Below are positions 1 through 64,000 of a stretch of 64,000 bases of DNA, piece by piece; position 1 is the first letter of the stretch; each line of letters opens with the position of its first letter. Origin of the DNA: Streptomyces toxytricini (GTDB taxonomy: Bacteria; Actinomycetota; Actinomycetes; Streptomycetales; Streptomycetaceae); the NCBI RefSeq assembly GCF_014649915.1, contig NZ_BMTY01000007.1:62001-126000 (forward strand), written 5' to 3'. The notes beneath the pieces were generated by a model that saw only the letters and a program-made list of their open reading frames with translations, was not told the origin of the DNA and made no database searches. The translations under genes were made by a program, and so were the position numbers.

Positions 1-18
1 GTGGTCGAGGTAGGCCAT
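1..18 (-). CDS. Cysteine desulfurase (first six codons only)
   Basis: On the minus strand an ATG at 18-16 opens a frame reading MAYLDH before the window ends. Aminotransferase class V cysteine desulfurases of actinomycetes typically begin MAYLDHAATTP, and in Streptomyces such a gene (for Fe-S cluster or tRNA sulfur supply) sits next to the opp and gcv region seen here. The call rests on six residues plus recalled gene order, so it is tentative; another protein could start the same way. Confidence 0.4.
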
Positions 19-106
19 GATTTCCCGATTCTACGAGCCCCGGGGCGCCCGGGACCCACGCCGCCCCCCGCTCCGGCCCGCCGGAGGACCGGCCGCCGGA
101 CGGCGT

Positions 107-139
107 CGGCCCCGGCCCCGTCAGCGGGGGCCGGGGCCG
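107..139 (-). terminator. Stem-loop terminator after the thioesterase gene
   Basis: A perfect 13-bp GC inverted repeat (arms 107-119 and 127-139, core GGCCCCGGCCCC) has a 7-nt loop. It lies 26 bp past the stop of the minus-strand gene at 165. There is no U-tract, which is usual for streptomycete terminators. Confidence 0.65.
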
Positions 140-164
140 GGCCGTCGGGCCGTGCCGCAGCGGG

Positions 165-1019
165 TCAGCTCCGCGGGGCGCGGGCCAGCTGGCGGGACTG
201 GGCGACCAGGCGGTCCTCGGAGTCCCAGACCTCGGCGTCCTCCTCCAGGAAGCCGCCGGCGAGGTTCCGGGTGGTGATGGAGATCCGCAGCGGGCCGGGG
301 GCGGGGCGGCGGCGGACGTGCGCGGTCAGCTCGACCGTCGGGCTCCAGCCCATCATGCCGAGGTCGAAGCAGGTCGGCGGCAGGGCGTCGACGGCGAGGA
401 GCAGGGACAGCGGGTCGGCGTCGCGGCCGTCGGACAGCTCGAACCAGGCCCGCATCTCGCCCTTGCCGGAAGGCGCGCCGAGCGCCCAGCCGGCGGTCGC
501 CGGGTCCAGCCGCAGGCGGAGCCGGTCGACGATGGCGTTGCTGCCGGGGATGGGGGCCGGGCCGGCCTCCGGGCCGAGGCAGGCCTCGTACGGCGGCATC
601 GCGGGCGGGAGGGCGGTGGTGCGGACGTCGTCCGGGAGGGCGGCGAGGTCGCCGTAGGAGGCGACGACGCGGATGCGCTCGATCTCGGCGCCGGACTCGT
701 CGTACTGGTACAGGGAGGCCTGGCCGGTGGAGAGGGTGCGGCCGACGCGGACGACTTCGGTGCGGATGACGGCGGGGCCGGGCTCGCTGGAGGTGAGGTA
801 GTGGGCGGAGACCGTGAAGGGGTCGGGGTGCGGGAGGGCCGCCGCCAGCGCCCTGCCGACCATGGCCAGCAGGTAGCCGCCGTTGACGGCGGTGATGATC
901 GTCCATCCGGCCGAGAGCTCGGCGTCGTACACCCCGGGCTCGCCGGCCCGCTCGGTGATGGTCGTGTCGCGGTCGAACTCGCTGTCGCCGATGGAGGCCT
1001 GGGCTGCTGCGTATGCCAT
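165..1019 (-). CDS. Acyl-CoA thioesterase family protein (TesB-like)
   Basis: This 284-residue cytoplasmic protein resembles actinobacterial thioesterase-family proteins with a tandem (double) hot-dog fold, which hydrolyse acyl-CoA thioesters. The first half (about 20-130) contains the hot-dog helix region NGGYLLAMVGRAL followed by the strand pattern HYLTSSEPGPAVIRTEVVRVGRTLSTGQASL. The second half (about 150-280) repeats the fold and ends with a strand resembling the family C-terminus (DSEDRLVAQSRQLA). The ATG lies at 1019-1017. The protein has no signal peptide or membrane segment. The natural substrate cannot be told from sequence. The gene stands alone, with its own terminator downstream and the TRIC-like gene 58 bp upstream on the same strand. 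Confidence 0.8.
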   Translation of the reverse strand: MAYAAAQASIGDSEFDRDTTITERAGEPGVYDAELSAGWTIITAVNGGYLLAMVGRALAAALPHPDPFTVSAHYLTSSEPGPAVIRTEVVRVGRTLSTGQASLYQYDESGAEIERIRVVASYGDLAALPDDVRTTALPPAMPPYEACLGPEAGPAPIPGSNAIVDRLRLRLDPATAGWALGAPSGKGEMRAWFELSDGRDADPLSLLLAVDALPPTCFDLGMMGWSPTVELTAHVRRRPAPGPLRISITTRNLAGGFLEEDAEVWDSEDRLVAQSRQLARAPRS

Positions 1020-1077
1020 GCGATCGAGCCTACAACCGAAGGCTACTAAGCGGTAGCTTTTCAGGGTGACGCGGTGG

Positions 1078-1734
1078 TCACGGCTCCTCGGACACAGCGG
1101 AGCGACGGTTCCAGGCCAGCGGGGCCCGCCAGTGGAACTGCATGGCGAGCAGCCGCAGCACGAAGGTCGTGACGATGGCGGCGGCCGTGGTCAGTGCGTT
1201 CAGCGCGTCGAAGGCGATGGAGAGGGCGACCATCGCCGCGCCGACGGTCGCGGGCACCGCGTACATCTCGCGGTCGCGCAGCAGCGAGGGCACCTCGTTG
1301 ACGAGGACGTCGCGCAGGACGCCGCCGCCGACGGCCGTGGCCAGCCCTAGCGCGGCCGACGCCGTCAGGCCGAGCCCGTACTCGTACGCCTTCGTCGTGC
1401 CCGTCACGCAGAACAGGGCCAGGCCCGCGGCGTCGAAGACGTTGATCGCCCGGTTGATGCGCTGCACCTCGGGGTGGAGGAAGAAGACGATGGCCGCGGC
1501 GATCAGCGGGGTGACGAAGAAGCTGAGCTCGCCGAAGGCCGCCGGCGGGACCGCGCCGATGACCAGGTCGCGGAAGAGGCCGCCGCCCAGGGCGGTCACC
1601 TCGGCGAGGACGGCGATGCCGAAGACGTCGAAGTTCTTGCGTACGGCGAGCAGGGCGCCCGCGGTGGCGAAGACGAAGATGCCCGCGAGGTCCAGGGCGT
1701 GCTGGATGCCGGGCGGGAAGAGGTCGTGGAGCAC
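1078..1734 (-). CDS. TRIC-type cation channel / UPF0126 membrane protein
   Basis: The 218-residue integral membrane protein contains two internally similar halves of about three hydrophobic helices each. Each half carries a glycine-rich helix-end motif: TALGGGLFRDLVIG in the first and TAVGGGVLRDVLVNEVP in the second. This duplicated GGG-xxRD pattern is diagnostic of the bacterial YicG/UPF0126 family, whose members form homotrimeric TRIC-like cation channels. I chose the GTG at 1734 (VLHDLFPPGIQHALDL), because any longer frame would start inside the strong terminator hairpin at 1812-1856 and add a low-complexity, proline- and arginine-rich leader. The substrate ion and physiological role are unknown. 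It is downstream of the opp operon but separated from it by that terminator. Confidence 0.85.
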   Translation of the reverse strand: MLHDLFPPGIQHALDLAGIFVFATAGALLAVRKNFDVFGIAVLAEVTALGGGLFRDLVIGAVPPAAFGELSFFVTPLIAAAIVFFLHPEVQRINRAINVFDAAGLALFCVTGTTKAYEYGLGLTASAALGLATAVGGGVLRDVLVNEVPSLLRDREMYAVPATVGAAMVALSIAFDALNALTTAAAIVTTFVLRLLAMQFHWRAPLAWNRRSAVSEEP

Positions 1735-1811
1735 CGCCCCATTGTGCCGCCCGCCCGCGGCCGGACCGCAGGACGCCCTTCCCGTGCCCGCCGGACGGCC
1801 CCGCGGACAGG

Positions 1812-1856
1812 CCGGCGGCCCGGACACCGACCGCTACTCGGTGTCCGGGCCGCCGG
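1812..1856 (-). terminator. Strong stem-loop terminator of the opp operon
   Basis: A perfect 19-bp inverted repeat (arms 1812-1830 and 1838-1856, loop 1831-1837) begins 31 bp past the oppF stop on the minus strand. It should end the operon and insulate the TRIC-like gene. There is no U-tract. Confidence 0.8.
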
Positions 1857-1886
1857 ACGAAGGTGCCCCAGAGGCGGGCCGTCTGT

Positions 1887-2990
1887 CTAGGGCGTCACCG
1901 CCGCCAGGGCGTCCGCCGCACCCGGCAGGGCCGGGTCGCCGGGCGCCTGGTCGGGGGCGTTCTCCGGGTGGTGGCAGGCCACTTGGTGCCCGGCGACCGG
2001 AGACGCCAGCGGCGGCTCCTTCACCGTGCAGATCTGCGTCGCCTTCCAGCAGCGGGTGTGGAAGCGGCAGCCGCTCGGCGGCGAGATCGGCGAGGGCACG
2101 TCGCCCTTGAGCAGGATGCGCCCGCTCTTCGCCCCCCGCCGGCGCGGGTCCGGCACGGGCACGGCCGACAGCAGCGCCTTGGTGTACGGGTGCATGGGGC
2201 TCTCGTACAGCGAGGTGCGGTCGGTCAGCTCCACGATCTTGCCGAGGTACATGACCGCGATGCGGTCGGACACGTGCCGGATCACCGACAGGTCGTGCGC
2301 GATGATCACGTACGTGAGGCCGAGCTCCTCCTGGAGGTCGTCCAGCAGGTTGACCACCTGCGCCTGGATCGACACGTCCAGCGCGGACACCGGCTCGTCG
2401 GCGACGACCAGCTTCGGCTTGAGCGCCAGGGCGCGGGCGATGCCGATGCGCTGGCGCTGCCCGCCGGAGAACTCGTGCGGGTAGCGGTTGTAGTGCTCCG
2501 GGTTGAGGCCGACCAGCGACAGCAGGCGCTGCACCTCCGCCTTGAGCCCGCCCTCCGGCTCGACGCCCTGGAGCCTGAACGGCGCGCTGACGATCGTGCC
2601 GACCGTGTGGCGCGGGTTCAGCGAGCCGTACGGGTCCTGGAAGATCATCTGGACGTCGCGGCGCAGCGGCCGCATCCCGGCGACCCCGAGGTGCGTGATG
2701 TCGCGGCCCTCGAACTCGACCGTGCCGCCGGTGGGCTCCAGCAGGCGGGTGATGAGCCGGCCCATCGTGGACTTGCCGCAGCCGGACTCGCCGACGACGC
2801 CGAGCGTCTCACCGCGCCGGACGTCGAAGTCGATCCCGTCGACGGCCTTGACGGCCGCGACCTGCCGGCGCAGCAGCCCCTTGTTGATGGGGAAGTGCTT
2901 GACCAGGCCGGTCACCTTCAGCAGCGGCTCTCCGGCGGCCGCCTCCGGCGCGTCCGCCGCGGCCGTGTCCTTCTTCGTCATGTCGGTCAC
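1887..2990 (-). CDS. oppF: Oligopeptide ABC transporter ATP-binding protein OppF
   Basis: This is the second ATPase of a peptide importer; it energises uptake at the inner face of the membrane. The 367 residues carry Walker [10 protein letters not shown] (67-75), the Q-loop in [11 protein letters not shown] (about 117-127), the signature FSGGQRQRI (174-182), Walker B VVADEP (195-200) and a C-terminal oligopeptide-type extension. The extension holds four cysteines (C-x5-C-x6-C then C in ACHHPE), the arrangement known to bind a 4Fe-4S cluster in this subfamily. The GTG start (2990-2988) overlaps the oppD stop by four bases (GTGA), so translation is coupled; an in-frame ATG nine bases further in is the alternative. 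It is the last gene of oppC-A-B-D-F. Confidence 0.93.
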
Positions 2991-4104
2991 AGCTTCGGCG
3001 CAATCTCTTCGGTCCAGATCCGGGTCCGCTCCTCCTGCGCCATGTGGCAGGCCGACCAGTGCCCGCTGCCGTCCTCGGTCAGCTCGGGCCGGCGGGTGCG
3101 GGTGATGCCGCCCTCGGGCACGTCCGCGTACGGGCAGCGCGGGTTGAACGCGCAGCCGCTCGGGATGTTGATGAGGCTGGGCGGGGAGCCCTTGACCGGG
3201 ATCAGGCGCTCGGTCTGCTCGCGGTCGATGCGCGGCATGGAGCCGAGCAGCCCCCAGGTGTAGGGGTGGCGGGGCTCGTAGAAGACCTTCTCGGCGGTGC
3301 CGCGTTCGACGCAGCGGCCGCCGTACATGACGAGGATGTCGTCGGCCATCTCGGCGACCACGCCGAGGTCGTGCGTGATCATGATGACGGCGGAGCCGAA
3401 CTCCCGCTGGAGGTCGCGGATCAGGTCGAGGATCTGCGCCTGCACGGTGACGTCGAGCGCGGTGGTCGGCTCGTCGGCGATGAGCAGCTCCGGGTTGTTG
3501 ACCAGCGCCATCGCGATCATCGCGCGCTGGCGCATGCCGCCGGAGAACTCGTGCGGGTAGGCGTCCACGCGCCGGTGCGGCTCGGGGATGCCGACGCGGT
3601 CGAGCATCTCGACCGCCCGCTTGCGGGCGGCCTTCTTGTCGGTGTCGTGGTGCGTGAGGTACGCCTCGACGATCTGCTTGCCGACGGTGTAGTAGGGGTG
3701 CATCGCGGACAGCGGGTCCTGGAAGACCATCGCCATCTTGCGTCCGCGCAGCGTGCGCACGTGGTCGGCGTCCGCCTTGACGAGGTCCTCGCCGTCGAGG
3801 ACGACCTCGCCGGAGATGTGCGGGCGGCTGCGGGCGTTGCCGGTGCGGTGCAGGCCCATGATGGCCAGCGAGGTCACCGACTTGCCGGAGCCTGACTCGC
3901 CGACGATGCCGAGCGTCTTGCCGCGCTCCAGCTCGAAGGAGAGCCCGTCGACGGACTTCACGAGGCCGTCGTCGGTCGGGAAGTGCACCTTCAGGTCGCG
4001 CACCGACAGGAAGGCGCCGCTGCGCGGGCCGGCCTGCTCGGGGACGAACGCGGGGCCGGCGGTGGTCGCGGCGGAGCCGCCGGATCCGGCGGTGGGGTTC
4101 TCGG

Positions 4105-4108
<4 letters not shown>
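2987..4108 (-). CDS. oppD: Oligopeptide ABC transporter ATP-binding protein OppD
   Basis: This is the first ATPase of the peptide importer. From the GTG at 4108 the protein is 373 residues with a roughly 30-residue Ala/Gly/Pro-rich leader, Walker A GESGSGKS (70-77), Q-loop [10 protein letters not shown] (129-138), signature FSGGMRQRA (188-196), Walker B LLIADEP (208-214) and the oligopeptide-type C-terminus. The GTG overlaps the oppB stop by four bases. A longer reading through oppB sequence is a shadow. Of the four C-terminal cysteines seen in OppF, the third is missing here (CAFNPRC then no Cys at +7), so an Fe-S cluster at this site would be altered or absent. OppD and OppF presumably act as a heterodimer. 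Confidence 0.93.
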
Positions 4109-5106
<998 letters not shown>

Positions 5107-5120
5107 TGCAGTCGGCCGCC

Positions 5121-5210
5121 GGGGCGGGCGGCCGCCGCCCCTCGTGGGGACGGCAGCCGCCGCCTGCGGCCTTCACCTGCCCTTCGGACTAGCGCATGTG
5201 CGGTGAAGGC
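5121..5210 (-). terminator. Intercistronic hairpins between oppA and oppB
   Basis: The 139-bp gap between oppA and oppB holds two inverted repeats: GCCTTCAC/GTGAAGGC (5169-5176 and 5203-5210) and GGGGCGG/CCGCCCC (5121-5127 and 5135-5141). Such hairpins behind a binding-protein gene often stabilise its mRNA or attenuate read-through, giving more binding protein than permease. That role is inferred from position. Confidence 0.45.
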
Positions 5211-5245
5211 TCTTGCCTGTTGTTACGTGGCGACTCGCCCGGTGG

Positions 5246-7009
5246 CTACTTGCCGACGCCGATCACGGCGAGGTCGATCTTGCCCATGGAGTCGTTGAAG
5301 TAGACGTTCGTCAGACGCGGGTTGTGGTAGACGAAGGCCTTGTCGAAGTTGATGGGAAGGTAGAGCGCCTTCTCCATGACCTTCTTGTTGATGTCGGCGT
5401 AGATCGGCGCGGCGGCGTCCGGCGTCGCGGCGGCGGCCGCCTTGTCGAACAGCCCGTTGATCTCCGGGTCGTTCAGCTCCGTGTAGTTGTTGTTGCCGTT
5501 CGGCAGGATGAACGAGCCGTCGACGAGCGGCTGGAGGAAGCCCGAGCCGGAGTTGTAGTCGGCGCCCCAGCCCATGACGATGATGCCGTAGCCCTTCTTC
5601 TTCACGTTCTCGGGCGAGCCGATCGTGGAGGAGGAGAGCTTGCCGTCGTACTGGTCGATGGTGGCCTTGATGCCGACCTTGGCGAGCGAGGCCTGGAGGG
5701 ACTCGGCCGTCTTCACCTCGGGGGCGCGGTTGTTGCGCACGGCGATGGTGGTCTCGAAGCCGTCGGGCTTGCCGCAGGCCTTGAGCGCCTCCTTGGCCTT
5801 GTCCTCCTGCGGCTGGCCCTTGGTCAGGCCGAAGGGGTCGTAGCCCTTGTCGGAGCCGGGGACGCCGGGCGGCAGCATGTTGGCGCCGAGGTCACCGCTG
5901 GTCGGGCCGCCGCGGGCGGTCTGCAGGGACTTCGGGTCGGCCGCGTAGATGACGGCCTTGCGGCACTCGATGTTGTCGAACGGCGCGACCGTCTGCGGGA
6001 AGGCGAAGTAGCGGATGTAGCCGGTGAAGGGGTTGTCCGCGTTCTTCTTCAGGTTCGGGTCCTTCAGGACCTTGTTCTTCGCGGCCTGCTGGAGGCCGGT
6101 GCCGTCGACCGCGAGGTCGATGTCGCCGGAGAGCAGGCGGGCGTCCATGTCGTCCGGGTTGGTCGTCACCGTGAAGGTGACCTTGTCCGGCAGGCCCGTG
6201 CGGATGGTGTCCGTCTTCGGGTCCCAGTTCTCGTTGCGGACGAAGGTGGCGCCCTTGCCGGCGGTGAAGCTCTCGACCTTGTACGGGCCGGTGGAGACCG
6301 GCTTGTTCGTGTACGTGGCGCCGGTGTCCTTGGCCATCGGGACCGGCGAGGAGGACGGCATGGCCAGCAGGTAGCTGAAGTCGGAGTTGGCGCTCGCCAG
6401 GTTGAAGACGATCGTCTTGTCGTCCGGCGTCTGGACGGACTTCAGGCCCATCTTCCCGGGGTCGGTGTCCTTGTACGGGCCGGGGTACTTCTGGCCCTGG
6501 TCCAGGATGTCCATCAGGTAGGTCGGGCCGCCGGACAGCACGTCCTGCGCGAAGACGCGCTCGATGCCGTACTTGACGTCCTTCGAGGTGATCGGCGTGC
6601 CGTCCTCGAACTTCACGCCGTCCTTCAGCTTGAGGGTGTACGTCTTGCCCTCGTTGCTGATGACCGGGAGGGCCTCCGCGAGGTCCGGGACGAGCTTCGT
6701 GCCCGCCTCGCCCGGCTTGCTGTCGTACGCGAGCAGCTGGCGGATGTAGAGGCGCTGCATGTTCCACACGAAGCCGTAGTAGGCACGCGCCGGGTCGAGG
6801 TAGTCGACGTCCTGCGGCGACCAGAGCTTGAGCTCGCCGCCCTTCTCGGTGGACGGGTTGACCACGCCGGTGGTGGCGGCGTTGAAGGCGGCGCCGCCGG
6901 CGCCCTTCGCCTCGGACTTCTTCTCGCCGTCGCCGCCGCCGCACGCGGCGGTCAGCGACAGGGCGGCGATCACGGCGGTGATCGCGAGTGCCTGCTTTCT
7001 GCGGATCAC
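5246..7009 (-). CDS. oppA: Oligopeptide-binding lipoprotein OppA
   Basis: This extracytoplasmic substrate-binding protein (587 residues, SBP_bac_5 family) captures peptides for OppBCDF. The GTG at 7009 is preceded by GGAGG at 7020-7024. The N-terminus is a lipoprotein signal (RRKQ, hydrophobic core, LTAAC) with lipidated Cys23, followed by a flexible Gly/Lys/Glu linker. Family landmarks include DYLDPARAYYGF near 75, TYTLKLKDGVKFEDGTPITSKDV (written here only as a region, about 130-150) and the motif LPINFDKAFVYHNPRLTNV at the C-terminus. It sits between oppC and oppB, so the operon order is C-A-B-D-F. It is probably anchored on the outer face of the cytoplasmic membrane. The ligand could be peptides, or opines or nickel as in relatives. 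Confidence 0.92.
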   Translation of the reverse strand: MIRRKQALAITAVIAALSLTAACGGGDGEKKSEAKGAGGAAFNAATTGVVNPSTEKGGELKLWSPQDVDYLDPARAYYGFVWNMQRLYIRQLLAYDSKPGEAGTKLVPDLAEALPVISNEGKTYTLKLKDGVKFEDGTPITSKDVKYGIERVFAQDVLSGGPTYLMDILDQGQKYPGPYKDTDPGKMGLKSVQTPDDKTIVFNLASANSDFSYLLAMPSSSPVPMAKDTGATYTNKPVSTGPYKVESFTAGKGATFVRNENWDPKTDTIRTGLPDKVTFTVTTNPDDMDARLLSGDIDLAVDGTGLQQAAKNKVLKDPNLKKNADNPFTGYIRYFAFPQTVAPFDNIECRKAVIYAADPKSLQTARGGPTSGDLGANMLPPGVPGSDKGYDPFGLTKGQPQEDKAKEALKACGKPDGFETTIAVRNNRAPEVKTAESLQASLAKVGIKATIDQYDGKLSSSTIGSPENVKKKGYGIIVMGWGADYNSGSGFLQPLVDGSFILPNGNNNYTELNDPEINGLFDKAAAAATPDAAAPIYADINKKVMEKALYLPINFDKAFVYHNPRLTNVYFNDSMGKIDLAVIGVGK

Positions 7010-7050
7010 GGTGGTCCAACCTCCAGTGGTGGGTGAATCGGTGAAGCGGT

Positions 7051-8043
7051 TCAGCTGCCCTTGGGGTCGAGTGCGTCGCGCAGCCCGTCCCCGAAGAGGT
7101 TGAACGCCAGGACGGTGATGAAGATCGTCATGCCGGGGACCACCATGTACATGGGGTCGTCCTGGTAGATGGGGACGGCGTCGGAGAGCATCTTTCCCCA
7201 GGAGGCGGTCGGCGGCTTGACGCCGGCGCCGAGGAAGCTGAGGGCCGCTTCCGTCAGGATGTTGGTCGGGATGATCAGCGTCGCGTAGACGAGGATCGGG
7301 GCGACCAGGTTCGGCAGCAGCTCCTTGACCAGGATGTAGCCGCGGCCGGCCCCGAGGCTCCGGGCCGCCTCGACGTACTCGCGCTCGCGCAGGGAGATCG
7401 TCTGGCCGCGGACGATGCGGCCGATGTAGGGCCACCCGAAGAAGCCGATGACGACGATCAGCACGCCCATGCGGACGCCCGAACCCTCGAACCCCCAAAG
7501 GGAGTTGGGGACGACGGAGACCAGGGCGATGGTGAACAGCAGCTGCGGGAAGGCCAGCAGCAGGTCCATCGTGCGGCTGATGAGGCCGTCGACCCAGCCG
7601 CCGAGGAAGCCGGCGAGGGCGCCCAGGAAGCTGCCGATGGCGACGGAGACGAAGGCGGCGAGGAAGGCGACGACCAGGGAGATGCGGGCGCCGTAGACGA
7701 TCCGGCTGAACACGTCGCGCCCGTTGGTCGGTTCGACGCCGAGCAGGTGCTCGGAGCTCATGCCGCCGAAGGAGCCGATCGGCGTGCCGAGGTCCGGGTC
7801 GATCAGGTCCTCGTGGAACTCGTTGGGCGGGTGGCCCAGCACGCTCACGATCTGCGGCGCGAACACCGCCACCAGGATCAGGAGGATCACGACCATGCCG
7901 CCGGTCAGCGCGACCTTGTCGCGCTTGAGCCGCATCCAGGCGATACGGCCGGGCGAACGGCCCTCGATGGCCTTCGCCGGGACATCGGCTACGGACACGG
8001 GTGCGGGGGTTTCCGCGCTCGTGTCATGCAGTGGTGCCGTCAT
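7051..8043 (-). CDS. oppC: Oligopeptide ABC transporter permease OppC
   Basis: The 330-residue permease has an OppC_N segment (about 1-90, first helix VALTGGMVVILLILVAVFAPQ). A periplasmic loop with HLLGVEPTNGRDVFSRIVYGAR, the usual OppC/DppC landmark, follows, and then the BPD_transp_1 domain with the coupling loop YVEAARSLGAGRGYILVKELLPN. It ends FGDGLRDALDPK, the canonical DppC/OppC tail. The ATG at 8043 is preceded by GAGGGG about 11 bases away. It is the first gene of the operon, 41 bp before oppA, so the operon promoter should lie in the long upstream region 8044-8659. Confidence 0.93.
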   Translation of the reverse strand: MTAPLHDTSAETPAPVSVADVPAKAIEGRSPGRIAWMRLKRDKVALTGGMVVILLILVAVFAPQIVSVLGHPPNEFHEDLIDPDLGTPIGSFGGMSSEHLLGVEPTNGRDVFSRIVYGARISLVVAFLAAFVSVAIGSFLGALAGFLGGWVDGLISRTMDLLLAFPQLLFTIALVSVVPNSLWGFEGSGVRMGVLIVVIGFFGWPYIGRIVRGQTISLREREYVEAARSLGAGRGYILVKELLPNLVAPILVYATLIIPTNILTEAALSFLGAGVKPPTASWGKMLSDAVPIYQDDPMYMVVPGMTIFITVLAFNLFGDGLRDALDPKGS

Positions 8044-8659
8044 CGTGGTGGGGACCCCTCTCGGCCGGCGGGTCGCCGGCCCATGCCCGCCGCTGTGGCG
8101 GCGTTGGTGCGGAGTGGCGCTGGACTGCGTCGTGGCACGCAGCAGGGGCGTGCCGGGGTGCGGGATTGCGGAAAGTGCGGGGTGTGCGGGACGCACGGGA
8201 CGTGCAGCGGTGCGGGAGGTGCAGAGGTGCTGGACGTGCGGGAGGTGCTGTGCTCGGTGCGGTGCGGTGCGGAGAGCAGGGCGGAGCGCGGAGCGGTGTG
8301 GCAGGTGAGCCGGGTCCTTCCCGAGGTCCGGAGCGGCTCTTGGGTGGGGAGTCTTCATCGGCGCGTCGATCAGCCGCCAGACCCGCAGATGAATGGATGC
8401 GCAACCGTGATGTGAGGGTCCGATTCCCGTTATCCGGACTCCGCTGTCGGCTCAGCGGAGCAACACCGTCCGTTCGGTGCGCATTCGGACATGGTGCCCA
8501 ACGGACCCCAGGAGCACGCCTTTTGGGTGTTCAAGAGCAGCGAAATCCGGACAAGGCGAAGGCCGCGGGGAGCGGCTGCGAAGCCGTTGCTCCCCGCGGC
8601 CCGGAGAGGTCGCGCGGCAGGTGCGTCCACGGAGCGGACGGGGCCCGTGTGGCCGGTTC
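8044..8659. other. 616-bp non-coding leader of the opp operon
   Basis: No credible gene is seen. From about 8117 to 8320 the plus strand is G-rich and repeatedly shows GTGCGG, GTGCAG and GTGCTG units, so an oppC leader RNA would be C-rich. An inverted repeat CTCCGCTG/CAGCGGAG (8439-8446 and 8453-8460, 6-nt loop) could be an operator or leader hairpin. The terminator of the neighbouring sseB-like gene lies at 8561-8601. I could not identify a convincing -35/-10 pair. Confidence 0.5.
8561..8601 (-). terminator. Stem-loop terminator after the SseB-family gene
   Basis: A perfect 13-bp inverted repeat (GGCCGCGGGGAGC at 8561-8573 and its complement at 8589-8601) encloses a second small stem GGCT/AGCC. 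It lies 58 bp past the minus-strand gene ending at 8660. Confidence 0.75.
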
Positions 8660-9400
8660 TCAGTAGGCCGGGGCCTGCCCCTCGCGGTCGTAGAACGGGC
8701 GCGTCTGCGACCGGAGCCACATCGCGACGGGGTCGTGCTCGTCGGCGAGCGCCACCGTGCAGACCGGAACGCCCTCGGGCACCGCCCCCACGGACTGGCG
8801 CATCATCTCCCGTACGGACTCCAGCGCGGGCGCGGACGCGTCGTACAGGTCGAGGCCGACCGCGAGGTACGGCGAACCCAGCGCGGGCTGCACCCAGGCG
8901 CGGCGCAGCGACCGCACGGCCGGGGTGCGGTGCGCGTGCTGGGTCAGCAGCCCGTAGAACTGGGGGAGCTCCAGCGCCGGCTCGGACAGCCGCAGCGGGC
9001 CGGCCGGCATCCGGTCCAGCCCGGTGGCGATGCGGCGCAGGTCGGCCCAGGGGATGCCGAGGCCGCCGCCCTGGGCGTGGGGGTTGAGCCAGAGCCCCCA
9101 CCGGTCGGGGTAGAGGGCGCGGGCGATGTCCCGGCCGGTGACGACCTCGTAGCCCCGGTTCCAGCCGCTGGCGGCCAGTTCCTGGGGCGAGGTGACGCAC
9201 GGGGCGTAGCCGAGGCCCTCCAGCTCCATGCCGCCGTACTGGGCGTCCGGGGAGCCCGGGGAGCCCTGCCAGAGCAGCATCCACAGCCGGCCCTCGGCGA
9301 GGGCGTGCAGAAGTGACTCGTAGCTCTCGTAGCGCCCGGGAGTCACTTGGCGCATCACGTGCTCGACCTGCCCGGCCGCGGCCGTGCCTGACGCACTCAC
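8660..9400 (-). CDS. SseB-family protein (enhanced serine sensitivity protein, copy 1)
   Basis: The 246-residue cytoplasmic protein resembles streptomycete proteins annotated as enhanced serine sensitivity protein SseB. The N-terminal half (about 15-125) holds an SseB-like domain with LHALAEGRLWMLLWQG and ALYPDRWGLWLNPHAQGG. The C-terminal half (about 130-246) is the SseB_C-like part ending SQTRPFYDREGQAPAY. The GTG start at 9400 has GGAGGGG six bases upstream. The E. coli SseB name refers to a serine-sensitivity phenotype; the biochemical function is not known. A second family member follows immediately upstream on the same strand (9483-10229), and both lie beside the glycine/serine genes, which fits a link to one-carbon or serine metabolism but does not prove it. 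Confidence 0.75.
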   Translation of the reverse strand: MSASGTAAAGQVEHVMRQVTPGRYESYESLLHALAEGRLWMLLWQGSPGSPDAQYGGMELEGLGYAPCVTSPQELAASGWNRGYEVVTGRDIARALYPDRWGLWLNPHAQGGGLGIPWADLRRIATGLDRMPAGPLRLSEPALELPQFYGLLTQHAHRTPAVRSLRRAWVQPALGSPYLAVGLDLYDASAPALESVREMMRQSVGAVPEGVPVCTVALADEHDPVAMWLRSQTRPFYDREGQAPAY

Positions 9401-9482
9401 CGGTACCCCTCCTCGTCCGCCCGCGTAGACCCGCTGTCCAGGCCACTCGTGCGGCCAGGAGATGTCACCAGCTTAAGCGGCG

Positions 9483-10229
9483 CTAGGGGACGTAGAAGGG
9501 GCGTACGCGCGTAACGATGTGGTCGGCGACCGGGTCGCCGGCGGCCTCGGGGGCGTCGAGCAGCACCAACTGGACGGGCCAGGGCGCCGGGACGCGGCCC
9601 AGGGCACGGCCGAGGGCCTCCAGGGGGAGGTCCCGCAGGGCCGGATCCGCCCCGGTGAGCCGGACCCCGATGTAGAGCTCGGGCGCGCCGCCCTCGACAC
9701 TGGCCAGGCAGCGGTACGCGGCGGCGACGGCGCCGGTGGCGCGGAACTCCTCCGAGGCCGCGGACAGGAGGTCCACCGGGTCCTCCTGCCAGTCGGGCTC
9801 GTAGAGGCGGACGCGGGCGCCGGAGGCGGCCCCGTCGAGCTCGGTGCGGCCGGCGCGGCAGAGGGCGGCGACGGCGGGCGGGGGCAGGGGGACGCCGACG
9901 GCGCCCTCCGGGTTGACGGCGATGCCGAGTTGCGGGGGCAGGCCGCGGGCGAACTCGACGGCGGGCGCGACCGCGAAGTCCATGGCGGTGCCCGCGCAGG
10001 CGCGGAACTGCGAGGCGGAGCTGTAGACGGGGACGTACGCCGCCCCGCCGATGTCCATGGTGGGCAGCGTGAGGGAGGCGCTGTCGGGGCCGCCTCCGGC
10101 GGGCAGCGGCACCCAGACGGAGCTGCGGCCGAGGACCTCGATGATCCGCGGGCCCGCGTCCGGCGCGCCGAGGGCGGCGCCGAGCACCTGCTCCAACTCG
10201 TTCTCCGGCCAGCCGCCGTCCCCGCCCAT
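9483..10229 (-). CDS. SseB-family protein (copy 2)
   Basis: The 248-residue cytoplasmic protein is a paralogue of the next gene. Its N-terminal half carries VWVPLPAGGGP, then TLPTMDIGGAAYVPVYSSASQFRAC (about 55-80), the strand-turn pattern of the SseB N-terminal domain. Its C-terminal half ends TRVRPFYVP, matching SQTRPFYDRE of copy 1. I chose the ATG at 10229 because GGAGG lies six bases upstream; the longer frame on the same strand runs through another gene. The 82-bp gap to copy 1 suggests co-transcription. No catalytic residues can be named. Confidence 0.72.
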   Translation of the reverse strand: MGGDGGWPENELEQVLGAALGAPDAGPRIIEVLGRSSVWVPLPAGGGPDSASLTLPTMDIGGAAYVPVYSSASQFRACAGTAMDFAVAPAVEFARGLPPQLGIAVNPEGAVGVPLPPPAVAALCRAGRTELDGAASGARVRLYEPDWQEDPVDLLSAASEEFRATGAVAAAYRCLASVEGGAPELYIGVRLTGADPALRDLPLEALGRALGRVPAPWPVQLVLLDAPEAAGDPVADHIVTRVRPFYVP

Positions 10230-10333
10230 GTCCGCCTCCGCTCGTCGCGCCGTGTTCCGCGCCCGAGGGTAGCCGCCCGCGGGGACACCCGCGGCCCGGG
10301 CCCCCGCGGCCGGGCAGGCAACCGGCCAGGCGG

Positions 10334-11011
10334 TCAGGCGGCCGGTCGGGCGGCGGGGGGCGCCGGCCGGAAGGAAATGCGGGACAGCCGGGCGGCCGCG
10401 GGGCGGTCCAGCAGGACCACCGAGGCACAGCCGGCGGGCAGCGGGCCGCTTTCCGCGGCCCTGAGCAGGCGGTCGACGGCGGCCCGGTGGCGGGAGAAGG
10501 CGTACGCCGACACGCCGCGGCCGCGCGCCCGCTGCCCGGCCAGGGCCTCCTGCGGGGTGGCCACGAGGAGCACCAGGTGCAGGGCCCGGCCGCGGCGCCG
10601 CGCGGCCGCGGCGAGCAGTCCGCGCACCCAGGCCTGCGTCCCGCAGTCGTGGACGACGACGGAGGCTCCGGAGCGCAGGGCCCGCCACATCCCCCAGTAG
10701 TGGGCGATCCGCACCAGCGGCCGGTAGGCGACGTACGGCAGGGCCCTGGGCATGCGGCGCTCCCAGCGCTCGCGCACGTCCTGCGAGTCGATGCCGCGGC
10801 CCTCGGCGGCGCGCTTGATCAGCGTGCTCTTCCCGCCGCCTGGCAGGCCCGAGACGACGACGACGTCCCCCTCGGCGAAGCCGAGCCGCTCGGGGCCCCT
10901 CCCTCCGGTGCCGCGCAGGTCGCGCACGGACCCGCGGCACGCTCCCGCCGCCGGCCGGGCCGGCACCCCCTCCGCCGTACCCGCCGTGGCCAGCACTCCG
11001 AATCTCCGCAC
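10334..11011 (-). CDS. P-loop ATPase / kinase-like protein
   Basis: The 225-residue protein has a clear Walker A, GLPGGGKST, at 55-63 and a fold order like small nucleoside or zeta-toxin-type kinases. A lid region (ERWERRMPRALPYVAYRPLVRIAHYWGMWRAL) and a Walker B-like strand SVVVHDCGT (about 130-138) follow, then VLLVATPQEALAGQRARG. The first 50 residues are poorly conserved in appearance. The start is the GTG at 11011, with GGAGG eight bases upstream (in GGGGGAGGCGATCGGT). The substrate is unknown: a phosphotransferase or simply an AAA-type ATPase are both possible. It is transcribed away from the gcv riboswitch region and probably leads the two sseB-like genes, with 104 bp between. Confidence 0.7.
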   Translation of the reverse strand: MRRFGVLATAGTAEGVPARPAAGACRGSVRDLRGTGGRGPERLGFAEGDVVVVSGLPGGGKSTLIKRAAEGRGIDSQDVRERWERRMPRALPYVAYRPLVRIAHYWGMWRALRSGASVVVHDCGTQAWVRGLLAAAARRRGRALHLVLLVATPQEALAGQRARGRGVSAYAFSRHRAAVDRLLRAAESGPLPAGCASVVLLDRPAAARLSRISFRPAPPAARPAA

Positions 11012-11254
11012 ACCGATCGCCTCCCCCGCACGGGTCACCGGGACCCATTCCCACCCAATGTAAAGGGACGGTAATACGGCGTCCCGGGTTTGCGTCGGCG
11101 CGTCCGCCCGGCGGACGCGCCGCCCCGCCCGGCCCCGTCCCCTCCGGCTTTGGCGGATGAAACGGTCTTTCGGGCCCGCCCACCCGTTCTCCGGCACCTC
11201 GTGCAATGATGTGCGCCATCTGGACCAACTGCATACCGGCCGCTTGAATCCGCG

Positions 11255-11362
11255 CGGGAGAGTCCCGGCAGGCCGCGAGGCCGTGTCCGGGCGCCGAAGG
11301 AGCAAGTACCTCCCTTGAATCTCTCAGGCCCCGTACCGCGTGGATGAGGCAGATCTGAAAAG
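11255..11362 (+). ncRNA. Glycine riboswitch, first aptamer
   Basis: The segment shows the glycine aptamer landmarks in order: GCGGGAGAGTCCC (P1/P2, about 11254), GCGCCGAAGGAGCAAG (11291-11306) and TTGAATCTCTCAGG (11315-11328). It ends in GATGAGGCAGATCTG (about 11343). It is the upstream member of a tandem pair in the gcvT leader. The boundaries are by eye. Confidence 0.88.
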
Positions 11363-11379
11363 CGAGCCGCGCCCCGCCC

Positions 11380-11490
11380 GTCCGCCGCGACGGAGCCGGG
11401 GGGTGCTCCACCCAAGGTGCAAGTCGGTGATCCCGCTCCCGGGAACTCTCGGCGAACCTCTCAGGTTCCGATGACAGATGGGGAGGAACG
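11380..11490 (+). ncRNA. Glycine riboswitch, second aptamer
   Basis: The second copy repeats the landmarks: CCACCCAAGGTGCAAG (11408-11423), GGCGAACCTCTCAGG (11451-11465) and CCGATGACAGATGGGGAGG (11468-11486). A short linker of about 20 nt joins it to the first aptamer, and the pair lies 40 nt upstream of gcvT. Tandem glycine riboswitches in other bacteria turn on glycine-cleavage genes when glycine binds. Here the switch probably acts on translation or early termination of the gcvT leader; no intrinsic terminator is obvious. Confidence 0.9.
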
Positions 11491-11530
11491 TCCTCGTCAT
11501 GTCATGCCCTGGGACCCGGGAGCCACACCC

Positions 11531-12646
11531 ATGAGCAACGCCCCCCGCCTGACCGCGCTCGATGCGCTGCACCGCTCGCTCGGTGCGACCATGACCGACT
11601 TCGCCGGCTGGGACATGCCCCTGCGGTACGGCAGCGAGCGCGACGAGCACAACGCCGTGCGCACGAAGGCCGGCCTGTTCGACCTCTCCCACATGGGCGA
11701 GATCACCCTGACCGGGCCGGAGGCCGTCAAGGCCCTCGACTACGCCCTGGTGGGCAACATCTCCACCGTCGGGGTCGGCCGCGCCCGCTACACGCACATC
11801 TGCCGGGAGGACGGCGGAATCCTCGACGACCTGATCGTCTACCGCCTCGGCGAGACCGAGTACATGGTCGTCGCCAACGCCTCGAACGCCCAGGTCGTGC
11901 TGGACGCCCTCACCGAGCGCGCGGGCGGCTTCGACACCGAGGTCCGCGACGACCGCGACGCGTACGCGCTGATCGCGGTGCAGGGTCCGGAGTCCCCCGC
12001 CATCCTGGCGTCGCTGACCGACGCCGACCTGGACGGCCTGAAGTACTACGCGGGCCTGCCGGGCACGGTCGCGGGCGTCCCCGCGCTGATCGCCCGCACC
12101 GGCTACACCGGCGAGGACGGCTTCGAGCTCTTCGTCTCCCCCGGGCACGCCGTGGAGCTGTGGCAGGCGCTGAGCAAGGCCGGCGAGGGCCGCGGCCTGG
12201 TGCCGTGCGGGCTGTCCTGCCGCGACACGCTGCGCCTGGAGGCGGGCATGCCGCTGTACGGGCACGAGCTGACCACCTCCCTGACCCCGTTCGACGCGGG
12301 CCTGGGGCGGGTCGTGAAGTTCGAGAAGGAGGGCGACTTCGTGGGCCGCGCCGCCCTGGAGGCCGCCGCCGAGCGCTCCGCGTCGAACCCGCCGCGCAAG
12401 CTGGTCGGCCTGGTCGCCGAGGGCCGCCGGGTCCCGCGCGCCGGCTTCCCCGTCGTGGCCGGCGGCCAGGTGGTCGGCGAGGTCACCTCCGGCGCCCCGT
12501 CCCCGACCCTCGGCAAGCCGATCGCGATGGCGTACGTCGACGCGGCACACGCCGAGCCGGGCACCTCCGGCGTCGGCGTCGACATCCGCGGTACCCATGA
12601 GCCGTACGAGGTCGTCGCCCTGCCCTTCTACAAGCGGCAGAAGTAG
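11531..12646 (+). CDS. gcvT: Glycine cleavage system T protein (aminomethyltransferase)
   Basis: T-protein moves the aminomethyl carbon from lipoylated H-protein to tetrahydrofolate, releasing ammonia and methylene-THF. The 371 residues match the family length. Landmarks are [14 protein letters not shown] near the N-terminus, [10 protein letters not shown], the folate-site region [12 protein letters not shown] with its conserved aspartate, [10 protein letters not shown], and the C-terminal barrel with [15 protein letters not shown]. The ATG at 11531 gives [19 protein letters not shown]; upstream in-frame starts fall within the riboswitch. It is the first gene of gcvT-gcvH-glyA under glycine riboswitch control. 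The P- and L-proteins are not in this window. Confidence 0.96.
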
Positions 12647-12755
12647 ACCCCGGACGCGTCGGCACGTCCGCACGCTCCCGCCTGCCGGGCCGAGCCGTCT
12701 CGACAGGCAAGACAACCGTTCGTTCGCACTCCCCCGCATCCAGGAGAATCAGGCC

Positions 12756-13139
12756 ATGAGCAACCCCCAGCAGCTGCGTTACAGCAAGGAGCACGAGTGG
12801 CTGTCGGCCGCCGAGGACGGCGTCGCGACGGTCGGCATCACCGCGTTCGCGGCCAACGCGCTCGGTGACGTCGTCTACGCCCAGCTCCCCGCCGTCGGCG
12901 ACACCGTGACCGCGGGCGAGACCTGCGGCGAGCTGGAGTCGACCAAGTCGGTCAGCGACCTGTACTCCCCCGTCACGGGCGAGGTCGTCGAGGCCAACCA
13001 GGACGTCGTGGACGACCCGGCGCTCGTGAACAGCGCCCCCTTCGAGGGCGGGTGGCTCTTCAAGGTGCGCGTGTCGGAGGAGCCGGAGGACCTGCTCTCC
13101 GCCGCCGAGTACGAGCAGCTCACCCTTTCCGGCAACTGA
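12756..13139 (+). CDS. gcvH: Glycine cleavage system H protein
   Basis: H-protein is the mobile lipoyl carrier that shuttles the aminomethyl group between the P, T and L proteins. At 127 residues it has the family size. The lipoylation motif [11 protein letters not shown] places the modified lysine at residue 64, and the N-terminus [21 protein letters not shown] is classical. The ATG at 12756 is preceded by AGGAG (12742-12746). It lies 109 bp after gcvT and 14 bp before glyA, consistent with one transcript. Confidence 0.97.
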
Positions 13140-13153
13140 ACCAGGGACCGATG

Positions 13154-14410
13154 ATGTCCGTTCTGAACACCCCTCTCCACGAGCTCGACCCCGACGTCGC
13201 CGCCGCCGTCGACGCCGAGCTCGCGCGCCAGCAGTCCACCCTGGAGATGATCGCGTCGGAGAACTTCGCTCCGGTCGCCGTCATGGAGGCCCAGGGCTCG
13301 GTCCTGACCAACAAGTACGCCGAGGGCTACCCGGGCCGCCGCTACTACGGCGGCTGCGAGCACGTCGACGTCGTCGAGCAGATCGCCATCGACCGGATCA
13401 AGGCGCTCTTCGGCGCCGAGGCCGCGAACGTCCAGCCGCACTCCGGTGCGCAGGCGAACGCCGCCGCGATGTTCGCGCTGCTGAAGCCGGGCGACACGAT
13501 CATGGGCCTGAACCTGGCCCACGGCGGTCACCTGACCCACGGCATGAAGATCAACTTCTCCGGCAAGCTCTACAACGTGGTCCCGTACCACGTCGGCGAG
13601 GACGGCCAGGTCGACATGGCCGAGGTCGAGCGCCTCGCCAAGGAGTCCAAGCCGCAGCTGATCGTCGCCGGCTGGTCCGCCTACCCGCGCCGGCTGGACT
13701 TCGCCGCCTTCCGCCGCATCGCGGACGAGGTCGGCGCGTACCTGATGGTCGACATGGCGCACTTCGCGGGCCTGGTCGCCGCGGGCCTGCACCCGAACCC
13801 GGTGCCGCACGCCCACGTCGTCACCACCACCACGCACAAGACCCTCGGCGGTCCGCGCGGCGGTGTCATCCTGTCGACGCAGGAGCTCGCCAAGAAGATC
13901 AACTCCGCGGTCTTCCCCGGCCAGCAGGGCGGCCCGCTGGAGCACGTGATCGCCGCCAAGGCGGTCTCCTTCAAGGTGGCGGCCTCGCCCGAGTTCAAGG
14001 AGCGCCAGGAGCGCACCCTGGCCGGCGCGAAGATCATCGCCGAGCGCCTCGTGCAGGACGACGTCAAGGCCGTCGGCGTGGACGTCCTCTCCGGCGGCAC
14101 CGACGTGCACCTGGTCCTGGTGGACCTGCGCAACTCGGAGCTGGACGGCCAGCAGGCCGAGGACCGCCTCCACGAGATCGGCATCACCGTCAACCGCAAC
14201 GCCATCCCGAACGACCCGCGGCCCCCGATGGTCACCTCGGGCCTGCGGATCGGCACGCCGGCCCTGGCCACCCGCGGTTTCGGCGCCGAGGACTTCACCG
14301 AGGTCGCCGACATCATCGCCGAGGCCCTGAAGCCGTCCTACGACGGCGAGGCCCTCAAGGCGCGCGTCTCGGCGCTCGCCGCGAAGCACCCGCTGTACCC
14401 GTCGCTGTAA
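13154..14410 (+). CDS. glyA: Serine hydroxymethyltransferase
   Basis: This PLP enzyme interconverts glycine + methylene-THF and serine + THF, consuming the product of the glycine cleavage system. The 418 residues carry the PLP lysine in [14 protein letters not shown] (Lys229), the early motif [10 protein letters not shown], the cofactor-binding stretch [10 protein letters not shown] and [10 protein letters not shown]. Two ATGs lie next to each other (13151 and 13154); the second has the better spacing to AGGG at 13143-13146. A hairpin with a U-tract closes the operon at 14426-14460. With gcvT and gcvH this makes a glycine-to-serine module. Confidence 0.97.
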
Positions 14411-14425
14411 GGCCGCGGCTCGGAG

Positions 14426-14460
14426 GGCCCGGCCTTGTGTCCCACAGGGCCGGGCCTTTT
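14426..14460 (+). terminator. Intrinsic terminator of gcvT-gcvH-glyA
   Basis: The inverted repeat GGCCCGGCC/GGCCGGGCC (14426-14434 and 14448-14456) is followed by TTTT. It starts 15 bp after the glyA stop, so sdaA downstream needs its own promoter. Confidence 0.85.
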
Positions 14461-14701
14461 CCATGGCCGGGGCCGGCGGCGCGGCGCGCCACCGGCCCGC
14501 AAGCCGCCGTACAGGCCGGCGTCACCGGCCGCCTCACGAACTGACGTACGCTGATTAACCGGGCAAGGGCGCCCACGAGGCGATCTTTCCCTGCAATCCC
14601 TGCAAAGTCCGCCCCCTCCGTCGGCCGCCTCGCCCCCGCTGCGAGAGCGACTCGGCGGTTCGTTCCCCGCCACCGCGGGGGTGACCCGGGAGTCCGCCAC
14701 C

Positions 14702-16084
<1,383 letters not shown>

Positions 16085-16111
16085 CCCCGGCCGGCTGAGC
16101 CGGGCGGACGC

Positions 16112-16169
16112 GGACAGAAGGGGCGGACTGGCGGACCTCGCCAACTTCACCCCTTCTGTCCAATTTTTT
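16112..16169 (+). terminator. Intrinsic terminator of sdaA
   Basis: A perfect 12-bp stem GGACAGAAGGGG (16112-16123) pairs with 16150-16161. It has an internal GGCG/CGCC stem and is followed by AATTTTTTG. This is the most E. coli-like terminator in the window. Confidence 0.9.
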
Positions 16170-16255
16170 GATGTTTTGCTGCAACCATGGGTCTGCACGG
16201 CGTGTCTTCAGGAGCGACAACCTGTCCCCGTCTCTCGAAGAACAGGGGGGACGCC

Positions 16256-16777
16256 ATGAAACACCTCCGCCGCCGGCGGACCGCGGCTCTGGCCACCGGA
16301 GTCCTGCTCACCGCCGCCACCGCCCTCGCCGCACCGGCCTCCACGGCCGCGGCCCCCGCCGGCCGGGCCCCGGCCACCCCGCTCGTCGTGGGCGCCCGCT
16401 GGGCCGGGCACTGCACGTACGACCGGATCGTCATCGACCTGAAGGGGTACGTGCCCGACGCGGACGTCACCCGCGTCCCCGCACTCCACCAGGACGGCTC
16501 GGGGGCGCCCGTCCCGCTCGCAGGGAAGCACTTCCTGCAGATCCGGCTGCACCCCGCCGCGGCGCACCTGCGCTCCGGCGAGGGGACCTACCGCGGGCCC
16601 AAGCTGGTCCGGACGGACCTGCCCGCCCTCAAGGGGCTCGCCATGACCGGCGACTTCGAGGGGTACGTCACCTTCGGCGCCGCCTTCGACAGCAGGCCCT
16701 CGTACAAGACGTTCACGCTCCGCTCGCCCGACCGGTTCGTGATCGACATCGCGCACCGGAGCGTGTGCTGCGGCTGA
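16256..16777 (+). CDS. Secreted AMIN-like domain protein
   Basis: The 173-residue protein has a signal peptide (MKHLRRRRTAALATGVLLTAATALAAPASTAAA as a region, 1-33) and one AMIN-like domain (about 45-173). This domain family is common in streptomycete secreted proteins and often relates to cell-wall binding. Supporting strands are CTYDRIVIDLKGYVPDADVTRVP, a central FLQIRLHPAAAH and the closing SPDRFVIDIAHRS; the DRxVIDI pattern occurs at both ends, as in AMIN sandwiches. The ATG at 16256 follows GGGGGG six bases away. No partner gene is adjacent. The precise ligand is unknown. It converges on the flavodoxin-like gene with a 21-bp gap. Confidence 0.75.
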   Translation: MKHLRRRRTAALATGVLLTAATALAAPASTAAAPAGRAPATPLVVGARWAGHCTYDRIVIDLKGYVPDADVTRVPALHQDGSGAPVPLAGKHFLQIRLHPAAAHLRSGEGTYRGPKLVRTDLPALKGLAMTGDFEGYVTFGAAFDSRPSYKTFTLRSPDRFVIDIAHRSVCCG

Positions 16778-16798
16778 CCGGCACCGGCCGGGCCGCAG

Positions 16799-17530
16799 CT
16801 AGCGGTGTTCCGGGTTGGGGAAGTCGAAGCGGCAGCCGGCGTCCCACAGCGAGCGCTGGTTGCCGTGGGCCGGGATGCCGCCGGAGCGCTTGAGCAGCGC
16901 CGCGAGGTGCATGAGGTTCCACGACATGAAGGCGGTGTTGCGGTTGGTGAAGTCGTTCTCGGGGCCGCCCGATCCCGGATCCAGGTAGGAGGGACCGGGC
17001 CCGGCCTCGCCGATCCATCCGGCATCGGCCTGCGGCGGGATCGCGTAGCCGAGGTGCTGGAGGCTGTAGAGGATGTTCATCGCGCAGTGCTTGACGCCGT
17101 CCTCGTTGCCGGTGACGAGCGCCCCGCCGACCCGCCCGTAGTAGGCGTACTGGCCGTGCTCGTTCAGCAGGGAGGAGCAGGCGTAGAGGCGCTCGACGAC
17201 CTGCTTCATGACGGAGCTGTTGTCGCCGAGCCAGATGGGCCCGCACAGCACGAGGATGTCCGCGTCCATGACCCGGCTGTACAGGACGGGCCACTGGTCC
17301 GTCTCCCAGCCGTGCTCGGTCATGTCCGGCCAGACGCCGGTGGCGATGTCGTGGTCGACGGCGCGGACGACCGAGGTGCGGGCGCCGGCGGACTCCATGA
17401 CGGCGCGGCTGCGGTCGATGAGGCCCTCGGTGTTGCTGGTCTCCGGCGAACGCTTGAGCGTGCAGTTGACGAAGAGGGCGGTGAGTTCGGAGTAGTCGTA
17501 CGGGTTCGCGGTGTCGGGTTCGGCGGCCAC
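16799..17530 (-). CDS. Flavodoxin-like NAD(P)H-dependent oxidoreductase
   Basis: The 243-residue cytoplasmic protein belongs to the flavodoxin_2/FMN_red-like fold. The first strand [21 protein letters not shown] (about 16-36) is the FMN phosphate loop, [27 protein letters not shown] (about 85-110) is the second FMN loop, and [28 protein letters not shown] (about 132-160) is the third. It should bind FMN and reduce a quinone, azo or nitro compound; the substrate is not evident. The GTG at 17530 has GGTGGAG upstream. It is transcribed divergently from the cobalt transporter, with 304 bp before the riboswitch. Confidence 0.8.
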
Positions 17531-17834
17531 GGCTCCACCCTGCGCGGCCCCGTCGCGGACCCGCCAGCGGACGGCGGCCGTTCGGGGGGCGGGCCCGTTT
17601 CGCGGCTCCGGCGCACGCCGGTGGGAGCACGGGGGCGGAATCACGCCGGGCCGCGCGCCGGGTCCCGTCCGGCAGCCCGCATGGCCGCCATCGGGGCGGG
17701 AACACGCGGCAAAACAGCCGCTCTGCCGCCGCCCGGAGAGCGCGTACGGAGCCGGGCGGCCCGAAAGCGGAATCCCGATCGGGCGTGCGCTCGCCCACAC
17801 CGGCTTGTTCCGGGTCCGTGCGGGCCATTAGGGT

Positions 17835-18010
17835 CAGCGGGCCTTGGTGTTCGGGAAACCGGTGGAAGACCGGTGCGGCCCTCGCCACTGTGAACGGGAA
17901 GTCCGGCTCCACTCCTGCGGGAAGCCACTGGGCGGCGCGGGGTGATCCGCACCGCCCGGGAAGGCGGAGCCAGGGCGGCAGCACCCGTGAGCCAGGAGAC
18001 CGGCCGGGGC
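17835..18010 (+). ncRNA. Cobalamin riboswitch
   Basis: The leader of cbiM contains the complete B12 box AGCCAGGAGACCGGCC at 17990-18005. Other aptamer landmarks are GGTGTTCGGGAAACCGGTGGAAG near the start (about 17845-17867), CTCGCCACTGTGAACGGGAAG (17881-17901) and GAAGCCACTGGGC (about 17921). Adenosylcobalamin binding should shut down the downstream cobalt transport genes, by the family's known logic. Outer boundaries are approximate. Confidence 0.93.
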
Positions 18011-18051
18011 GCGTTGTCCATCCACGAGGTGCTGGAGAGGTCTCCTTACAC

Positions 18052-18744
18052 ATGCACATAGCCGAGGGGTTTCTGCCCCCGCTGCACGCGGCCGCCTGGG
18101 GCGCCGCGTCCGCTCCCTTCGTCGTCCACGGCGTCCGCGCACTCACCCGCGAGGTGAAGGAGAACCCCGAGAGCACCCTGCTCCTGGGCGCGTCCGGAGC
18201 CTTCACCTTCGTCCTTTCCGCCCTGAAGATCCCCTCCGTGACGGGCAGTTGCTCGCACCCGACGGGGACCGGGCTCGGGGCGATCCTGTTCCGGCCGCCG
18301 ATCATGGCGGTGCTCGGCACGATCACCCTGCTCTTCCAGGCGCTGCTGCTCGCGCACGGCGGCCTGACCACCCTCGGCGCCAACGTCTTCTCCATGGCGA
18401 TCGCCGGGCCGTGGGCGGGCTTCGGGGTCTACCTGCTGCTGCGGCGGTTCGGCGCCCCGCTGATGGTGGCCGTGTTCTTCGGCGCCTTCTCCGCGGACCT
18501 GGTCACCTACTGCGTCACCTCCGTGCAACTGGCGCTCGCCTTCCCCGACCCCGGCAGCGGTGTCGCCGGCGCCCTCGCGAAGTTCGGCGGCATCTTCGCC
18601 GTCACCCAGATCCCGCTCGCCGTCAGCGAGGGCCTGCTGACGGTGCTGGTGATGCGGCTGCTGATGCAGTCCAGCAAGTCCGACCTGGTCCGGCTGGGCG
18701 TCGCCAAGCTCGCGGGCCGCTCCGACCGGAAGGCGGCGGCGTGA
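18052..18744 (+). CDS. cbiM: Energy-coupling factor cobalt transporter, substrate-capture protein CbiM
   Basis: CbiM is the S-component that binds the metal ion and spans the membrane. The 230-residue protein starts [16 protein letters not shown]: in this family the mature N-terminus Met-His supplies metal ligands (amino group, His2), so the start position is functionally fixed. The conserved second histidine lies in [15 protein letters not shown]. Six or so hydrophobic helices follow. The ATG at 18052 lies about 45 nt after the B12 riboswitch. Control by cobalamin supports cobalt rather than nickel as the substrate. It overlaps cbiN by one base. Confidence 0.95.
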
Positions 18745-19103
18745 TGGGCATGAGCCGGAACGCGAAGATCAACACCCTGCTGCTGCTCGTGGTCGCCGCC
18801 CTCGCGGTGCTCCCCCTCGCCCTGGGCCTGGGCGAGGGCAAGGAGGAGCCGTTCAGCGGCGCCGACGCCCAGGCCGAAGCGGCGATCACCGAGCTCAAGC
18901 CCGACTACGAGCCCTGGTTCACCCCGCTGTACGAGCCGCCGTCCGGCGAGGTCGAGTCGGCCCTGTTCGCCCTCCAGGCGGCCCTCGGCGCGGGCGTCCT
19001 CGCCTACTACTTCGGGGTGCGCAAGGGACGCCGCCAGGGCGCCGCGGCAGCCGCTGCGGCCGCCGGATCCGGCACCCCGGGCGACACCCGCGCGGAGGAC
19101 TAG
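18744..19103 (+). CDS. cbiN: Cobalt transporter subunit CbiN
   Basis: This small auxiliary membrane subunit (119 residues) has two transmembrane helices (about 9-29 and 75-95). The extracytoplasmic segment between them contains FSGADAQAEAAITELKPDYEPWF, the CbiN signature GADAQA...I....PDYEPWF. CbiN works with CbiM to load the metal. The C-terminal tail is alanine- and glycine-rich and not conserved. The ATG overlaps the cbiM stop by one base (TGATG), so translation is coupled. cbiQ starts three bases after its stop. Confidence 0.92.
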   Translation: MGMSRNAKINTLLLLVVAALAVLPLALGLGEGKEEPFSGADAQAEAAITELKPDYEPWFTPLYEPPSGEVESALFALQAALGAGVLAYYFGVRKGRRQGAAAAAAAAGSGTPGDTRAED

Positions 19104-19106
19104 CCG

Positions 19107-19856
19107 GTGCTGCCGATCGACGTGGCTGCGCACGGCAGCCGCTGGCGCGGCCGGCACCCCCTGGAGAAGGCCCTGCTGGGACTCGGGCTGACGGTCACCG
19201 CCGTGTGCCTTCCGCCCTGGCCCGGCGGGCCCCTGGTCGCCGCGGCGACCCTCGCCGTCCTGCTCGGGCCGGCGGGGGTCGCCGGGCGGCAGCTGTGGCG
19301 GGCCTTCCGGATCCCGCTCGGCTTCTGCTTCACCGGTGCGCTGCCGCTGCTCGTCGCGGTCGGCGGACCGGCCGGGCCGGTGTCGCTCGCCCCGGACGGG
19401 CCGCGGCACGCGGGCGAACTGCTGCTCCGCACGTCCGCCGCGTCCCTGGGCGTCCTGCTGTTCGCGTTCACCACCCCCGTCTCGGACGTGCTCCCACGGC
19501 TGGTCCGGGCCGGGGTGCCGGCGCCCGTGGTGGACGTCGCGCTCGTGATGTACCGCATCGGGTTCCTGCTGCTGGACTCGCTGGCGCAGGTCAGGCGGGC
19601 CCAGGCGGCCCGGCTGGGGGCCGCGGACCGGGCGGCGGTGTGGCGGTCGCTGGCCGGGCTCGCCGCGACCTCGTTCGTCCGGGCCTTCGACCGGGCGGCG
19701 CGGCTCCAGTCGGGCCTCGCCGGTCGCGGGTACGACGGGGCGCTGCGCGTGCTCGTCCCCGAGGCCGCCCTGTCGCGGCGCTTCCTCGCGGCCTCGGCGG
19801 CCCTCATCGCGGGCCTGGTCGCGCTGACCCACACCCTGGAGGGGCTGTACTCGTGA
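19107..19856 (+). CDS. cbiQ: Cobalt transporter transmembrane (T) protein CbiQ
   Basis: The 249-residue membrane protein couples the ATPase to CbiM. It has about five hydrophobic helices and the T-component ATPase-contact motifs: AQAARLGAADRAA (about 168-180) and QSGLAGRGYDGALRVL (about 203-218). These match the family A-R-G / A-x-x-x-R-G pattern. The start is the GTG at 19107, three bases after cbiN. The stop overlaps the cbiO start by four bases (GTGA). Confidence 0.92.
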   Translation: MLPIDVAAHGSRWRGRHPLEKALLGLGLTVTAVCLPPWPGGPLVAAATLAVLLGPAGVAGRQLWRAFRIPLGFCFTGALPLLVAVGGPAGPVSLAPDGPRHAGELLLRTSAASLGVLLFAFTTPVSDVLPRLVRAGVPAPVVDVALVMYRIGFLLLDSLAQVRRAQAARLGAADRAAVWRSLAGLAATSFVRAFDRAARLQSGLAGRGYDGALRVLVPEAALSRRFLAASAALIAGLVALTHTLEGLYS

Positions 19857-20674
19857 ACCCGTTGGTGGAACTGGCCGGAGCGGGCTACGCCTACGAGGAC
19901 GGCCCGGCCGTGCTGGACGGCGTGGACTTCTCCATCGCCGAGGGCCGGGCGCTGGTCCTGCTGGGCCGCAACGGCAGCGGCAAGACCACGCTGATGCGGC
20001 TGCTGAGCGGCGGACTGCGGCCGGCCTCCGGAGAACTCCTGCTGGACGGGGTGCCGGTGGCGTACGACCGGGCGGGCCTGACCCGGCTGCGCAAGGCGGT
20101 CCAGCTGGTGGTCCAGGACCCCGACGACCAGCTGTTCGCGGCCTCCGTGGAACAGGACGTCTCCTTCGGCCCGATGAATCTCGGCCTGCCGGCCGCGGAG
20201 GTGCGGGAACGCGTCGGGGAGGCGCTGTCCGCGCTCGGCATCACGGCGCTGCGTGACCGGCCGACGCACCTGCTGTCGTACGGGCAGCGCAAGCGGGCGG
20301 CGATCGCAGGGGCGGTGGCGATGGCCCCGCGGGTGCTGATCCTGGACGAGCCGACGGCCGGCCTGGACCCGGAGGGGCAGGAGCGGCTGCTGGACGCCCT
20401 GGCGGGCCTCCGCGCGGCCGGGACGACGGTGGTGATGGCCACGCACGACGTCGACCTGGCGGTGCGCTGGGCGGACGACGCGGCGGTGCTCACGCCGGAG
20501 GGGATCCGCTTCGGTGCGGCGGCGGCGCTGCTGTCGGACCCGGAGCTGCTGGCGGGGGCGGGGCTGCGGCAGGCCTGGTCGCCGGCGGTGGCGGTGTTCC
20601 TGCGGGCGCGCGGCCTGCTGGCGGCGGGCGCCCCGGGGCCCAAGTCGCCTGAGGCGCTGGCCTCCTGGCACTGA
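19853..20674 (+). CDS. cbiO: Cobalt transporter ATP-binding protein CbiO
   Basis: This is the ATPase of the ECF cobalt importer (273 residues). It shows Walker A GRNGSGKTT (38-46), Q-loop VVQDPDDQLFAASVEQDVSFGP (from about 86), Walker B VLILDEPTAGLD (161-172) and the H-loop MATHD. The ABC signature reads LSYGQ (141-145) instead of LSGGQ, a variant seen in some ECF ATPases. As only one ATPase gene is present, it probably acts as a homodimer. It starts at the GTG overlapping cbiQ and is followed by a 13-bp terminator hairpin. Confidence 0.94.
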   Translation: MNPLVELAGAGYAYEDGPAVLDGVDFSIAEGRALVLLGRNGSGKTTLMRLLSGGLRPASGELLLDGVPVAYDRAGLTRLRKAVQLVVQDPDDQLFAASVEQDVSFGPMNLGLPAAEVRERVGEALSALGITALRDRPTHLLSYGQRKRAAIAGAVAMAPRVLILDEPTAGLDPEGQERLLDALAGLRAAGTTVVMATHDVDLAVRWADDAAVLTPEGIRFGAAAALLSDPELLAGAGLRQAWSPAVAVFLRARGLLAAGAPGPKSPEALASWH

Positions 20675-20691
20675 GCCACCCCGTCAGGGGC

Positions 20692-20724
20692 GTGCCGGGC
20701 GGCGGGATCCGCGCCGCCCGGCAC
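20692..20724 (+). terminator. Terminator of the cbiMNQO operon
   Basis: A perfect 13-bp inverted repeat GTGCCGGGCGGCG (20692-20704) pairs with 20712-20724 across a 7-nt loop containing GGATCC. It starts 17 bp after cbiO. Confidence 0.8.
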
Positions 20725-20747
20725 TCCCGCCTCCCTAGGATGGCGGC

Positions 20748-21341
20748 ATGTCCCTGCCGCACGCCATCCTCACCGCCCTGCTGGAGAAGCCCTCGTCGGG
20801 GCTGGAGCTGACCCGCCGGTTCGACCGGTCGATCGGGTACTTCTGGTCGGCGACGCACCAGCAGATCTACCGGGAGCTCGGCCGGCTGGAGGAGGCCGGG
20901 CTCATCCGGGCCCTGCCCGGCGACGGGCCGGCGCGGGGGCAGAAGAAGGAGTACGAGGTCCTGCCCGCGGGCAGCGGGGAGCTGGCGCGCTGGGTGGGCG
21001 GGAGCCAGGACCCGAAGGCCATCCGCGACCCGCTGCTGCTGCGCGTCCGCGCCGCGGCCGTGGTCGGCACGGACGGCCTCCTGGCCGAGCTGCGGCGGCA
21101 CCTGGAGCTGCACCGCCGTCAGCTGGCGCTCTACGAGGCCATCGAGGAGCGGGACTTCCCGCCCGGCCGGGACTCCGAGGAGGACCGGCTGCGCCGGCTC
21201 GTGCTGCACGGCGGCATCGGGCTGGAGACGTTCTGGCTGCGCTGGCTGGAGGAGGCCCTGGAGGAGGTCGGCGGCATGGCGGACCGCCCGGGCGGCGGGC
21301 CGGATCCCGCGGGGCCCGCCGAGGGGGCGTGCGCGTCCTGA
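20748..21341 (+). CDS. PadR-family transcriptional regulator
   Basis: The 197-residue DNA-binding protein has an N-terminal winged helix (about 1-85): MSLPHAILTALLEKPSSGLELTRRF, then YFWSATHQQIYRELGRLEEAGLI, the PadR recognition helix region, and a wing with QKKEYEVLPAG. The C-terminal part (about 95-180) is the dimerising coiled-coil typical of the longer PadR/AphA-type subgroup. It probably represses a nearby or self promoter in response to a small molecule. It stands alone after the cobalt operon terminator. Its ATG follows TAGGATGGCGGC; the exact operator is not visible. Confidence 0.88.
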   Translation: MSLPHAILTALLEKPSSGLELTRRFDRSIGYFWSATHQQIYRELGRLEEAGLIRALPGDGPARGQKKEYEVLPAGSGELARWVGGSQDPKAIRDPLLLRVRAAAVVGTDGLLAELRRHLELHRRQLALYEAIEERDFPPGRDSEEDRLRRLVLHGGIGLETFWLRWLEEALEEVGGMADRPGGGPDPAGPAEGACAS

Positions 21342-21355
21342 CGGGCGCGCACGCG

Positions 21356-21398
21356 GCCGTGCCCCCGCCTGCCCGGCTCGGGCGGGCGGGGGCACGGC
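21356..21398. terminator. Bidirectional terminator between PadR and EF-hand genes
   Basis: A 20-bp stem (arms 21356-21375 and 21379-21398, one G-T wobble, 3-nt loop GCT) fills the 64-bp space between two convergent genes and should serve both. It is the longest hairpin in the window. Confidence 0.85.
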
Positions 21399-21405
21399 GC
21401 ACGGC

Positions 21406-21618
21406 TCACTTGTTCAGGGAGGCCCAGAACTCGTCGAAGCTCATGAGGCCGTCGGCGTCGGTGTCCCGGGCGGCGATCACGGCGTCCGCGACCGGGCCCG
21501 TCACGAACGGGTCGCCCATCTGGGCCATGGCCTGACGGAACTCGTCGGCCGTCACGAAGCCGTCGCCGTCCGCGTCGAACCTGCCGAACGTCGCCCGCGC
21601 GCTCTCGATGTCCGCCAC
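21406..21618 (-). CDS. EF-hand calcium-binding protein
   Basis: This 70-residue protein consists of two EF-hands. The loops DADGDGFVTADE (15-26) and DTDADGLMSFDE (52-63) have the canonical 12-residue pattern with acidic residues at positions 1, 3, 5 and 12, so both should bind Ca2+. Streptomycetes carry several small calmodulin-like proteins of this size (the Cab proteins); this one lies in the same neighbourhood as one in S. coelicolor. It is probably a calcium buffer or sensor in the cytoplasm. The GTG at 21618 follows AAGGGGTGG. Confidence 0.92.
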   Translation of the reverse strand: MADIESARATFGRFDADGDGFVTADEFRQAMAQMGDPFVTGPVADAVIAARDTDADGLMSFDEFWASLNK

Positions 21619-21775
21619 TTGGGATCCACCCCTTCTCGGTGCTGATTGACCGGCTCAGGGTAGCGCCAGCCGGGGCGGCCGCGGACTCCGGGTCCCGTTC
21701 GCCCGGCAGAAAGAAATTCAATTACCGCCCCGTAACCCGGAATGAGTGATTCCGGCCGAGAAACCGGACTCGGAC

Positions 21776-21805
21776 TTGTCACGTTCCGGGGTCACCGCAT
21801 AACGT
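21776..21805 (+). promoter_or_regulatory. Probable promoter of the cyclodipeptide synthase operon
   Basis: TTGTCA (21776-21781) and TAACGT (21800-21805) are separated by 18 bp and resemble the principal sigma-factor consensus. They lie about 70 bp before the CDPS start. The surrounding 21700-21800 is less GC-rich than flanking genes. Only pattern evidence supports this. Confidence 0.4.
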
Positions 21806-21873
21806 ACCGGCATTGCCGCCACACCAGGAGCGCAGGGCTCCCAGGGACATGCGGCGAACAAAGGTGATCACAG

Positions 21874-22614
21874 GTGGCGATCACAGCCGACACACCATTC
21901 GAAGTCCTTCCCTTCACCCGCACCTGCCGGCACATCTGGGAGGACGGCGACCATGTGCTCATCGGGGTCAGCCCCGGAAACAGCTACTTCAACTCCGAGC
22001 GCATCGGAAGCCTCGCCCGCTGGGCCTCCTCCCGTTTCGCGCAGGTCGACTTCGTCTACGCGGACCTGCACGTGGACCGCATGTTCGCGGAGTTCGGATA
22101 CAGCCGCGAACACGCCGCCAGGCGGGCCTCCAAGGAGATCAAAGCCGTCCGCAGGCGCATCCTGAAAGGGGTGGAGGAATCCGGGCGGGCACACCCGGGG
22201 ATACGGGTGGGTGCGCTGTCCGACTTCCAATCGAACCCCGTTTACCAACTCCTGCACCGGCGCGTCCTGCATTTCCTGGAGACCGACGGCGAATTTCGCA
22301 AGGGATGCGAGGAGATGGCCTTGCATTTCATCGGGCCCAAGCTGCCGGAGGGCGAATCCATGACGGACGCCCAGGTGCAGGCCTGTTTCGACTACCTTGC
22401 TGCAGAACTGCCGTTCTTCCTGGACACCCCGAGCATTCTGGACGTGCCCTCGTCGGTGGCCGCGTACCACGTGCGGATGCCGCTGACCGACCTCCTCTTC
22501 GCGCGCGGCGGGGGCCTGCGCGCGGCCCGCAACCAGGCATACGCCGTCGTCCGGCCGGAGGCCGCGGACCGCGCACCGACCGAAGGGAGCGCCGATGAGC
22601 GCCGAGCAGCCTGA
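21874..22614 (+). CDS. Cyclodipeptide synthase (NYH subfamily)
   Basis: The enzyme uses two aminoacyl-tRNAs to make a cyclic dipeptide (diketopiperazine) without a ribosome or NRPS. All family landmarks are visible in 246 residues: HVLIGVSPGNSYF holds the nucleophile Ser33 and Asn36, FDYLAAELPFF holds Tyr174 and Glu178, and PSSVAAYHVRMP holds Tyr198-His199. Relative to AlbC (S37, N40, Y178, E182, Y202, H203, from memory) each is shifted by exactly four, so this is an NYH-type member with an intact active site. The basic helix KEIKAVRRRILKGV (about 87-100) fits the tRNA-binding patch. The GTG at 21874 follows AAGG; the 3' end overlaps the P450 by 20 bases. Codons such as TTT, CTT and AAA are commoner than in neighbours. 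The product amino acids cannot be read safely from sequence. Confidence 0.93.
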   Translation: MAITADTPFEVLPFTRTCRHIWEDGDHVLIGVSPGNSYFNSERIGSLARWASSRFAQVDFVYADLHVDRMFAEFGYSREHAARRASKEIKAVRRRILKGVEESGRAHPGIRVGALSDFQSNPVYQLLHRRVLHFLETDGEFRKGCEEMALHFIGPKLPEGESMTDAQVQACFDYLAAELPFFLDTPSILDVPSSVAAYHVRMPLTDLLFARGGGLRAARNQAYAVVRPEAADRAPTEGSADERRAA

Positions 22615-23833
22615 CCGGGGCCGGCGGCAGGCCGCCCCCCTCCTCGACTTCCCGCTGTCGCGCCGCGGCGACGTCATCCCCGAGGAGTGCGCCTGGCTGC
22701 GCGAGAAGGCGCCCGTCGCCCGGGTGCGCACCCTGACGGGCGACGAGGCCTGGCTGGTGAGCAGCTACGCGCTGGCCAAGCAGGTGCTGGAGGACGACCG
22801 CTTCAGCCTGAAGGACACGGCGAACGGGGGCGTGCCCCGGCAGTACGCGCTGACGATCCCGCCCGAGGTCGTCGACAACATGGGCAACATCAACAGCGCG
22901 GGCCTGCGGACCGCGGTGATGAAGTCGCTGAACCCGCGCCAGGCGGGCCTCCAGGACGCGCTGCGGGCCACGGCCCACGCCCTCCTCGACGCGATGGCCG
23001 CCGAGGGGGCGCCCGCCGACCTGAGGGCCGCCTTCGCCGACCCCTTCTCGGCGGCCATGCACTGCCGGGTCCTGGGCGTGCCGTTCGACGACTGGCGGCG
23101 CCTGATGTCCGGGCTGGACGTCGCGTTCATGACCGCGCGCGAGCCGTTCGCCGACTCCGCCCTCAACTGGTACAAGGACGTCGGCTACTTCGCCGGCCGT
23201 CTGGAGGAGCAGTTCGCGCTGCCCGCCGAGGAGCGTACGGGGCTCCTCGGCCGGTTCGCGGAGCTGAAGGAGGCCGATCCGGAGTCGGCGCACCTCACCG
23301 ACGAGATGTTCGCGACCGTCGCCGTGTCCCTCTTCGGCGCCGGTGCGGTGTCCACGTCCGCGTTCCTCGTCCTCGCCGTGCTGGCGCTGCTCCGGCGGCC
23401 GGAGCTCATCGCCTGGCTGCGCGGGCACCCCGAGCGCATGGGGCGGGCGGTCGACGAGCTGCTGCGCTGGAACCTCTCCGTCGGCGACGGCCTGCCGCGC
23501 ATCGCGCTCGCCGACGTCCGGGTCGGCGACGTCCTCGTCGAGGAGGGCGAGCTCGTCCTCGTCCTCCTCGAAGGGGCCAACTTCGACCCGGAGGCCTTCG
23601 ACCGGCCCGAGGAGCTCGACCTGGAGCGCGAGGGCCGCAACGCCCACCTCGCGTTCGGCGCGGGCCGGCACTTCTGCCCGGCCTCCGCGCTGGGCCGGGT
23701 GCACGCGATGATCGCGCTGGAGGTGCTCGTGGAACGGATGCCCGGGCTGCGGCTCGCCGTGCCCGCGGAGAACCTGGTGTGGCGCACCGGCTTCATCAAG
23801 CGCCTGCCGGAGCGGCTCCCGGTCGCCTGGTGA
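22595..23833 (+). CDS. Cytochrome P450, CYP121-like
   Basis: The 412-residue haem enzyme has the ExxR helix (ELLR, 288-291), haem loop FGAGRHFC with Cys361, and an I-helix FGAGAVSTSAF (247-257). Many stretches match M. tuberculosis CYP121 as I recall it: VRTLTGDEAWLVSSYAL, PPEVVDNMGNI, EGAPADLR, LVLVLLEGANFDPE and the C-terminal PERLPV-W. CYP121 couples the two tyrosines of cyclo(Tyr-Tyr) made by a neighbouring CDPS. Here the same pairing occurs, with translational overlap (ATG 22595 inside the CDPS end, GAAGGGAG upstream). It should oxidise the CDPS product by C-C coupling or hydroxylation. Pocket residues F178, W192 and S253 agree with CYP121 F168, W182 and S237, but Q385-R386 are replaced by I401-K402, so the substrate may differ. 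No ferredoxin gene is adjacent. Confidence 0.93.
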   Translation: MSAEQPDRGRRQAAPLLDFPLSRRGDVIPEECAWLREKAPVARVRTLTGDEAWLVSSYALAKQVLEDDRFSLKDTANGGVPRQYALTIPPEVVDNMGNINSAGLRTAVMKSLNPRQAGLQDALRATAHALLDAMAAEGAPADLRAAFADPFSAAMHCRVLGVPFDDWRRLMSGLDVAFMTAREPFADSALNWYKDVGYFAGRLEEQFALPAEERTGLLGRFAELKEADPESAHLTDEMFATVAVSLFGAGAVSTSAFLVLAVLALLRRPELIAWLRGHPERMGRAVDELLRWNLSVGDGLPRIALADVRVGDVLVEEGELVLVLLEGANFDPEAFDRPEELDLEREGRNAHLAFGAGRHFCPASALGRVHAMIALEVLVERMPGLRLAVPAENLVWRTGFIKRLPERLPVAW

Positions 23834-23841
23834 GCCGTGGG

Positions 23842-23868
23842 GGAGGTGCCCCGGTCCGGGGCGCCTCC
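23842..23868. terminator. Terminator between the P450 and beta-propeller genes
   Basis: A 12-bp stem GGAGGTGCCCCG (23842-23853) pairs with 23857-23868 (one wobble, loop GTC), 9 bp after the P450 stop and 13 bp from the converging gene. It is probably used in both directions. Confidence 0.75.
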
Positions 23869-23880
23869 GCCCGCGCGCTC

Positions 23881-25071
23881 CTAACGGAAGATGCCGGTGT
23901 GGCCGAGGGAGTAGCGGCCCGGCTGGGGGTAGACGGCCAGGCCGTGCGGGCCGCCGCCGACGGGGACCCGGGCGAGCTGCTTGCCCGTCACCGTGTCGAT
24001 CGCGTAGACCTCGTCGTCGTAGCGGCCGGACAGCCACAGCACCTTGCCGTCGGCGCTGACGCCGCCCATGTCGGGGCTGCCGCCGTCCGGCAGCTGCCAC
24101 TTCTTCGTGAGCTTGTTCTGCGTGAAGTCGAAGACGGACACGGAGCCCTCGCCGCGGTTGGAGACGTACATCTCCTTGGAGTCGCGGCTGACGTACAGCC
24201 CGTGGCAGCCCTTCCCGGTGGGCAGCAGCTTCGGCGTCTCGAACCGGTCCCCGCTGAGCACCCACATGCCGTGCGCCATCATGTCGGCGACGTAGAAGGT
24301 CTTGCCGTCCGGGGAGACCTTCACGTCCTGCGGCATGGCCCCCTCGAAGGGCAGCTTCTGCTGGGCGACGACCTCCATCTTCTCCGTGTCCACCTTCAGC
24401 AGCTCGCCGGAGAACTCGCAGGAGACGATGAAGTAGCGGCCGTCCGCCGAGAAGTCGGCGTGGTTGACGCCGAAGCAGGTCACGGGGACCGTCTTGACCC
24501 GGTCCATGGTCTGCGGGTTGCGGAAGACGAGCTCCTTGTCCATGGAGGCCATGACGACCGCGTACTTGCCGTTCGGCGTGAAGTACAGGTTGTACGGGTC
24601 GTGCACCTCGACCGGCTTGCCGGCCTCGCCGGTGGCCGGGTTGATCGGGGTGAGGGTGTGCCCGCGGTTGTTGTTGACCCAGAGGGTCTTCAGGTCCCAG
24701 GACGGGACGACGTGCTGCGGCTGGACCCCCACCGGGATGGTGTCGATGACCTTGTACGTCACCGGGTCGATGACCGAGACCGTGTTGGAGTTGGTGTTCG
24801 GGACGTAGACGCGCGACGGGAAGTCCTTGACCACCGGGGACAGCGCGTTCGGCCGGTCTGCGGCGTAGACGTCGTCCGGGTCGAGGAGCGGCGGCATGCC
24901 GGGGAGGCCCGGCGGGGCCGCGGGGACGGCCTTGGCCGGCTGGCGGGCGGGGGCCTTGGAGCCGAGCGCCTCGGCGGGGCCCCGGTCGGCCGATCCGCAG
25001 CCGGCCAGGGCGGCGAGGGCCAGACCGGCCACGAGCGCGGCGGCCTTACGGGAGGGACGGGGGGTCGTCAT
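23881..25071 (-). CDS. YVTN-type beta-propeller lipoprotein
   Basis: The 396-residue exported lipoprotein has a signal MTTPRPSRKAAALVAGLALAALAGCGS with lipobox LAGC, then a Pro/Ala linker. A seven-bladed propeller (about 85-390) is built of YVTN-like repeats such as SRVYVPNTNSNTVSVIDPVT, KTFYVADMMAHGMWVL and KEMYVSNRGEGSVSVFDF. Such proteins bind ligands or partner enzymes outside the cell; the function here is unknown. Its ATG overlaps the stop of the upstream deacetylase-like gene by four bases (ATGA), so the two are translationally coupled and likely work together at the membrane surface. It converges on the CDPS-P450 operon. Confidence 0.82.
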   Translation of the reverse strand: MTTPRPSRKAAALVAGLALAALAGCGSADRGPAEALGSKAPARQPAKAVPAAPPGLPGMPPLLDPDDVYAADRPNALSPVVKDFPSRVYVPNTNSNTVSVIDPVTYKVIDTIPVGVQPQHVVPSWDLKTLWVNNNRGHTLTPINPATGEAGKPVEVHDPYNLYFTPNGKYAVVMASMDKELVFRNPQTMDRVKTVPVTCFGVNHADFSADGRYFIVSCEFSGELLKVDTEKMEVVAQQKLPFEGAMPQDVKVSPDGKTFYVADMMAHGMWVLSGDRFETPKLLPTGKGCHGLYVSRDSKEMYVSNRGEGSVSVFDFTQNKLTKKWQLPDGGSPDMGGVSADGKVLWLSGRYDDEVYAIDTVTGKQLARVPVGGGPHGLAVYPQPGRYSLGHTGIFR

Positions 25072-25859
25072 GGGGTCAGCAGCTCCGTGGTGGTCACCGC
25101 GCGCAGCTTCCGGCGCGCGAGTTCTTCGAGGAGGGGCGGCATCGCGTCGACCGTGTCCGCGTAGCCGAAGTGCAGGCTCACCACCGATCCGCTGCGGATC
25201 GTCCCGGTGACGTTGCGGATGACGGCCGCCGCGCCGGGCGAGGTGAAGTCGAGGGAGTCCACGTCGTACGAGAGGACGTGCGGGTAGCCCGCCCTGCGGG
25301 CCAGCGTCCGGACGAGGGGGGTGGCGTGCTGCGTCTGCGAGGGGCGGAACCAGGTGCCGACGGAGCCGGTGAGCCGCCGCAGGCGCTGGGCGCAGCCGGT
25401 GATCTCGGCGTACGCCTGGGCCTCCGGCAGGTCGTTCAGGGCGAGGTGGCGCTGGGTGTGGTTGCCGAGTTCGTGGCCGCCGTCCAGGATGCGCGCGGCC
25501 ATTGCGGGGTGGGCGTCGAGCCAGGTGCCGACGGCGAGGACGGTGACCCGGGCGCCGGCGCGTTCGGCCTCGGCGAGTACGGCGCGGGCGGTCGCGGGGT
25601 CGCCGTTGCCGTGGAAGGTGAGGGCCACCTCGGGGCGGGTGCGCGGGCCGTGCGCGATCTCCTCGGGCTGCCCGGCGAAGCGGCGCGGCGCCGCTGCGGG
25701 GCGGCGGGCCGGGCGGGCCGGGGCGGGCTCGGCGGGGGCCGGGGAGGCCGGTGCGGCGGCGGGGTGCCCGCCGCCCGCGCCACAGGCGGTGGTGAGGGCT
25801 CCGGCGGCGGCCGCCGCACCGGCGCGGAGGGCGGACCTGCGGTCCGGGTAGCGAGGCAC
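25068..25859 (-). CDS. Polysaccharide deacetylase-like lipoprotein with altered catalytic motif
   Basis: The 263-residue protein has a Tat-like or lipoprotein signal (PDRRSALRAGAAAAAGALTTAC), an Ala/Pro linker and a NodB-fold domain (about 85-260). Motif 2 is intact (HELGNHTQRHL, metal histidines), motif 3 reads WFRPSQTQ and motif 5 VSLHFG. Motif 1, normally TFDDG with the catalytic base and a metal ligand, reads TFHGNGDP. The enzyme may therefore use a different residue or have lost deacetylase activity. The GTG at 25859 gives a plausible signal; the longer frame from an ATG at 25934 is an alternative. It is coupled to the beta-propeller gene by an ATGA overlap. Confidence 0.72.
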   Translation of the reverse strand: MPRYPDRRSALRAGAAAAAGALTTACGAGGGHPAAAPASPAPAEPAPARPARRPAAAPRRFAGQPEEIAHGPRTRPEVALTFHGNGDPATARAVLAEAERAGARVTVLAVGTWLDAHPAMAARILDGGHELGNHTQRHLALNDLPEAQAYAEITGCAQRLRRLTGSVGTWFRPSQTQHATPLVRTLARRAGYPHVLSYDVDSLDFTSPGAAAVIRNVTGTIRSGSVVSLHFGYADTVDAMPPLLEELARRKLRAVTTTELLTP

Positions 25860-26246
25860 CCGCCCATTTAAGGGCGCCTTGGGGCGAGAAGTAACGATTG
25901 ACCCAATTCGGGACGCCGACCAGAGAGGGTCCATTCGGGGGAACGTTCACCACTCGATCAAGGATTCACGCGAGCGGTTGGATATCTATTCATGGAAAGC
26001 GAGGCACGTAACCGACCTCACCTAAGATTTAGCGAGAAAGTCTTAGGATATGCACACTTATGTCCAAGTTGGGACTTTTGGCATTCGGTCCCCCGTCTGC
26101 CATAGTCGGAATCACGGCTTCCCCATTGACCCGAGCGAAGTCGCATGACGCCGAGGATCACACCCCCTTCGATCCTCGGCGCACCCATGAGGCCCCCACG
26201 ACGCCCCACCGCGGCGACCGGGGGCTTCAGGCGTTCCGGGGCCCGC
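25860..26246. other. 387-bp AT-rich intergenic region with inverted repeat
   Basis: No convincing gene. The region 25920-26110 is distinctly AT-richer than its surroundings and should hold the promoter of the deacetylase/propeller operon. An inverted repeat CCTAAGA/TCTTAGG lies at 26021-26027 and 26041-26047 with a 13-nt spacer; it may be an operator. The terminator of the ATPase gene lies at 26149-26181. A small frame on the minus strand (26018-26263) lacks a start signal and shows no family features. Confidence 0.5.
26149..26181 (-). terminator. Terminator of the anti-sigma-type ATPase gene
   Basis: A perfect 11-bp stem CGCCGAGGATC (26149-26159) pairs with 26171-26181, loop 11 nt. It lies 66 bp past the minus-strand gene ending at 26247. 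Confidence 0.75.
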
Positions 26247-26750
26247 TCAGCGGTCCGCCACACGCATCTCGAACCAGGTGATCTTGCCGCGGGGCAGCAG
26301 GTCCGCGCCCCAGCGGTCGGACAGCTTGTCGACGAGGAAGAGCCCCCGCCCCGTGGTGTCCAGCTCGTGCACCGGCATCAGGCAGGGCAGCCCGCGCGAA
26401 GGGTCGCGCACCTCCACCCGGATCCAGCCGCGCCGCCGCACCATCCGTAAGCCGAACGACCGGGCGCCCGTGTGGCGCACCGCATTGCCGACGAGCTCGG
26501 ACACCAGCAGCACGGTGTGCTCCGCGACCTGCGGGGAGAAGCCCCAGAAGCGGATCACCACGTACTGGGCGAGCCGGCGGGCGGTGCCGGCCGAGACCGG
26601 CATGGACGGCAGTGTCACCTCCGCCTCGGCCGGATTGCCGTATTCCTCCACCGCACCGAGGCCCTGCTCGTCCTCCAGTGCCGCCGTCGGCCGCACGGCC
26701 GCGGTGCCGCCCTGCGGCCGCGGCTGCTCCACACCCTCCAGGCCCGCCAT
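26247..26750 (-). CDS. ATP-binding protein, anti-sigma-factor-like serine kinase fold
   Basis: The 167-residue cytoplasmic protein carries a single HATPase domain (about 50-165) of the RsbW/SpoIIAB type. The N-box is ELVGNAVRHTG (about 88-98) and the G-box region is DTTGRGLFLVDKLSDRWG (about 129-146), with VEVRDPSRGLP between. Streptomycetes encode dozens of such free-standing ATPases that bind sigma factors, anti-anti-sigma factors or phosphorylate partners. No partner gene is adjacent, so the target is unknown. The first 45 residues are low-complexity. The ATG at 26750 has only a weak GGGTG upstream. Confidence 0.8.
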   Translation of the reverse strand: MAGLEGVEQPRPQGGTAAVRPTAALEDEQGLGAVEEYGNPAEAEVTLPSMPVSAGTARRLAQYVVIRFWGFSPQVAEHTVLLVSELVGNAVRHTGARSFGLRMVRRRGWIRVEVRDPSRGLPCLMPVHELDTTGRGLFLVDKLSDRWGADLLPRGKITWFEMRVADR

Positions 26751-26925
26751 GCACCCATCATGGACGGCCCGCGGGCCCGCCCGGGTCGTTCCGCGGGAAA
26801 ACACCCCCCGCAGCGGGATGCCGCGCAGGGGTGCCCCGTCATATGCGCCGGGCAACCGGAAGCCCGCCCGGTGGCGCTGAACTGCGGTGACGCACCGCAC
26901 TGCGATGATCACCCGCGGCCGATCG

Positions 26926-26957
26926 CCCGGCCTGCTTAAGGCTGCCTTAAGGCCGGG
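26926..26957 (-). terminator. Terminator of the enoyl-CoA hydratase gene
   Basis: The arms CTTAAGG (26935-26941) and CCTTAAG (26945-26951) are extended by CCCGGC/GCCGGG across a 3-nt bulge. It begins 41 bp past the minus-strand gene ending at 26998. Confidence 0.65.
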
Positions 26958-26997
26958 CTAATCCACCCCCAGGGAGGACCGGCGAATTCCCGCCTGA

Positions 26998-27765
26998 TCA
27001 GAGGAACTTCGCCTTGCCGGGGCCCTCCTCGACGAAGCTGCGCATGCCGCGCTCCCGGTCCTCGGTCGCGAACAGGCCCGCGAACCAGTTGCGTTCGATG
27101 GTCAGACCCGTGTCGATGTCCGCCTCCAGGCCCGCGTCGACGCACTCCTTCGCCGCGCGCAGCGCGATGGCCGGGCCCTGTGCCAGCTTGGCCGCCCAGG
27201 CGTGCGCCTGCTCGTACACCTCCGCCGCGGGCACCACGCGGTCGACGAGGCCGAGGGCGAGCGCCTCGTCCGCCTTGACCATCCGGCCGGTGAAGATCAG
27301 GTCCTTGGCCTTCGACGGGCCGACCAGGCGGGCGAGGCGCTGGGTGCCGCCCGCGCCGGGGATGAGGCCGAGCAGGATCTCGGGCTGGCCGAGCTTGGCG
27401 TTGTCGGCGGCGATGCGGTAGTCCGCGCAGAGCGCCAACTCGCAGCCGCCGCCCAGCGCGTAACCGGTGACGGCCGCCACGACCGGCTTGGGAATCCGCG
27501 CCACCGCGGTAAAGGCGTCCTGGAGCGCACGGGACCGGGCGACCATCGCCGCGTGGTCCATCGTCTGCATCTCCTTGATGTCCGCACCGGCCGCGAACAC
27601 CTTCTCGCCGCCGTAGAGGATGACGGCCCGGACGTCGGCCCGGTCGGTGGCCTCGGCCGCCAGCTCGCGCAGCCGGTCCTGGGTGGCGATGTCCAGGGCG
27701 TTCATGGGCGGCCGGTCCAGGCGGATGGTGCCGACGCCTTCGGAGACTTCGAGAGAGATGGTCAT
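26998..27765 (-). CDS. Enoyl-CoA hydratase/isomerase family protein
   Basis: The 255-residue crotonase-fold protein should hydrate trans-2-enoyl-CoA in fatty-acid or amino-acid breakdown. Both catalytic glutamates of true hydratases are present: Glu109 in GGGCELALCADYRIAA and Glu129 in LGQPEILLGLIPGAGGTQRL. The oxyanion-hole motifs FAAGADIKEM (57-66) and ALGGG (104-107) are intact. The length is typical. The ATG at 27765 gives MTISLEVSEGVGTIRLDRPP, the normal family N-terminus. It is a single gene between two terminators, with no beta-oxidation partners adjacent. Confidence 0.92.
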   Translation of the reverse strand: MTISLEVSEGVGTIRLDRPPMNALDIATQDRLRELAAEATDRADVRAVILYGGEKVFAAGADIKEMQTMDHAAMVARSRALQDAFTAVARIPKPVVAAVTGYALGGGCELALCADYRIAADNAKLGQPEILLGLIPGAGGTQRLARLVGPSKAKDLIFTGRMVKADEALALGLVDRVVPAAEVYEQAHAWAAKLAQGPAIALRAAKECVDAGLEADIDTGLTIERNWFAGLFATEDRERGMRSFVEEGPGKAKFL

Positions 27766-27796
27766 ACGGGGAAGGTTAGCGCCGGTTAACACGAAA

Positions 27797-27829
27797 CGGC
27801 CCGGTGCCGTGGGTCACAGCACCGGGCCG
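27797..27829 (-). terminator. Terminator of the first L,D-transpeptidase gene
   Basis: A perfect 11-bp stem CGGCCCGGTGC (27797-27807) pairs with 27819-27829. It lies 24 bp past the minus-strand stop at 27853 and is followed on that strand by TTTCG. Confidence 0.8.
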
Positions 27830-27852
27830 CCGTCAGCGGGCTCCGGGAGGAG

Positions 27853-29082
27853 TTACTTGATCCACTCCGCCCAGTCCATGTTCCAGCCGTTGAGGCCGTT
27901 GTCCGGGGCGATCTGCTTGTCCTTGGAGTTCTTCACGATGACGACGTCGCCGATGAGCGACTCGTTGAAGAACCAGGCGGCGGGCTGGTTGCCGTCGTAG
28001 GCGCCGCGGACGTCCTTCAGGCCGATGCAGCCGTGGCTGACGTTCTGCGAGCCGAACGTGCTCGCCGACGCCCAGTAGTTGCCGTGGACGAAGGTGCCCG
28101 AGGTCGAAAGCCGCATCGCGTGCGGGACGTCGGAGATGTCGTACTCGCCGCCGAACCCGACGGTCGCGCCGTTCATCCGGGTCACCTTGTACTTCTCGCT
28201 GATGACCATCTGGCCGTTGTACGTGGTCGTCGACGGGGCGCCCGCCGTGATGGGCAGGTTCTTGATGACCTGGCCGTCGCGGACGACCTGCATCGTGTGC
28301 TCGCTCGCGTCGACCGTGGAGACCTGCGAGCGGCCGATGGTGAAGCTGACCGTGCGGGTCTGCTTGCCGTAGACGCCCGGCCGGCCCTCGACGCCGTCCA
28401 GGGCGATCTTCACCGTGACCTTGGTGCCGGCGGCCCAGTACTTCTCCGGGCGGAAGTCGAGGCGGTCGTTGCCGAACCAGTGGCCCTCGATCGGGACGGA
28501 CGGCTCGGCCGTCACCGTGATGGCCTTCTCGACCGCCTCGGTGTTGGTGATGCCTCGGGTGAAGTTGAACGACACCGGCATGCCGACGCCGACGGTCTGC
28601 CCGTCCTCCGGCGTGTAGTGGCCGACGAAGGTGTTCTTCGGGGTGAGGGTGGTGAAGGTGGTGTCCTTGGCGGACTCGCGGCCCGCCTCGTCCTTGGCGA
28701 CCGCGTGCACCTTGTACTCGGTGGCCGAGGCCAGGTGCCGCGCCGGCTCCCAGCCGGCGCCGTCCGCCGATATCTTGCCCTCGACCTGGTTGCCCTTGGT
28801 GTCGGCGACGGTCACCGTGGTGAGCTTGCCGCCGGTGGCGGTTATCTTCAGGACGCCGCTGGTGGCCACTTCCTTGGACCCGTCGTCCGGCTTGACGGTC
28901 ACGACGGCCTTGGAGGCCTCCGTCCCCGTCTTGGCCGCGCCCCCCGCGCCTGCGCTGCCGGCGCCTGCGCCGCCGGCGTCGCCGCCGTTGCTGCACGCGC
29001 TCGTGAACAGCAGCGCCGCTCCCAGCAGGAGGGCCGGCAGACCGGTGCGGCGGGCACGGCCGCGAATCGGCTGCAGCTTCAC
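27853..29082 (-). CDS. L,D-transpeptidase lipoprotein (paralogue 1)
   Basis: The enzyme cross-links peptidoglycan stems 3-3 or attaches proteins to them, outside the membrane. The 409 residues comprise a lipoprotein signal ending LLFTSAC, a Gly/Ala linker, two Ig-like domains (about 60-170 and 170-270; FTTLTPKNTFVGHYTPEDGQTVGVGMPVSF) and a YkuD catalytic domain (about 275-400). The active-site motif HGNYWASASTFGSQNVSHGCIGL places the nucleophile at Cys352. The GTG at 29082 follows GGGGAGAAGAG. A second, closely similar enzyme lies at 31628-32860, and a pilin-like secreted protein is encoded between them on the same strand. Confidence 0.93.
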   Translation of the reverse strand: MKLQPIRGRARRTGLPALLLGAALLFTSACSNGGDAGGAGAGSAGAGGAAKTGTEASKAVVTVKPDDGSKEVATSGVLKITATGGKLTTVTVADTKGNQVEGKISADGAGWEPARHLASATEYKVHAVAKDEAGRESAKDTTFTTLTPKNTFVGHYTPEDGQTVGVGMPVSFNFTRGITNTEAVEKAITVTAEPSVPIEGHWFGNDRLDFRPEKYWAAGTKVTVKIALDGVEGRPGVYGKQTRTVSFTIGRSQVSTVDASEHTMQVVRDGQVIKNLPITAGAPSTTTYNGQMVISEKYKVTRMNGATVGFGGEYDISDVPHAMRLSTSGTFVHGNYWASASTFGSQNVSHGCIGLKDVRGAYDGNQPAAWFFNESLIGDVVIVKNSKDKQIAPDNGLNGWNMDWAEWIK

Positions 29083-29215
29083 TCTTCTCTTCTCCCCATG
29101 TCCCCCGCGCGCGGACGCTCGCGCGCATGCCCACAGGAAAACACACGGAGACATCACGAAGAGAAACGGTCATGTCACCGTTCCGTCCCAAGACCCGCAA
29201 GCGGGCAGCGGAGGA

Positions 29216-29244
29216 CCCCCGCGCGGCTCGGCAGCGCGCGGGGG
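29216..29244 (-). terminator. Terminator of the SpaA-repeat protein gene
   Basis: A perfect 10-bp stem CCCCCGCGCG (29216-29225) pairs with 29235-29244, loop 9 nt. It begins 19 bp past the stop at 29264. Confidence 0.75.
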
Positions 29245-29263
29245 CCCTTGCGGGGACGCCGGG

Positions 29264-31474
29264 TCAGGAGTGCGGCTTCTCCGCCTTCTCCTTCTCCTTC
29301 TTGCCCTTGTCCTTGTCCTTCTTCTTGCCCTTGTCCTTGTCCTTCTTGTCCTTGCCGTGCTCCTTGTCCTTGCACTCGCACGCGCCCTCGCGGCGGTTGT
29401 CGACCGTCACCGCGACCGTGGCGCCCGGGCTGTTCGCGTCCAGGACGAGCGGGCCGGTGACGGGGTTCCGCGGGAGCACGTAGCCCGGGGGCACGGCGGT
29501 CTCCACCAGGTAGTACGAGCCCGGCTCCAGCTGCCGGAACGCGCAGCGGCCCGCAGTGTCGGTGGTGCAGCCCGACCCGATGCGGAGGTCCGGGCCGGTT
29601 CCGCCGGTCTGGAGGCCCTCGATGCCGTTGGCCTCCTTCCAGAGGTCGAACGCCGCCCCGCGCAGCGGGAGCTGCGTCGTCTTGTCGCGCTTCAGCACCT
29701 GGACGGCGCCGCCGTCCTCGACGCGCCGGGTGTTGGGGAGCGTCACCGTCACCCCGGCCGGTGCGTTCTGCGCCGTCAGGACGAGGACTGCGACGGGCTG
29801 GGCGGGCAGCTCGTACCCGTCCGGGGCTGCGGTCTCCCGCCAGTAGTAGGTGCCGGGCTCGACCTCGCGGGAGCAGCGGCCGTCCGCGCCGGTGGTGCAC
29901 TCCGCGCCGACGCGCCGGTCGGGGTTGATGCCGAGGGTCTGGAGGCCCGCCGTCCCGTTGGTCTCGCGCCACAGCTCGAAGACGGCGCCGGCCAGCGGGG
30001 CGCCGCCCGCGGCGTCCACCTTGCGGACGGCGACCCGCCCGGTGACGGGCTGCGGCAGCCTCGTGTTGTCGACCGTGACGCCCGCGCCCGCTTCGGCGTC
30101 CTCGGCGGTCAGAGTCAGCGGGAAGACGGGGTCGGCGGGGAGCTCGTAGCCGTCGGGGGCGGCGGTCTCCCGCCAGTAGTAGGTGCCGGGCTCGACCTCG
30201 CGGGAGCAGCGGCCGTCCGCGGCGGTGGTGCACTCCGCGACGCGGGTGTCCGGATCGGCTCCGGTGAACTGGGCCCCGTCCTGCCCGTTCGTCTCCCGCC
30301 ACAGCTCGAAGCGGGCCCCGGGCAGTGCGGCCCCGTTCCCGTCGCGCTTGAAGACGGACACCGCACCGGTGACCGGCTCGGGGCCGGGGCCGCAGGCGGG
30401 GAGGTCGCCGGTGAAGGGGTAGGCGTGGAACTCCTGGCCGCTGCCGGGGAGGGTGGTGCTGCCGTGGGTGACGGAGCCGGTGGTGAAGAAGCGGCCGTTC
30501 ATGCCGGGGAGGGTGACGGTGGCCTCGGAGGCCTGGTTGCCGATCAGGACGCTGCCCTGGAACTGTCCGGTGCCGTTCAGGTTGACCGTGGTGGCGTCCG
30601 GGAAGTTCCACAGGAGCCGTTCGCGGTAGGCGTTGAGGGGGTCGGTGTCCGCGATCCCGCCGCTGAAGGTGTTGATGGTGCGGGTGGTGCCGAGGACGTT
30701 GACGAGGATGGTGGCGTCCGCGGGGATGCGGGCGAAGCGGATGCCCTGCTGGCCGTTCATGGCGCCGGCGTTGACGAGGTCGGCGTCGACGTTGAACACC
30801 TGGAGGGGCGAGGTGCCGTCCCCGGTGAAGAGGGTCTCGAAGCCGCTGTTGACGGCCGTGCCGGTGGCGGGCCGGGGCTGTCCGTCGGCCCGGGCGTAGC
30901 ACTGGCTGGCGGCGGTCAGGCGGTCGCGCAGGCCGGCGTAGGGGGCGGCGGCGTCGGGGTCGGCGACGAGGGTGCCGGTCACGGTGCCGGTCAGGGTGCC
31001 GCCGTGGCGGACCACTCCGGTGTCGGCGAGGAGGCGCTCGCCGTCCGCGACGGCGACGTCCCGGCCGGTGGTGAGGAAGTCCGCTCCCGCGGGCGGCGGT
31101 ACCAGTGAGCCGGCGCCGACGACGCCGACGTTGTACCGCTGGTCCCCGCCCGCCTGCTTGTCCTGGTCGAAGTCGCCCAGGACGACGAGGCGGCCCTCGG
31201 CCTCGGAGGCCGTGCCGCGCACGCGGAAGTCCCCGCCCGCGAAGATGTTGACGGCGTTGTCGCGGCCCGCCGGGATGCCGTTGCTGCCGATCGGCGGGAA
31301 GGGGCTGGGGCAGTCCCCGGGGACGCACGGGCCGAGGCCGCCGGGCAGCGGGGCCCGCGCCGCGGCGGCGGCGGGCCGTTCCCCGCTGGTGTCGGCGCCC
31401 AGGGCCGCGGCGGGCGTCCCCGCGGCCACGACGGCTCCGATCGCGAGCCCGAGGGCCCAGTTCCTTGCTGACAT
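29264..31474 (-). CDS. Secreted surface protein: collagen-binding-A-like domain plus three SpaA/Cna-B repeats and Lys-rich tail
   Basis: The 736-residue exported protein begins with a signal peptide ([27 protein letters not shown]). A choice-of-anchor-A-like domain (about 55-355) follows: [36 protein letters not shown]-type strands and [14 protein letters not shown]. Three Cna-B/SpaA repeats come next, of about 110 residues each. Each has the predicted isopeptide Lys (K376, K485, K595) near its start, a conserved Glu in [14 protein letters not shown] or [14 protein letters not shown], and an Asn at its end (DNT, PNT, DNR). Intramolecular Lys-Asn bonds would make it rod-like and protease-resistant. 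There is no LPxTG sortase motif or C-terminal helix; instead the last 38 residues start CEC and are almost only Lys, Asp, Glu and Gly. It lies between two L,D-transpeptidase genes. The ATG at 31474 follows GGACGGAG. Confidence 0.85.
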
Positions 31475-31574
31475 GAGACTCCGTCCTTGCCTGCGCTGAT
31501 GTGCCCTGTCAGGCTGCGGGCGGGGCTCGGCGGGGGGCGCACGGACACTCCCTGCGCTACGGCAATCCGGTCAT

Positions 31575-31604
31575 GTGAATTCACCCGCGCGCCCGCAGGG
31601 GCGC
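31575..31604. promoter_or_regulatory. Palindrome and small hairpin upstream of the surface-protein gene
   Basis: The perfect palindrome GTGAATTCAC (31575-31584) lies about 100 bp upstream of the surface-protein start and could be an operator. A small GCGCCC/GGGCGC hairpin (31589-31604) lies 24 bp past the second transpeptidase stop and may end that transcript. Both roles are inferred from position only. Confidence 0.35.
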
Positions 31605-31627
31605 CGAGCGCGGGGCCGGGACCGCGG

Positions 31628-32860
31628 TCAGGACAGGGCGGAGCCGGCGGCCCACTCCGTCCAGGACATGTTCCAGCCGCCCAGCCCGTTGTCCGGGGCG
31701 ACCGTCTTGTCCTGCGAGTTCACGACCTCCACCACGTCCCCGACGAGGGTCCGGTCGAAGAACCAGCCTGCGGGGGTGTCCGAGCCGCCGCCCTTGTCGT
31801 CGCGCAGGCCCACGCAGCCGTGGCTGGTGTTGGCGGAGCCGAAGGTGTCGGGGCTGACCCAGTAGTTGCCGTGCAGGAAGGTGCCGGAGGTGGTGAGCCG
31901 CATCGCGTGCGGGACGTCGGGGATGTCGTACTCGCCGCCGAAGCCGACGGTCTGCCCGTTCATCCGGGTGACGTCGTACATCTCCATCACCACCATCCTG
32001 CCGTTGTAGGTCGGGTTCTCCGGGGACCCGGCGCTGATGGGGACCGTGGACAGCAGGCGGCCGTCGCGGCGGACCGCCATGGTGTGCGCGGCCGCGTCCA
32101 CGGTGGAGACCTGGGCGCGGCCGACGGTGAAGCGGACCGTCTTGTCCTGGATGCCGTACGCGCCGCGGGCGCCCTGGACGTCGCGCAGCCTGATGCGGAC
32201 GGTGACCTCGGTGCCCGGCTTCCAGTACTCCCGGGGCCGGAAGTCGAGGCGGTCGCGGCCGAACCAGTGGCCGGCGACCTCGACGGGGGGATCGGCGGTG
32301 ACGGTGACGGCCCGTTCGACGTCGGCCCGGTTCTCGATGGGCCGGCTGAACCGGAAGGACACGATCATGCCGACGCCGACGGTGGAGCGGTTCTCCGGCT
32401 TGAAGTAGCCGATGAAGCGCTCCTCGGGCACGTACGTGGTGAAGGTGGTGTGGCGGGCCTGGCGGCGGTTGTGGCCGTCGACGGCGACGGCGTCCACCGT
32501 GTACTTGGCGGCGAGCGCGAGGCGGCCGGCGTCCGGGTCGGGGCTCCAGCTGAGCCCGTCGGGGGCGACCGCGCCGGGGACCCGCACCTCCTGGGCGTCC
32601 TCGACCTTCGTGACGACGACGCGTTCCAGGCGGCCCTCGGGGACGCGGACGCTCAGCGGTCCCTCGGCGGGGACGCCCTCGGCGTTGTCCTCGGGGGTGA
32701 TGCGGATGGCCTCCGCCGGGGAGCGGGGTTTGCCGGGCAGCTGGATCTCGACCGGGGAGCCGCCGGCCCCGCCGGTGCACGCGGACAGCCCGCCCAGCAG
32801 GCACGCCCAGGCCGCTGCGGCGGCCAGGGCCGCCCCTGCCCGCCTCGTCAGAAGTGTCAC
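31628..32860 (-). CDS. L,D-transpeptidase lipoprotein (paralogue 2)
   Basis: This is a 410-residue paralogue of the gene at 27853-29082 with the same layout: lipoprotein signal ending LGGLSAC, two Ig-like domains (with HTTFTTYVPEERFIGYFKPENRSTVGVGM), and a YkuD domain (about 275-400) with nucleophile Cys349 in HGNYWVSPDTFGSANTSHGCVGL. The catalytic region PxxNGxTVGFGGEYDIxDVPHAMRLxTSGTF is nearly identical between the two. It should form 3-3 peptidoglycan links or attach proteins. The GTG at 32860 follows GGAGGG. The region between its stop and the surface-protein start is 153 bp, so the three genes may be separate transcripts. Confidence 0.93.
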   Translation of the reverse strand: MTLLTRRAGAALAAAAAWACLLGGLSACTGGAGGSPVEIQLPGKPRSPAEAIRITPEDNAEGVPAEGPLSVRVPEGRLERVVVTKVEDAQEVRVPGAVAPDGLSWSPDPDAGRLALAAKYTVDAVAVDGHNRRQARHTTFTTYVPEERFIGYFKPENRSTVGVGMIVSFRFSRPIENRADVERAVTVTADPPVEVAGHWFGRDRLDFRPREYWKPGTEVTVRIRLRDVQGARGAYGIQDKTVRFTVGRAQVSTVDAAAHTMAVRRDGRLLSTVPISAGSPENPTYNGRMVVMEMYDVTRMNGQTVGFGGEYDIPDVPHAMRLTTSGTFLHGNYWVSPDTFGSANTSHGCVGLRDDKGGGSDTPAGWFFDRTLVGDVVEVVNSQDKTVAPDNGLGGWNMSWTEWAAGSALS

Positions 32861-33031
32861 GATCCCTCCAACGACCGGGTCCCGCCGGGGAAACGTCGCC
32901 GCGGCCCACGTTCCGGGGGGAACTGTCCGGGCAGAACAGTGGGAAGGACCAGACGGGGGCGGGACCGGGCCGGGACGCCCGGGCCGCACAGCCCTGCCCC
33001 CGCCGGTACCGAGGAGCCGTGGAGGCGGGCA

Positions 33032-35302
33032 GTGTCGAGCGCAGCCGAGCAAGATGCGGTGGATGCCGCGGTGGACGCAGGGGAGGCGCCGGGGAGCCCC
33101 CGGGCCGTGGAGGCCGTACGGGGGGCGGGGCCCGCCGCGGCGGCGGAGCCGGCCGGGCCGCCGGTGTGGCCGGGGTCGGCGCACCCGCTGGGGGCACGCT
33201 TCCGGACCGGGCCGGACGGGGCGGCGGGCACCAACTTCGCGCTGTGGGCGCAGGGCGCCGAGGCCGTGGAGGTCTGCCTCTTCGACGCGGACGGCTCCGA
33301 GACGCGGTGCGCGCTGACGGAGCTGACGCACGAGATCTGGCACGGCTTCCTGCCCGGCGTGCGGCCCGGCCAGCGGTACGGCTACCGGGTGCACGGCCGG
33401 TGGGACCCCTGGACGGGGGCCCGCTTCAATCCGGCGAAGCTGCTCCTCGACCCGTACGCGCGGGCGGTGGACGGCGATTTCACGCTGCCGCCGGAGGTGT
33501 ACGGGCACGTCCGGGACTGGCCGCAGCAGTACATCGCCGACACGGTCCGCGACGACCGGGACTCGGCGCCGTTCGTGCCGAAGGGGGTCGTCGTCCACGA
33601 TGACGACGACTGGTCGGACGACGTCCGGCCGAAGACGCCGTGGGCCGACTCGGTGATCTACGAGCTGCACGTGCGCGGGTTCACGATGCGCCACCCGGGT
33701 GTTCCCGAGCACCTGCGCGGCACGTACGCGGGACTCGCCCACCCGGCGGCGGTCGAGCACCTGGTGCGGCTCGGGGTGACGGCGGTCGAGCTGCTGCCGG
33801 TGCACCAGTTCGCCCACGAGGACCACCTGCTGCGCCGGGGCATGCGCAACTACTGGGGCTACAACTCGGTCGGGTACTTCGCCCCGCACGCGGGGTACTC
33901 CTCCAGCGGCACGGCCGGGCAGCAGGTCGGCGAGTTCAAGCGGATGGTGCGGGCCCTGCACGCGGCGGGCATCGAGGTCATCCTGGACGTGGTCTACAAC
34001 CACACGGCGGAGGCGGGCGAGCTGGGGCCGACGCTGTCGCTGCGCGGCATCGACAACCGGGGCTACTACCGGCTCCAGCACGACCAGCGGCGCTACGCCG
34101 ACTACACGGGCTGCGGAAACACCCTGCACGCGGGCCGGCCGCACGTGCTGCGGCTGATCACGGACTCGCTGCGGTACTGGGTGACGGAGATGGGGGTGGA
34201 CGGCTTCCGCTTCGACCTGGCGGCGGCGCTGGCCCGGTCCATGCACGACGTCGACATGCTGTCGCCGTTCCTCGCGGTCATCGCGCAGGACCCGGTGCTG
34301 CGCCGGGTGAAGCTGATCGCGGAGCCGTGGGACGTGGGCTCGGGCGGCTACCAGGTGGGGGCCTTCCCCCCGCTGTGGACGGAGTGGAACGACCGCTACC
34401 GGGATGCGGTCCGGGACTTCTGGCGGGGCGCCCTGCCCGACGTGCGGGACCTCGGCTACCGGCTGTCGGGGTCGAGCGACCTGTACGCGTGGGGCGGGCG
34501 GCGGCCGTACGCCTCGGTGAACTTCGTGACCGCGCACGACGGCTTCACCCTGCGGGACCTCGTGAGCTACGAGCACAAGCACAACGAGGCGAACGGGGAG
34601 GAGAACCGGGACGGCACCAACGACAACCGGTCGTGGAACTGCGGCGCGGAGGGCGAGAGCGCCGATCCCGGGATCGGCGCACTGCGGCGGCGGCAGCTGC
34701 GGAACCTGCTGACCACGCTGCTGCTGTCGACGGGGGTGCCGATGCTCGTCGCGGGCGACGAGTTCGGCCGGACGCAGGGCGGCAACAACAACGCGTACTG
34801 CCAGGACAACGCGATCGGCTGGGTGGACTGGTCGCTGCTGGAGGATCCGCAGTGGCGGGAGCTGTCCACGCTGGCGGCGCGGCTGGTGGCGCTGCGCCAG
34901 GAGCACCCGGTGCTGCGCCGGCGGGCGTTCTTCTCCGGTCGGCCGCAGGCCGCCGACGGCCTGCGGGACCTGGCCTGGTTCACGCCGGCCGGGGCCGAGA
35001 TGACGGAGCAGGACTGGTACGCGCCGGCCGCGGCGCTGGGGATGTACCTGTCGGGGCGGGACATCCCGGGGCGGGACGGGCGGGGCCGGCAGGTCGCGGA
35101 CGACAGCTTCCTGGCGCTGCTGCACGCCGGGGACCGGCCGCTGCCGTGGGTGCTGCCGGGGCCGCCGTGGGCGGCGGAGTACGAACTGCTGCTGGACACC
35201 TCGCGGGAGGACCAGGCCGCGGCACCGGGCACGCGGCACCGGGGCGGGCAGGAGCTGACGGTGCCGGCGCGGTCGGTGCTGCTGCTGCGCGTGGCGGACT
35301 GA
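33032..35302 (+). CDS. glgX: Glycogen debranching enzyme GlgX
   Basis: GlgX hydrolyses alpha-1,6 branches left after phosphorylase action on glycogen. The 756-residue cytoplasmic protein has an Ala/Glu-rich leader (1-40), a CBM48 domain (about 45-165, PLGARFRTGPDGAAGTNFALWA) and a GH13_11 catalytic domain. The nucleophile is Asp395 in DGFRFDLAAAL, the acid is Glu431 in LIAEPWDVG, and the third carboxylate lies in FVTAHDGFTL. The motif NYWGYNSVGYFAPH is typical of GlgX. GTG at 33032 with GGAGG six bases upstream sets the start; longer in-frame sequence overlaps the opposite transpeptidase. glgP and glgE lie 24-28 kb away in the same window. Confidence 0.94.
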   Translation: MSSAAEQDAVDAAVDAGEAPGSPRAVEAVRGAGPAAAAEPAGPPVWPGSAHPLGARFRTGPDGAAGTNFALWAQGAEAVEVCLFDADGSETRCALTELTHEIWHGFLPGVRPGQRYGYRVHGRWDPWTGARFNPAKLLLDPYARAVDGDFTLPPEVYGHVRDWPQQYIADTVRDDRDSAPFVPKGVVVHDDDDWSDDVRPKTPWADSVIYELHVRGFTMRHPGVPEHLRGTYAGLAHPAAVEHLVRLGVTAVELLPVHQFAHEDHLLRRGMRNYWGYNSVGYFAPHAGYSSSGTAGQQVGEFKRMVRALHAAGIEVILDVVYNHTAEAGELGPTLSLRGIDNRGYYRLQHDQRRYADYTGCGNTLHAGRPHVLRLITDSLRYWVTEMGVDGFRFDLAAALARSMHDVDMLSPFLAVIAQDPVLRRVKLIAEPWDVGSGGYQVGAFPPLWTEWNDRYRDAVRDFWRGALPDVRDLGYRLSGSSDLYAWGGRRPYASVNFVTAHDGFTLRDLVSYEHKHNEANGEENRDGTNDNRSWNCGAEGESADPGIGALRRRQLRNLLTTLLLSTGVPMLVAGDEFGRTQGGNNNAYCQDNAIGWVDWSLLEDPQWRELSTLAARLVALRQEHPVLRRRAFFSGRPQAADGLRDLAWFTPAGAEMTEQDWYAPAAALGMYLSGRDIPGRDGRGRQVADDSFLALLHAGDRPLPWVLPGPPWAAEYELLLDTSREDQAAAPGTRHRGGQELTVPARSVLLLRVAD

Positions 35303-35361
35303 GGATCCGGGCGGGTGCGGCGCCGGCTCGGGCCCGGGGGCGGTGGGGGGTGGGCGGTGGA

Positions 35362-35856
35362 CTACTTCCCCTCGACGTGCAGCAGCATCCGCTTGAGCAG
35401 TGCGGAGAGCACGGCGCGTTCGCCGTCGTCGAGGGGCTCGACCATCTCGGCCTCGGCGATGCTGCGCCAGCGCATGGCGTCGATCCAGCGTTGGCGGCCC
35501 TCCTCCGTGAGCTCGACGTCGACCCGGCGGCGGTCGCCCTCGGCGCGGACCCTCCGGACCAGCCCGGACTTCTCCAGGGTGTCGAGGCGGCCCGTCATCC
35601 CGGCCGGGGAGAGCAGCAGTTCGGCGGCGAGTTCGGCGGAGGGCGCCCGCCATGGGGCGCCGCGGCCGGCGAGCCGGTGCATGGTCTCGAACTCGAACTC
35701 CTGCAGGCCGGTCTCGGCCAGGGCCCGCTCCTTGCCGTACTTGACGTGCTTGGCCAGCAGCTGGATCCGCGTGATGACCCCTTCGGTGGGCACGTCGAAG
35801 GGCACCTTGCCGCTCCAGCGGGCGATGTGGCGGTCGACGGAGTCCTCTGTGTCCAT
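35362..35856 (-). CDS. MarR-family transcriptional regulator
   Basis: The 164-residue DNA-binding protein has the MarR winged helix: a dimer helix (about 1-45), recognition region APSAELAAELLLSPAGMTGRLDTLEKSGLVRR (about 70-100) and a wing with AEGDRRRVDVELTEEG (about 102-117). It probably represses the divergent MFS gene and itself by binding the two palindromes at 35887-35913. The ATG at 35856 has no Shine-Dalgarno sequence; instead GATAAT (35868-35863) ends six bases before it, so the mRNA may start at the ATG and be leaderless. It converges on glgX. Confidence 0.9.
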   Translation of the reverse strand: MDTEDSVDRHIARWSGKVPFDVPTEGVITRIQLLAKHVKYGKERALAETGLQEFEFETMHRLAGRGAPWRAPSAELAAELLLSPAGMTGRLDTLEKSGLVRRVRAEGDRRRVDVELTEEGRQRWIDAMRWRSIAEAEMVEPLDDGERAVLSALLKRMLLHVEGK

Positions 35857-35886
35857 GCGGGGATTATCGCACCCGCCGCCATATAT

Positions 35887-35913
35887 TTCGTTGACGAATG
35901 ATTCGCTGGCGAA
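35887..35913. promoter_or_regulatory. Two tandem palindromic operators in the MarR/MFS intergenic region
   Basis: TTCGTTGACGAA (35887-35898) and TTCGCTGGCGAA (35902-35913) are both perfect 5-bp inverted repeats with a 2-bp TG centre, and their spacing is 15 bp. The pair sits between divergent marR and MFS starts (70 bp apart) and overlaps the MFS -35 element. This is the classical place and shape of MarR operators. Binding by the adjacent regulator is inferred. Confidence 0.7.
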
Positions 35914-35920
35914 ATAGCCT
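35891..35920 (+). promoter_or_regulatory. Promoter of the MFS gene, apparently leaderless
   Basis: TTGACG (35891-35896) and TAGCCT (35915-35920) are spaced by 18 bp, close to the principal sigma-factor consensus. The -10 ends six bases before the ATG at 35927, so transcription would begin at the start codon. The -35 lies inside the left palindrome. Confidence 0.6.
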
Positions 35921-35926
35921 GCCGTC

Positions 35927-37129
35927 ATGACCTCGCCGATCCGGCGGCTCCTCGCGGGGCGCACCTGCGCCGCCTTCGCCACCGCCCTCATCCCCACCAC
36001 CCTCACCCTCGCCGTCGTGCGCAGCGGTTCGGCCGCGGACCTCGGCATCGTGCTCGCCGCCGAGCTGGTGCCGATGCTGCTCCTGCTCCCCGTCGCCGGG
36101 GTGGCCGCCGACCGCTTCCCCGCCCGGCGCGTCGTCCTCGCCGCCGACCTGGTGCGCGCCGCCGCGCAGTTCGGGACCGGGCTCCTGCTGCTCGCGGGGC
36201 CGGTGCGGATCGGCTGGCTCGCCGTGCTCGCCGCCGCCACCGGCGTCGGCGTCGCCTTCGGCAACCCGTCCGCCCGGACCCTGGTCGCCGCGGTCGTCCC
36301 CGCCCCCGACCGGCTGCGCACCAACGCCCGGCTCGGTGTCGCGGGCGGGATCGCGCAGATCGCCGGCCCCGCCACCGCGGGCGGGACGGTGCTGGCCCTC
36401 GGCGCCGGCTGGTCGTCGCTGCTGACCGCCGCCCTGTTCGCCGGCTCCGCGTTCACCCTCGGCGGGCTGCGACCCCTCCAGGCCCCCGCCGCCCGGGTGC
36501 GGGGCGGGTTCGCCGCCGAGCTCCGGGGCGGCTGGGCCGAGGCGCGCCGGCACCCCTGGTTCCTGGCCAACGCCCTCGCCCACGGCGTCTGGCACCTCGC
36601 GGCCGGACTCCTGCTGACCCTCGGGCCGCTGATCGCGGTCGAGAGCCTGGGCGGGGCCGGCTCCTGGGTCGTCGTCGCCCAGGTGGGCACCGCCGGGCTG
36701 CTGGCCGGGGTGTGGGCGGCCGGCCGGCTGCCGATCCGGCGCCCGCTGTACGGGGTGGCCGTCGGGGCGGCGGCGCAGGCCCTGCCGCTGGCGGCGTTCG
36801 CGCTGCGGCTGCCCCTCGGCGTGACGGCCGCGGCCTACTTCGCCGCGATGTTCGGGCTGGGCGTCCTCAGCCCGCTGTGGGAGACCGAGCTCCAGCGCCG
36901 GATCCCGCTGGAGGCGCTGGGCCGCGTCGGCTCCTTCGACACCCTGATCTCCTTCGCCTCCCGGCCCCTGGGCCTCGCCGTCGCCGCCCCGCTCGCGGCC
37001 GCGGCGGGCACGGCCGTGCCGCTGCTGGCCGCCGCCGTCCTCAGCGCCGCCGCGAACCTGGGCGTGCTGCTGCTCCCGGACGTCCGCGCGGCGGATTCCG
37101 AACGGGAGCCGGCTCCGGCCCTGCGATGA
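35927..37129 (+). CDS. MFS transporter
   Basis: The 400-residue membrane protein has about twelve hydrophobic helices in two groups of six around a short central loop (about 185-205). The motif-A-like loop GVAADRFPARRVVLAADLVRA lies between helices 2 and 3, and GNPSARTLVAAVVP follows helix 4. Such two-domain exporters with a divergent MarR regulator usually pump out drugs or the regulator's ligand. Substrate specificity is not evident. It starts at 35927 immediately after the promoter -10 element, with no Shine-Dalgarno sequence. It is 64 bp before the CDP-alcohol phosphatidyltransferase gene. Confidence 0.88.
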   Translation: MTSPIRRLLAGRTCAAFATALIPTTLTLAVVRSGSAADLGIVLAAELVPMLLLLPVAGVAADRFPARRVVLAADLVRAAAQFGTGLLLLAGPVRIGWLAVLAAATGVGVAFGNPSARTLVAAVVPAPDRLRTNARLGVAGGIAQIAGPATAGGTVLALGAGWSSLLTAALFAGSAFTLGGLRPLQAPAARVRGGFAAELRGGWAEARRHPWFLANALAHGVWHLAAGLLLTLGPLIAVESLGGAGSWVVVAQVGTAGLLAGVWAAGRLPIRRPLYGVAVGAAAQALPLAAFALRLPLGVTAAAYFAAMFGLGVLSPLWETELQRRIPLEALGRVGSFDTLISFASRPLGLAVAAPLAAAAGTAVPLLAAAVLSAAANLGVLLLPDVRAADSEREPAPALR

Positions 37130-37193
37130 TGTGGCCTTCGTACACACGTGCCTCGCCCGTGCGCGTGTGCCGTCGCGGGAAACAGGGGTGCGC

Positions 37194-37916
37194 ATGGCGA
37201 GTGTCGGAACCGCGCTGCGGGAGCTGCGCGGTGCGCAGAAGTCGGCGAAGGGGGTCTCGCTCTATTCGCGGTTCGTCAACCGGCCGGCGGGCCGCTACCT
37301 GGCCGCCGGCTCCTACGCCCTCGGGCTGACCCCGAACCAGGTCACCCTCGTCAGCGCAGCCTTCAGCTTCGCCGCCGTGGCCGCCGTGGCGCTCGTCCCG
37401 CCGTCCTGGGCGCTCGGCGCCGCCGTGTGGGCCGCGCTGGCCGCCGGCTTCGCCTTCGACTCGGCCGACGGGCAGCTGGCCCGGCTCCGCGGCGGCGGCA
37501 GCGCGGCCGGCGAATGGCTCGACCACGTCGTGGACGCGGCCAAGCTGACCGCGCTGCACTCCTGCGTTCTCGTCGCCTTCTTCCGCTTCCCCGAGGCGTA
37601 CGGCACGGAGTCCCCCGGCTGGCTGCTGGTGCCGCTGGGCTTCCAGTTCGCAGCGGTCGTCACCTTCTTCGGCGGACTGCTGACCGAGAAGCTGAAGCCA
37701 CGGCCGGCGCCGGGCAGCCCCGCCGCCGCGCCGTCGACGCTGCGCGCGGTGGCCCTGCTGCCCGTCGACTACGGGGTCTTCTGCCTGGTGTTCCTGCTGC
37801 TCGGCGGCGGCGGGCTGTTCCGCTGGGCGTACGCCGGCCTGGGCGCGGTCGCCGCCCTGTTCCTCGCGGCGTTCCTCGCGAAGTGGTTCCGCGAGCTCAG
37901 CGCCGTTCGGCGGTGA
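37194..37916 (+). CDS. CDP-alcohol phosphatidyltransferase family protein
   Basis: This membrane enzyme transfers a phospho-alcohol from a CDP-activated donor to an alcohol acceptor. The 240-residue protein has the complete catalytic signature at 89-114 (D89-SA-D92-G-QL-A-R ... G106-EWL-D110-HVV-D114), coordinating two metal ions, and about six hydrophobic helices. The donor is unknown. The convergent gene (overlapping by 20 bp) encodes a cytidylyltransferase that could make a CDP-alcohol, so the two may form one pathway, for example for a phospholipid or a phosphodiester-linked sugar polymer next to the exopolysaccharide genes. The ATG at 37194 is chosen over an ATG at 37131 because it starts the conserved region and follows CAGGGG. 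Confidence 0.88.
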   Translation: MASVGTALRELRGAQKSAKGVSLYSRFVNRPAGRYLAAGSYALGLTPNQVTLVSAAFSFAAVAAVALVPPSWALGAAVWAALAAGFAFDSADGQLARLRGGGSAAGEWLDHVVDAAKLTALHSCVLVAFFRFPEAYGTESPGWLLVPLGFQFAAVVTFFGGLLTEKLKPRPAPGSPAAAPSTLRAVALLPVDYGVFCLVFLLLGGGGLFRWAYAGLGAVAALFLAAFLAKWFRELSAVRR

Positions 37917-38394
37917 CGGCCTCCGCGGGCGGCCCGGCGAGCGCGTCCAGCGCCCGGCGCAGCTGGGTGCTGGAGGTGTGCACCGTGTAGGGGAAGTAGA
38001 CGACGTCGACGCCGACGGCGGCGAAGTCGCGCTCCAGCTTGTCCCCCTTCGGGGTGCCCCTCCAGTCGTCGCCCTTGAAGAGGACGTCGAAGCGGACCTG
38101 CTTCCAGGTCTCCACCTTGTCCGGGACTGTCTCGACGAACGCCGCGTCCACGTACTTCACGCTGCGGACGATCTCCAGGCGCTCCACGAGCGGGATCATC
38201 GGGCGCCGCCCCTTGGCCAGTTCGGCCATCTCGTCCGAGACGACGCCGGCCACCAGGTAGTCGCAGCGGCTCCGGGCGTGCCGGAGGATGTTGAGGTGTC
38301 CGATGTGGAAGAGGTCGTACGCGCCCGGCGCATAGCCGACTCGATACGGTCTGCGCGCCCCGGCGCCAAGTTCGGGCATGTCCTGCTCCGTCAT
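37897..38394 (-). CDS. Cytidylyltransferase-like nucleotidyltransferase
   Basis: The 165-residue cytoplasmic enzyme has the HIGH-type nucleotide-binding motif GAYDLFHIGHLNIL (His30 and His33), a second motif with LFKGDDWRGTPKGDKLE (about 105-121) and the closing YTVHTSSTQLRRAL. This last part corresponds to the RTxGISTT loop of glycerol-3-phosphate and related cytidylyltransferases. It should activate a phosphorylated alcohol or sugar with CTP (or ATP). It converges on, and overlaps by 20 bp, the CDP-alcohol phosphatidyltransferase gene, which suggests its product feeds that enzyme. A 127-bp divergent region separates it from the first glycosyltransferase. The ATG at 38394 could be replaced by one at 38379. 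Confidence 0.85.
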   Translation of the reverse strand: MTEQDMPELGAGARRPYRVGYAPGAYDLFHIGHLNILRHARSRCDYLVAGVVSDEMAELAKGRRPMIPLVERLEIVRSVKYVDAAFVETVPDKVETWKQVRFDVLFKGDDWRGTPKGDKLERDFAAVGVDVVYFPYTVHTSSTQLRRALDALAGPPAEAVTAERR

Positions 38395-38410
38395 GAGTTA
38401 CCCCCCAGCA

Positions 38411-38430
38411 ACCACACCCCCCGGTGTGGT
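38411..38430. promoter_or_regulatory. Inverted repeat between divergent polysaccharide genes
   Basis: ACCACACC (38411-38418) and GGTGTGGT (38423-38430) form a perfect 8-bp inverted repeat around CCCC, 17 bp upstream of the cytidylyltransferase start. It may be an operator or a leader hairpin of that gene. A possible -10, TAGGGT (38480-38485), for the plus-strand glycosyltransferase lies nearby. Confidence 0.4.
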
Positions 38431-38521
38431 GGATTAGCAGACAATAGCGTGCACGTTCCACGGCGTGCCGGTGAACGAATAGGGTGACCAGCGCATCATC
38501 CTGGGGAGAAGGGGACCTCAC

Positions 38522-39757
38522 GTGTCCACATCCGGCCACCGGCGCTTGCTGCTGGTTTCCACCAACTACGCTCCCGAGCACGCGGGGATCGGCCCGTACG
38601 CCACCCAGATCGCGGAGCACTGGGCGGAACTCGGCCACGAGACGCACGTCCTCGCCGGCATGCCGCACTACCCGTCGTGGTCGCTGGAGCCGGAGTACAA
38701 GGGGGCGCTCCGGCGCACGGAACGGCGCGCGGGGGTCACCGTGCACCGGCGCGCGCACACCGTGCCGGCCCGCCAGACCGCCGTGAAGCGCGCCCTGTTC
38801 GAAGGATCGATTCTCCTGCACGGTGCGGCGGCCCCGCCCCGCATGGGCCGCCCCGACGCCGTCATGGCGCAGATGCCGAGCCTCGCGGGCGGCATCCTCG
38901 CCGCCCGCCTCGCAGCGAAGTGGAAGGTCCCGTTCATACCGGTCGTGCAGGACCTGATGGGCGCCGCGGCCGCGCAGAGCGGCATCAGCGGCGGTGACAA
39001 GGCGGCCGTCCTCGCCGGACGCGCCGAGGCGTACGCCCTGAAGCGGGCGGCCCTCGTCGGCGTCATCCACGAGACCTTCACCGACCGCGTCGTCGGCATG
39101 GGCGTCGACCCCGGCCGGATCCGCCTCGTGCCCAACTGGTCCCACGTGCCCCAGCCCAAGCGGCCCCGCGGCGAGACCCGGCGCCACCTCGGCTGGGCCC
39201 CCGGCCAGACCGTGGTGCTGCACTCCGGGAACATGGGCCTCAAGCAGGGTCTGGAGGTGCTCGTCGGCGCCGCCCGCCTCGACCCCGCCGTCCGCTTCGT
39301 CCTCATGGGCGACGGCAGCCAGCGGGCCGCGCTGGAGGCGCTCTCCTCCGATGTGCCGAATCTGGACATCATCCCCCCTGCCGCCGACGGAGAGTTCCCG
39401 GATATCCTCGCCGCGGCGGACGTGCTCGCCGTGACGCAGCACGCGGCCGTGCTCGACATGAGCGTGCCGTCCAAGCTGACCTCCTACTTCCAGGCCGGCC
39501 GGCCGGTCGTCGCCTCCGTCGCGGCGGAGGGCGGCACGGCGCAGGAAGTGGAACGTTCGGGCGCGGGGGTGCTCGTGCCGCCGGAGGACCCCGAAGCGCT
39601 GCTGAAGGCCGTACGGGTCCTGGCCGAGGACCCCGCGGGCGCGGACGCACTGGGCGCGGCGGGGCCGCGCCACGTCGCGGCCCACCTGAGCCGCGAGGCG
39701 GGCCTGGCCCGCATCGACGCACTGATAGACGAAGCACTTGGGGGTCCGCAGCCGTGA
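38522..39757 (+). CDS. Glycosyltransferase family 4 (WbuB-like)
   Basis: The 411-residue retaining glycosyltransferase has the GT-B fold. The N-terminal domain starts RRLLLVSTNYAPEHAGIGPYATQIAEHWAELGHETHVLAGMPHYP (1-50 region), the WbuB/GT4 opening. The C-terminal domain has VVLHSGNMGLKQGLEVLV (about 235-252) and the donor-binding EX7E-like region VLDMSVPSKLTSYFQAGRPVVAS (about 315-338). It adds a sugar to the growing repeat unit on the inner membrane face; donor and linkage are unknown. GTG at 38522, preceded by AAGGGG. The stop overlaps the Wzz-like gene by four bases, so these are coupled. Confidence 0.88.
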   Translation: MSTSGHRRLLLVSTNYAPEHAGIGPYATQIAEHWAELGHETHVLAGMPHYPSWSLEPEYKGALRRTERRAGVTVHRRAHTVPARQTAVKRALFEGSILLHGAAAPPRMGRPDAVMAQMPSLAGGILAARLAAKWKVPFIPVVQDLMGAAAAQSGISGGDKAAVLAGRAEAYALKRAALVGVIHETFTDRVVGMGVDPGRIRLVPNWSHVPQPKRPRGETRRHLGWAPGQTVVLHSGNMGLKQGLEVLVGAARLDPAVRFVLMGDGSQRAALEALSSDVPNLDIIPPAADGEFPDILAAADVLAVTQHAAVLDMSVPSKLTSYFQAGRPVVASVAAEGGTAQEVERSGAGVLVPPEDPEALLKAVRVLAEDPAGADALGAAGPRHVAAHLSREAGLARIDALIDEALGGPQP

Positions 39758-41490
39758 TCGAGACGAACCGCCCCGCAGCGGTCCCGGCCGAGGACGAACC
39801 CGACCTCCTCCGGGACCAGTTCCGCCAGCTCCTGCGCTACCGGCGGCTGATCGGCGCGGGCATCGGGGTCGGGCTGCTGGGCGGTGTCTACCTCGGCATC
39901 TCCACGGCCGACACCTACGTGGCCACCACCGACGTGGTGCTGCGCGCGCCCACCGACGACCCGTTCAACCCGAGCCTCGCCCCCGACAAGGCGATCAACA
40001 TCGGCTCCGAGCGGCAGGTCGCCCTCTCCAGCTCCATAGCCAACGAGGCCGCGAAGAAGCTCGGCGTGACCTCCAAGGACTTCACCGCCTTCCGCTCGGG
40101 CCTGCAGGTCACCAACCCGCCGCAGACGATGGTGCTGCGCTTCACCTACACCGCGTCCTCCCCCAAGGAGGCCGCGAAGCGCGCCAACGCGATGACCGAC
40201 GCCTACCTGCTGAAGCGGCAGGAGGCCCTCGACGTCACCCGCGACAAGATGGTCAAGGGCTACCAGGACCAGCGCGACCCGGTCGCCAAGCAGCTCGACG
40301 AGCTGGTCCGGCAGATCAACGGGATGCCGGCGGGCCCGGCGCGCGACGCCGCGTACTCCTCCAAGACCGACCTGCAGAGCAAGGTCAACACCCTCAACAG
40401 CAACATCGCCAAGCTCCAGGCCCTGGACATGGCGCCCGGCCGCGTCACCAGCGCCGCCACCCCGCCCGGCGACGACGACGGCCCGGGCATCGTGATGTCC
40501 CTGGCCCTCGGCGCCGCCGTCGGCCTCGCGCTCGGCCTGCTCGCCGCCTGGGTGCGGCTCGTCTTCGACCCCGCGCCGCGCTCCGAGGGCGACGTCGCAC
40601 GCGCCCTGCGCGCCCCCGTCCTCGGCTCGCTGCCCAAGGACAAGAGCGCGGCCGGGCCGCTCCTCGCCGCGGGCGAGGAGGATCCGCGGCTCGCGGAGGC
40701 GTTCCGCTCCGTCGCGTTCCGGCTCGCCTACGACTCCCGGTTCGCCGACCGGCGCCGGCTCCTCGTCGTCGCCCCGCGCGGCAGCAGCGAGATCGCCGCC
40801 GCGGTCGCCGTCAACCTGGCCGCCTCCTTCGCGGAGACCGGCAAGGACGTCCTGCTCATCGAGGCCGACCTGCGCACGCCGGTGCTCGCCAGCCAGCTGC
40901 CCACCGACGCGGGCGGCCGGCCCCGCTGGAGCCAGATGCCGGGCGGGTCCGGTACGGGCGCCCCCGGCGCGCACGGCGACTCCGAGTGGCCCGACGGCCG
41001 CCAGCTCGTCGTCGACGCCGGCGAGTCCGGCGCGTTCGACCTCATCCCCGGCGACCGGGTCCGCAACGTGGCCCGCGCCCTGACCTCGCCGCGCGCCACC
41101 CGGCTCATCTCCGAGGCCGACTCCCCCAACTCCACCGTCGTGGTGCTGGCCCCGCCCGTCCTGTCGTACGCCGACGCGCTGGCGCTCGTCGACCGCGTCG
41201 ACGGCGTGCTGGTGGTCTGCGACCCGCGCGCCGTGCACCGCACCGACCTGGTCCGCATCCGCGAGCTCATCACCGGCGCCGGCGGCACCGTCCTCGGCGC
41301 GGTCGTGCACGCCCCCCTGCCCGTCGAGAAGCGCGGCCGCGGCAAGTCCAAGGGCGACGCCCCCGCGGCGGCCCCGCCGGCTCCGGCCCCGAGGCCCCAG
41401 CAGCCCGCCGGCCCCCGCCCCGAGCAGCACATCCCCGGCGACGGCACGGACACCGTGGCGCTGCGCACCGTCCGCATGGGCAACAGGTGA
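39754..41490 (+). CDS. Polysaccharide copolymerase: Wzz domain fused to a degenerate BY-kinase domain
   Basis: The 578-residue protein has a Wzz-like N-terminal part: first membrane helix about 32-50, extracytoplasmic coiled region about 55-240, second helix about 248-272. A cytoplasmic domain shaped like bacterial tyrosine kinases follows (about 300-530). The kinase motifs are broken. Walker A reads APRGSSEIAAAVAVNLA without the glycine-lysine pair, Walker A' reads LLIEADLRTP (Glu for Asp), and Walker B reads VVVLAPPVL where kinases have DTPP. The C-terminal tail (Pro/Ala-rich) has no tyrosine cluster. It should control chain length of the polymer without phosphorylating, or bind another kinase. 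It is coupled on both sides by GTGA overlaps. Confidence 0.82.
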   Translation: MIETNRPAAVPAEDEPDLLRDQFRQLLRYRRLIGAGIGVGLLGGVYLGISTADTYVATTDVVLRAPTDDPFNPSLAPDKAINIGSERQVALSSSIANEAAKKLGVTSKDFTAFRSGLQVTNPPQTMVLRFTYTASSPKEAAKRANAMTDAYLLKRQEALDVTRDKMVKGYQDQRDPVAKQLDELVRQINGMPAGPARDAAYSSKTDLQSKVNTLNSNIAKLQALDMAPGRVTSAATPPGDDDGPGIVMSLALGAAVGLALGLLAAWVRLVFDPAPRSEGDVARALRAPVLGSLPKDKSAAGPLLAAGEEDPRLAEAFRSVAFRLAYDSRFADRRRLLVVAPRGSSEIAAAVAVNLAASFAETGKDVLLIEADLRTPVLASQLPTDAGGRPRWSQMPGGSGTGAPGAHGDSEWPDGRQLVVDAGESGAFDLIPGDRVRNVARALTSPRATRLISEADSPNSTVVVLAPPVLSYADALALVDRVDGVLVVCDPRAVHRTDLVRIRELITGAGGTVLGAVVHAPLPVEKRGRGKSKGDAPAAAPPAPAPRPQQPAGPRPEQHIPGDGTDTVALRTVRMGNR

Positions 41491-42680
41491 GCCGGCGGAG
41501 CCTCGCCGCCGTCTCCTCCGTCCTCGACCAGGCCGCGTCCAGCGCCACCAACATCCTCGTGGTGGTGCTGGCCGCCCGGCTGTCCACCGCGGCCGGCTTC
41601 GCCGACTTCTCGATGGTGTACGTCGCGTTCAGCGTGCTGCTCGGGCTGAACATGGCCTACGTCGGGCAGAGCACCGTCCTGGAGAGGGACCCGGAGCGGC
41701 TCGGCGCGGTGTGCCGCTCCGCCCTCGGCTTCACCGCGGCCGCCGCGGCCGCGGCCGGGGCGGTGCTCGCGGCCACCGGGGCGCTGCTGCCGGGTGACGC
41801 CGGGGCGGCCTTCCTCGCCCTGGGCCTCGTCCTGCCGGCGGTGCTGCTCCAGGACGGGCTGCGGTACTGCTTCTCCGCGCTGCGCACCCCCGAACGGGCC
41901 CTGGCCGCCGACGCGCTGCGGCTGGTCTGCGCCGTCGCCGCGCTCATGGTCCAGCCCGCCGGTTCCGCGCCGGGGCGGCTGGTGCTGGTGTGGGGCCTGT
42001 CCGCCCTGCCGGCGCTCGCCCTCGGGCTGCTCCTGCTGCGGCCGTACGTCCGCGGGGCGAAGGCGGACCTGCGCCCGTACCTGCGGCGCGGGCACCTCGG
42101 GCAGCGCTTCGCCGTGGAGTTCGCCGTCGGCAACGGCGCGAGCCAGCTCGCGGTGCTGGGGCTCGGCGTCTTCGCGACCCCGCTGGCGGTCGGCGCGCTG
42201 CGCGGCGCGACGACGGCGTTCGGGCCGCTGAACGTGCTGTTCAACTCGGCGAACGCCTTCGGGCCGCCGGTCGTGGGCCGGGCCTCCGGCAAGCGGGGCG
42301 TCATCCGGATCACGGCGGCGATGGGCGCGGCACTGGCCGTGCTGGGCGCCGCCTGGGGGGCCGCGCTGTACGCGCTGCCCGACGCGGTGGGGCGGCGGCT
42401 GCTCGGCGACACCTGGCAGGCGGCGTCGGCGCTGCTCCCGGCGACGGGGGCGCAGTACGCGGTGATGGGGCTCGGCACGTGCGCGCTGCTGACGCTGCGG
42501 GTGCTCAGCCCGAAGGCCACGCTGTCCCTGCAGGTCGTGTTCTCGCTGCTGTCCGTCGGCTTCCTGCTGGGCGGGTACGCGCTGTTCGGCGTGGCGGGCG
42601 CGGCGTGGGGGCTCGCGCTCGGCTCCGCGGCGAAGGCCGCGGCGGCCTGGCTGCGGGCCGCCCGGCTGCCCGTCCCCTGA
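41487..42680 (+). CDS. Polysaccharide flippase (Wzx/MATE-like)
   Basis: The 397-residue membrane protein has about twelve hydrophobic helices and almost no long soluble loops, like Wzx-type repeat-unit flippases. It begins SRRSLAAVSSVLDQAASSATNILVVVLAARLST, the usual start of this group, in which the first helix carries few charges. It should move the lipid-linked oligosaccharide across the membrane. The GTG at 41487 overlaps the Wzz stop by four bases. It converges on the polymerase gene with an 18-bp gap. Sequence in another frame over the same stretch is a shadow. Confidence 0.85.
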   Translation: MSRRSLAAVSSVLDQAASSATNILVVVLAARLSTAAGFADFSMVYVAFSVLLGLNMAYVGQSTVLERDPERLGAVCRSALGFTAAAAAAAGAVLAATGALLPGDAGAAFLALGLVLPAVLLQDGLRYCFSALRTPERALAADALRLVCAVAALMVQPAGSAPGRLVLVWGLSALPALALGLLLLRPYVRGAKADLRPYLRRGHLGQRFAVEFAVGNGASQLAVLGLGVFATPLAVGALRGATTAFGPLNVLFNSANAFGPPVVGRASGKRGVIRITAAMGAALAVLGAAWGAALYALPDAVGRRLLGDTWQAASALLPATGAQYAVMGLGTCALLTLRVLSPKATLSLQVVFSLLSVGFLLGGYALFGVAGAAWGLALGSAAKAAAAWLRAARLPVP

Positions 42681-42698
42681 CCGGGCGGCGGCTCCGGG

Positions 42699-44222
42699 TC
42701 AGCGGAGGGTGGTCGCCTTGTCCGTGCGGTACGTGGCCACCAGCGCCAGGCACAGCGCCGCGATCGCCACGCGCCCCGACGCCTGCAGCAGCGGCCCGCG
42801 CAGCAGGATGAACGAGTAGCCGGCGACGAGCGGCACGACCACGGAGATCAGGCTGCCGGGCGGCGCCCGCCGGGTGGCCCGCTTCGCGTACCGCCGGTCG
42901 ACGCGTGCGGCCGCGTACCCCATCCCGAGCAGGCCGGCGCCCATGCCGAGCGGGCCGAAGTCGATCCACAGCTCGGCCCAGATCGGGGACGACAGGTTGG
43001 TGTTGACGGTGCCCATCCACTGGCCGACCATCACGCCGGTGTCGCGCGGCTTGCCCGGCCACACCGAGCGCGGCACCGCGAAGAAGACCGACCCGGCGAG
43101 CTGGCGGCCGTAGAAGTGGCCGGGCCCGGACTCCGAGAAGGTGATCGTGTTCGCGAACATGCCGATCTGGTCGTAGTCCTTCAGCGCCATCGGCTCCAGG
43201 AACGAGGTCGTCTCCACCGGCTTGTAGTTCTTCTCGTCGTACCGGAAGCGGTCCGCGAACGGGAAGACCAGCAGGGCGACGACCACGGCCATCGACAGCG
43301 CCACGCGGTACATGGCCGCGCTCACCGGGAAGACGGTGAAGAGCAGAGCGAACATGACGGTGAGGAACCAGTAGCGCGGGTTCGAGATCGGGTTGTTGAC
43401 GACGAGGTTGAGCCCGCACAGCGCCGCCCAGGTCACGATGACCGACACCTTGCGGCGGGCGTACTTCGACGTGATCAGCCAGCGGGTGTAGAGCAGCAGC
43501 GCGAGCAGCGCCGGGACGGTGCCGAAGCCGCGCAGGAACGCCTGGCCGGCCTGGCCGTCGCCGTTGGAGACGCCCGCCTCCTGGATGCCGGCGATGATCT
43601 CCTGGCGGCTGGAGAAGAACACCGCTGGGCCGCCGAGCTTCAGGATGAAGACGGCCGAGCAGCCGAAGGCGAGGACCGTCAGCAGCTGGAGGCGGCGCCG
43701 GTGCGCCATGACGGGCCGTGCGGCCTCCCTGCGGGCGCCGGACGTCCTGACGGCCGGCCGGTGACGGGCGAGCAGGACGCCCACGTCGAACGCGGTGCAG
43801 CCGAGCAGGACGAGCCCGATGGCGAGGGTGAGGTCGGAGCGCGGGCCGACCACCGGGGTCGGGACGCGGCCCAGGACGGCCTGGGCGAGCGGGGCCACGC
43901 CCATCGCCATGTAGACGAACAGCCAGAAGGATCCCTGGAGCAGCTTGCGGCGGCTGGTCAGGATCATCGCGGAGAGCCGCACGCCCGCGTACATGGTCAG
44001 CAGGAGCTGGAGCCAGAAGGCGGCGTCGCGGCGGCCGTCGCCGGTCTGGACGGCGACGATCAGCGGCAGGAAGACGGTGAAGCCGAGGATCAGCGGGACG
44101 GACAGGGCCCGGGAGAGCAGGGTGCGGGGGGTGGTGACGCGGCCCCAGCGGGCGGCTTCCACCTCCTCCCGCGGGTCGGGGCGGAGAGCCGCGATGAGGG
44201 GCTTGCGTATGTCCGTTGCCAC
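42699..44222 (-). CDS. Oligosaccharide repeat-unit polymerase (Wzy-like)
   Basis: The 507-residue membrane protein has about twelve helices and a long extracytoplasmic loop (about 300-420). That loop contains NPRYWFLTVMFAL, then FRYDEKNYKPVETTSFLEPMALKDYDQIGMF and FYGRQLAGSVFFAVPRSVWPGKPRDTG (given as regions). Such a loop with Arg, Asp and PRSxWPxKP is seen in streptomycete O-antigen polymerase-like proteins. It should join repeat units outside the membrane, in a Wzx/Wzy-type pathway with the flippase gene next to it. The GTG at 44222 follows GGGGGC. It is divergent from the acetyltransferase gene (109-bp region). Confidence 0.82.
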   Translation of the reverse strand: MATDIRKPLIAALRPDPREEVEAARWGRVTTPRTLLSRALSVPLILGFTVFLPLIVAVQTGDGRRDAAFWLQLLLTMYAGVRLSAMILTSRRKLLQGSFWLFVYMAMGVAPLAQAVLGRVPTPVVGPRSDLTLAIGLVLLGCTAFDVGVLLARHRPAVRTSGARREAARPVMAHRRRLQLLTVLAFGCSAVFILKLGGPAVFFSSRQEIIAGIQEAGVSNGDGQAGQAFLRGFGTVPALLALLLYTRWLITSKYARRKVSVIVTWAALCGLNLVVNNPISNPRYWFLTVMFALLFTVFPVSAAMYRVALSMAVVVALLVFPFADRFRYDEKNYKPVETTSFLEPMALKDYDQIGMFANTITFSESGPGHFYGRQLAGSVFFAVPRSVWPGKPRDTGVMVGQWMGTVNTNLSSPIWAELWIDFGPLGMGAGLLGMGYAAARVDRRYAKRATRRAPPGSLISVVVPLVAGYSFILLRGPLLQASGRVAIAALCLALVATYRTDKATTLR

Positions 44223-44331
44223 TGCTGCCCCCACCCCATGTGCCTGATCGGGCGGCAGTCTAGTCTGAGCGGGCGGCGCCAGGGGAGGCGCGGCCCGTGG
44301 GGGCCCCGGGGACGCCGGGGAGAACGATGAG

Positions 44332-44880
44332 GTGCGACCGTTGCGTGATCTTCCTTCCTTCACGCTGACCGGGTACGACAAGGGGCGCGGCCTGCTCGTG
44401 CAGGCCCTCTGGTTCGCCGTGATGAACACGGTGTTCATGGCGTGGTTCTGCCCGGCCCGGCTGCGGGTGGCCCTGCTGCGGGCCTTCGGCGCCGAGATCG
44501 GCGAGGGCGTCCTGATCCGGCACCGGGTGCGCGTGCTGTGGCCGTGGAAGCTCTCCGTCGGCGACCACACGTGGATCGGCGAGGGCGCCTGGCTGCTGAA
44601 CCTGGAGCCGGTGGCCATCGGCGCGAACGTCTGCATCTCGCAGGAGGCCATGCTCTGCACCGGCTCCCACGACCACCGCGCGGCCGACTTCCGCTACCGC
44701 AACGCGCCGATCACCGTCGAGGACGGCGCGTGGGTCGCGGTGCGGGCGACGGTGCTGGCCGGGGTGACCGTCGGCCGGTGCGCGGTCGCGGGCGCCGGCT
44801 CGGTCGTCCACCAGGACCTGCCCGCGCTGACCCTGCAGACGATGGACGGGCGGCGCCGCCCGGTCGAGGAGCCCAGTTGA
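44332..44880 (+). CDS. Hexapeptide-repeat acetyltransferase (WcaF-like)
   Basis: The 182-residue protein resembles colanic-acid acetyltransferase WcaF. The N-terminus SFTLTGYDKGRGLLVQALWFAVMNTVFMAWFCP is followed by a left-handed beta-helix (about 60-160) with hexapeptide repeats, for example LSVGDHTWIGEGAWLLNLEPVAIGANVCISQEAMLCTGSHD. The histidine in TGSHDH is the probable catalytic base. It should O-acetylate a sugar of the repeat unit. The GTG at 44332 follows GGGGAG. The stop overlaps the next gene's TTG start (TTGA). Confidence 0.88.
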   Translation: MRPLRDLPSFTLTGYDKGRGLLVQALWFAVMNTVFMAWFCPARLRVALLRAFGAEIGEGVLIRHRVRVLWPWKLSVGDHTWIGEGAWLLNLEPVAIGANVCISQEAMLCTGSHDHRAADFRYRNAPITVEDGAWVAVRATVLAGVTVGRCAVAGAGSVVHQDLPALTLQTMDGRRRPVEEPS

Positions 44881-45995
44881 GAATCCTGCACGCCGTCACG
44901 CTGCACTCCCCCACGCACGCCTTCGGCGGCCCGGTGCGGGTCGCCCTCAACCTGGCCGGGGGGCTGCGGGAGCGCGGCCACGAGGCGGCGCTCCTCGCCC
45001 TCGGCGAGGGCTTCGGCGATCCCTGGCCGACCGAGGTCGAGGGGATTCCCGCGAAGCTGTTCCCGGCCCGCCGGATCCTCCCCCTCGGCTTCAGCGGCAT
45101 GACCTCCCCGGCCCTGCTGGCCTCGGCGGGCCGGCTCGTGCGCGACGCCGACGTGGTCCACGTCCACCTGGCGCGCGACCTGGTGACGCTGCCGGTGGCC
45201 CTCGCGGCACTGCGCGCCGGGCGGCCGCTGGTCCTCCAGACGCACGGCATGGTCGACCCGAGCGGCAGGCTGCTGGCCAAGGTGCTTGACGCGCTGGCCG
45301 TACGCCGGGTGCTGCGCGGCGCGGACGCGGTGCTGTACCTGACCCCGTACGAGCGGGAGGGGCTGGACGCGGTCGTGGGCGGCCCCCTGCCGCAGGCCGT
45401 CCGGCTGGTCAACGGCACCCCGGCGCAGGAGGCGCGCCCCGCCCCCGAGGGGCCTCCGCGGATCCTGTACTCGGCGCGGCTGCAGGCCCGCAAGCGCCCT
45501 GTCGACTTCGTGGACGCGGCTCCGGCCGTGCTGGCGGCCCACCCGGACGCCGAGTTCGTGGTGGCCGGCCCGGACGAGGGCGAGCGGGCCGCGGTGCTGG
45601 CCCGGATCGGCGAACTGGGCCTGGCGGACCGGTTCACCGTGCCGGGGGCCCTGTCGTCGGCCGAGGTGCTCGCCGAGCTGCGCCGGGCGCACGTGTACGT
45701 GCTGCCGTCGGTGGACGAGCCGTTCCCGATGTCGGTGCTGGAGGCCCTCGCAGTGGGCGTGCCCGCGGTGGTCACCCACTCCAACGGGCTCGCCAAGGAC
45801 GTCGCCGGAGCGGGCGCCGGCCGGGCGGTGGAGCCGGGCCCTGCGGGCGTGGCCGCGGCGGTGCTGGAACTGCTGGACCCGGCGACGGGCGCCGCCGCCT
45901 CGCGAGCCGCGCGCACCCTGGCCGCGCAGTCCTTCTCGATGGACGCGGTCCTGGACACCCTGCTGCCGGTGTACCGGGCGGCCCGGGAACGCTGA
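44877..45995 (+). CDS. Glycosyltransferase family 4 (TTG start)
   Basis: The 372-residue GT-B enzyme opens RILHAVTLHSPTHAFGGPVRVALNLAGGLRERGHE (1-36 region). The C-terminal donor domain has ILYSARLQARKRPVDFVDAAP (about 190-210), a family PHxxK-like segment, and the EX7E motif in VDEPFPMSVLEALAVGVPAVV (about 278-300). It should add a sugar in the polysaccharide pathway. The start is TTG at 44877, which overlaps the acetyltransferase stop by four bases (TTGA) and follows GAGGAG; without it the conserved first strand is lost. TTG starts are rare, so initiation may depend on coupling. Confidence 0.85.
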   Translation: MRILHAVTLHSPTHAFGGPVRVALNLAGGLRERGHEAALLALGEGFGDPWPTEVEGIPAKLFPARRILPLGFSGMTSPALLASAGRLVRDADVVHVHLARDLVTLPVALAALRAGRPLVLQTHGMVDPSGRLLAKVLDALAVRRVLRGADAVLYLTPYEREGLDAVVGGPLPQAVRLVNGTPAQEARPAPEGPPRILYSARLQARKRPVDFVDAAPAVLAAHPDAEFVVAGPDEGERAAVLARIGELGLADRFTVPGALSSAEVLAELRRAHVYVLPSVDEPFPMSVLEALAVGVPAVVTHSNGLAKDVAGAGAGRAVEPGPAGVAAAVLELLDPATGAAASRAARTLAAQSFSMDAVLDTLLPVYRAARER

Positions 45996-46007
45996 CCGAC
46001 CGGGCCC

Positions 46008-46646
46008 ATGGGCATCTACGTGGTGAGCGTGGCGGAGGAGGACCGGGGGGACTCCGAGATCCGCGGTCCGGTCCTCGACGCCCTCCACGGGGAACTGGAG
46101 CGGCGCGGGCTCGCCTTCGCGGAGCGGCCCGCCGCGCGGGGGCCGGCCCGCAGGCCCGGGCTGCTCGGCCGGCTGGGGCTGCGCGGGCGCCCCGCCGGGC
46201 GCGGCGGGAGGGCCGACGGCTTCGCGGAGAAGGCGGACCGGCCCTACGGCGCCTTCGAGGCCCTGTGCCGGGCGCAGCCGGACGGATCCCGCCTGTACGA
46301 CGCCCTGTTGGACTGGGAGCTGCTCGTCCCGGCCGACTTCGGCGGGGTGCTCGAACTGTCCGTGCCGGCGGAGCCCGGCGGGGACGGGGCGCGGGTCCGC
46401 AGCGCGCACCGCGCCGCGGGGGCGGCCCGGCGGCTGGCGGCCGTACTGGAGCTGCCCGACTGCGTACCGCGGGACGCCGGGCCCCTCGCCCTCACCGGCT
46501 GGTTCGCCGGTCCGGCGGCCGGACGGGCCGCTGCCGCGCACCCCGGGCCGTGGCAGGAGTCGCCCGACGCGGCGTACTACACCGCCCTGTACCTGGGCGC
46601 CGCCGAGCACGCCCTGCGCCGGGGCCGTGTCATCGCCTACGGCTGA
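46008..46646 (+). CDS. Hypothetical protein
   Basis: The 212-residue protein belongs to no family I can name. It begins MGIYVVSVAEEDRGDSEI, has no signal peptide or membrane helix, and has an Arg/Gly-rich segment at about 38-72 (RRPGLLGRLGLRGRPAGRGGRADGF). A conserved-looking C-terminal half follows with YDALLDWELLVPADFGG and ESPDAAYYTALYLGAAEHALRRGRVIAYG. Codon bias and third-position GC are normal for coding sequence. It starts 12 bp after the glycosyltransferase, so may share its transcript, though the ATG has no strong Shine-Dalgarno sequence. Confidence 0.65.
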   Translation: MGIYVVSVAEEDRGDSEIRGPVLDALHGELERRGLAFAERPAARGPARRPGLLGRLGLRGRPAGRGGRADGFAEKADRPYGAFEALCRAQPDGSRLYDALLDWELLVPADFGGVLELSVPAEPGGDGARVRSAHRAAGAARRLAAVLELPDCVPRDAGPLALTGWFAGPAAGRAAAAHPGPWQESPDAAYYTALYLGAAEHALRRGRVIAYG

Positions 46647-46689
46647 CGGCGTGTCCACCCGGCCGGGGGTGCTCGCCCACAATGGCCGC

Positions 46690-48057
46690 ATGAAGACCAA
46701 CGGGGAGACGGACGGGGCCACGCGGCAGGCGTGGGCGGCGCTCGGCGGGCCGGAAGGAGCGGTCCGGCGGCTGGTGTACCGCGGCGGCGGGGCGCTGGGC
46801 GCGGCGCGGCTGCCGGTGCGGGAGCTGGCGCGGGCGGCGGTCGGAGTGTGCTCGCTGGCCGCGGCCGAGCTGGCCGCCGTACGGGCCGGACGGCCGGCGG
46901 CGGAGGCGGCGGACGGGGCGGAGCTCGCGGTCGACGAGGGGGCCGTCTCGGCGGCGTTCACCAGCGAGCGGCTCCTGCGGGTGGAGGGGCGGGCGCCGGT
47001 GTCGTTCGCGCCGCTGTCCGGCTTCTGGCGCGCCGCCGACGGATGGGTGCGCACCCACGCGAACTATCCGCACCACCGGGCCGGCCTGGAACGCGGCCTG
47101 GGCGCCGGGCGGCTGACGCCGGAGCGGCTGCGGGCCGAGCTGGCCGGGCGCCGGGCGGTCGACGTGCAGGAGGCGGTGTACGCGGCGGGCGGCCTGGCCG
47201 TGGCCGTGGCCGGCTCCTTCGGCGCGCCGCAGCCGCCGGCCTGCGTACGGGAGACCGGCGGGCGGGGCCGGGAGTTCGGGCCGGGCCCGCTGCCCGCGTC
47301 CGGGGTCCGGGTGCTGGACCTGACGCGGGTCATCGCCGGGCCGGTGGCCACCCGCACGCTCGGCCTGCTCGGTGCGGACGTGCTGCGCGTGGACCCGCCC
47401 GGGATGCCCGAGGCGGACGACGCGCACGCCGACACCGGATTCGGGAAGCGCTCGGCGGTCCTGGACCTCGCGGACCGGGCGGACCGGGCGGTGTTCGACG
47501 GGCTGCTGGCGCAGGCCGACGTGGTGGTGACCGGCTACCGGCCGGGGGCGCTCGACCGGTTCGGCCTGGGCGCCGGGGAGCTGGCCGCGGCCCGGCCCGG
47601 GCTCGTCCTCGCGCAGGTGTGCGCATGGGGCTGGGAGGGGCCGTGGGCGGGCCGGCGGGGCTTCGACTCGCTGGTGCAGGCCGGGTACGGGATCGCGGCG
47701 GCGGAGGCCGGCCCGGACGGGGTGCCCGGGGTGCTGCCCGCGCAGGCGCTGGACCACGCGACGGGCTACCTGCTGGCCGCCGGGGTGCTGCGGGCGCTGG
47801 CGGCGGGCGGCGGGCGGGTGCTGCGGTTCTCCCTGGCGGGGACGGCGTCGTGGCTGGTGCGGGAGGTCCCGCGGGACCCGCGCCCGGCGCCCGGCGGGGC
47901 GGACGGGGCAGGTGCGGAGGCCTGGCTGCGCGAGGGCCCGTCCGGCTACGGCCGGCTGCGGTACGCGGCGCCCCCGCTCGCGGTGGGTCCGGGCGACTGG
48001 GCGACCGGGCCGTCCCGCTGGGGCACGGACCGCGCCGCCTGGCTCCCGGCGGCCTGA
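46690..48057 (+). CDS. CaiB/BaiF CoA-transferase family protein
   Basis: The 455-residue protein appears to contain two CaiB-type halves. The second half is best conserved: GVRVLDLTRVIAGPVATRTLGLLGADVLRVDPP (about 215-248), FGKRSAVLDLADRAD, and LVLAQVCAWGWEGPWAGRRGFDSLVQAGYGIA. QALDHATGYLLAAGVLRAL (about 358-376) contains the aspartate that is the family nucleophile. It would move CoA between carboxylic acids (class III mechanism). The substrate is unknown; frc/CaiB proteins with an N-terminal extension of this type occur in streptomycetes. It is not clearly part of the polysaccharide locus. A hairpin at 48073 follows. Confidence 0.85.
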   Translation: MKTNGETDGATRQAWAALGGPEGAVRRLVYRGGGALGAARLPVRELARAAVGVCSLAAAELAAVRAGRPAAEAADGAELAVDEGAVSAAFTSERLLRVEGRAPVSFAPLSGFWRAADGWVRTHANYPHHRAGLERGLGAGRLTPERLRAELAGRRAVDVQEAVYAAGGLAVAVAGSFGAPQPPACVRETGGRGREFGPGPLPASGVRVLDLTRVIAGPVATRTLGLLGADVLRVDPPGMPEADDAHADTGFGKRSAVLDLADRADRAVFDGLLAQADVVVTGYRPGALDRFGLGAGELAAARPGLVLAQVCAWGWEGPWAGRRGFDSLVQAGYGIAAAEAGPDGVPGVLPAQALDHATGYLLAAGVLRALAAGGGRVLRFSLAGTASWLVREVPRDPRPAPGGADGAGAEAWLREGPSGYGRLRYAAPPLAVGPGDWATGPSRWGTDRAAWLPAA

Positions 48058-48072
48058 CCGCCGCGACACGGC

Positions 48073-48110
48073 GGCGCCCCCGCCTCCCCGTGCGGGGGTG
48101 CGGGGGCGCC
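48073..48110. terminator. Bidirectional terminator between the CoA-transferase and lipoprotein genes
   Basis: An 11-bp stem GGCGCCCCCGC (48073-48083) pairs with 48100-48110, with a further CCCCG/CGGGG inside. It lies in the 67-bp gap between convergent genes. Confidence 0.8.
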
Positions 48111-48124
48111 GTCGGAGAAGGGCG

Positions 48125-48796
48125 TCAGGCCGGGATCCAGGCGGAGCAGTTGACGGAGGTGAACTCCGCCGCGCCCGCCGGGACCGTCGCCGTGATCTTG
48201 TCGCCCGCCTTCGGGGCCGACTCGGGGCCCGAGGCCAGGACGGAGCCGTCCTTGCCCTTGGCCTCCCAGGTGCAGGCCGTGTTCTGGGTCAGCGCCCGGT
48301 AGGTGCCGGGTGCCGGGGCGGGCCGGGTGCCGTCGCCGAAGCCCTTGGCGGCGGCGTCCAGGATCGGCTTCTGCGCCGGGCACAGGTGCGGGATCGCGTC
48401 CTTCGCGCCGGGGATCTCCCCGGAGATGACCGCGCCGGTCGCCGCGTCCTTGTCCCGCTTGGCCGTGCGCTCCACCCGCTGGCAGGCCTCCTGGCCGCTC
48501 TGGAGCACGGCCGCCGGGTCCATCTTCTCGGGGACCCGGCCGCTCAGGTACGCCTTCTCGTTGGGCTTGAAGCTGCCCGTCTTCGGCGTGAGCTTCGCGT
48601 CCGGGAGGACGGGCCCGGTCGGCTTGGCGCCGGGCGTGGCCGGCGGGGCGGAGGAGTCCGCCGGGTCCGGGACCGGGGTGGAGGCCGGCGGCTTGGCCTT
48701 GGCCTCGTCGGCCTTGCCGTCACCGCCGGAGCTGCAGGCGGTCAGGGTGAGGGCTGCGGCCAGCAGGAGCGCAGCCGCGGTGGAGCGTCGGTACAT
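48125..48796 (-). CDS. Secreted lipoprotein of unknown function
   Basis: The 223-residue protein has a lipoprotein signal (MYRRSTAAALLLAAALTLTAC, lipobox LTAC), a long Pro/Ala/Lys linker (about 25-70) and a small domain (about 75-223) with four cysteines (EACQRV, HLCPAQ, TACTWEAK, VNCSAW) that may form two disulfides. The C-terminal strands CTWEAKGKDGSVLASG and TATVPAGAAEFTSVNCSAWIP resemble a beta sandwich. The function is not recognised. It lies 87 bp after the LamG-protein gene on the same strand, with a terminator between. Confidence 0.7.
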   Translation of the reverse strand: MYRRSTAAALLLAAALTLTACSSGGDGKADEAKAKPPASTPVPDPADSSAPPATPGAKPTGPVLPDAKLTPKTGSFKPNEKAYLSGRVPEKMDPAAVLQSGQEACQRVERTAKRDKDAATGAVISGEIPGAKDAIPHLCPAQKPILDAAAKGFGDGTRPAPAPGTYRALTQNTACTWEAKGKDGSVLASGPESAPKAGDKITATVPAGAAEFTSVNCSAWIPA

Positions 48797-48840
48797 CGGT
48801 GGGGCTCCCGTGCGTGCCGGTTGGTTCGGGGGCGGCAGGC

Positions 48841-48876
48841 GTGCGGGGCCCGGCGTGGAACGGCCGGGCCCCGCAC
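48841..48876 (-). terminator. Terminator of the LamG-domain protein gene
   Basis: A perfect 14-bp stem GTGCGGGGCCCGGC (48841-48854) pairs with 48863-48876 across an 8-nt loop, 7 bp past the stop at 48884. Confidence 0.85.
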
Positions 48877-48883
48877 CCTCCGG

Positions 48884-51661
48884 TTACTTCGGGCCGAAGG
48901 TCAGGACGAGCTGGGGAGCTGCGTCCGCCGCCGTCGACTCCTTCGACCACAGCCACAGCGCGTCGGTGCCCGTGCTGGTCAGGGCCAGGCCGTGGCTGCC
49001 ACCGAGCAGCGCCGAGACCGCGGCCGTGTCCAGCTGGGCGCTGTGCAGCGCCGAGCCGTCCGGGATGGCCGCGAAGGTGCCGAGCGGCGCGGTGCCGAGG
49101 GCCGGCTTGGTGGTGTAGGAGGTGGTCGCGCCGCTCCAGGTGCCGGTGACCGGGACCACGGAGACGGTGTCGGCCGTGCCGGCGCCCGACTGCGTCGTCG
49201 TCTTGACCTGGAGCGTCGCCGACTTCAGGACCTGCCCGGCCGGCGCGGCCGGCAGGTCGAAGCGCAGGTACGCCTCGTAGCCCGGGGTGCCGCGGACGGC
49301 GAGCGAGGTGGACGCGCCGTTGGCCGCGCTCGGGGCGCCCTGGTTGACGTAGGTGTCCTCGGTCGCGGTGACCTTGGAGACCGTGTCGGAGGGGGCCTTC
49401 GCCAGGTCGAAGTGGTTCTTGACCTGGGCGGCGGTGAGCACCTTGCCGTAGACGGCCGTCTCGTCGAGCTGGCCGGCGAAGAAGTTGCTCGTCGGGCGCG
49501 ACGGCCAGCCGGAGAGGTTGTCGCCGCCGACGTGCCAGTAGCCCGCGTAGGCGGTCGAGTTGGTGACGTTCAGCGTGCCCTTCAGCTGGCCGTCGACGTA
49601 CAGCGCCATGCCCGAGGGGCCCTGGCTGGCGACCACGTGGTGCCACTTGTTGTCGTTGTACGTCTCGAACAGGCCGGTGCTGATGGTGCGCACCGAGCCG
49701 TTGTACACGCCGAACACCAGGCGGCCGGTGTTGGTCATGTAGATGTGCTTGTCGTGCGAGCCGCTGTTGCGGGTGGTGTTGTTGCCGAAGCCGACGAGCT
49801 TGCCGCCGCGCGTGGTGTTCGTCTTGAACCACGTCTCGACGGTGTAGCTGCTGCCGACCGTCTGGCGGTGGTCGCTGTGGAGCTTCTGGCTGGTGCCGTT
49901 GAAGCCCATCGCCGTGCTCGATCCGGTGACCGCGCCGGGCGTCTGGCGCAGCGCCGGGGCGTTGACCTGGATGCCGCTGGTGTTGCCGCCGTCCGAGGAG
50001 TCGGCCACGTAGGGGCTGACGGTGTCGTCGTAGCGCCAGTACAGCTCGGCGCCGTCGGCGCGGACCTGGTTCGGGTACGCCTGGACGGAGGACGGGACGG
50101 TCACCGAGGCGGCGGCCGACAGGGCGCTGGTGTTGCCGGCGGCGTCGGTGGCGGTGACCCGGTAGGTGTAGGTCTGGCCGGCCTTGGCGGTGGTGTCGTT
50201 CCAGGAGGCCTGGGGCCGCTCGAACTCCAGGGAGTCGGCGGTCATGGTGTGGATCGGCGTGGCGGAGCCGTTGCGGTAGATGCGGTACGTCAGCTTGCTG
50301 TCGTCCGCGTCGTAGCTGGTGCGCCAGCGGACCTGGACCTCGCCCGGCTTGACGCTGCCGGCGCTGGCGACCGGGGTGGTCGGGGCGCCGACGTCGCCGG
50401 TGGAGGCGAAGCGGGTCAGGCTCTGCTGCTCGGCGCCGTTGACGGTGGTGAACTCACCGCCGACCCACATGAACTTCTTGCCGTCCTTCTCCGACACGGC
50501 CATGACGCGCGGGCCGATGCCCTCGCCGAGGCCGTCGTTGGTGTCGGGGAACCAGCCGAGCTTGCGGGGGCCGCGCACGAAGCCGTCCACGGGCGCGGGG
50601 GCGGCGCCGGTGTGGTCGGTCGGCTGGGCCAGCAGGTGGCGGCGGCGGCCGTCGGGGTACTCGAGCTCGGTGGAGCAGTCGTGGGCGTGCGAGGAGCTGT
50701 AGAGCACGCCCTCGTACGGCAGGACCGCCTGGGTGGCGCCGAGGCAGCGGTCGCGCCACTTCTCGCCGAAGTCGCTGAGGCGCAGGCCGATGCGGCCGTC
50801 GAAGACACCGCCGCCGGAGCCCTCGTTGCCGGTGTAGAAGCCGGTCTCGTCGGTGGCGATCGACTTGACGACCGAGTTCCACGGGATGTTGTTGTACGTC
50901 TTGGCGAGCTTGCCGGTGGCCGCGTCGACCACGGCGAGCGCGTGCGAGTCGGTGCCGTTGACCGTGAAGAAGTCGCCGCCCAGCAGGACGTTCTTGCCGT
51001 CCGGGGTGACGGCGACGGCGCGGCCGGGCTCGTCGGCGTTGGCGGTGAAGGGCTTCAGGGCGCCGGTGCCGGCGTCGACCGCGGCGAACCGCTCGCGGGT
51101 CTGGCCCTCGACCTCGTTGAAGTCGCCGGCCGCGTAGAGGGTGTCCTCGGTTGCGGCGAGCGCCCGCACGGTGGCGGGGAAGCCGGGGTGGAAGGCGGCC
51201 TTGGGGGTGCAGCTCTCGATGTCGATCGCCGCGAGGCTGGAGACCGGGGTGCCGTTGACGGCGCCGAAGTAGCCGCCCGCGTACAGGGTCTTCTTGTCCT
51301 TCGACACGGTGAGCGCGCGGACGGTCGCGGTGCCGTCGCCGACGGTGAAGGCGAGCTTGCAGGCGGTCGGCTTGCCCGTCGCGGCGTCCAGCGCGACGAA
51401 GTTGACGGCTTCCTGCTCGGCTCCGGAGGTGCCGGCCGGCGGGCGGACCGCCGAGAAGGTGCCGCCGGCGAAAACGGTGCCGTTCGCCTCGGCCATCGCC
51501 CAGACGATGCCGTTGGGCTGCCACGTCGGCAGGCTGTCGGCGGTGAACGCCACGGGCGCCGTGATGGCGGACGCCTGGGGCATGAGCACCAGGCCTATCC
51601 CGGTGCCGGCACCGGCCAGTGACAGGACGAGGGCAGCAGTCAGCCCTCTGGATCTACGCAT
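48884..51661 (-). CDS. Secreted multidomain protein: beta-propeller, FN3, LamG lectin-like, DNRLRE
   Basis: The 925-residue exported protein has a signal peptide (MRRSRGLTAALVLSLAGAGTGIGLVLMPQASA) and four regions. The first is a propeller of short repeats (about 35-425; GTVFAGGTFSAV, KTLYAGGYFGAVNG, DTLYAAGDFNEVEG). A fibronectin type III domain follows (about 430-525; VQVRWRTSYDADDSKLTYRIYRNG). Then comes a LamG/concanavalin-like lectin domain (about 560-735; YTVETWFKTNTTRGGKLVGF, MALYVDGQLKGTL). The last is a DNRLRE/CBM96-like domain (about 745-925; ATEDTYVNQGAPSAANG, LVLTFGPK). It probably binds a polysaccharide outside the cell. It lies between the glycosyltransferase block and the gmd/fcl genes, so the ligand may be this polymer, but no direct evidence exists. 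Confidence 0.85.
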   Translation of the reverse strand: MRRSRGLTAALVLSLAGAGTGIGLVLMPQASAITAPVAFTADSLPTWQPNGIVWAMAEANGTVFAGGTFSAVRPPAGTSGAEQEAVNFVALDAATGKPTACKLAFTVGDGTATVRALTVSKDKKTLYAGGYFGAVNGTPVSSLAAIDIESCTPKAAFHPGFPATVRALAATEDTLYAAGDFNEVEGQTRERFAAVDAGTGALKPFTANADEPGRAVAVTPDGKNVLLGGDFFTVNGTDSHALAVVDAATGKLAKTYNNIPWNSVVKSIATDETGFYTGNEGSGGGVFDGRIGLRLSDFGEKWRDRCLGATQAVLPYEGVLYSSSHAHDCSTELEYPDGRRRHLLAQPTDHTGAAPAPVDGFVRGPRKLGWFPDTNDGLGEGIGPRVMAVSEKDGKKFMWVGGEFTTVNGAEQQSLTRFASTGDVGAPTTPVASAGSVKPGEVQVRWRTSYDADDSKLTYRIYRNGSATPIHTMTADSLEFERPQASWNDTTAKAGQTYTYRVTATDAAGNTSALSAAASVTVPSSVQAYPNQVRADGAELYWRYDDTVSPYVADSSDGGNTSGIQVNAPALRQTPGAVTGSSTAMGFNGTSQKLHSDHRQTVGSSYTVETWFKTNTTRGGKLVGFGNNTTRNSGSHDKHIYMTNTGRLVFGVYNGSVRTISTGLFETYNDNKWHHVVASQGPSGMALYVDGQLKGTLNVTNSTAYAGYWHVGGDNLSGWPSRPTSNFFAGQLDETAVYGKVLTAAQVKNHFDLAKAPSDTVSKVTATEDTYVNQGAPSAANGASTSLAVRGTPGYEAYLRFDLPAAPAGQVLKSATLQVKTTTQSGAGTADTVSVVPVTGTWSGATTSYTTKPALGTAPLGTFAAIPDGSALHSAQLDTAAVSALLGGSHGLALTSTGTDALWLWSKESTAADAAPQLVLTFGPK

Positions 51662-51820
51662 GAGCCCCCCAGGGCGTATCGCCCGGTTTTGATGGCTGGA
51701 ACTATACGAACAGCCGTATGTACGGGCGCAGACTAGGGCGCAAACGGAACCCCGTCACCCCCCTTGACCGATTGCATACCGGGTTGGGACCAACCTGGTG
51801 CGGCCGGGCGGGCGCATTGC

Positions 51821-51867
51821 GGACATACGGCAGGTATGTCCGGTCACCGCCGCAGCTGCCTGCGGCG
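51821..51867. promoter_or_regulatory. Two inverted repeats in the gmd/LamG-protein intergenic region
   Basis: GGACATAC/GTATGTCC (51821-51828 and 51834-51841) and CGCCGCAG/CTGCGGCG (51848-51855 and 51860-51867) lie 40-85 bp past the gmd stop on the minus strand. They may terminate gmd, or be operators of the LamG-protein gene, whose start is 160 bp further. The surrounding DNA is AT-richer. Confidence 0.4.
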
Positions 51868-51906
51868 ATGTCCGTACACGGCAAATCGTAGGGGAAATAT
51901 AAGGCT

Positions 51907-52920
51907 TCAGCGGTCGATACGGACCGTTGCACCGGCCAGCTGGTCCTCGACGAGGCGGATGTCCGCGTCGACCATGATCTGTGCCAGCTCCGCGACCAGC
52001 ACCGACGGCTTCCAGCCAAGCAGTTCCTGGGCCTTGGACGAGTCGCCGATCAGCGCGTCGACCTCGCTCGGGCGCTCGTACTTGGCGTCGTAGCGCACGT
52101 GCTCGGTCCAGTCGAGGCCCGCGTGGGCGAAGGAGGACTCCACGAACTCGCGCACCGTGGCGGCCACTCCGGTCGCGACGACGTAGTCGGTCGGCTCGTC
52201 CTGCTGGAGCATCCGCCACATCGCGTCGACGTACTCCGGCGCGTAGCCCCAGTCGCGGACGGCGTCGAGGTTGCCGAGGTACAGGTGCTCCTGGAGGCCG
52301 GCCTTGATGCGGGCGACGGCGCGGGTGATCTTGCGGGTCACGAAGGTCTCGCCGCGGCGCGGGGACTCGTGGTTGAAGAGGATCCCGTTGACCGCGAACA
52401 TGTCGTACGCCTCGCGGTAGTTCACCGTCGTCCAGTACGCGAACACCTTGGCGGCGCCGTACGGGCTGCGCGGGTGGAAGGGCGTGTCCTCGTTCTGCGG
52501 CGGCGGCGTGGAGCCGAACATCTCCGAGGACGAGGCCTGGTAGATGCGGGTGTCGATGCCGCTCGCGCGGATCGCCTCCAGCAGCCGCAGCGCGCCGAGG
52601 CCGGTCACGTCGCCCGTGTAGAGCGGGGCGTCGAAGGAGACCCGCACATGGGACTGGGCACCCAGGTTGTAGACCTCGTCGGGCCGTATCTCGCGCAGCA
52701 GGTTCACGAGCGCGACGCCGTCGGACAGGTCGGCGTGGTGCAGGACGAAGGACCGGTTCGCGGTGTGCGGGTCCTGGTAGATGTGGTCGATCCGCTCGGT
52801 GTTGAAGCTGGAGGACCGCCGCACCAGTCCGTGCACCGTGTAGCCCTTGGAGAGCAGGAGCTCGGAGAGGTAGGAGCCGTCCTGCCCGGTGACTCCGGTG
52901 ATCAGCGCGGTCTTGCCCAT
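51907..52920 (-). CDS. gmd: GDP-mannose 4,6-dehydratase
   Basis: The enzyme converts GDP-D-mannose to GDP-4-keto-6-deoxymannose using bound NADP, the first step to GDP-L-fucose. The 337-residue protein has the NADP loop [14 protein letters not shown] (5-18), [11 protein letters not shown], the serine in [10 protein letters not shown] and the catalytic YxxxK in [32 protein letters not shown] is a classical Gmd segment. The length fits the family. The ATG at 52920 follows AGGGGG. It is divergent from fcl across 275 bp, so the two fucose genes probably share a control region. Confidence 0.96.
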
Positions 52921-53195
52921 GTGGGGTCCCCCTGGGGATCGTTGCGGTGTGTGGTTCTGGAGGCGCTCGCGCCTCGGCGCCGGCCCGCCCCGGCCGTGCG
53001 GCCGCGGCGGTTCCTGCCGGATGGTCGTGCGGTGGGTGCGGCCCGGTTCCGGCGGCTCGGCGGCCTGCCGTGGTCGGGCCGCGGGGGACGCGTCCCCCGC
53101 CGGGTCCCCGCCCGGCACAAGGGCCCGGCCCCGGGGCCGGATGCGTACCGTACACCGGTGCGGGCGGCCGCCGGCGGGCTGGCATCATCGGCGGT

Positions 53196-54158
53196 ATGAC
53201 AAGTTCGCTGCCGCTCCTGCCGCCGAACGCCCGCGTCTTCGTCGCGGGCCACCGCGGCCTCGTGGGCTCCGCCGTCGCACGCCGCCTGACCGCCGACGGC
53301 CACGAGGTGCTCACCCGCAGCCGCGCCGACCTCGACCTGCGCGACGCCGCCGCGACCGCCGCGTACCTGCGCGACACCCGCCCGGACGCCGTGGTGCTGG
53401 CCGCCGCCAAGGTCGGCGGCATCATGGCCAACAGCACGTACCCGGTGCAGTTCCTGGAGGACAACCTCAGGATCCAGCTGAGCGTCATCGGCGGCGCGCA
53501 CGCCGCCGGCGTGGCCCGGCTGCTGTTCCTCGGCTCGTCCTGCATCTACCCCAAGCTGGCGCCGCAGCCCATCACCGAGGACGCGCTGCTGACCGGCCCG
53601 CTGGAGCCGACCAACGAGGCGTACGCGCTGGCGAAGATCGCCGGCATCGTGCAGGTGCAGTCGTACCGCCGGCAGTACGGGGCCTCGTACGTCTCCGCGA
53701 TGCCCACCAACCTCTACGGCCCGGGCGACAACTTCGACCTGGAGACCTCTCACGTGCTGCCCGCGCTCATCCGCCGCTTCCACGAGGCGGCGGCCGAGGG
53801 CCGCGAGGAGGTCGTGCTCTGGGGCAGCGGCACGCCGCGCCGCGAGTTCCTCCACGTCGACGACCTGGCCGCGGCCTGCTCGGTGCTGCTGGAGCGCTAC
53901 GACGGGGACGAGCCGGTGAACATCGGCTGCGGCGAGGACCTCACCATCCGGGCCCTCGCCGAGACCGTCGCCGACGTCACCGGCTTCCGCGGCCGCCTCG
54001 CCTGGGACACCTCCAAGCCGGACGGCACCCCGCGCAAGCTGCTGGACGTCACGCGCCTGACCTCGCTCGGCTGGAAGCCGGAGGTCGGGCTGCGCGACGG
54101 CATCGCCGCCACCTACCGGTGGTGGCTGGAGCAGGGCGGAGCGGGAGCGCGGGGCTGA
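53196..54158 (+). CDS. fcl: GDP-L-fucose synthase (epimerase/reductase)
   Basis: The enzyme epimerises and reduces GDP-4-keto-6-deoxymannose to GDP-L-fucose. The 320-residue protein has the NADP loop VFVAGHRGLVGSAVAR (about 14-29), the motif AAKVGGI, SSCIYPKLAPQPI and the YxxxK in NEAYALAKIAGI. NLYGPGDNFDLETSHVLPALIRRFHEA is typical of WcaG/Fcl. The ATG at 53196 has only GGCGG upstream, so initiation may be weak. Together with gmd it supplies fucose for the polysaccharide. Confidence 0.96.
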   Translation: MTSSLPLLPPNARVFVAGHRGLVGSAVARRLTADGHEVLTRSRADLDLRDAAATAAYLRDTRPDAVVLAAAKVGGIMANSTYPVQFLEDNLRIQLSVIGGAHAAGVARLLFLGSSCIYPKLAPQPITEDALLTGPLEPTNEAYALAKIAGIVQVQSYRRQYGASYVSAMPTNLYGPGDNFDLETSHVLPALIRRFHEAAAEGREEVVLWGSGTPRREFLHVDDLAAACSVLLERYDGDEPVNIGCGEDLTIRALAETVADVTGFRGRLAWDTSKPDGTPRKLLDVTRLTSLGWKPEVGLRDGIAATYRWWLEQGGAGARG

Positions 54159-54177
54159 GCGCACGCGGCAGGACCCC

Positions 54178-55656
54178 TCAGTACGCTCCGCGGCCGTCGA
54201 CGACGGCGCGGAGCGTCCGGCCCATGACGTCGACGTCGCTGGTGAAGGACCAGTTGTCGACGTAGCTCAGGTCGAGCTGGATCGTTTCGTCCCAGGACAG
54301 GTCGGACCGGCCGCTGATCTGCCAGAGCCCGGTCATGCCCGGTCGCACGGTGAGGCGGCGCAGCTCGACCTCGTCGTACCGGGCCACCTCCTCGGGCAGC
54401 GGCGGGCGCGGGCCGACGAGCGACATGTGCCCGGCCAGGACGTTGAGCAGCTGGGGCAGTTCGTCCAGGGAGGTGCGGCGCAGCAGCCGGCCGACCCGGG
54501 TGACCCGGGGGTCGCGGCGGATCTTGAACATGAGGCCGTCGTTCTCGTTGGCCCCCGCCAGCCCGCCCTTCAGCCGGTCGGCGTCGACGACCATCGTCCG
54601 GAACTTCCACATGGTGAACGGGGCGCCGTCGCGGCCGATGCGCTGCTGGCGGTAGAACGCCGGACCGCGGGACCCGAGCCGGATCGCGAGGACGATCGCG
54701 AGGAACAGCGGCGAGAGCAGGACCAGTCCGACGCCCGCGCCGATGCGGTCCAGGGCGGCCTTGAGGGCGGTCTGGAGGCCGCTGCTGACGGGCGGGGCGA
54801 CGCGCAGCACGGCGAGGCCGCCGGCGGAGAGGGTCTCCAGCCGCTTGACGGAGACCTCCACCAGGCCGGGGAAGACGGCGAGTTCGAGGCCCGCGTCGTG
54901 CAGCGCCCACGCGATGCGGCGCAGCCGCTCCCCCGCGATCCGCGCGCCGGGCGCGACGAGGACGAGGTCGGCGTGGTGGCTGCGGACGGCGCCGAGGACG
55001 GCCGCGGAGTCGGCGGTCGGGGCGTCCGGGGCGAGCGCGTCGAGCCGGGCGGCGACGGGGACGCCGCCCTCCAGCGGGCCGGTGCCGACGGGGACGACGC
55101 CGACGACGACGTAGGGGTGGTCGGTGCGGGCGGCGAGGTGTGCGGTGAGGGAGTCCGCGGCGGCCGGCTCCCCTATCACCAGGACGCGGCTGACGGCCTG
55201 CGCCTCGCGGCGGGCCGCGGAGAGGTGTCGGTAGGTCAGTTTGTGGCAGGCGACCGTGATGAGGAGGGCGGGCAGCAGGGCGCCGAGGGCGGCGAGGCGG
55301 GGCGTGCTCTCCCCGGTGACCACGCGCGCCACGGCCAGGACGCCGATCAGAATCAGCCAGTCGTGGACGACCGGCAGCACTCCGCGGGACTCGCCGAGCG
55401 CGCGGGCGGCGTACCGGCGGCGCACCGCCTGCACGCCGGTCCAGGCGAGGGCCGCTCCGAGGGCGCAGTACACGGGCCGGACCTGCTGCGCGGCTTCGAA
55501 GACGAGCCCCACCGGTACGGCCGCTCCGAGGAAGTCGGCGGTCAGGGCGGCGGGCAGGTACCAGCGCGCCTTGTCGCCGATCCGCCGCACGGGCGCAGCA
55601 AGGAGCTCGGCCGCCGCTCCGGCCACTCTTTGCGCAGGAAAATGGACATGCCTCAT
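54178..55656 (-). CDS. Exopolysaccharide polyprenyl glycosylphosphotransferase (WcaJ/WbaP-like)
   Basis: This is the initiating enzyme: it transfers a sugar-1-phosphate from a nucleotide sugar to undecaprenyl phosphate. The 492-residue membrane protein has four N-terminal helices (about 35-145), a Rossmann-like CoA-binding region (about 150-270), a membrane re-entrant helix (about 300-325) and the catalytic domain. That domain contains MWKFRTMVVDAD, RVTRVGRLLRRTSLDELPQLLNVL, SLVGPRPPLPEEV and RPGMTGLWQISGRSDLSW, the full bacterial sugar transferase set. The ATG at 55656 follows AGGGGGG; a GTG at 55671 is possible. It converges on fcl with a 19-bp gap. Confidence 0.93.
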   Translation of the reverse strand: MRHVHFPAQRVAGAAAELLAAPVRRIGDKARWYLPAALTADFLGAAVPVGLVFEAAQQVRPVYCALGAALAWTGVQAVRRRYAARALGESRGVLPVVHDWLILIGVLAVARVVTGESTPRLAALGALLPALLITVACHKLTYRHLSAARREAQAVSRVLVIGEPAAADSLTAHLAARTDHPYVVVGVVPVGTGPLEGGVPVAARLDALAPDAPTADSAAVLGAVRSHHADLVLVAPGARIAGERLRRIAWALHDAGLELAVFPGLVEVSVKRLETLSAGGLAVLRVAPPVSSGLQTALKAALDRIGAGVGLVLLSPLFLAIVLAIRLGSRGPAFYRQQRIGRDGAPFTMWKFRTMVVDADRLKGGLAGANENDGLMFKIRRDPRVTRVGRLLRRTSLDELPQLLNVLAGHMSLVGPRPPLPEEVARYDEVELRRLTVRPGMTGLWQISGRSDLSWDETIQLDLSYVDNWSFTSDVDVMGRTLRAVVDGRGAY

Positions 55657-56042
55657 GGGCCCCCCTGGCACACCGGTCTATGACTGTGGCGCGTACCCGC
55701 GGCTTCCCCTGGCGGCGGGCAACTGGCGCACCGGGAAACAGTACGACAAACACTCTTACTACATATGCCGATTGCCCGAACGTGAGCTCTTGTTGCTCAA
55801 GTGTTAGCAACCGGTACCCCAAGTTCCATATTTTTGGGCTCCGGCTCGCCGCGCGCGAAGGCGAAGGGTTCGGATAGCGGATACGCCGCGTCGGTCAACG
55901 AACCCTTTCCGGCCAAGTTTTTGACGCGACCCTGACATTCGTGCGCCCGGGTGGCACTCTTCGATCCGTTCATCGCACCAGCCCTGTTCTGCCCGGCGGC
56001 CCACCCAGCCGTCCGGATCCCCCTTTGCAGAAGGAGTCTGCG
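55657..56042. other. 386-bp divergent regulatory region
   Basis: No gene is seen. The part 55735-55850 is AT-rich for this genome (for example ACACTCTTACTACATATGCC) and should hold the promoter of the glycosylphosphotransferase gene. GTTGCT/AGCAAC (55792-55797 and 55806-55811) is an inverted repeat. A TTGACG at 55920-55925 could be a -35 for the protease gene, but I find no clear -10. Confidence 0.4.
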
Positions 56043-58310
56043 TTGAGTCCCACCCCCCACAGGCGCGCCACCGCGGCCGGCGCACTCGTCGCCGCGGCCG
56101 CGATGCTCGCCGTCGGCGTCCAGGCCGGCAGTGCCACCGCCGACAGCGCGGCGTCCAAGGCGCCCGCCGCCGCCCAGGCCAACCCCGGCGCGGCACCCCT
56201 CAAGCTCAGCCCCTCCGAGCGTGCGACGCTCATCTCCGAGGCGACCTCCACGACCGCGCAGGCGGCCAAGGCGCTGGGCCTCGGCGGCGAGGAGAAGCTC
56301 ATCGTCCGCGACGTCGTCAAGGACGCGGACGGCACCACGCACACCACGTACGAGCGCACGTACGCGGGCCTGCCCGTGCTCGGCGGCGACCTGACGGTCC
56401 ATGCCAAGAACGGCGCGACCAAGAGCGTCACCAAGGCCACGAACCACGAGATCAAGGTGCCGACCACCGACGCCGCGGTCACCCCGGCCGCCGCCGAGGG
56501 CCAGGCCCTCTCCGCGGCCAACTCGGCGGGATCGAAGGACGCCAAGCCCGCCAAGAACGCCCGCAAGGTGATCTGGGCGGCCGAGGGCGCGCCCGTCCTC
56601 GCCTGGGAGACCGTCGTCGGCGGCCTCCAGCACGACGGCACCCCGAACGAGCTGCACGTGGTCACCGACGCCAAGACCGGCGCGAAGATCACCGAGTGGC
56701 AGGCCGTCGAGACCGGCACCGGCAACACCATGTACAGCGGCCAGGTCACCCTCGGGACGAGCCAGTCGGGCGGCAGCTACACCCTGACGGACGCGAACCG
56801 CGGCAACCACAAGACGTACAACCTCAACCGCGGCAGCTCCGGCACCGGCACCCTCTTCTCCGGCCCGGACGACACCTGGGGCAACGGCCTGCCCTCCAAC
56901 CTGGAGACGGCCGGCGCGGACGCCCACTACGGCGCCGCGGTCACGTGGGACTACTACAAGAACGTGCACGGCCGCAACGGCCTGCGCAACGACGGCGTCG
57001 CCCCGTACACCCGCGTCCACTACGGCAACAACTACGTGAACGCCTTCTGGCAGGACTCCTGCTTCTGCATGACCTACGGCGACGGCGAGGGCAACGCCAA
57101 GCCGCTGACCTCCACCGACGTGGCCGCGCACGAGATGACGCACGGCCTCACCTCGGTCACCGGCAACATGACCTACAGCGGTGAGCCCGGCGGTCTGAAC
57201 GAGGCGACCTCCGACATCATGGCCGCCGCCGTCGAGTTCTACGCCAACAACCCGCAGGACGTCGGCGACTACCTGGTCGGCGAGAAGATCGACATCCGCG
57301 GCAACGGCACCCCGCTGCGCTACATGGACAAGCCGAGCAAGGACGGCTCCTCCAAGGACTACTGGTCCTCGAGCCTCGGCGGCATCGACGTCCACTACTC
57401 CTCGGGTCCGGCCAACCACTGGTACTACCTGGCCTCCGAGGGCTCCGGCGCCAAGGTCGTCAACGGCGTGAGCTACGACTCGCCGACCTACGACAACCTC
57501 CCGGTCACGCCCATCGGCCGGGACGCCGCCTCGAAGATCTGGTTCCGCGCGCTGACGGTCGGCTACTTCAAGTCGAACACCAACTACGCGGCCGCCCGCA
57601 CGGCGACCCTCCAGGCCGCCGCCGACCTGTACGGCCAGGGCTCGGCCACCTACAACAACACGGCCAACGCCTGGGCCGCCATCAACGTCGGCGCCCGCAT
57701 CAGCGACGGCGTCACGGTCACGGCGATCCCGAACCAGAACACCGCCGTGGGCACCGCGGTCAGCCTCCAGGTCCAGGCGACCAGCACCACCCCCGGTGCG
57801 CTGACGTACTCCGCCACCGGCCTGCCGGCCGGCCTGTCGATCAACTCCTCCACGGGTCTGATCTCGGGCACGGCGACCACCGCGGGCACGTCGAGCGTGA
57901 CGGTGACGGTGACCGACTCCGCCAACAAGTCGGGGACGGCCTCCTTCTCCTGGACCGTCGGCACGGGCGAGCAGAACGTCTTCGAGAACACCGCCGACTA
58001 CCAGATCCGGGACAACGCCACGGTCGACTCCCCGATCACGGTGACCCGCTCCGGCAACGCGTCGAGCGCCCTGAAGGTGGACGTCAACATCGTCCACACC
58101 TACGTCGGTGACCTGCGGGTCGACCTGGTCGCCCCGGACGGCACCGTCTACAACCTGCGCAACCGCAGCGGCGGCAGCGCGGACAACATCGTCCAGTCCT
58201 TCACCGTGAACGCCTCCTCCGAGGCCGCGAACGGTGTCTGGAAGCTCCGCGTCGCGGACCTCGCCAGCCTGGACACCGGCTACATCAACAGCTGGAAGCT
58301 GACCTTCTGA
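56043..58310 (+). CDS. Secreted M4-family metallopeptidase with Ig and P domains (TTG start)
   Basis: The 755-residue zinc protease has a signal peptide (about 1-35), an FTP/PepSY prosequence (about 50-210) and the M4 catalytic domain (about 220-545). The zinc motif is HEMTH (His363, Glu364, His367), with the third ligand Glu387 in GGLNEATSD, the same 24-residue spacing as thermolysin. The motif NHWYYLASEG is the substrate-binding histidine region. A putative Ig domain (about 555-640) and a proprotein-convertase P domain (about 645-755; VFENTADYQIRDNATVDSPITV) follow. It should be secreted, self-activated and degrade extracellular protein. The start is TTG at 56043, with AGAAGGAG six bases upstream; no ATG or GTG fits. 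Confidence 0.93.
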   Translation: MSPTPHRRATAAGALVAAAAMLAVGVQAGSATADSAASKAPAAAQANPGAAPLKLSPSERATLISEATSTTAQAAKALGLGGEEKLIVRDVVKDADGTTHTTYERTYAGLPVLGGDLTVHAKNGATKSVTKATNHEIKVPTTDAAVTPAAAEGQALSAANSAGSKDAKPAKNARKVIWAAEGAPVLAWETVVGGLQHDGTPNELHVVTDAKTGAKITEWQAVETGTGNTMYSGQVTLGTSQSGGSYTLTDANRGNHKTYNLNRGSSGTGTLFSGPDDTWGNGLPSNLETAGADAHYGAAVTWDYYKNVHGRNGLRNDGVAPYTRVHYGNNYVNAFWQDSCFCMTYGDGEGNAKPLTSTDVAAHEMTHGLTSVTGNMTYSGEPGGLNEATSDIMAAAVEFYANNPQDVGDYLVGEKIDIRGNGTPLRYMDKPSKDGSSKDYWSSSLGGIDVHYSSGPANHWYYLASEGSGAKVVNGVSYDSPTYDNLPVTPIGRDAASKIWFRALTVGYFKSNTNYAAARTATLQAAADLYGQGSATYNNTANAWAAINVGARISDGVTVTAIPNQNTAVGTAVSLQVQATSTTPGALTYSATGLPAGLSINSSTGLISGTATTAGTSSVTVTVTDSANKSGTASFSWTVGTGEQNVFENTADYQIRDNATVDSPITVTRSGNASSALKVDVNIVHTYVGDLRVDLVAPDGTVYNLRNRSGGSADNIVQSFTVNASSEAANGVWKLRVADLASLDTGYINSWKLTF

Positions 58311-58352
58311 CCCCTCGCGGGCGGATGGGGAGCACCGGCTGACACGGCACAC

Positions 58353-58386
58353 GGGCCGTCCGGGGGGGAACCCTCCCGGACGGCCC
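58353..58386 (+). terminator. Terminator of the M4 protease gene
   Basis: A perfect 12-bp stem GGGCCGTCCGGG (58353-58364) pairs with 58375-58386, loop 10 nt, followed by TGTT. It may also serve the converging gene ending at 58425. Confidence 0.85.
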
Positions 58387-58424
58387 TGTTCCGTGCCGCG
58401 CGCCCGGCGGCCCGGGCGGCGCCG

Positions 58425-59006
58425 CTACGGGATCGCCGCGAAGACCGCGTCCGACGTGCCGGACCGCTCGGCGCGCCGGTCCTCCTGCGCGGCCTCGTGC
58501 CCGGCCTCGTGCCCGGCCTCGTGCCCGGCCTCGTGCCCGGCCTCGTGCTCGGCCGGCGGCGCCTCCTGCGGGGCGGCCTCCCCGCTGCCGAAGTCGCCGC
58601 CGTCGCCGGAGAACCCGCCGTCGCCGAAGCCGTCGTCGTCGTGGCCGTGGCGGTCGACCGGGGCGAAGAACACCGAGCGGACGTGCACGTCGTACACCCG
58701 GTCGCCCGGCTCCAGGATCCGCTCGGGCCGGCCGCTGCAGCCGCGGTCCGGGAAGAGGTACGCCCGGCCCTCCGTGCCGTTGCTGACGGCGGTGGCGGGC
58801 TTGTCGTTCGAGGTGCCGTTCAGCTCGTAGCAGGTGTCGAGGCCCGCGGGGCGGATGGAACGGCGCTCGTTTCCGCCGTTCCCGCCCCCGATCAGGTAGT
58901 CCAGTCTGCCGAGGTCGGTGTCGTGCTCGTCGGCGGCCGCGGTGCCCGCCGGGACGGCGAGGGCGAGGGCGGTGAGGAGGGCTGCGGCGGTACTGCGAAG
59001 GCGCAT
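58425..59006 (-). CDS. Secreted protein with a tandem GHEA repeat
   Basis: The 193-residue exported protein has a signal peptide (MRLRSTAAALLTALALAVPAGTAAA) and a small domain (about 35-120; DTCYELNGTSNDKPATAVSNG, YLFPDRGCSGRPERILEPGD) with two cysteines and a beta-rich look. A Gly/Asp-rich linker (GDGGFSGDGGDFGSG) follows, then a repeat of about five GHEA units (roughly 155-176) ending in AAQEDRRAERSG. The His/Glu repeat could bind metal. The DNA shows a 12-bp tandem repeat there (58491-58550). The function is unknown. The ATG at 59006 is chosen because it starts the signal peptide. Confidence 0.72.
   Translation of the reverse strand: MRLRSTAAALLTALALAVPAGTAAADEHDTDLGRLDYLIGGGNGGNERRSIRPAGLDTCYELNGTSNDKPATAVSNGTEGRAYLFPDRGCSGRPERILEPGDRVYDVHVRSVFFAPVDRHGHDDDGFGDGGFSGDGGDFGSGEAAPQEAPPAEHEAGHEAGHEAGHEAGHEAAQEDRRAERSGTSDAVFAAIP
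58491..58550. repeat. Five tandem copies of a 12-bp repeat
   Basis: The unit GGCCTCGTGCCC repeats from 58491 to 58550 (58491, 58503, 58515, 58527, 58539); the last copy has one change (GTGCTC). It encodes the GHEA repeat of the minus-strand gene. Near-identity of copies at DNA level points to recent slippage or recombination. Confidence 0.9.
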
Positions 59007-59173
59007 GGGGGCGGTGTCCGTTCTGTCGGTGCTGGACGCGCAGTCGGCGGTGCGTCCGGCGGCAGCGTAGGAGCGGCTCCGCACGCGGCGGCGGCGCGGC
59101 ATGCGCAGGCGTTCGGAGGTTCACCCTCCCGTGGCGCCCGCCGCCGCCGTACGGACCGCCCCGGCGTGCGAAA

Positions 59174-59207
59174 GGGGGCGGGAGGGGTCTCCACCCCGCC
59201 CGCCCCC
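59174..59207 (-). terminator. Terminator of glgP
   Basis: A 15-position stem with one mismatch (59174-59188 with 59193-59207, loop CTCC) lies 19 bp past the glgP stop. The minus strand then reads CTTTCG. Confidence 0.8.
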
Positions 59208-59225
59208 ACCGCTCGGTGCGCCGCG

Positions 59226-61877
59226 CTAGCGCAGGATCACGCCGCCCTGCGGTCCGGCCTCCCCGGGCGCGTCGCCGTCCGCCGGGGCCGCGACCAGCCC
59301 CAGTTCGGCCGGCGAGGCCAGCAGCGGGTGGGAGGGCAGGATCCGCACCGTGTACCCGAAGGCCCCCGTGCGGTCCAGGGCGAGCGGGCCCTCGTACACC
59401 CAGCGGCCCTCCAGGTCCGGCCCGCCGGCGGGCTTGAGGGGGAAGGCCCGGCCGTCGCGGATGACGTCCTGCGGGTCCACCCGGCCCGCGACGGCCTGCA
59501 CCTCGACGTCCTCGGGGGCCAGTGCGTCGAGCGCCACCCGCACCCGCAGCGTGAGCGTCGCCCCCAGCTCGGCGGTACCGCCGACGGGCGCCGCCGCCAG
59601 CGCCTCCACGTGCTCGACGGCGACCTGCGGCCAGGCCGCCCGGACGCGCCCCTTCCACCAGGCCAGGTCCCGCGCGGCGTCCTGGTTCATCGCCCGGTGG
59701 GCGCGGGCCGCCGGCGCGTAGAGCCGCTCCACGTACTCGCGCACCATGCGACCCGCGAGCACCTTGGGGCCGAGGGAGACGAGGGTGCGCCGGACCATCT
59801 CGATCCACCGCACCGGCAGCCCGCTGCGGTCGGCGCGGTCGTAGAACCGGGGCGCGACCCGCTGCTCGACCAGCTCGTAGAGGGCCTTCGCCTCCAGGTC
59901 GTCGCGCCGGTCCTCGTCCGTGCCGACGTCGGCGGTGGGGATGGCCCAGCCGAAGTCGGGCTCGAACCACTCGTCCCACCAGCCGTCGAGCACCGACAGG
60001 TTGAGGCAGCCGTTGAGTGCTGCCTTCATTCCGCTGGTGCCGCAGGCCTCCAGCGGGCGCAGCGGGTTGTTCAGCCACACGTCGCAGCCCGGGTACAGCT
60101 TCTGGGCCATGCCCATGCCGTAGTCGGGCAGGAAGACGATGCGGTGCCGCACGCGCGGGTCGTCGGAGAAGCGCACCAGCTCCTGCACGAGCCGCTTGCC
60201 GCCGTCGTCGGCCGGGTGTGCCTTCCCGGCGACGACGATCTGCACCGGCCGCTCGGGGTCCAGCAGCAGCCGGCGCAGCCGCTCGGGGTCGCGCAGCATC
60301 AGCGTGAGCCGCTTGTACGAGGGCACGCGCCGGGCGAAGCCGATGGTGAGGACGTCCGGGTCGAGGACGGAGTCCACCCAGCCGAGCTCGGCGTCGGCGG
60401 CGCCGCGCTGGCGCCAGGAGGCCCGCAGCCGCTCGCGCACCTCCAGCACCAGCTGCTCGCGCAGGCTCCGGCGCAGCTCCCAGACGTCCTGGTCGGGGAT
60501 GTCGGCGACGGCGTCCCAGCGCTGGGAGCCGCCGACGGACAGGGCGTCCTCGGTGCGGCCGGGGCCGATCTGCCGGGCTCCGAGCCGGACGACCTCGGGC
60601 GCCACCCACGTGGGGGCGTGCACGCCGTTGGTCACGGAGGTGATGGGCACGTCGGCGGGGTCGAATCCCGGCCACAGTCCGGCGAACATGCCGCGGCTGA
60701 CGGCCCCGTGGAGGGTGGAGACGCCGTTGGCGCGCTGGGCCAGGCGCAGGCCCATCACCGCCATGTTGAAGACGCCGGGGTCGCCGCCGGGGTAGGTCTC
60801 GGCGCCGAGCTCCAGGATCCGGTCGAGGGGCACGCCGTCGAGCTCGCCGCCGGGGCCGAAGTGGCGGGCGACCAGTGCCCGGTCGAAGCGGTCGATGCCG
60901 GCGGGGACGGGGGTGTGGGTGGTGAAGACGGTGCCCGCGCGGACCGCCTCCAGGGCGGCGTCGAAGCCGAGGTCCTGCGCACCGTCGAGTTCCCTTATGC
61001 GCTCAAGGCCCAGGAACCCGGCGTGGCCCTCGTTGGTGTGGAAGACCTCGGGCTCGGGGTGGCCGGTGAGGGCGCAGTAGGTGCGGACGGCGCGGACGCC
61101 GCCGATGCCGAGCAGCATCTCCTGGAGCAGCCGGTGGTCGCTGCCGCCGCCGTAGAGCCGGTCGGTCACCTCGCGGGCGCCGGCGTCGTTGTCCTCGACG
61201 TCCGAGTCGAGGAGCAGCAGCGGGACGCGTCCGACGCGCGCCTGCCAGACGTGGGCGTGAAGGGCGCGGCCGCCCGGCAGGGAGAGGGTGACCCGGGCGG
61301 GAAGGCCCTCGGCGTCCCGCAGCAGGGAAAGGGGCAGCTCGTTGGGGTCGAGGACCGGGTAGTGCTCCTGCTGCCAGCCGTCGCGGGAGAGGGACTGGCG
61401 GAAGTAGCCGTGCCGGTAGAGGAGTCCGACGCCGATGAGGGGGGCGCCGAGGTCGCTGGCGGCCTTCAGGTGGTCGCCGGCGAGGATCCCGAGGCCGCCG
61501 GAGTACTGGGGCAGGGCGGCGGTGATCCCGAACTCGGGTGAGAAGTAGGCGATGGCGGCGGGCAGGTCGGCGACGTCTTCGTGGGTCTGGTACCAGCGGG
61601 CGCCGTTCACGTAGTCGTCGAGGTCGGCGGCGGCCACGGCGAGCCGCCGGAGGAACCGGCGGTCGGACGCGAGGGCGTCGAGGCGGGCGGCGGAGACGGA
61701 GCCGAGCAGGCGGACGGGGTCGCCGCCCGCCGCCTGCCAGCCCTCGGGGTCGACGGATTGGAAGAGTTCGCGGGTCTCCGTGTGCCACGACCAGCGCAGG
61801 TTGCGCGCGAGGTCGGCGAGCGGCAGCAGCGGCGGGGGGAGGACGGGGCGTACGGTGAATCGACGGATAGCCTTCAC
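59226..61877 (-). CDS. glgP: Alpha-glucan (glycogen/maltodextrin) phosphorylase
   Basis: The PLP enzyme releases glucose-1-phosphate from alpha-1,4-glucan ends. The 883-residue cytoplasmic protein has the actinobacterial GlgP layout: N-terminal DUF3417 (about 10-120, NLRWSWHTETRELFQ), then YFSPEFGIT and PQYSGGLGILAGDHLKAASDLG. VPITSVTNGVHAPTWV follows, then the phosphate/PLP motif EACGTSGMKAALNG with the PLP lysine at 618. The GTG at 61877 follows AAGGTGGAACGC. It is divergent from glgE across 965 bp. GlgP and GlgE oppose each other, breaking down and extending glucan, so shared control is plausible. Confidence 0.94.
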   Translation of the reverse strand: MKAIRRFTVRPVLPPPLLPLADLARNLRWSWHTETRELFQSVDPEGWQAAGGDPVRLLGSVSAARLDALASDRRFLRRLAVAAADLDDYVNGARWYQTHEDVADLPAAIAYFSPEFGITAALPQYSGGLGILAGDHLKAASDLGAPLIGVGLLYRHGYFRQSLSRDGWQQEHYPVLDPNELPLSLLRDAEGLPARVTLSLPGGRALHAHVWQARVGRVPLLLLDSDVEDNDAGAREVTDRLYGGGSDHRLLQEMLLGIGGVRAVRTYCALTGHPEPEVFHTNEGHAGFLGLERIRELDGAQDLGFDAALEAVRAGTVFTTHTPVPAGIDRFDRALVARHFGPGGELDGVPLDRILELGAETYPGGDPGVFNMAVMGLRLAQRANGVSTLHGAVSRGMFAGLWPGFDPADVPITSVTNGVHAPTWVAPEVVRLGARQIGPGRTEDALSVGGSQRWDAVADIPDQDVWELRRSLREQLVLEVRERLRASWRQRGAADAELGWVDSVLDPDVLTIGFARRVPSYKRLTLMLRDPERLRRLLLDPERPVQIVVAGKAHPADDGGKRLVQELVRFSDDPRVRHRIVFLPDYGMGMAQKLYPGCDVWLNNPLRPLEACGTSGMKAALNGCLNLSVLDGWWDEWFEPDFGWAIPTADVGTDEDRRDDLEAKALYELVEQRVAPRFYDRADRSGLPVRWIEMVRRTLVSLGPKVLAGRMVREYVERLYAPAARAHRAMNQDAARDLAWWKGRVRAAWPQVAVEHVEALAAAPVGGTAELGATLTLRVRVALDALAPEDVEVQAVAGRVDPQDVIRDGRAFPLKPAGGPDLEGRWVYEGPLALDRTGAFGYTVRILPSHPLLASPAELGLVAAPADGDAPGEAGPQGGVILR

Positions 61878-62842
61878 GCGTTCCACCTTCGCAGGCGAGT
61901 GCGGACCGGAGCGGCCGCACCACGCTGTGCGCCCGCGCAACAACCCCCGGAAGGCTAGCCCCGCCGGGCCCCGGTGGCCACGGCGCCGCCTCGGCCCTCC
62001 ACCGCCCCGCAAGCGCTCCCCGGACCGGTCCCGCCCCGCCGGACGGGCGCCGCGAGCGCCGGTGCGCGCCGTACGGGCGTGACCGGATCGGGTGGGTGGG
62101 CGGCGGCCGTGGCGGAATCCCCCGACCGGGCGATCATGCCGGGCCCCTCCGTGTGCTCCTGCGGCCCCGCCGCGGGTCGGCCGCAGGTCCCTCCGTGCGC
62201 CCGCGGGCCGCGTACGCCGCCCTCCGGCCGGTCCGGGCGGGTCCGGGCGCCCCCGAGCCGGCTACTCGAGGCCGCCCGGACGGCGAAATCCGTTGCAGAC
62301 AGGGCCAGTTGGCGGCGCACGAGGGGCGCAGGAGCGGCATCCGTGCATCCGATTCCGGCAGTAGGGGGCCGACACCCGTTCACAACGGCCGGAAATCGAC
62401 GCCGTCGAGGAGGTTTCCGGCCGTCGCACACCCTTGCGGAATGGGCGGGTTCGGAGGGTTCGTACCAACCCGGGAGACCACGCGAGTGGCGGTTGTGGCG
62501 GGCGTGCCGGGGGATGCGACCGGCCGCCCCAAACGACTTGACGGAGCATCACCCGTCGATCCGGAGCATGTGAGTCCGGTGTTACGCGCTACGCACGAGT
62601 AGTTGACCGGCGGTGCGGATTGGGCGCGGCGAGACTGGGAAGGGCTCCCCGCGTACCTGCACGGCACCCCCGCCCAGCCCTTCCCCGCCACCCGAGTGAA
62701 CGCGGACAGGAGCGGCCATGCCCGCAGCGCAGCCGTCGTCCGAACGGCTAGAAACAGAGCGAACAGAGCGTGCACTACCGGTCGGCGTTCCGATCGGCCT
62801 GTTGTCACCGAGCCCTGCGAACTGCCCCCAGGTGATCCCATC
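61878..62842. other. 965-bp divergent region between glgP and glgE
   Basis: No convincing gene: the overlapping frames in several phases have arginine- and proline-rich products without a clear start or family. It holds a long hairpin at 62385-62424. TTGACG and TTGACC elements occur at about 62536 and 62600, but I cannot pair them with a good -10. The region is unusually long for this genome and probably contains promoters for both genes and a leader RNA for glgE. Confidence 0.5.
62385..62424. other. Long conserved-looking hairpin in the glgP-glgE region
   Basis: ACGGCCGGAAA (62385-62395) pairs perfectly with TTTCCGGCCGT (62414-62424). Inside it TCGAC (62396-62400) pairs with GTCGA (62404-62408), and GGAGG (62409-62413) is left as a bulge. 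It may be a leader element of glgE or a terminator of an unrecognised transcript. Confidence 0.5.
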
Positions 62843-64000
62843 ATGATCGGTCGCATTCCCGTTCTGGACGTCCGCCCCGCCGTCGGCTGCGGCGCCAGAC
62901 CCGCCAAGGCGGTGGTGGACGAGGTCTTCGAGGTGTCCGCCACCGTGTTCCGCGAGGGCCACGACGCCGTCGCCGCCCACGTCGTGCTCCGCGATCCCAG
63001 CGGGCGGCTGCGCCCGCCGGTGCCGATGCGCGAACTCGCCCCCGGCACCGACCGCTGGGGAGCCCGGGTCTCCGCCGACACCGAGGGGCGGTGGACCTAC
63101 ACCGTCGAGGCCTGGAGCGACCCGCTCGCCACCTGGCGGGCCGCCGCCGCGATCAAGGTGCCGGCGGGGATCGACCCCGGCCTGACCCTGCTGGAGGGCG
63201 CCGAGCTGTACGAGCGCGCCGCCTCCCGGATCACCAAGCGCGACGGCCGCGCCGACGTGCTCGCCGCGGCGGCCGCCATGCGCGACGAGGACCGGCCGGT
63301 GGCCGAGCGGTACGCCGCCGCCTTCGACCCGCTGGCGCAGGCCGCGCTGGCCAGGCGCCCCTACCGGGAGCTCGTCAGCTCCGCGAAGGCCCTGCCGCTG
63401 CTCGTGGAGCGCAGGCGGGCCCTCTTCGGCTCCTGGTACGAGATGTTCCCGCGGTCCGAGGGGGCCGTCGCCGAGCCGGGGGAGGCGCCGGTGAGCGGCA
63501 CCTTCCGGACCGCCGCCGAACGGCTGCCCGCCATCGCCGCCATGGGCTTCGACGTCGTCTACCTGCCGCCGATCCACCCCATCGGCACCACCTTCCGCAA
63601 GGGGCCGGACAACACGCTTTCGGCCACCCGCCACGACCCGGGCGTACCGTGGGCGATCGGCTCCCCCGAGGGCGGCCACGACGCGGTCCACCCCGACCTG
63701 GGCACCCTGGAGGACTTCGACGCGTTCGTCGCCCGGGCCGGCGAGCTCGGGCTGGAGATCGCGCTGGACTTCGCCCTCCAGTGCTCCCCCGACCACCCGT
63801 GGGTGGAGAAGCACCCCGAGTGGTTCCGGCACCGGCCCGACGGGACGATCGCGTACGCGGAGAACCCGCCGAAGAAGTACCAGGACATCTACCCGGTCCA
63901 CTTCGACGCCGACATGGCCGGCATCGTCGAGGAGACGGTCCGCGTCCTGCGGCACTGGATGGACCACGGCGTCCGCATCTTCCGCGTCGACAACCCGCAC
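62843..64000 (+). CDS. glgE: Alpha-1,4-glucan:maltose-1-phosphate maltosyltransferase (C-terminus beyond window)
   Basis: GlgE elongates alpha-glucan with maltose from maltose-1-phosphate. The first 386 codons are present. Seen are the N-terminal CBM-like domain (about 1-105; VVLRDPSGRLRPPVPMREL), the helical insert with a four-helix bundle (about 110-200) and the start of the GH13_3 barrel. That part has GSWYEMFPRS, ERLPAIAAMGFDVVYLPPIHPIGTTFRKG, ALDFALQCSPDHPW and IFRVDNPH at the window end. Asp383 in RVDNPH is the family's nucleophile position. The ATG at 62843 follows AGGTGATCCCATC. It is cut by the window edge, not broken. In Streptomyces it is followed by treS and glgB-type genes, not visible here. 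Confidence 0.95.
   Translation, partial: MIGRIPVLDVRPAVGCGARPAKAVVDEVFEVSATVFREGHDAVAAHVVLRDPSGRLRPPVPMRELAPGTDRWGARVSADTEGRWTYTVEAWSDPLATWRAAAAIKVPAGIDPGLTLLEGAELYERAASRITKRDGRADVLAAAAAMRDEDRPVAERYAAAFDPLAQAALARRPYRELVSSAKALPLLVERRRALFGSWYEMFPRSEGAVAEPGEAPVSGTFRTAAERLPAIAAMGFDVVYLPPIHPIGTTFRKGPDNTLSATRHDPGVPWAIGSPEGGHDAVHPDLGTLEDFDAFVARAGELGLEIALDFALQCSPDHPWVEKHPEWFRHRPDGTIAYAENPPKKYQDIYPVHFDADMAGIVEETVRVLRHWMDHGVRIFRVDNPH

Follow-up and report, generated by a model that had tools for sequence, protein, structure and literature searches.

A conserved tail lysine and a linked L,D-transpeptidase in Streptomyces isopeptide-repeat adhesins: a possible sortase-independent wall anchor

In Streptomyces, many genes for secreted adhesins with isopeptide repeats adjoin the gene of an L,D-transpeptidase, here called LDT3, and the adhesins linked to it carry a lysine at a fixed place near the C-terminus. 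We suggest, giving it about an even chance, that LDT3 joins stem peptides of the peptidoglycan to this lysine. This would be a sortase-independent anchor of the Braun lipoprotein kind in a monoderm, and the adhesin encoded in the window (the analysed stretch of 64,000 nucleotides from Streptomyces toxytricini) would be a derived case. The wider proposal is that Streptomyces has a sorting system in which LDT3 recognises the C-terminal motif N-x-R-[GD]-[ED]-[PH]-x-K-G-K and joins isopeptide-repeat adhesins to peptidoglycan via the lysine; it may hold, and we trust it slightly less than an even bet.

The locus in the window

The window protein is a member of a family of secreted Streptomyces adhesins that have an ice-binding-like choice-of-anchor-A tip and a stalk with between one and ten SpaA (Cna-B type) repeats. 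According to the preliminary description of the window, two paralogous YkuD lipoproteins flank a secreted protein with three SpaA repeats and without a sortase motif. We find the three genes where it had placed them, all on the minus strand (Table 1), and the two flanking proteins, LDT1 and LDT2, are indeed paralogous with 54% identity over 382 columns.

Table 1. Features of the locus, in positions of the window
Feature	Position	Strand	Basis
LDT1, LdtMt2-kind lipoprotein L,D-transpeptidase (Big_10 + YkuD)	27853..29082	-	Pfam, 5uwv match
Intergenic gap, site of LDT3 in relatives, no such gene here	29083..29263	.	genome search
Choice-of-anchor-A / SpaA x3 secreted adhesin, 736 aa, without LPXTG	29264..31474	-	domain matches, sequence by eye, predicted structure
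Lys-rich tail, 40 aa with 17 Lys; N+7 is Glu, not Lys	29267..29386	-	sequence
SpaA repeat 3, proposed Lys595-Glu658-Asn693 triad	29390..29713 (approximate)	-	triad by eye
SpaA repeat 2, proposed Lys485-Glu547-Asn581 triad	29726..30040 (approximate)	-	triad by eye
SpaA repeat 1, proposed Lys376-Glu436-Asn470 isopeptide triad	30059..30367 (approximate)	-	triad by eye
choice_anch_A (ice-binding-like adhesive) domain, residues 74-356	30407..31255	-	TIGR04215 4.7e-55
LDT2, LdtMt2-kind lipoprotein L,D-transpeptidase (Big_10 + YkuD)	31628..32860	-	Pfam, identity to LDT1

LDT1, the start codon of which was picked by eye, has a YkuD domain (1.2e-14), an SHGC motif seen by eye and an imperfect lipobox (TSAC); it matches the Mycobacterium abscessus Ldt2 5uwv at 3.5e-55. 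In LDT2 (YkuD 2.4e-13) both SHGC and the lipobox-like LSAC were seen by eye. Judged by their sequences both proteins are predicted L,D-transpeptidases of the kind of mycobacterial LdtMt2 (class 2), which LDT1 resembles in sequence and domains and to which LDT2 is assigned by its identity to LDT1. Enzymes of the LdtMt2 type are wall cross-linkers.

The protein encoded between them scores 187.1 bits with TIGR04215 against a curated cut-off of 29 and is thus a choice-of-anchor A protein. The profile search also found pAdhesive_15 (1.7e-26) and three SpaA PF17802 stretches. The choice-of-anchor-A domain and the lysine-rich tail are features that the preliminary description did not have. We regard the protein as a SpaA / Cna-B isopeptide repeat protein, in which the triad bonds are predicted. 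In alignment A3, Lys376 and Glu436 of repeat 1 as well as Lys485 and Glu547 of repeat 2 are invariant, with Asn470 and Asn581 variable, and in repeat 3 all three residues are invariant. The fold searches found the SpaA repeats to be pilin-like, which confirms the class. In the predicted structure pLDDT is below 50 at residues 698-736, as expected of a disordered tail.

Inspection by eye found neither LPXTG nor a C-terminal membrane segment. We therefore rejected sortase anchoring for this adhesin: it has no sorting signal and ends in a hydrophilic lysine-rich tail. The window genome (G000) has seven sortase matches, none of them on the contig of the window (C7). LPXTG-like signals were seen by eye in 28 of 30 plain choice-of-anchor-A relatives.

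LDT3 and the adhesin tail

The loci were collected from three overlapping, non-random samples and de-duplicated by the choice-of-anchor-A stretch together with the last 40 residues; a selection of about 60 places among the first sample's matches was examined, plus 28 from the second. The resulting count of 98 complete choice-of-anchor-A/SpaA genes leaves out two that are cut by contig ends (L078, L281) and one with a broken tail frame near an LDT3 fragment (L284). A frameshift-broken adhesin (L080) fell among 31 rows classed as having no SpaA, the true number being 30. LDT1 and LDT2 both flank 30 of the 98 genes (31 with a contig-end locus), here called paired, and 67 lie outside the pair.

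LDT3 adjoins 57 of the 98 genes. It is found in three gene orders, 48 times downstream on the same strand, five times upstream and four times convergent, and in two of the 57 (L070, L071) its frame is interrupted. In close relatives of the window LDT3 lies between the adhesin and LDT1, and the preliminary description, made from the window alone, had no view of it. The complete set is present, for example, in the soil strain Streptomyces lavendulae CCM 3239 (locus L235). The window genome has no LDT3 match at E 1e-25; other YkuD genes are present there. With about 235 aa and the domains PG_binding_1 and YkuD, LDT3 forms a separate clade of L,D-transpeptidases, a type distinct from mycobacterial LdtMt2. 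Its best solved relative is 5bmq from Stackebrandtia nassauensis and the fold search confirms a YkuD enzyme. A permissive regular expression found the YkuD motif in 55 of 96 rows; an alignment was used instead, in which the YkuD residues His, Ser, Gly and Cys are shared by all 20 LDT3. These domains do not distinguish a protein-attaching from a cross-linking enzyme.

The association was also found in the reverse direction. Among the best 27 LDT3 matches in 199 genomes, 26 have an ORF with SpaA repeats no more than about 3.6 kb away (by hand). In the LDT3 tree a starred branch with SH-aLRT 99 holds 66 rows, most of which came in via the adhesin search; 63 are near such ORFs (one locus twice) and three are not. 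On the other side of this branch, where the paralogues are our own selection from the LDT3 match list, 30 of 30 rows have no nearby SpaA-repeat ORF. At E 1e-45 LDT3 matches were found in 27 of 345 genomes of the class, all Streptomyces and none outside. The first sample has 17 unpaired loci with LDT3, and any further gene family is shared by four of them at most, thus the contexts are diverse.

The adhesins linked to LDT3 end in N-x-R-[GD]-[ED]-[PH]-x-K(-G-K). Seven residues past the last SpaA Asn (N+7), in a register which like the tail classes was defined after inspection of the data, 56 of the 57 have a lysine; the exception (L098) has Thr. These exported proteins thus carry a lysine near the C-terminus, for which we propose an acceptor role. 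A second class of tail, GYGD, has the N+7 lysine in 0 of 19 anchored adhesins, and LDT3 is found at 0 of 20 of these genes (0 of 23 when tails of other kinds are counted in). LDT3 adjoins 57 of 75 genes for Lys-tailed adhesins, and 36 of 44 outside the LDT1/LDT2 pair. The remaining eight unpaired ones are joined by a ninth (L242), for which the lack of LDT3 is not informative as its contig ends at the flank expected to hold LDT3 and LDT1. The N+7 lysine is kept in seven of eight anchored rows of this group, L242 included, and in four of the nine paired adhesins without LDT3. In two of five genomes with such unpaired LDT3-less adhesins (G168, G337) the LDT3-like genes examined match clade B best.

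The tail type changes about five times on the tree and LDT3 about 15 times. Among six independent pairs that differ in LDT3, taken at starred branches, the tail type agrees in two to three, opposes in none and does not differ in three to four (p 0.25-0.5). The phylogeny-corrected test points in the right direction and is underpowered, with few tail changes.

Proposed anchoring and known systems

We suggest that the anchoring could proceed as follows. In many members the lysine tag right after the last repeat would serve as the acyl acceptor of a dedicated and usually adjacent LDT3. The enzyme would cut a stem peptide between DAP3 and D-Ala4 and then join DAP3 to the epsilon-amine of the lysine in the adhesin tail. 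The same reaction is carried out with Braun lipoprotein by LdtA/B/C of E. coli. LDT1 and LDT2 would be general wall enzymes, and the adhesin gene was probably inserted into their tandem pair. In the lineage of the window, LDT3 and the N+7 lysine would have been lost. With neither present and 17 lysines in its tail of 40 residues, the window adhesin may serve the transpeptidases that remain as a loose substrate, or may be held by charge.

In the accessible parts of PMC12274547 and PMC12729407, Braun lipoprotein (Lpp) and OutB have a lysine acceptor at or near the C-terminus, a YkuD enzyme and a DAP stem-peptide donor, as proposed here. In contrast to these gamma-proteobacterial proteins, the host here is Gram-positive and the substrate would be a secreted SpaA adhesin instead of a membrane-tethered protein; in many members more residues come after the putative tag, and its candidate enzyme is usually encoded next to it. 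The window adhesin has adhesive and isopeptide domains of the types seen in sortase-anchored SpaA pilins and choice-of-anchor proteins with LPXTG, but lacks their LPXTG and membrane segment. Outer membrane proteins of Coxiella, according to the accessible part of PMC12729407, are also tethered by an L,D-transpeptidase, Ldt2, but through an N-terminal Gly-Gly and in a diderm cell.

As far as the accessible text of the sources goes, sortases are credited with covalent protein display in Gram-positives (PMC12445088), and the tethering of proteins by L,D-transpeptidases is treated as a feature of Gram-negatives (PMC12729407). Among the matches listed in our search of titles and abstract beginnings in open-licence PMC, none reports an anchoring arrangement of choice-of-anchor, SpaA and L,D-transpeptidase. 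If true, this would be, as far as that search shows, the first anchoring of a surface protein by an L,D-transpeptidase described in a monoderm. A Streptomyces YkuD enzyme dedicated to a sorting motif of its own would unite Gram-positive display with L,D-transpeptidase tethering, and the tag would be a compact candidate for wall display. The proposal can be tested directly, as it names a single enzyme and a single lysine and as some natural lineages, that of the window among them, have neither LDT3 nor the N+7 lysine.

Alternative explanations

The tail could also hold the adhesin non-covalently, its lysines binding anionic wall polymers (teichoic or teichuronic acids), with no transpeptidase acting. 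For the window protein itself this is the reading that we favour most, given its lysine-rich tail and the genome without LDT3. Paired adhesins without LDT3 (n=9) have longer tails than those linked to LDT3 (n=21), with medians of 65 and 22 aa (Mann-Whitney p 7e-5, uncorrected for kinship), and more lysines per tail (medians 16 and 5). As a rival to joining by LDT3, however, retention by charge appears unlikely to us, if a serious contender. By our count 14 of the 57 LDT3-linked tails have just 5-8 residues with one to three lysines, and the unpaired group has a median tail net charge of +1 (37 rows, including the dropped L284). Charge alone does not require the single fixed lysine and leaves the linkage to an L,D-transpeptidase unexplained.

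Alternatively, LDT3 might remodel or reinforce the wall at the site of the adhesin's passage, or open an export path, without joining the adhesin. Reportedly, editing by an L,D-transpeptidase controls muramidase-dependent toxin secretion in Salmonella, which would be a parallel. The genetic coupling and the peptidoglycan-binding domain fit this equally well. Yet it does not predict the conserved tail lysine, missing from the GYGD-tailed adhesins without LDT3, and we hold it for rather improbable.

The preliminary description had taken the clustering as a sign of sortase-independent fixing of the adhesin to the wall by the flanking transpeptidases. The sortase-independent part gains from LDT3 and from the lysine at its fixed place; the flanking pair as the specific machinery does not withstand a look at its conservation, and fails by the refuting condition which that description had set for itself. 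LDT1 and LDT2 do flank the paired adhesin genes, and the window has no LDT3 left for the job. But of 40 genomes with no match to the adhesin, 34 have the two next to each other, with 72-413 bp between match edges (hand count), most adhesin genes are found elsewhere, and both enzymes belong with the LdtMt2 type of wall cross-linkers. We rejected them as dedicated anchor enzymes, and such a role is very doubtful.

That one ancestral block was copied down the tree without a functional link would agree with the few trait changes and with a pair test that cannot reach significance, but is the least credible reading, at odds with the three gene orders, the diverse contexts, LDT3 as a clade of its own and the occurrence of the tail on proteins of another architecture. 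The latter are SdrD_B/SpaA proteins near LDT3 which carry the same tail end. A DNA pattern for RGEP[CGD]KGK was found in 9 of 199 genomes, always in SpaA proteins, and its reversed control in none; all nine genomes hold a clade-A LDT3, which by hand could be assigned in 34 of the 199.

The locus and its flanking pair

Adhesin locus and downstream ORFs in the window
Feature	Position	Strand	Remarks
LDT2	32860-31628	minus	Big_10 + YkuD; SHGC by eye
Adhesin, secreted, 736 aa	31474-29264	minus	choice-of-anchor-A + three SpaA repeats
LDT1	29082-27853	minus	Big_10 + YkuD; SHGC by eye
Polysaccharide deacetylase and YNCE-like beta-propeller protein	25068-25934 and 23881-25953	minus	overlapping ORF calls

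The preliminary description of two related YkuD proteins around a secreted SpaA-repeat protein lacking a sortase motif is borne out by the domains, the 54% identity of LDT1 and LDT2 and the absence of LPXTG from the adhesin sequence. The choice-of-anchor-A domain of the adhesin reaches 187.1 bits, where the cut-off is 29, and a search made with LDT1 places this protein near LdtMt2-type enzymes (match to 5uwv, 3.5e-55). Transcription on the minus strand runs from LDT2 through the adhesin and LDT1 to an enoyl-CoA hydratase and an ATPase-domain gene; upstream, in opposite orientation, lies a gene which we take to be GlgX-like. The longest matches in named genomes come from Streptomyces, including S. 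lavendulae, S. xanthophaeus and S. avidinii, which suggests this genus as the source of the window. The deacetylase and YNCE-like ORFs are found about 2-4 kb downstream of LDT1.

The clustering had suggested that the flanking enzymes serve the adhesin, but the three-gene neighbourhood did not hold up in our survey. Among 98 complete choice-of-anchor-A/SpaA genes only 30 lie inside the LDT2-LDT1 pair, 1 more is at a contig end and 67 are elsewhere. LDT2 and LDT1 also occur together where no adhesin match exists: of 40 such genomes from the genus, 34 have the two next to each other, their match edges 72-413 bp apart (hand count; the exceptions are G060, G010, G055, G063, G043 and G037).

A third L,D-transpeptidase beside the adhesins

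Our first locus sample holds 11 further loci linked to the pair, and in 10 of them a third enzyme, LDT3 (PG_binding_1 and YkuD, about 235 aa), is encoded between the adhesin and LDT1; no such gene lies there in locus L090 or in the window. LDT3 also adjoins adhesins located far from the pair; of the 44 Lys-tailed ones that lie outside it, 36 have LDT3 as a neighbour. At the 57 LDT3-linked adhesins it is placed downstream on the same strand (48), upstream (5) or convergently (4). The 57 include two loci with an interrupted LDT3 (stop codon, frame change; L070 in genome G031, L071 in G187), either by sequencing error or by decay, whose adhesins keep their Lys tails. At 17 unpaired loci, chosen for having LDT3, no other neighbour family occurs in more than four. 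In genome G230 LDT3 sits inside the pair next to a one-repeat SpaA protein, and in L089 a second secreted SpaA protein (7243-8370; two repeats, no choice-of-anchor-A domain) lies between adhesin and LDT3.

In the tree one branch (SH-aLRT 99) splits the LDT3 clade (clade A) from 30 paralogues (clade B), none of which has a SpaA-repeat ORF nearby. Of the 66 clade-A rows, most of which came in via the adhesin search, 63 are near such an ORF (locus L081/L144 counted twice); the remaining three are the orphan L141 and two rows close to contig starts, L138 and L148. The reverse search starts from LDT3 and removes this bias: 26 of the 27 best hits in 199 genomes have a SpaA-repeat ORF at most about 3.6 kb away (by hand), and in the exception, G014, this ORF is about 13 kb off on the same contig. 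At E 1e-45 no LDT3 was found beyond the genus, as the 27 matching genomes among 345 of the class all belong to the genus of the window.

LDT3 stands beside 57 of 75 Lys-tailed versus 0 of 23 other-tailed adhesins (Fisher 1.4e-11, which ignores kinship), the tail classes and the register used below having been set after inspection of the sequences. On the tree there are only about five changes of tail type and some fifteen of LDT3; 2-3 of 6 independent pairs differ in both traits, all in the predicted direction, too few for significance.

The adhesin tail

Adhesins adjacent to LDT3 end, with variation, in N-x-R-[GD]-[ED]-[PH]-x-K(-G-K). A Lys seven residues after the Asn of the last SpaA repeat (N+7) is present in 56 of the 57; the exception, L098, has its sole tail Lys at the extreme end. 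Paired adhesins have a median tail of 65 residues without LDT3 versus 22 with it (p 7e-5, again ignoring kinship). Acidic Gly-Tyr-rich tails (GYGDEGYGD) occur in 20 adhesins (L053, L073, L097, L106, L208 and others), all without LDT3, and N+7 Lys is found in 0 of the 19 whose register could be placed. One might guess at dityrosine cross-linking of the repeats; no neighbour family recurs in more than two of 7 such loci.

A strict link between LDT3 and the lysine is counted against by Lys-tailed, unpaired adhesins without adjacent LDT3, which keep N+7 Lys in 7 of 8 placeable rows (including L242, cut at a contig end). Of five genomes that carry these adhesins, three (G002, G227, G230) have an LDT3 nearer clade A elsewhere; in the other two, G168 and G337, the LDT3-like genes examined are only clade-B-like. 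Paired Lys-tailed rows without LDT3 have N+7 Lys in 4 of 9.

As a partly independent check only, we searched 199 genomes for DNA encoding RGEP[CGD]KGK and found nine places, every one in a SpaA protein, and none for the reversed control. Three of the nine (G050, G014, G047) are outside the set from which the motif was derived. All nine genomes have a clade-A LDT3, versus 34 of 199 assigned by hand (hypergeometric 5e-8, and 0.005 for the three); since the tree covers part of the LDT3-like matches, the figure of 34 could be an underestimate, which would make both values too small. LDT3 lies near none of 30 choice-of-anchor-A proteins that lack SpaA repeats; by eye 28 of the 30 have LPXTG-like ends, those of L084 and L087 in divergent form.

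In a second locus type (L139, L140, L142, L144) a SpaA protein with a GEPxKGK-like tail, a NosD-like right-handed beta-helix protein and LDT3 lie within a few kb; the two SpaA proteins scanned (L139, L142) are SdrD_B + SpaA. A Dyp-type peroxidase also occurs in L138 and L140.

Possible modes of attachment

L,D-transpeptidase anchoring is already known: YkuD enzymes attach Lpp and OutB C-terminally to peptidoglycan (PMC12274547). A 2025 review, in the sections available, sets such tethering in Gram-negative bacteria, and the word Streptomyces is absent from its text (PMC12729407). We propose that LDT3 could link the N+7 Lys of the adhesin to the stem peptide. It is conceivable instead that LDT3 edits the wall without attaching the adhesin it adjoins, or that charge retains all these adhesins throughout. 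The window adhesin has a tail of 40 residues with 17 Lys, a low-confidence region in the predicted structure. At N+7 it has Glu, a residue shared with its sister in G380 (94% identical). For this adhesin, with neither LDT3 nor the lysine, it is more likely that charge or the remaining enzymes hold it.

Among the matches listed for choice-of-anchor, SpaA and L,D-transpeptidase anchoring in the open-licence PMC literature, as far as their text was available, no account of the adhesin-LDT3 arrangement was found. If our proposal is true, the system would add a new form to the known L,D-transpeptidase anchoring, namely a dedicated enzyme in a monoderm that works with a sorting tag of its own. The stalks of related adhesins range from 1 to 10 SpaA repeats (L069-L072, L246), thus their length seems to evolve fast.
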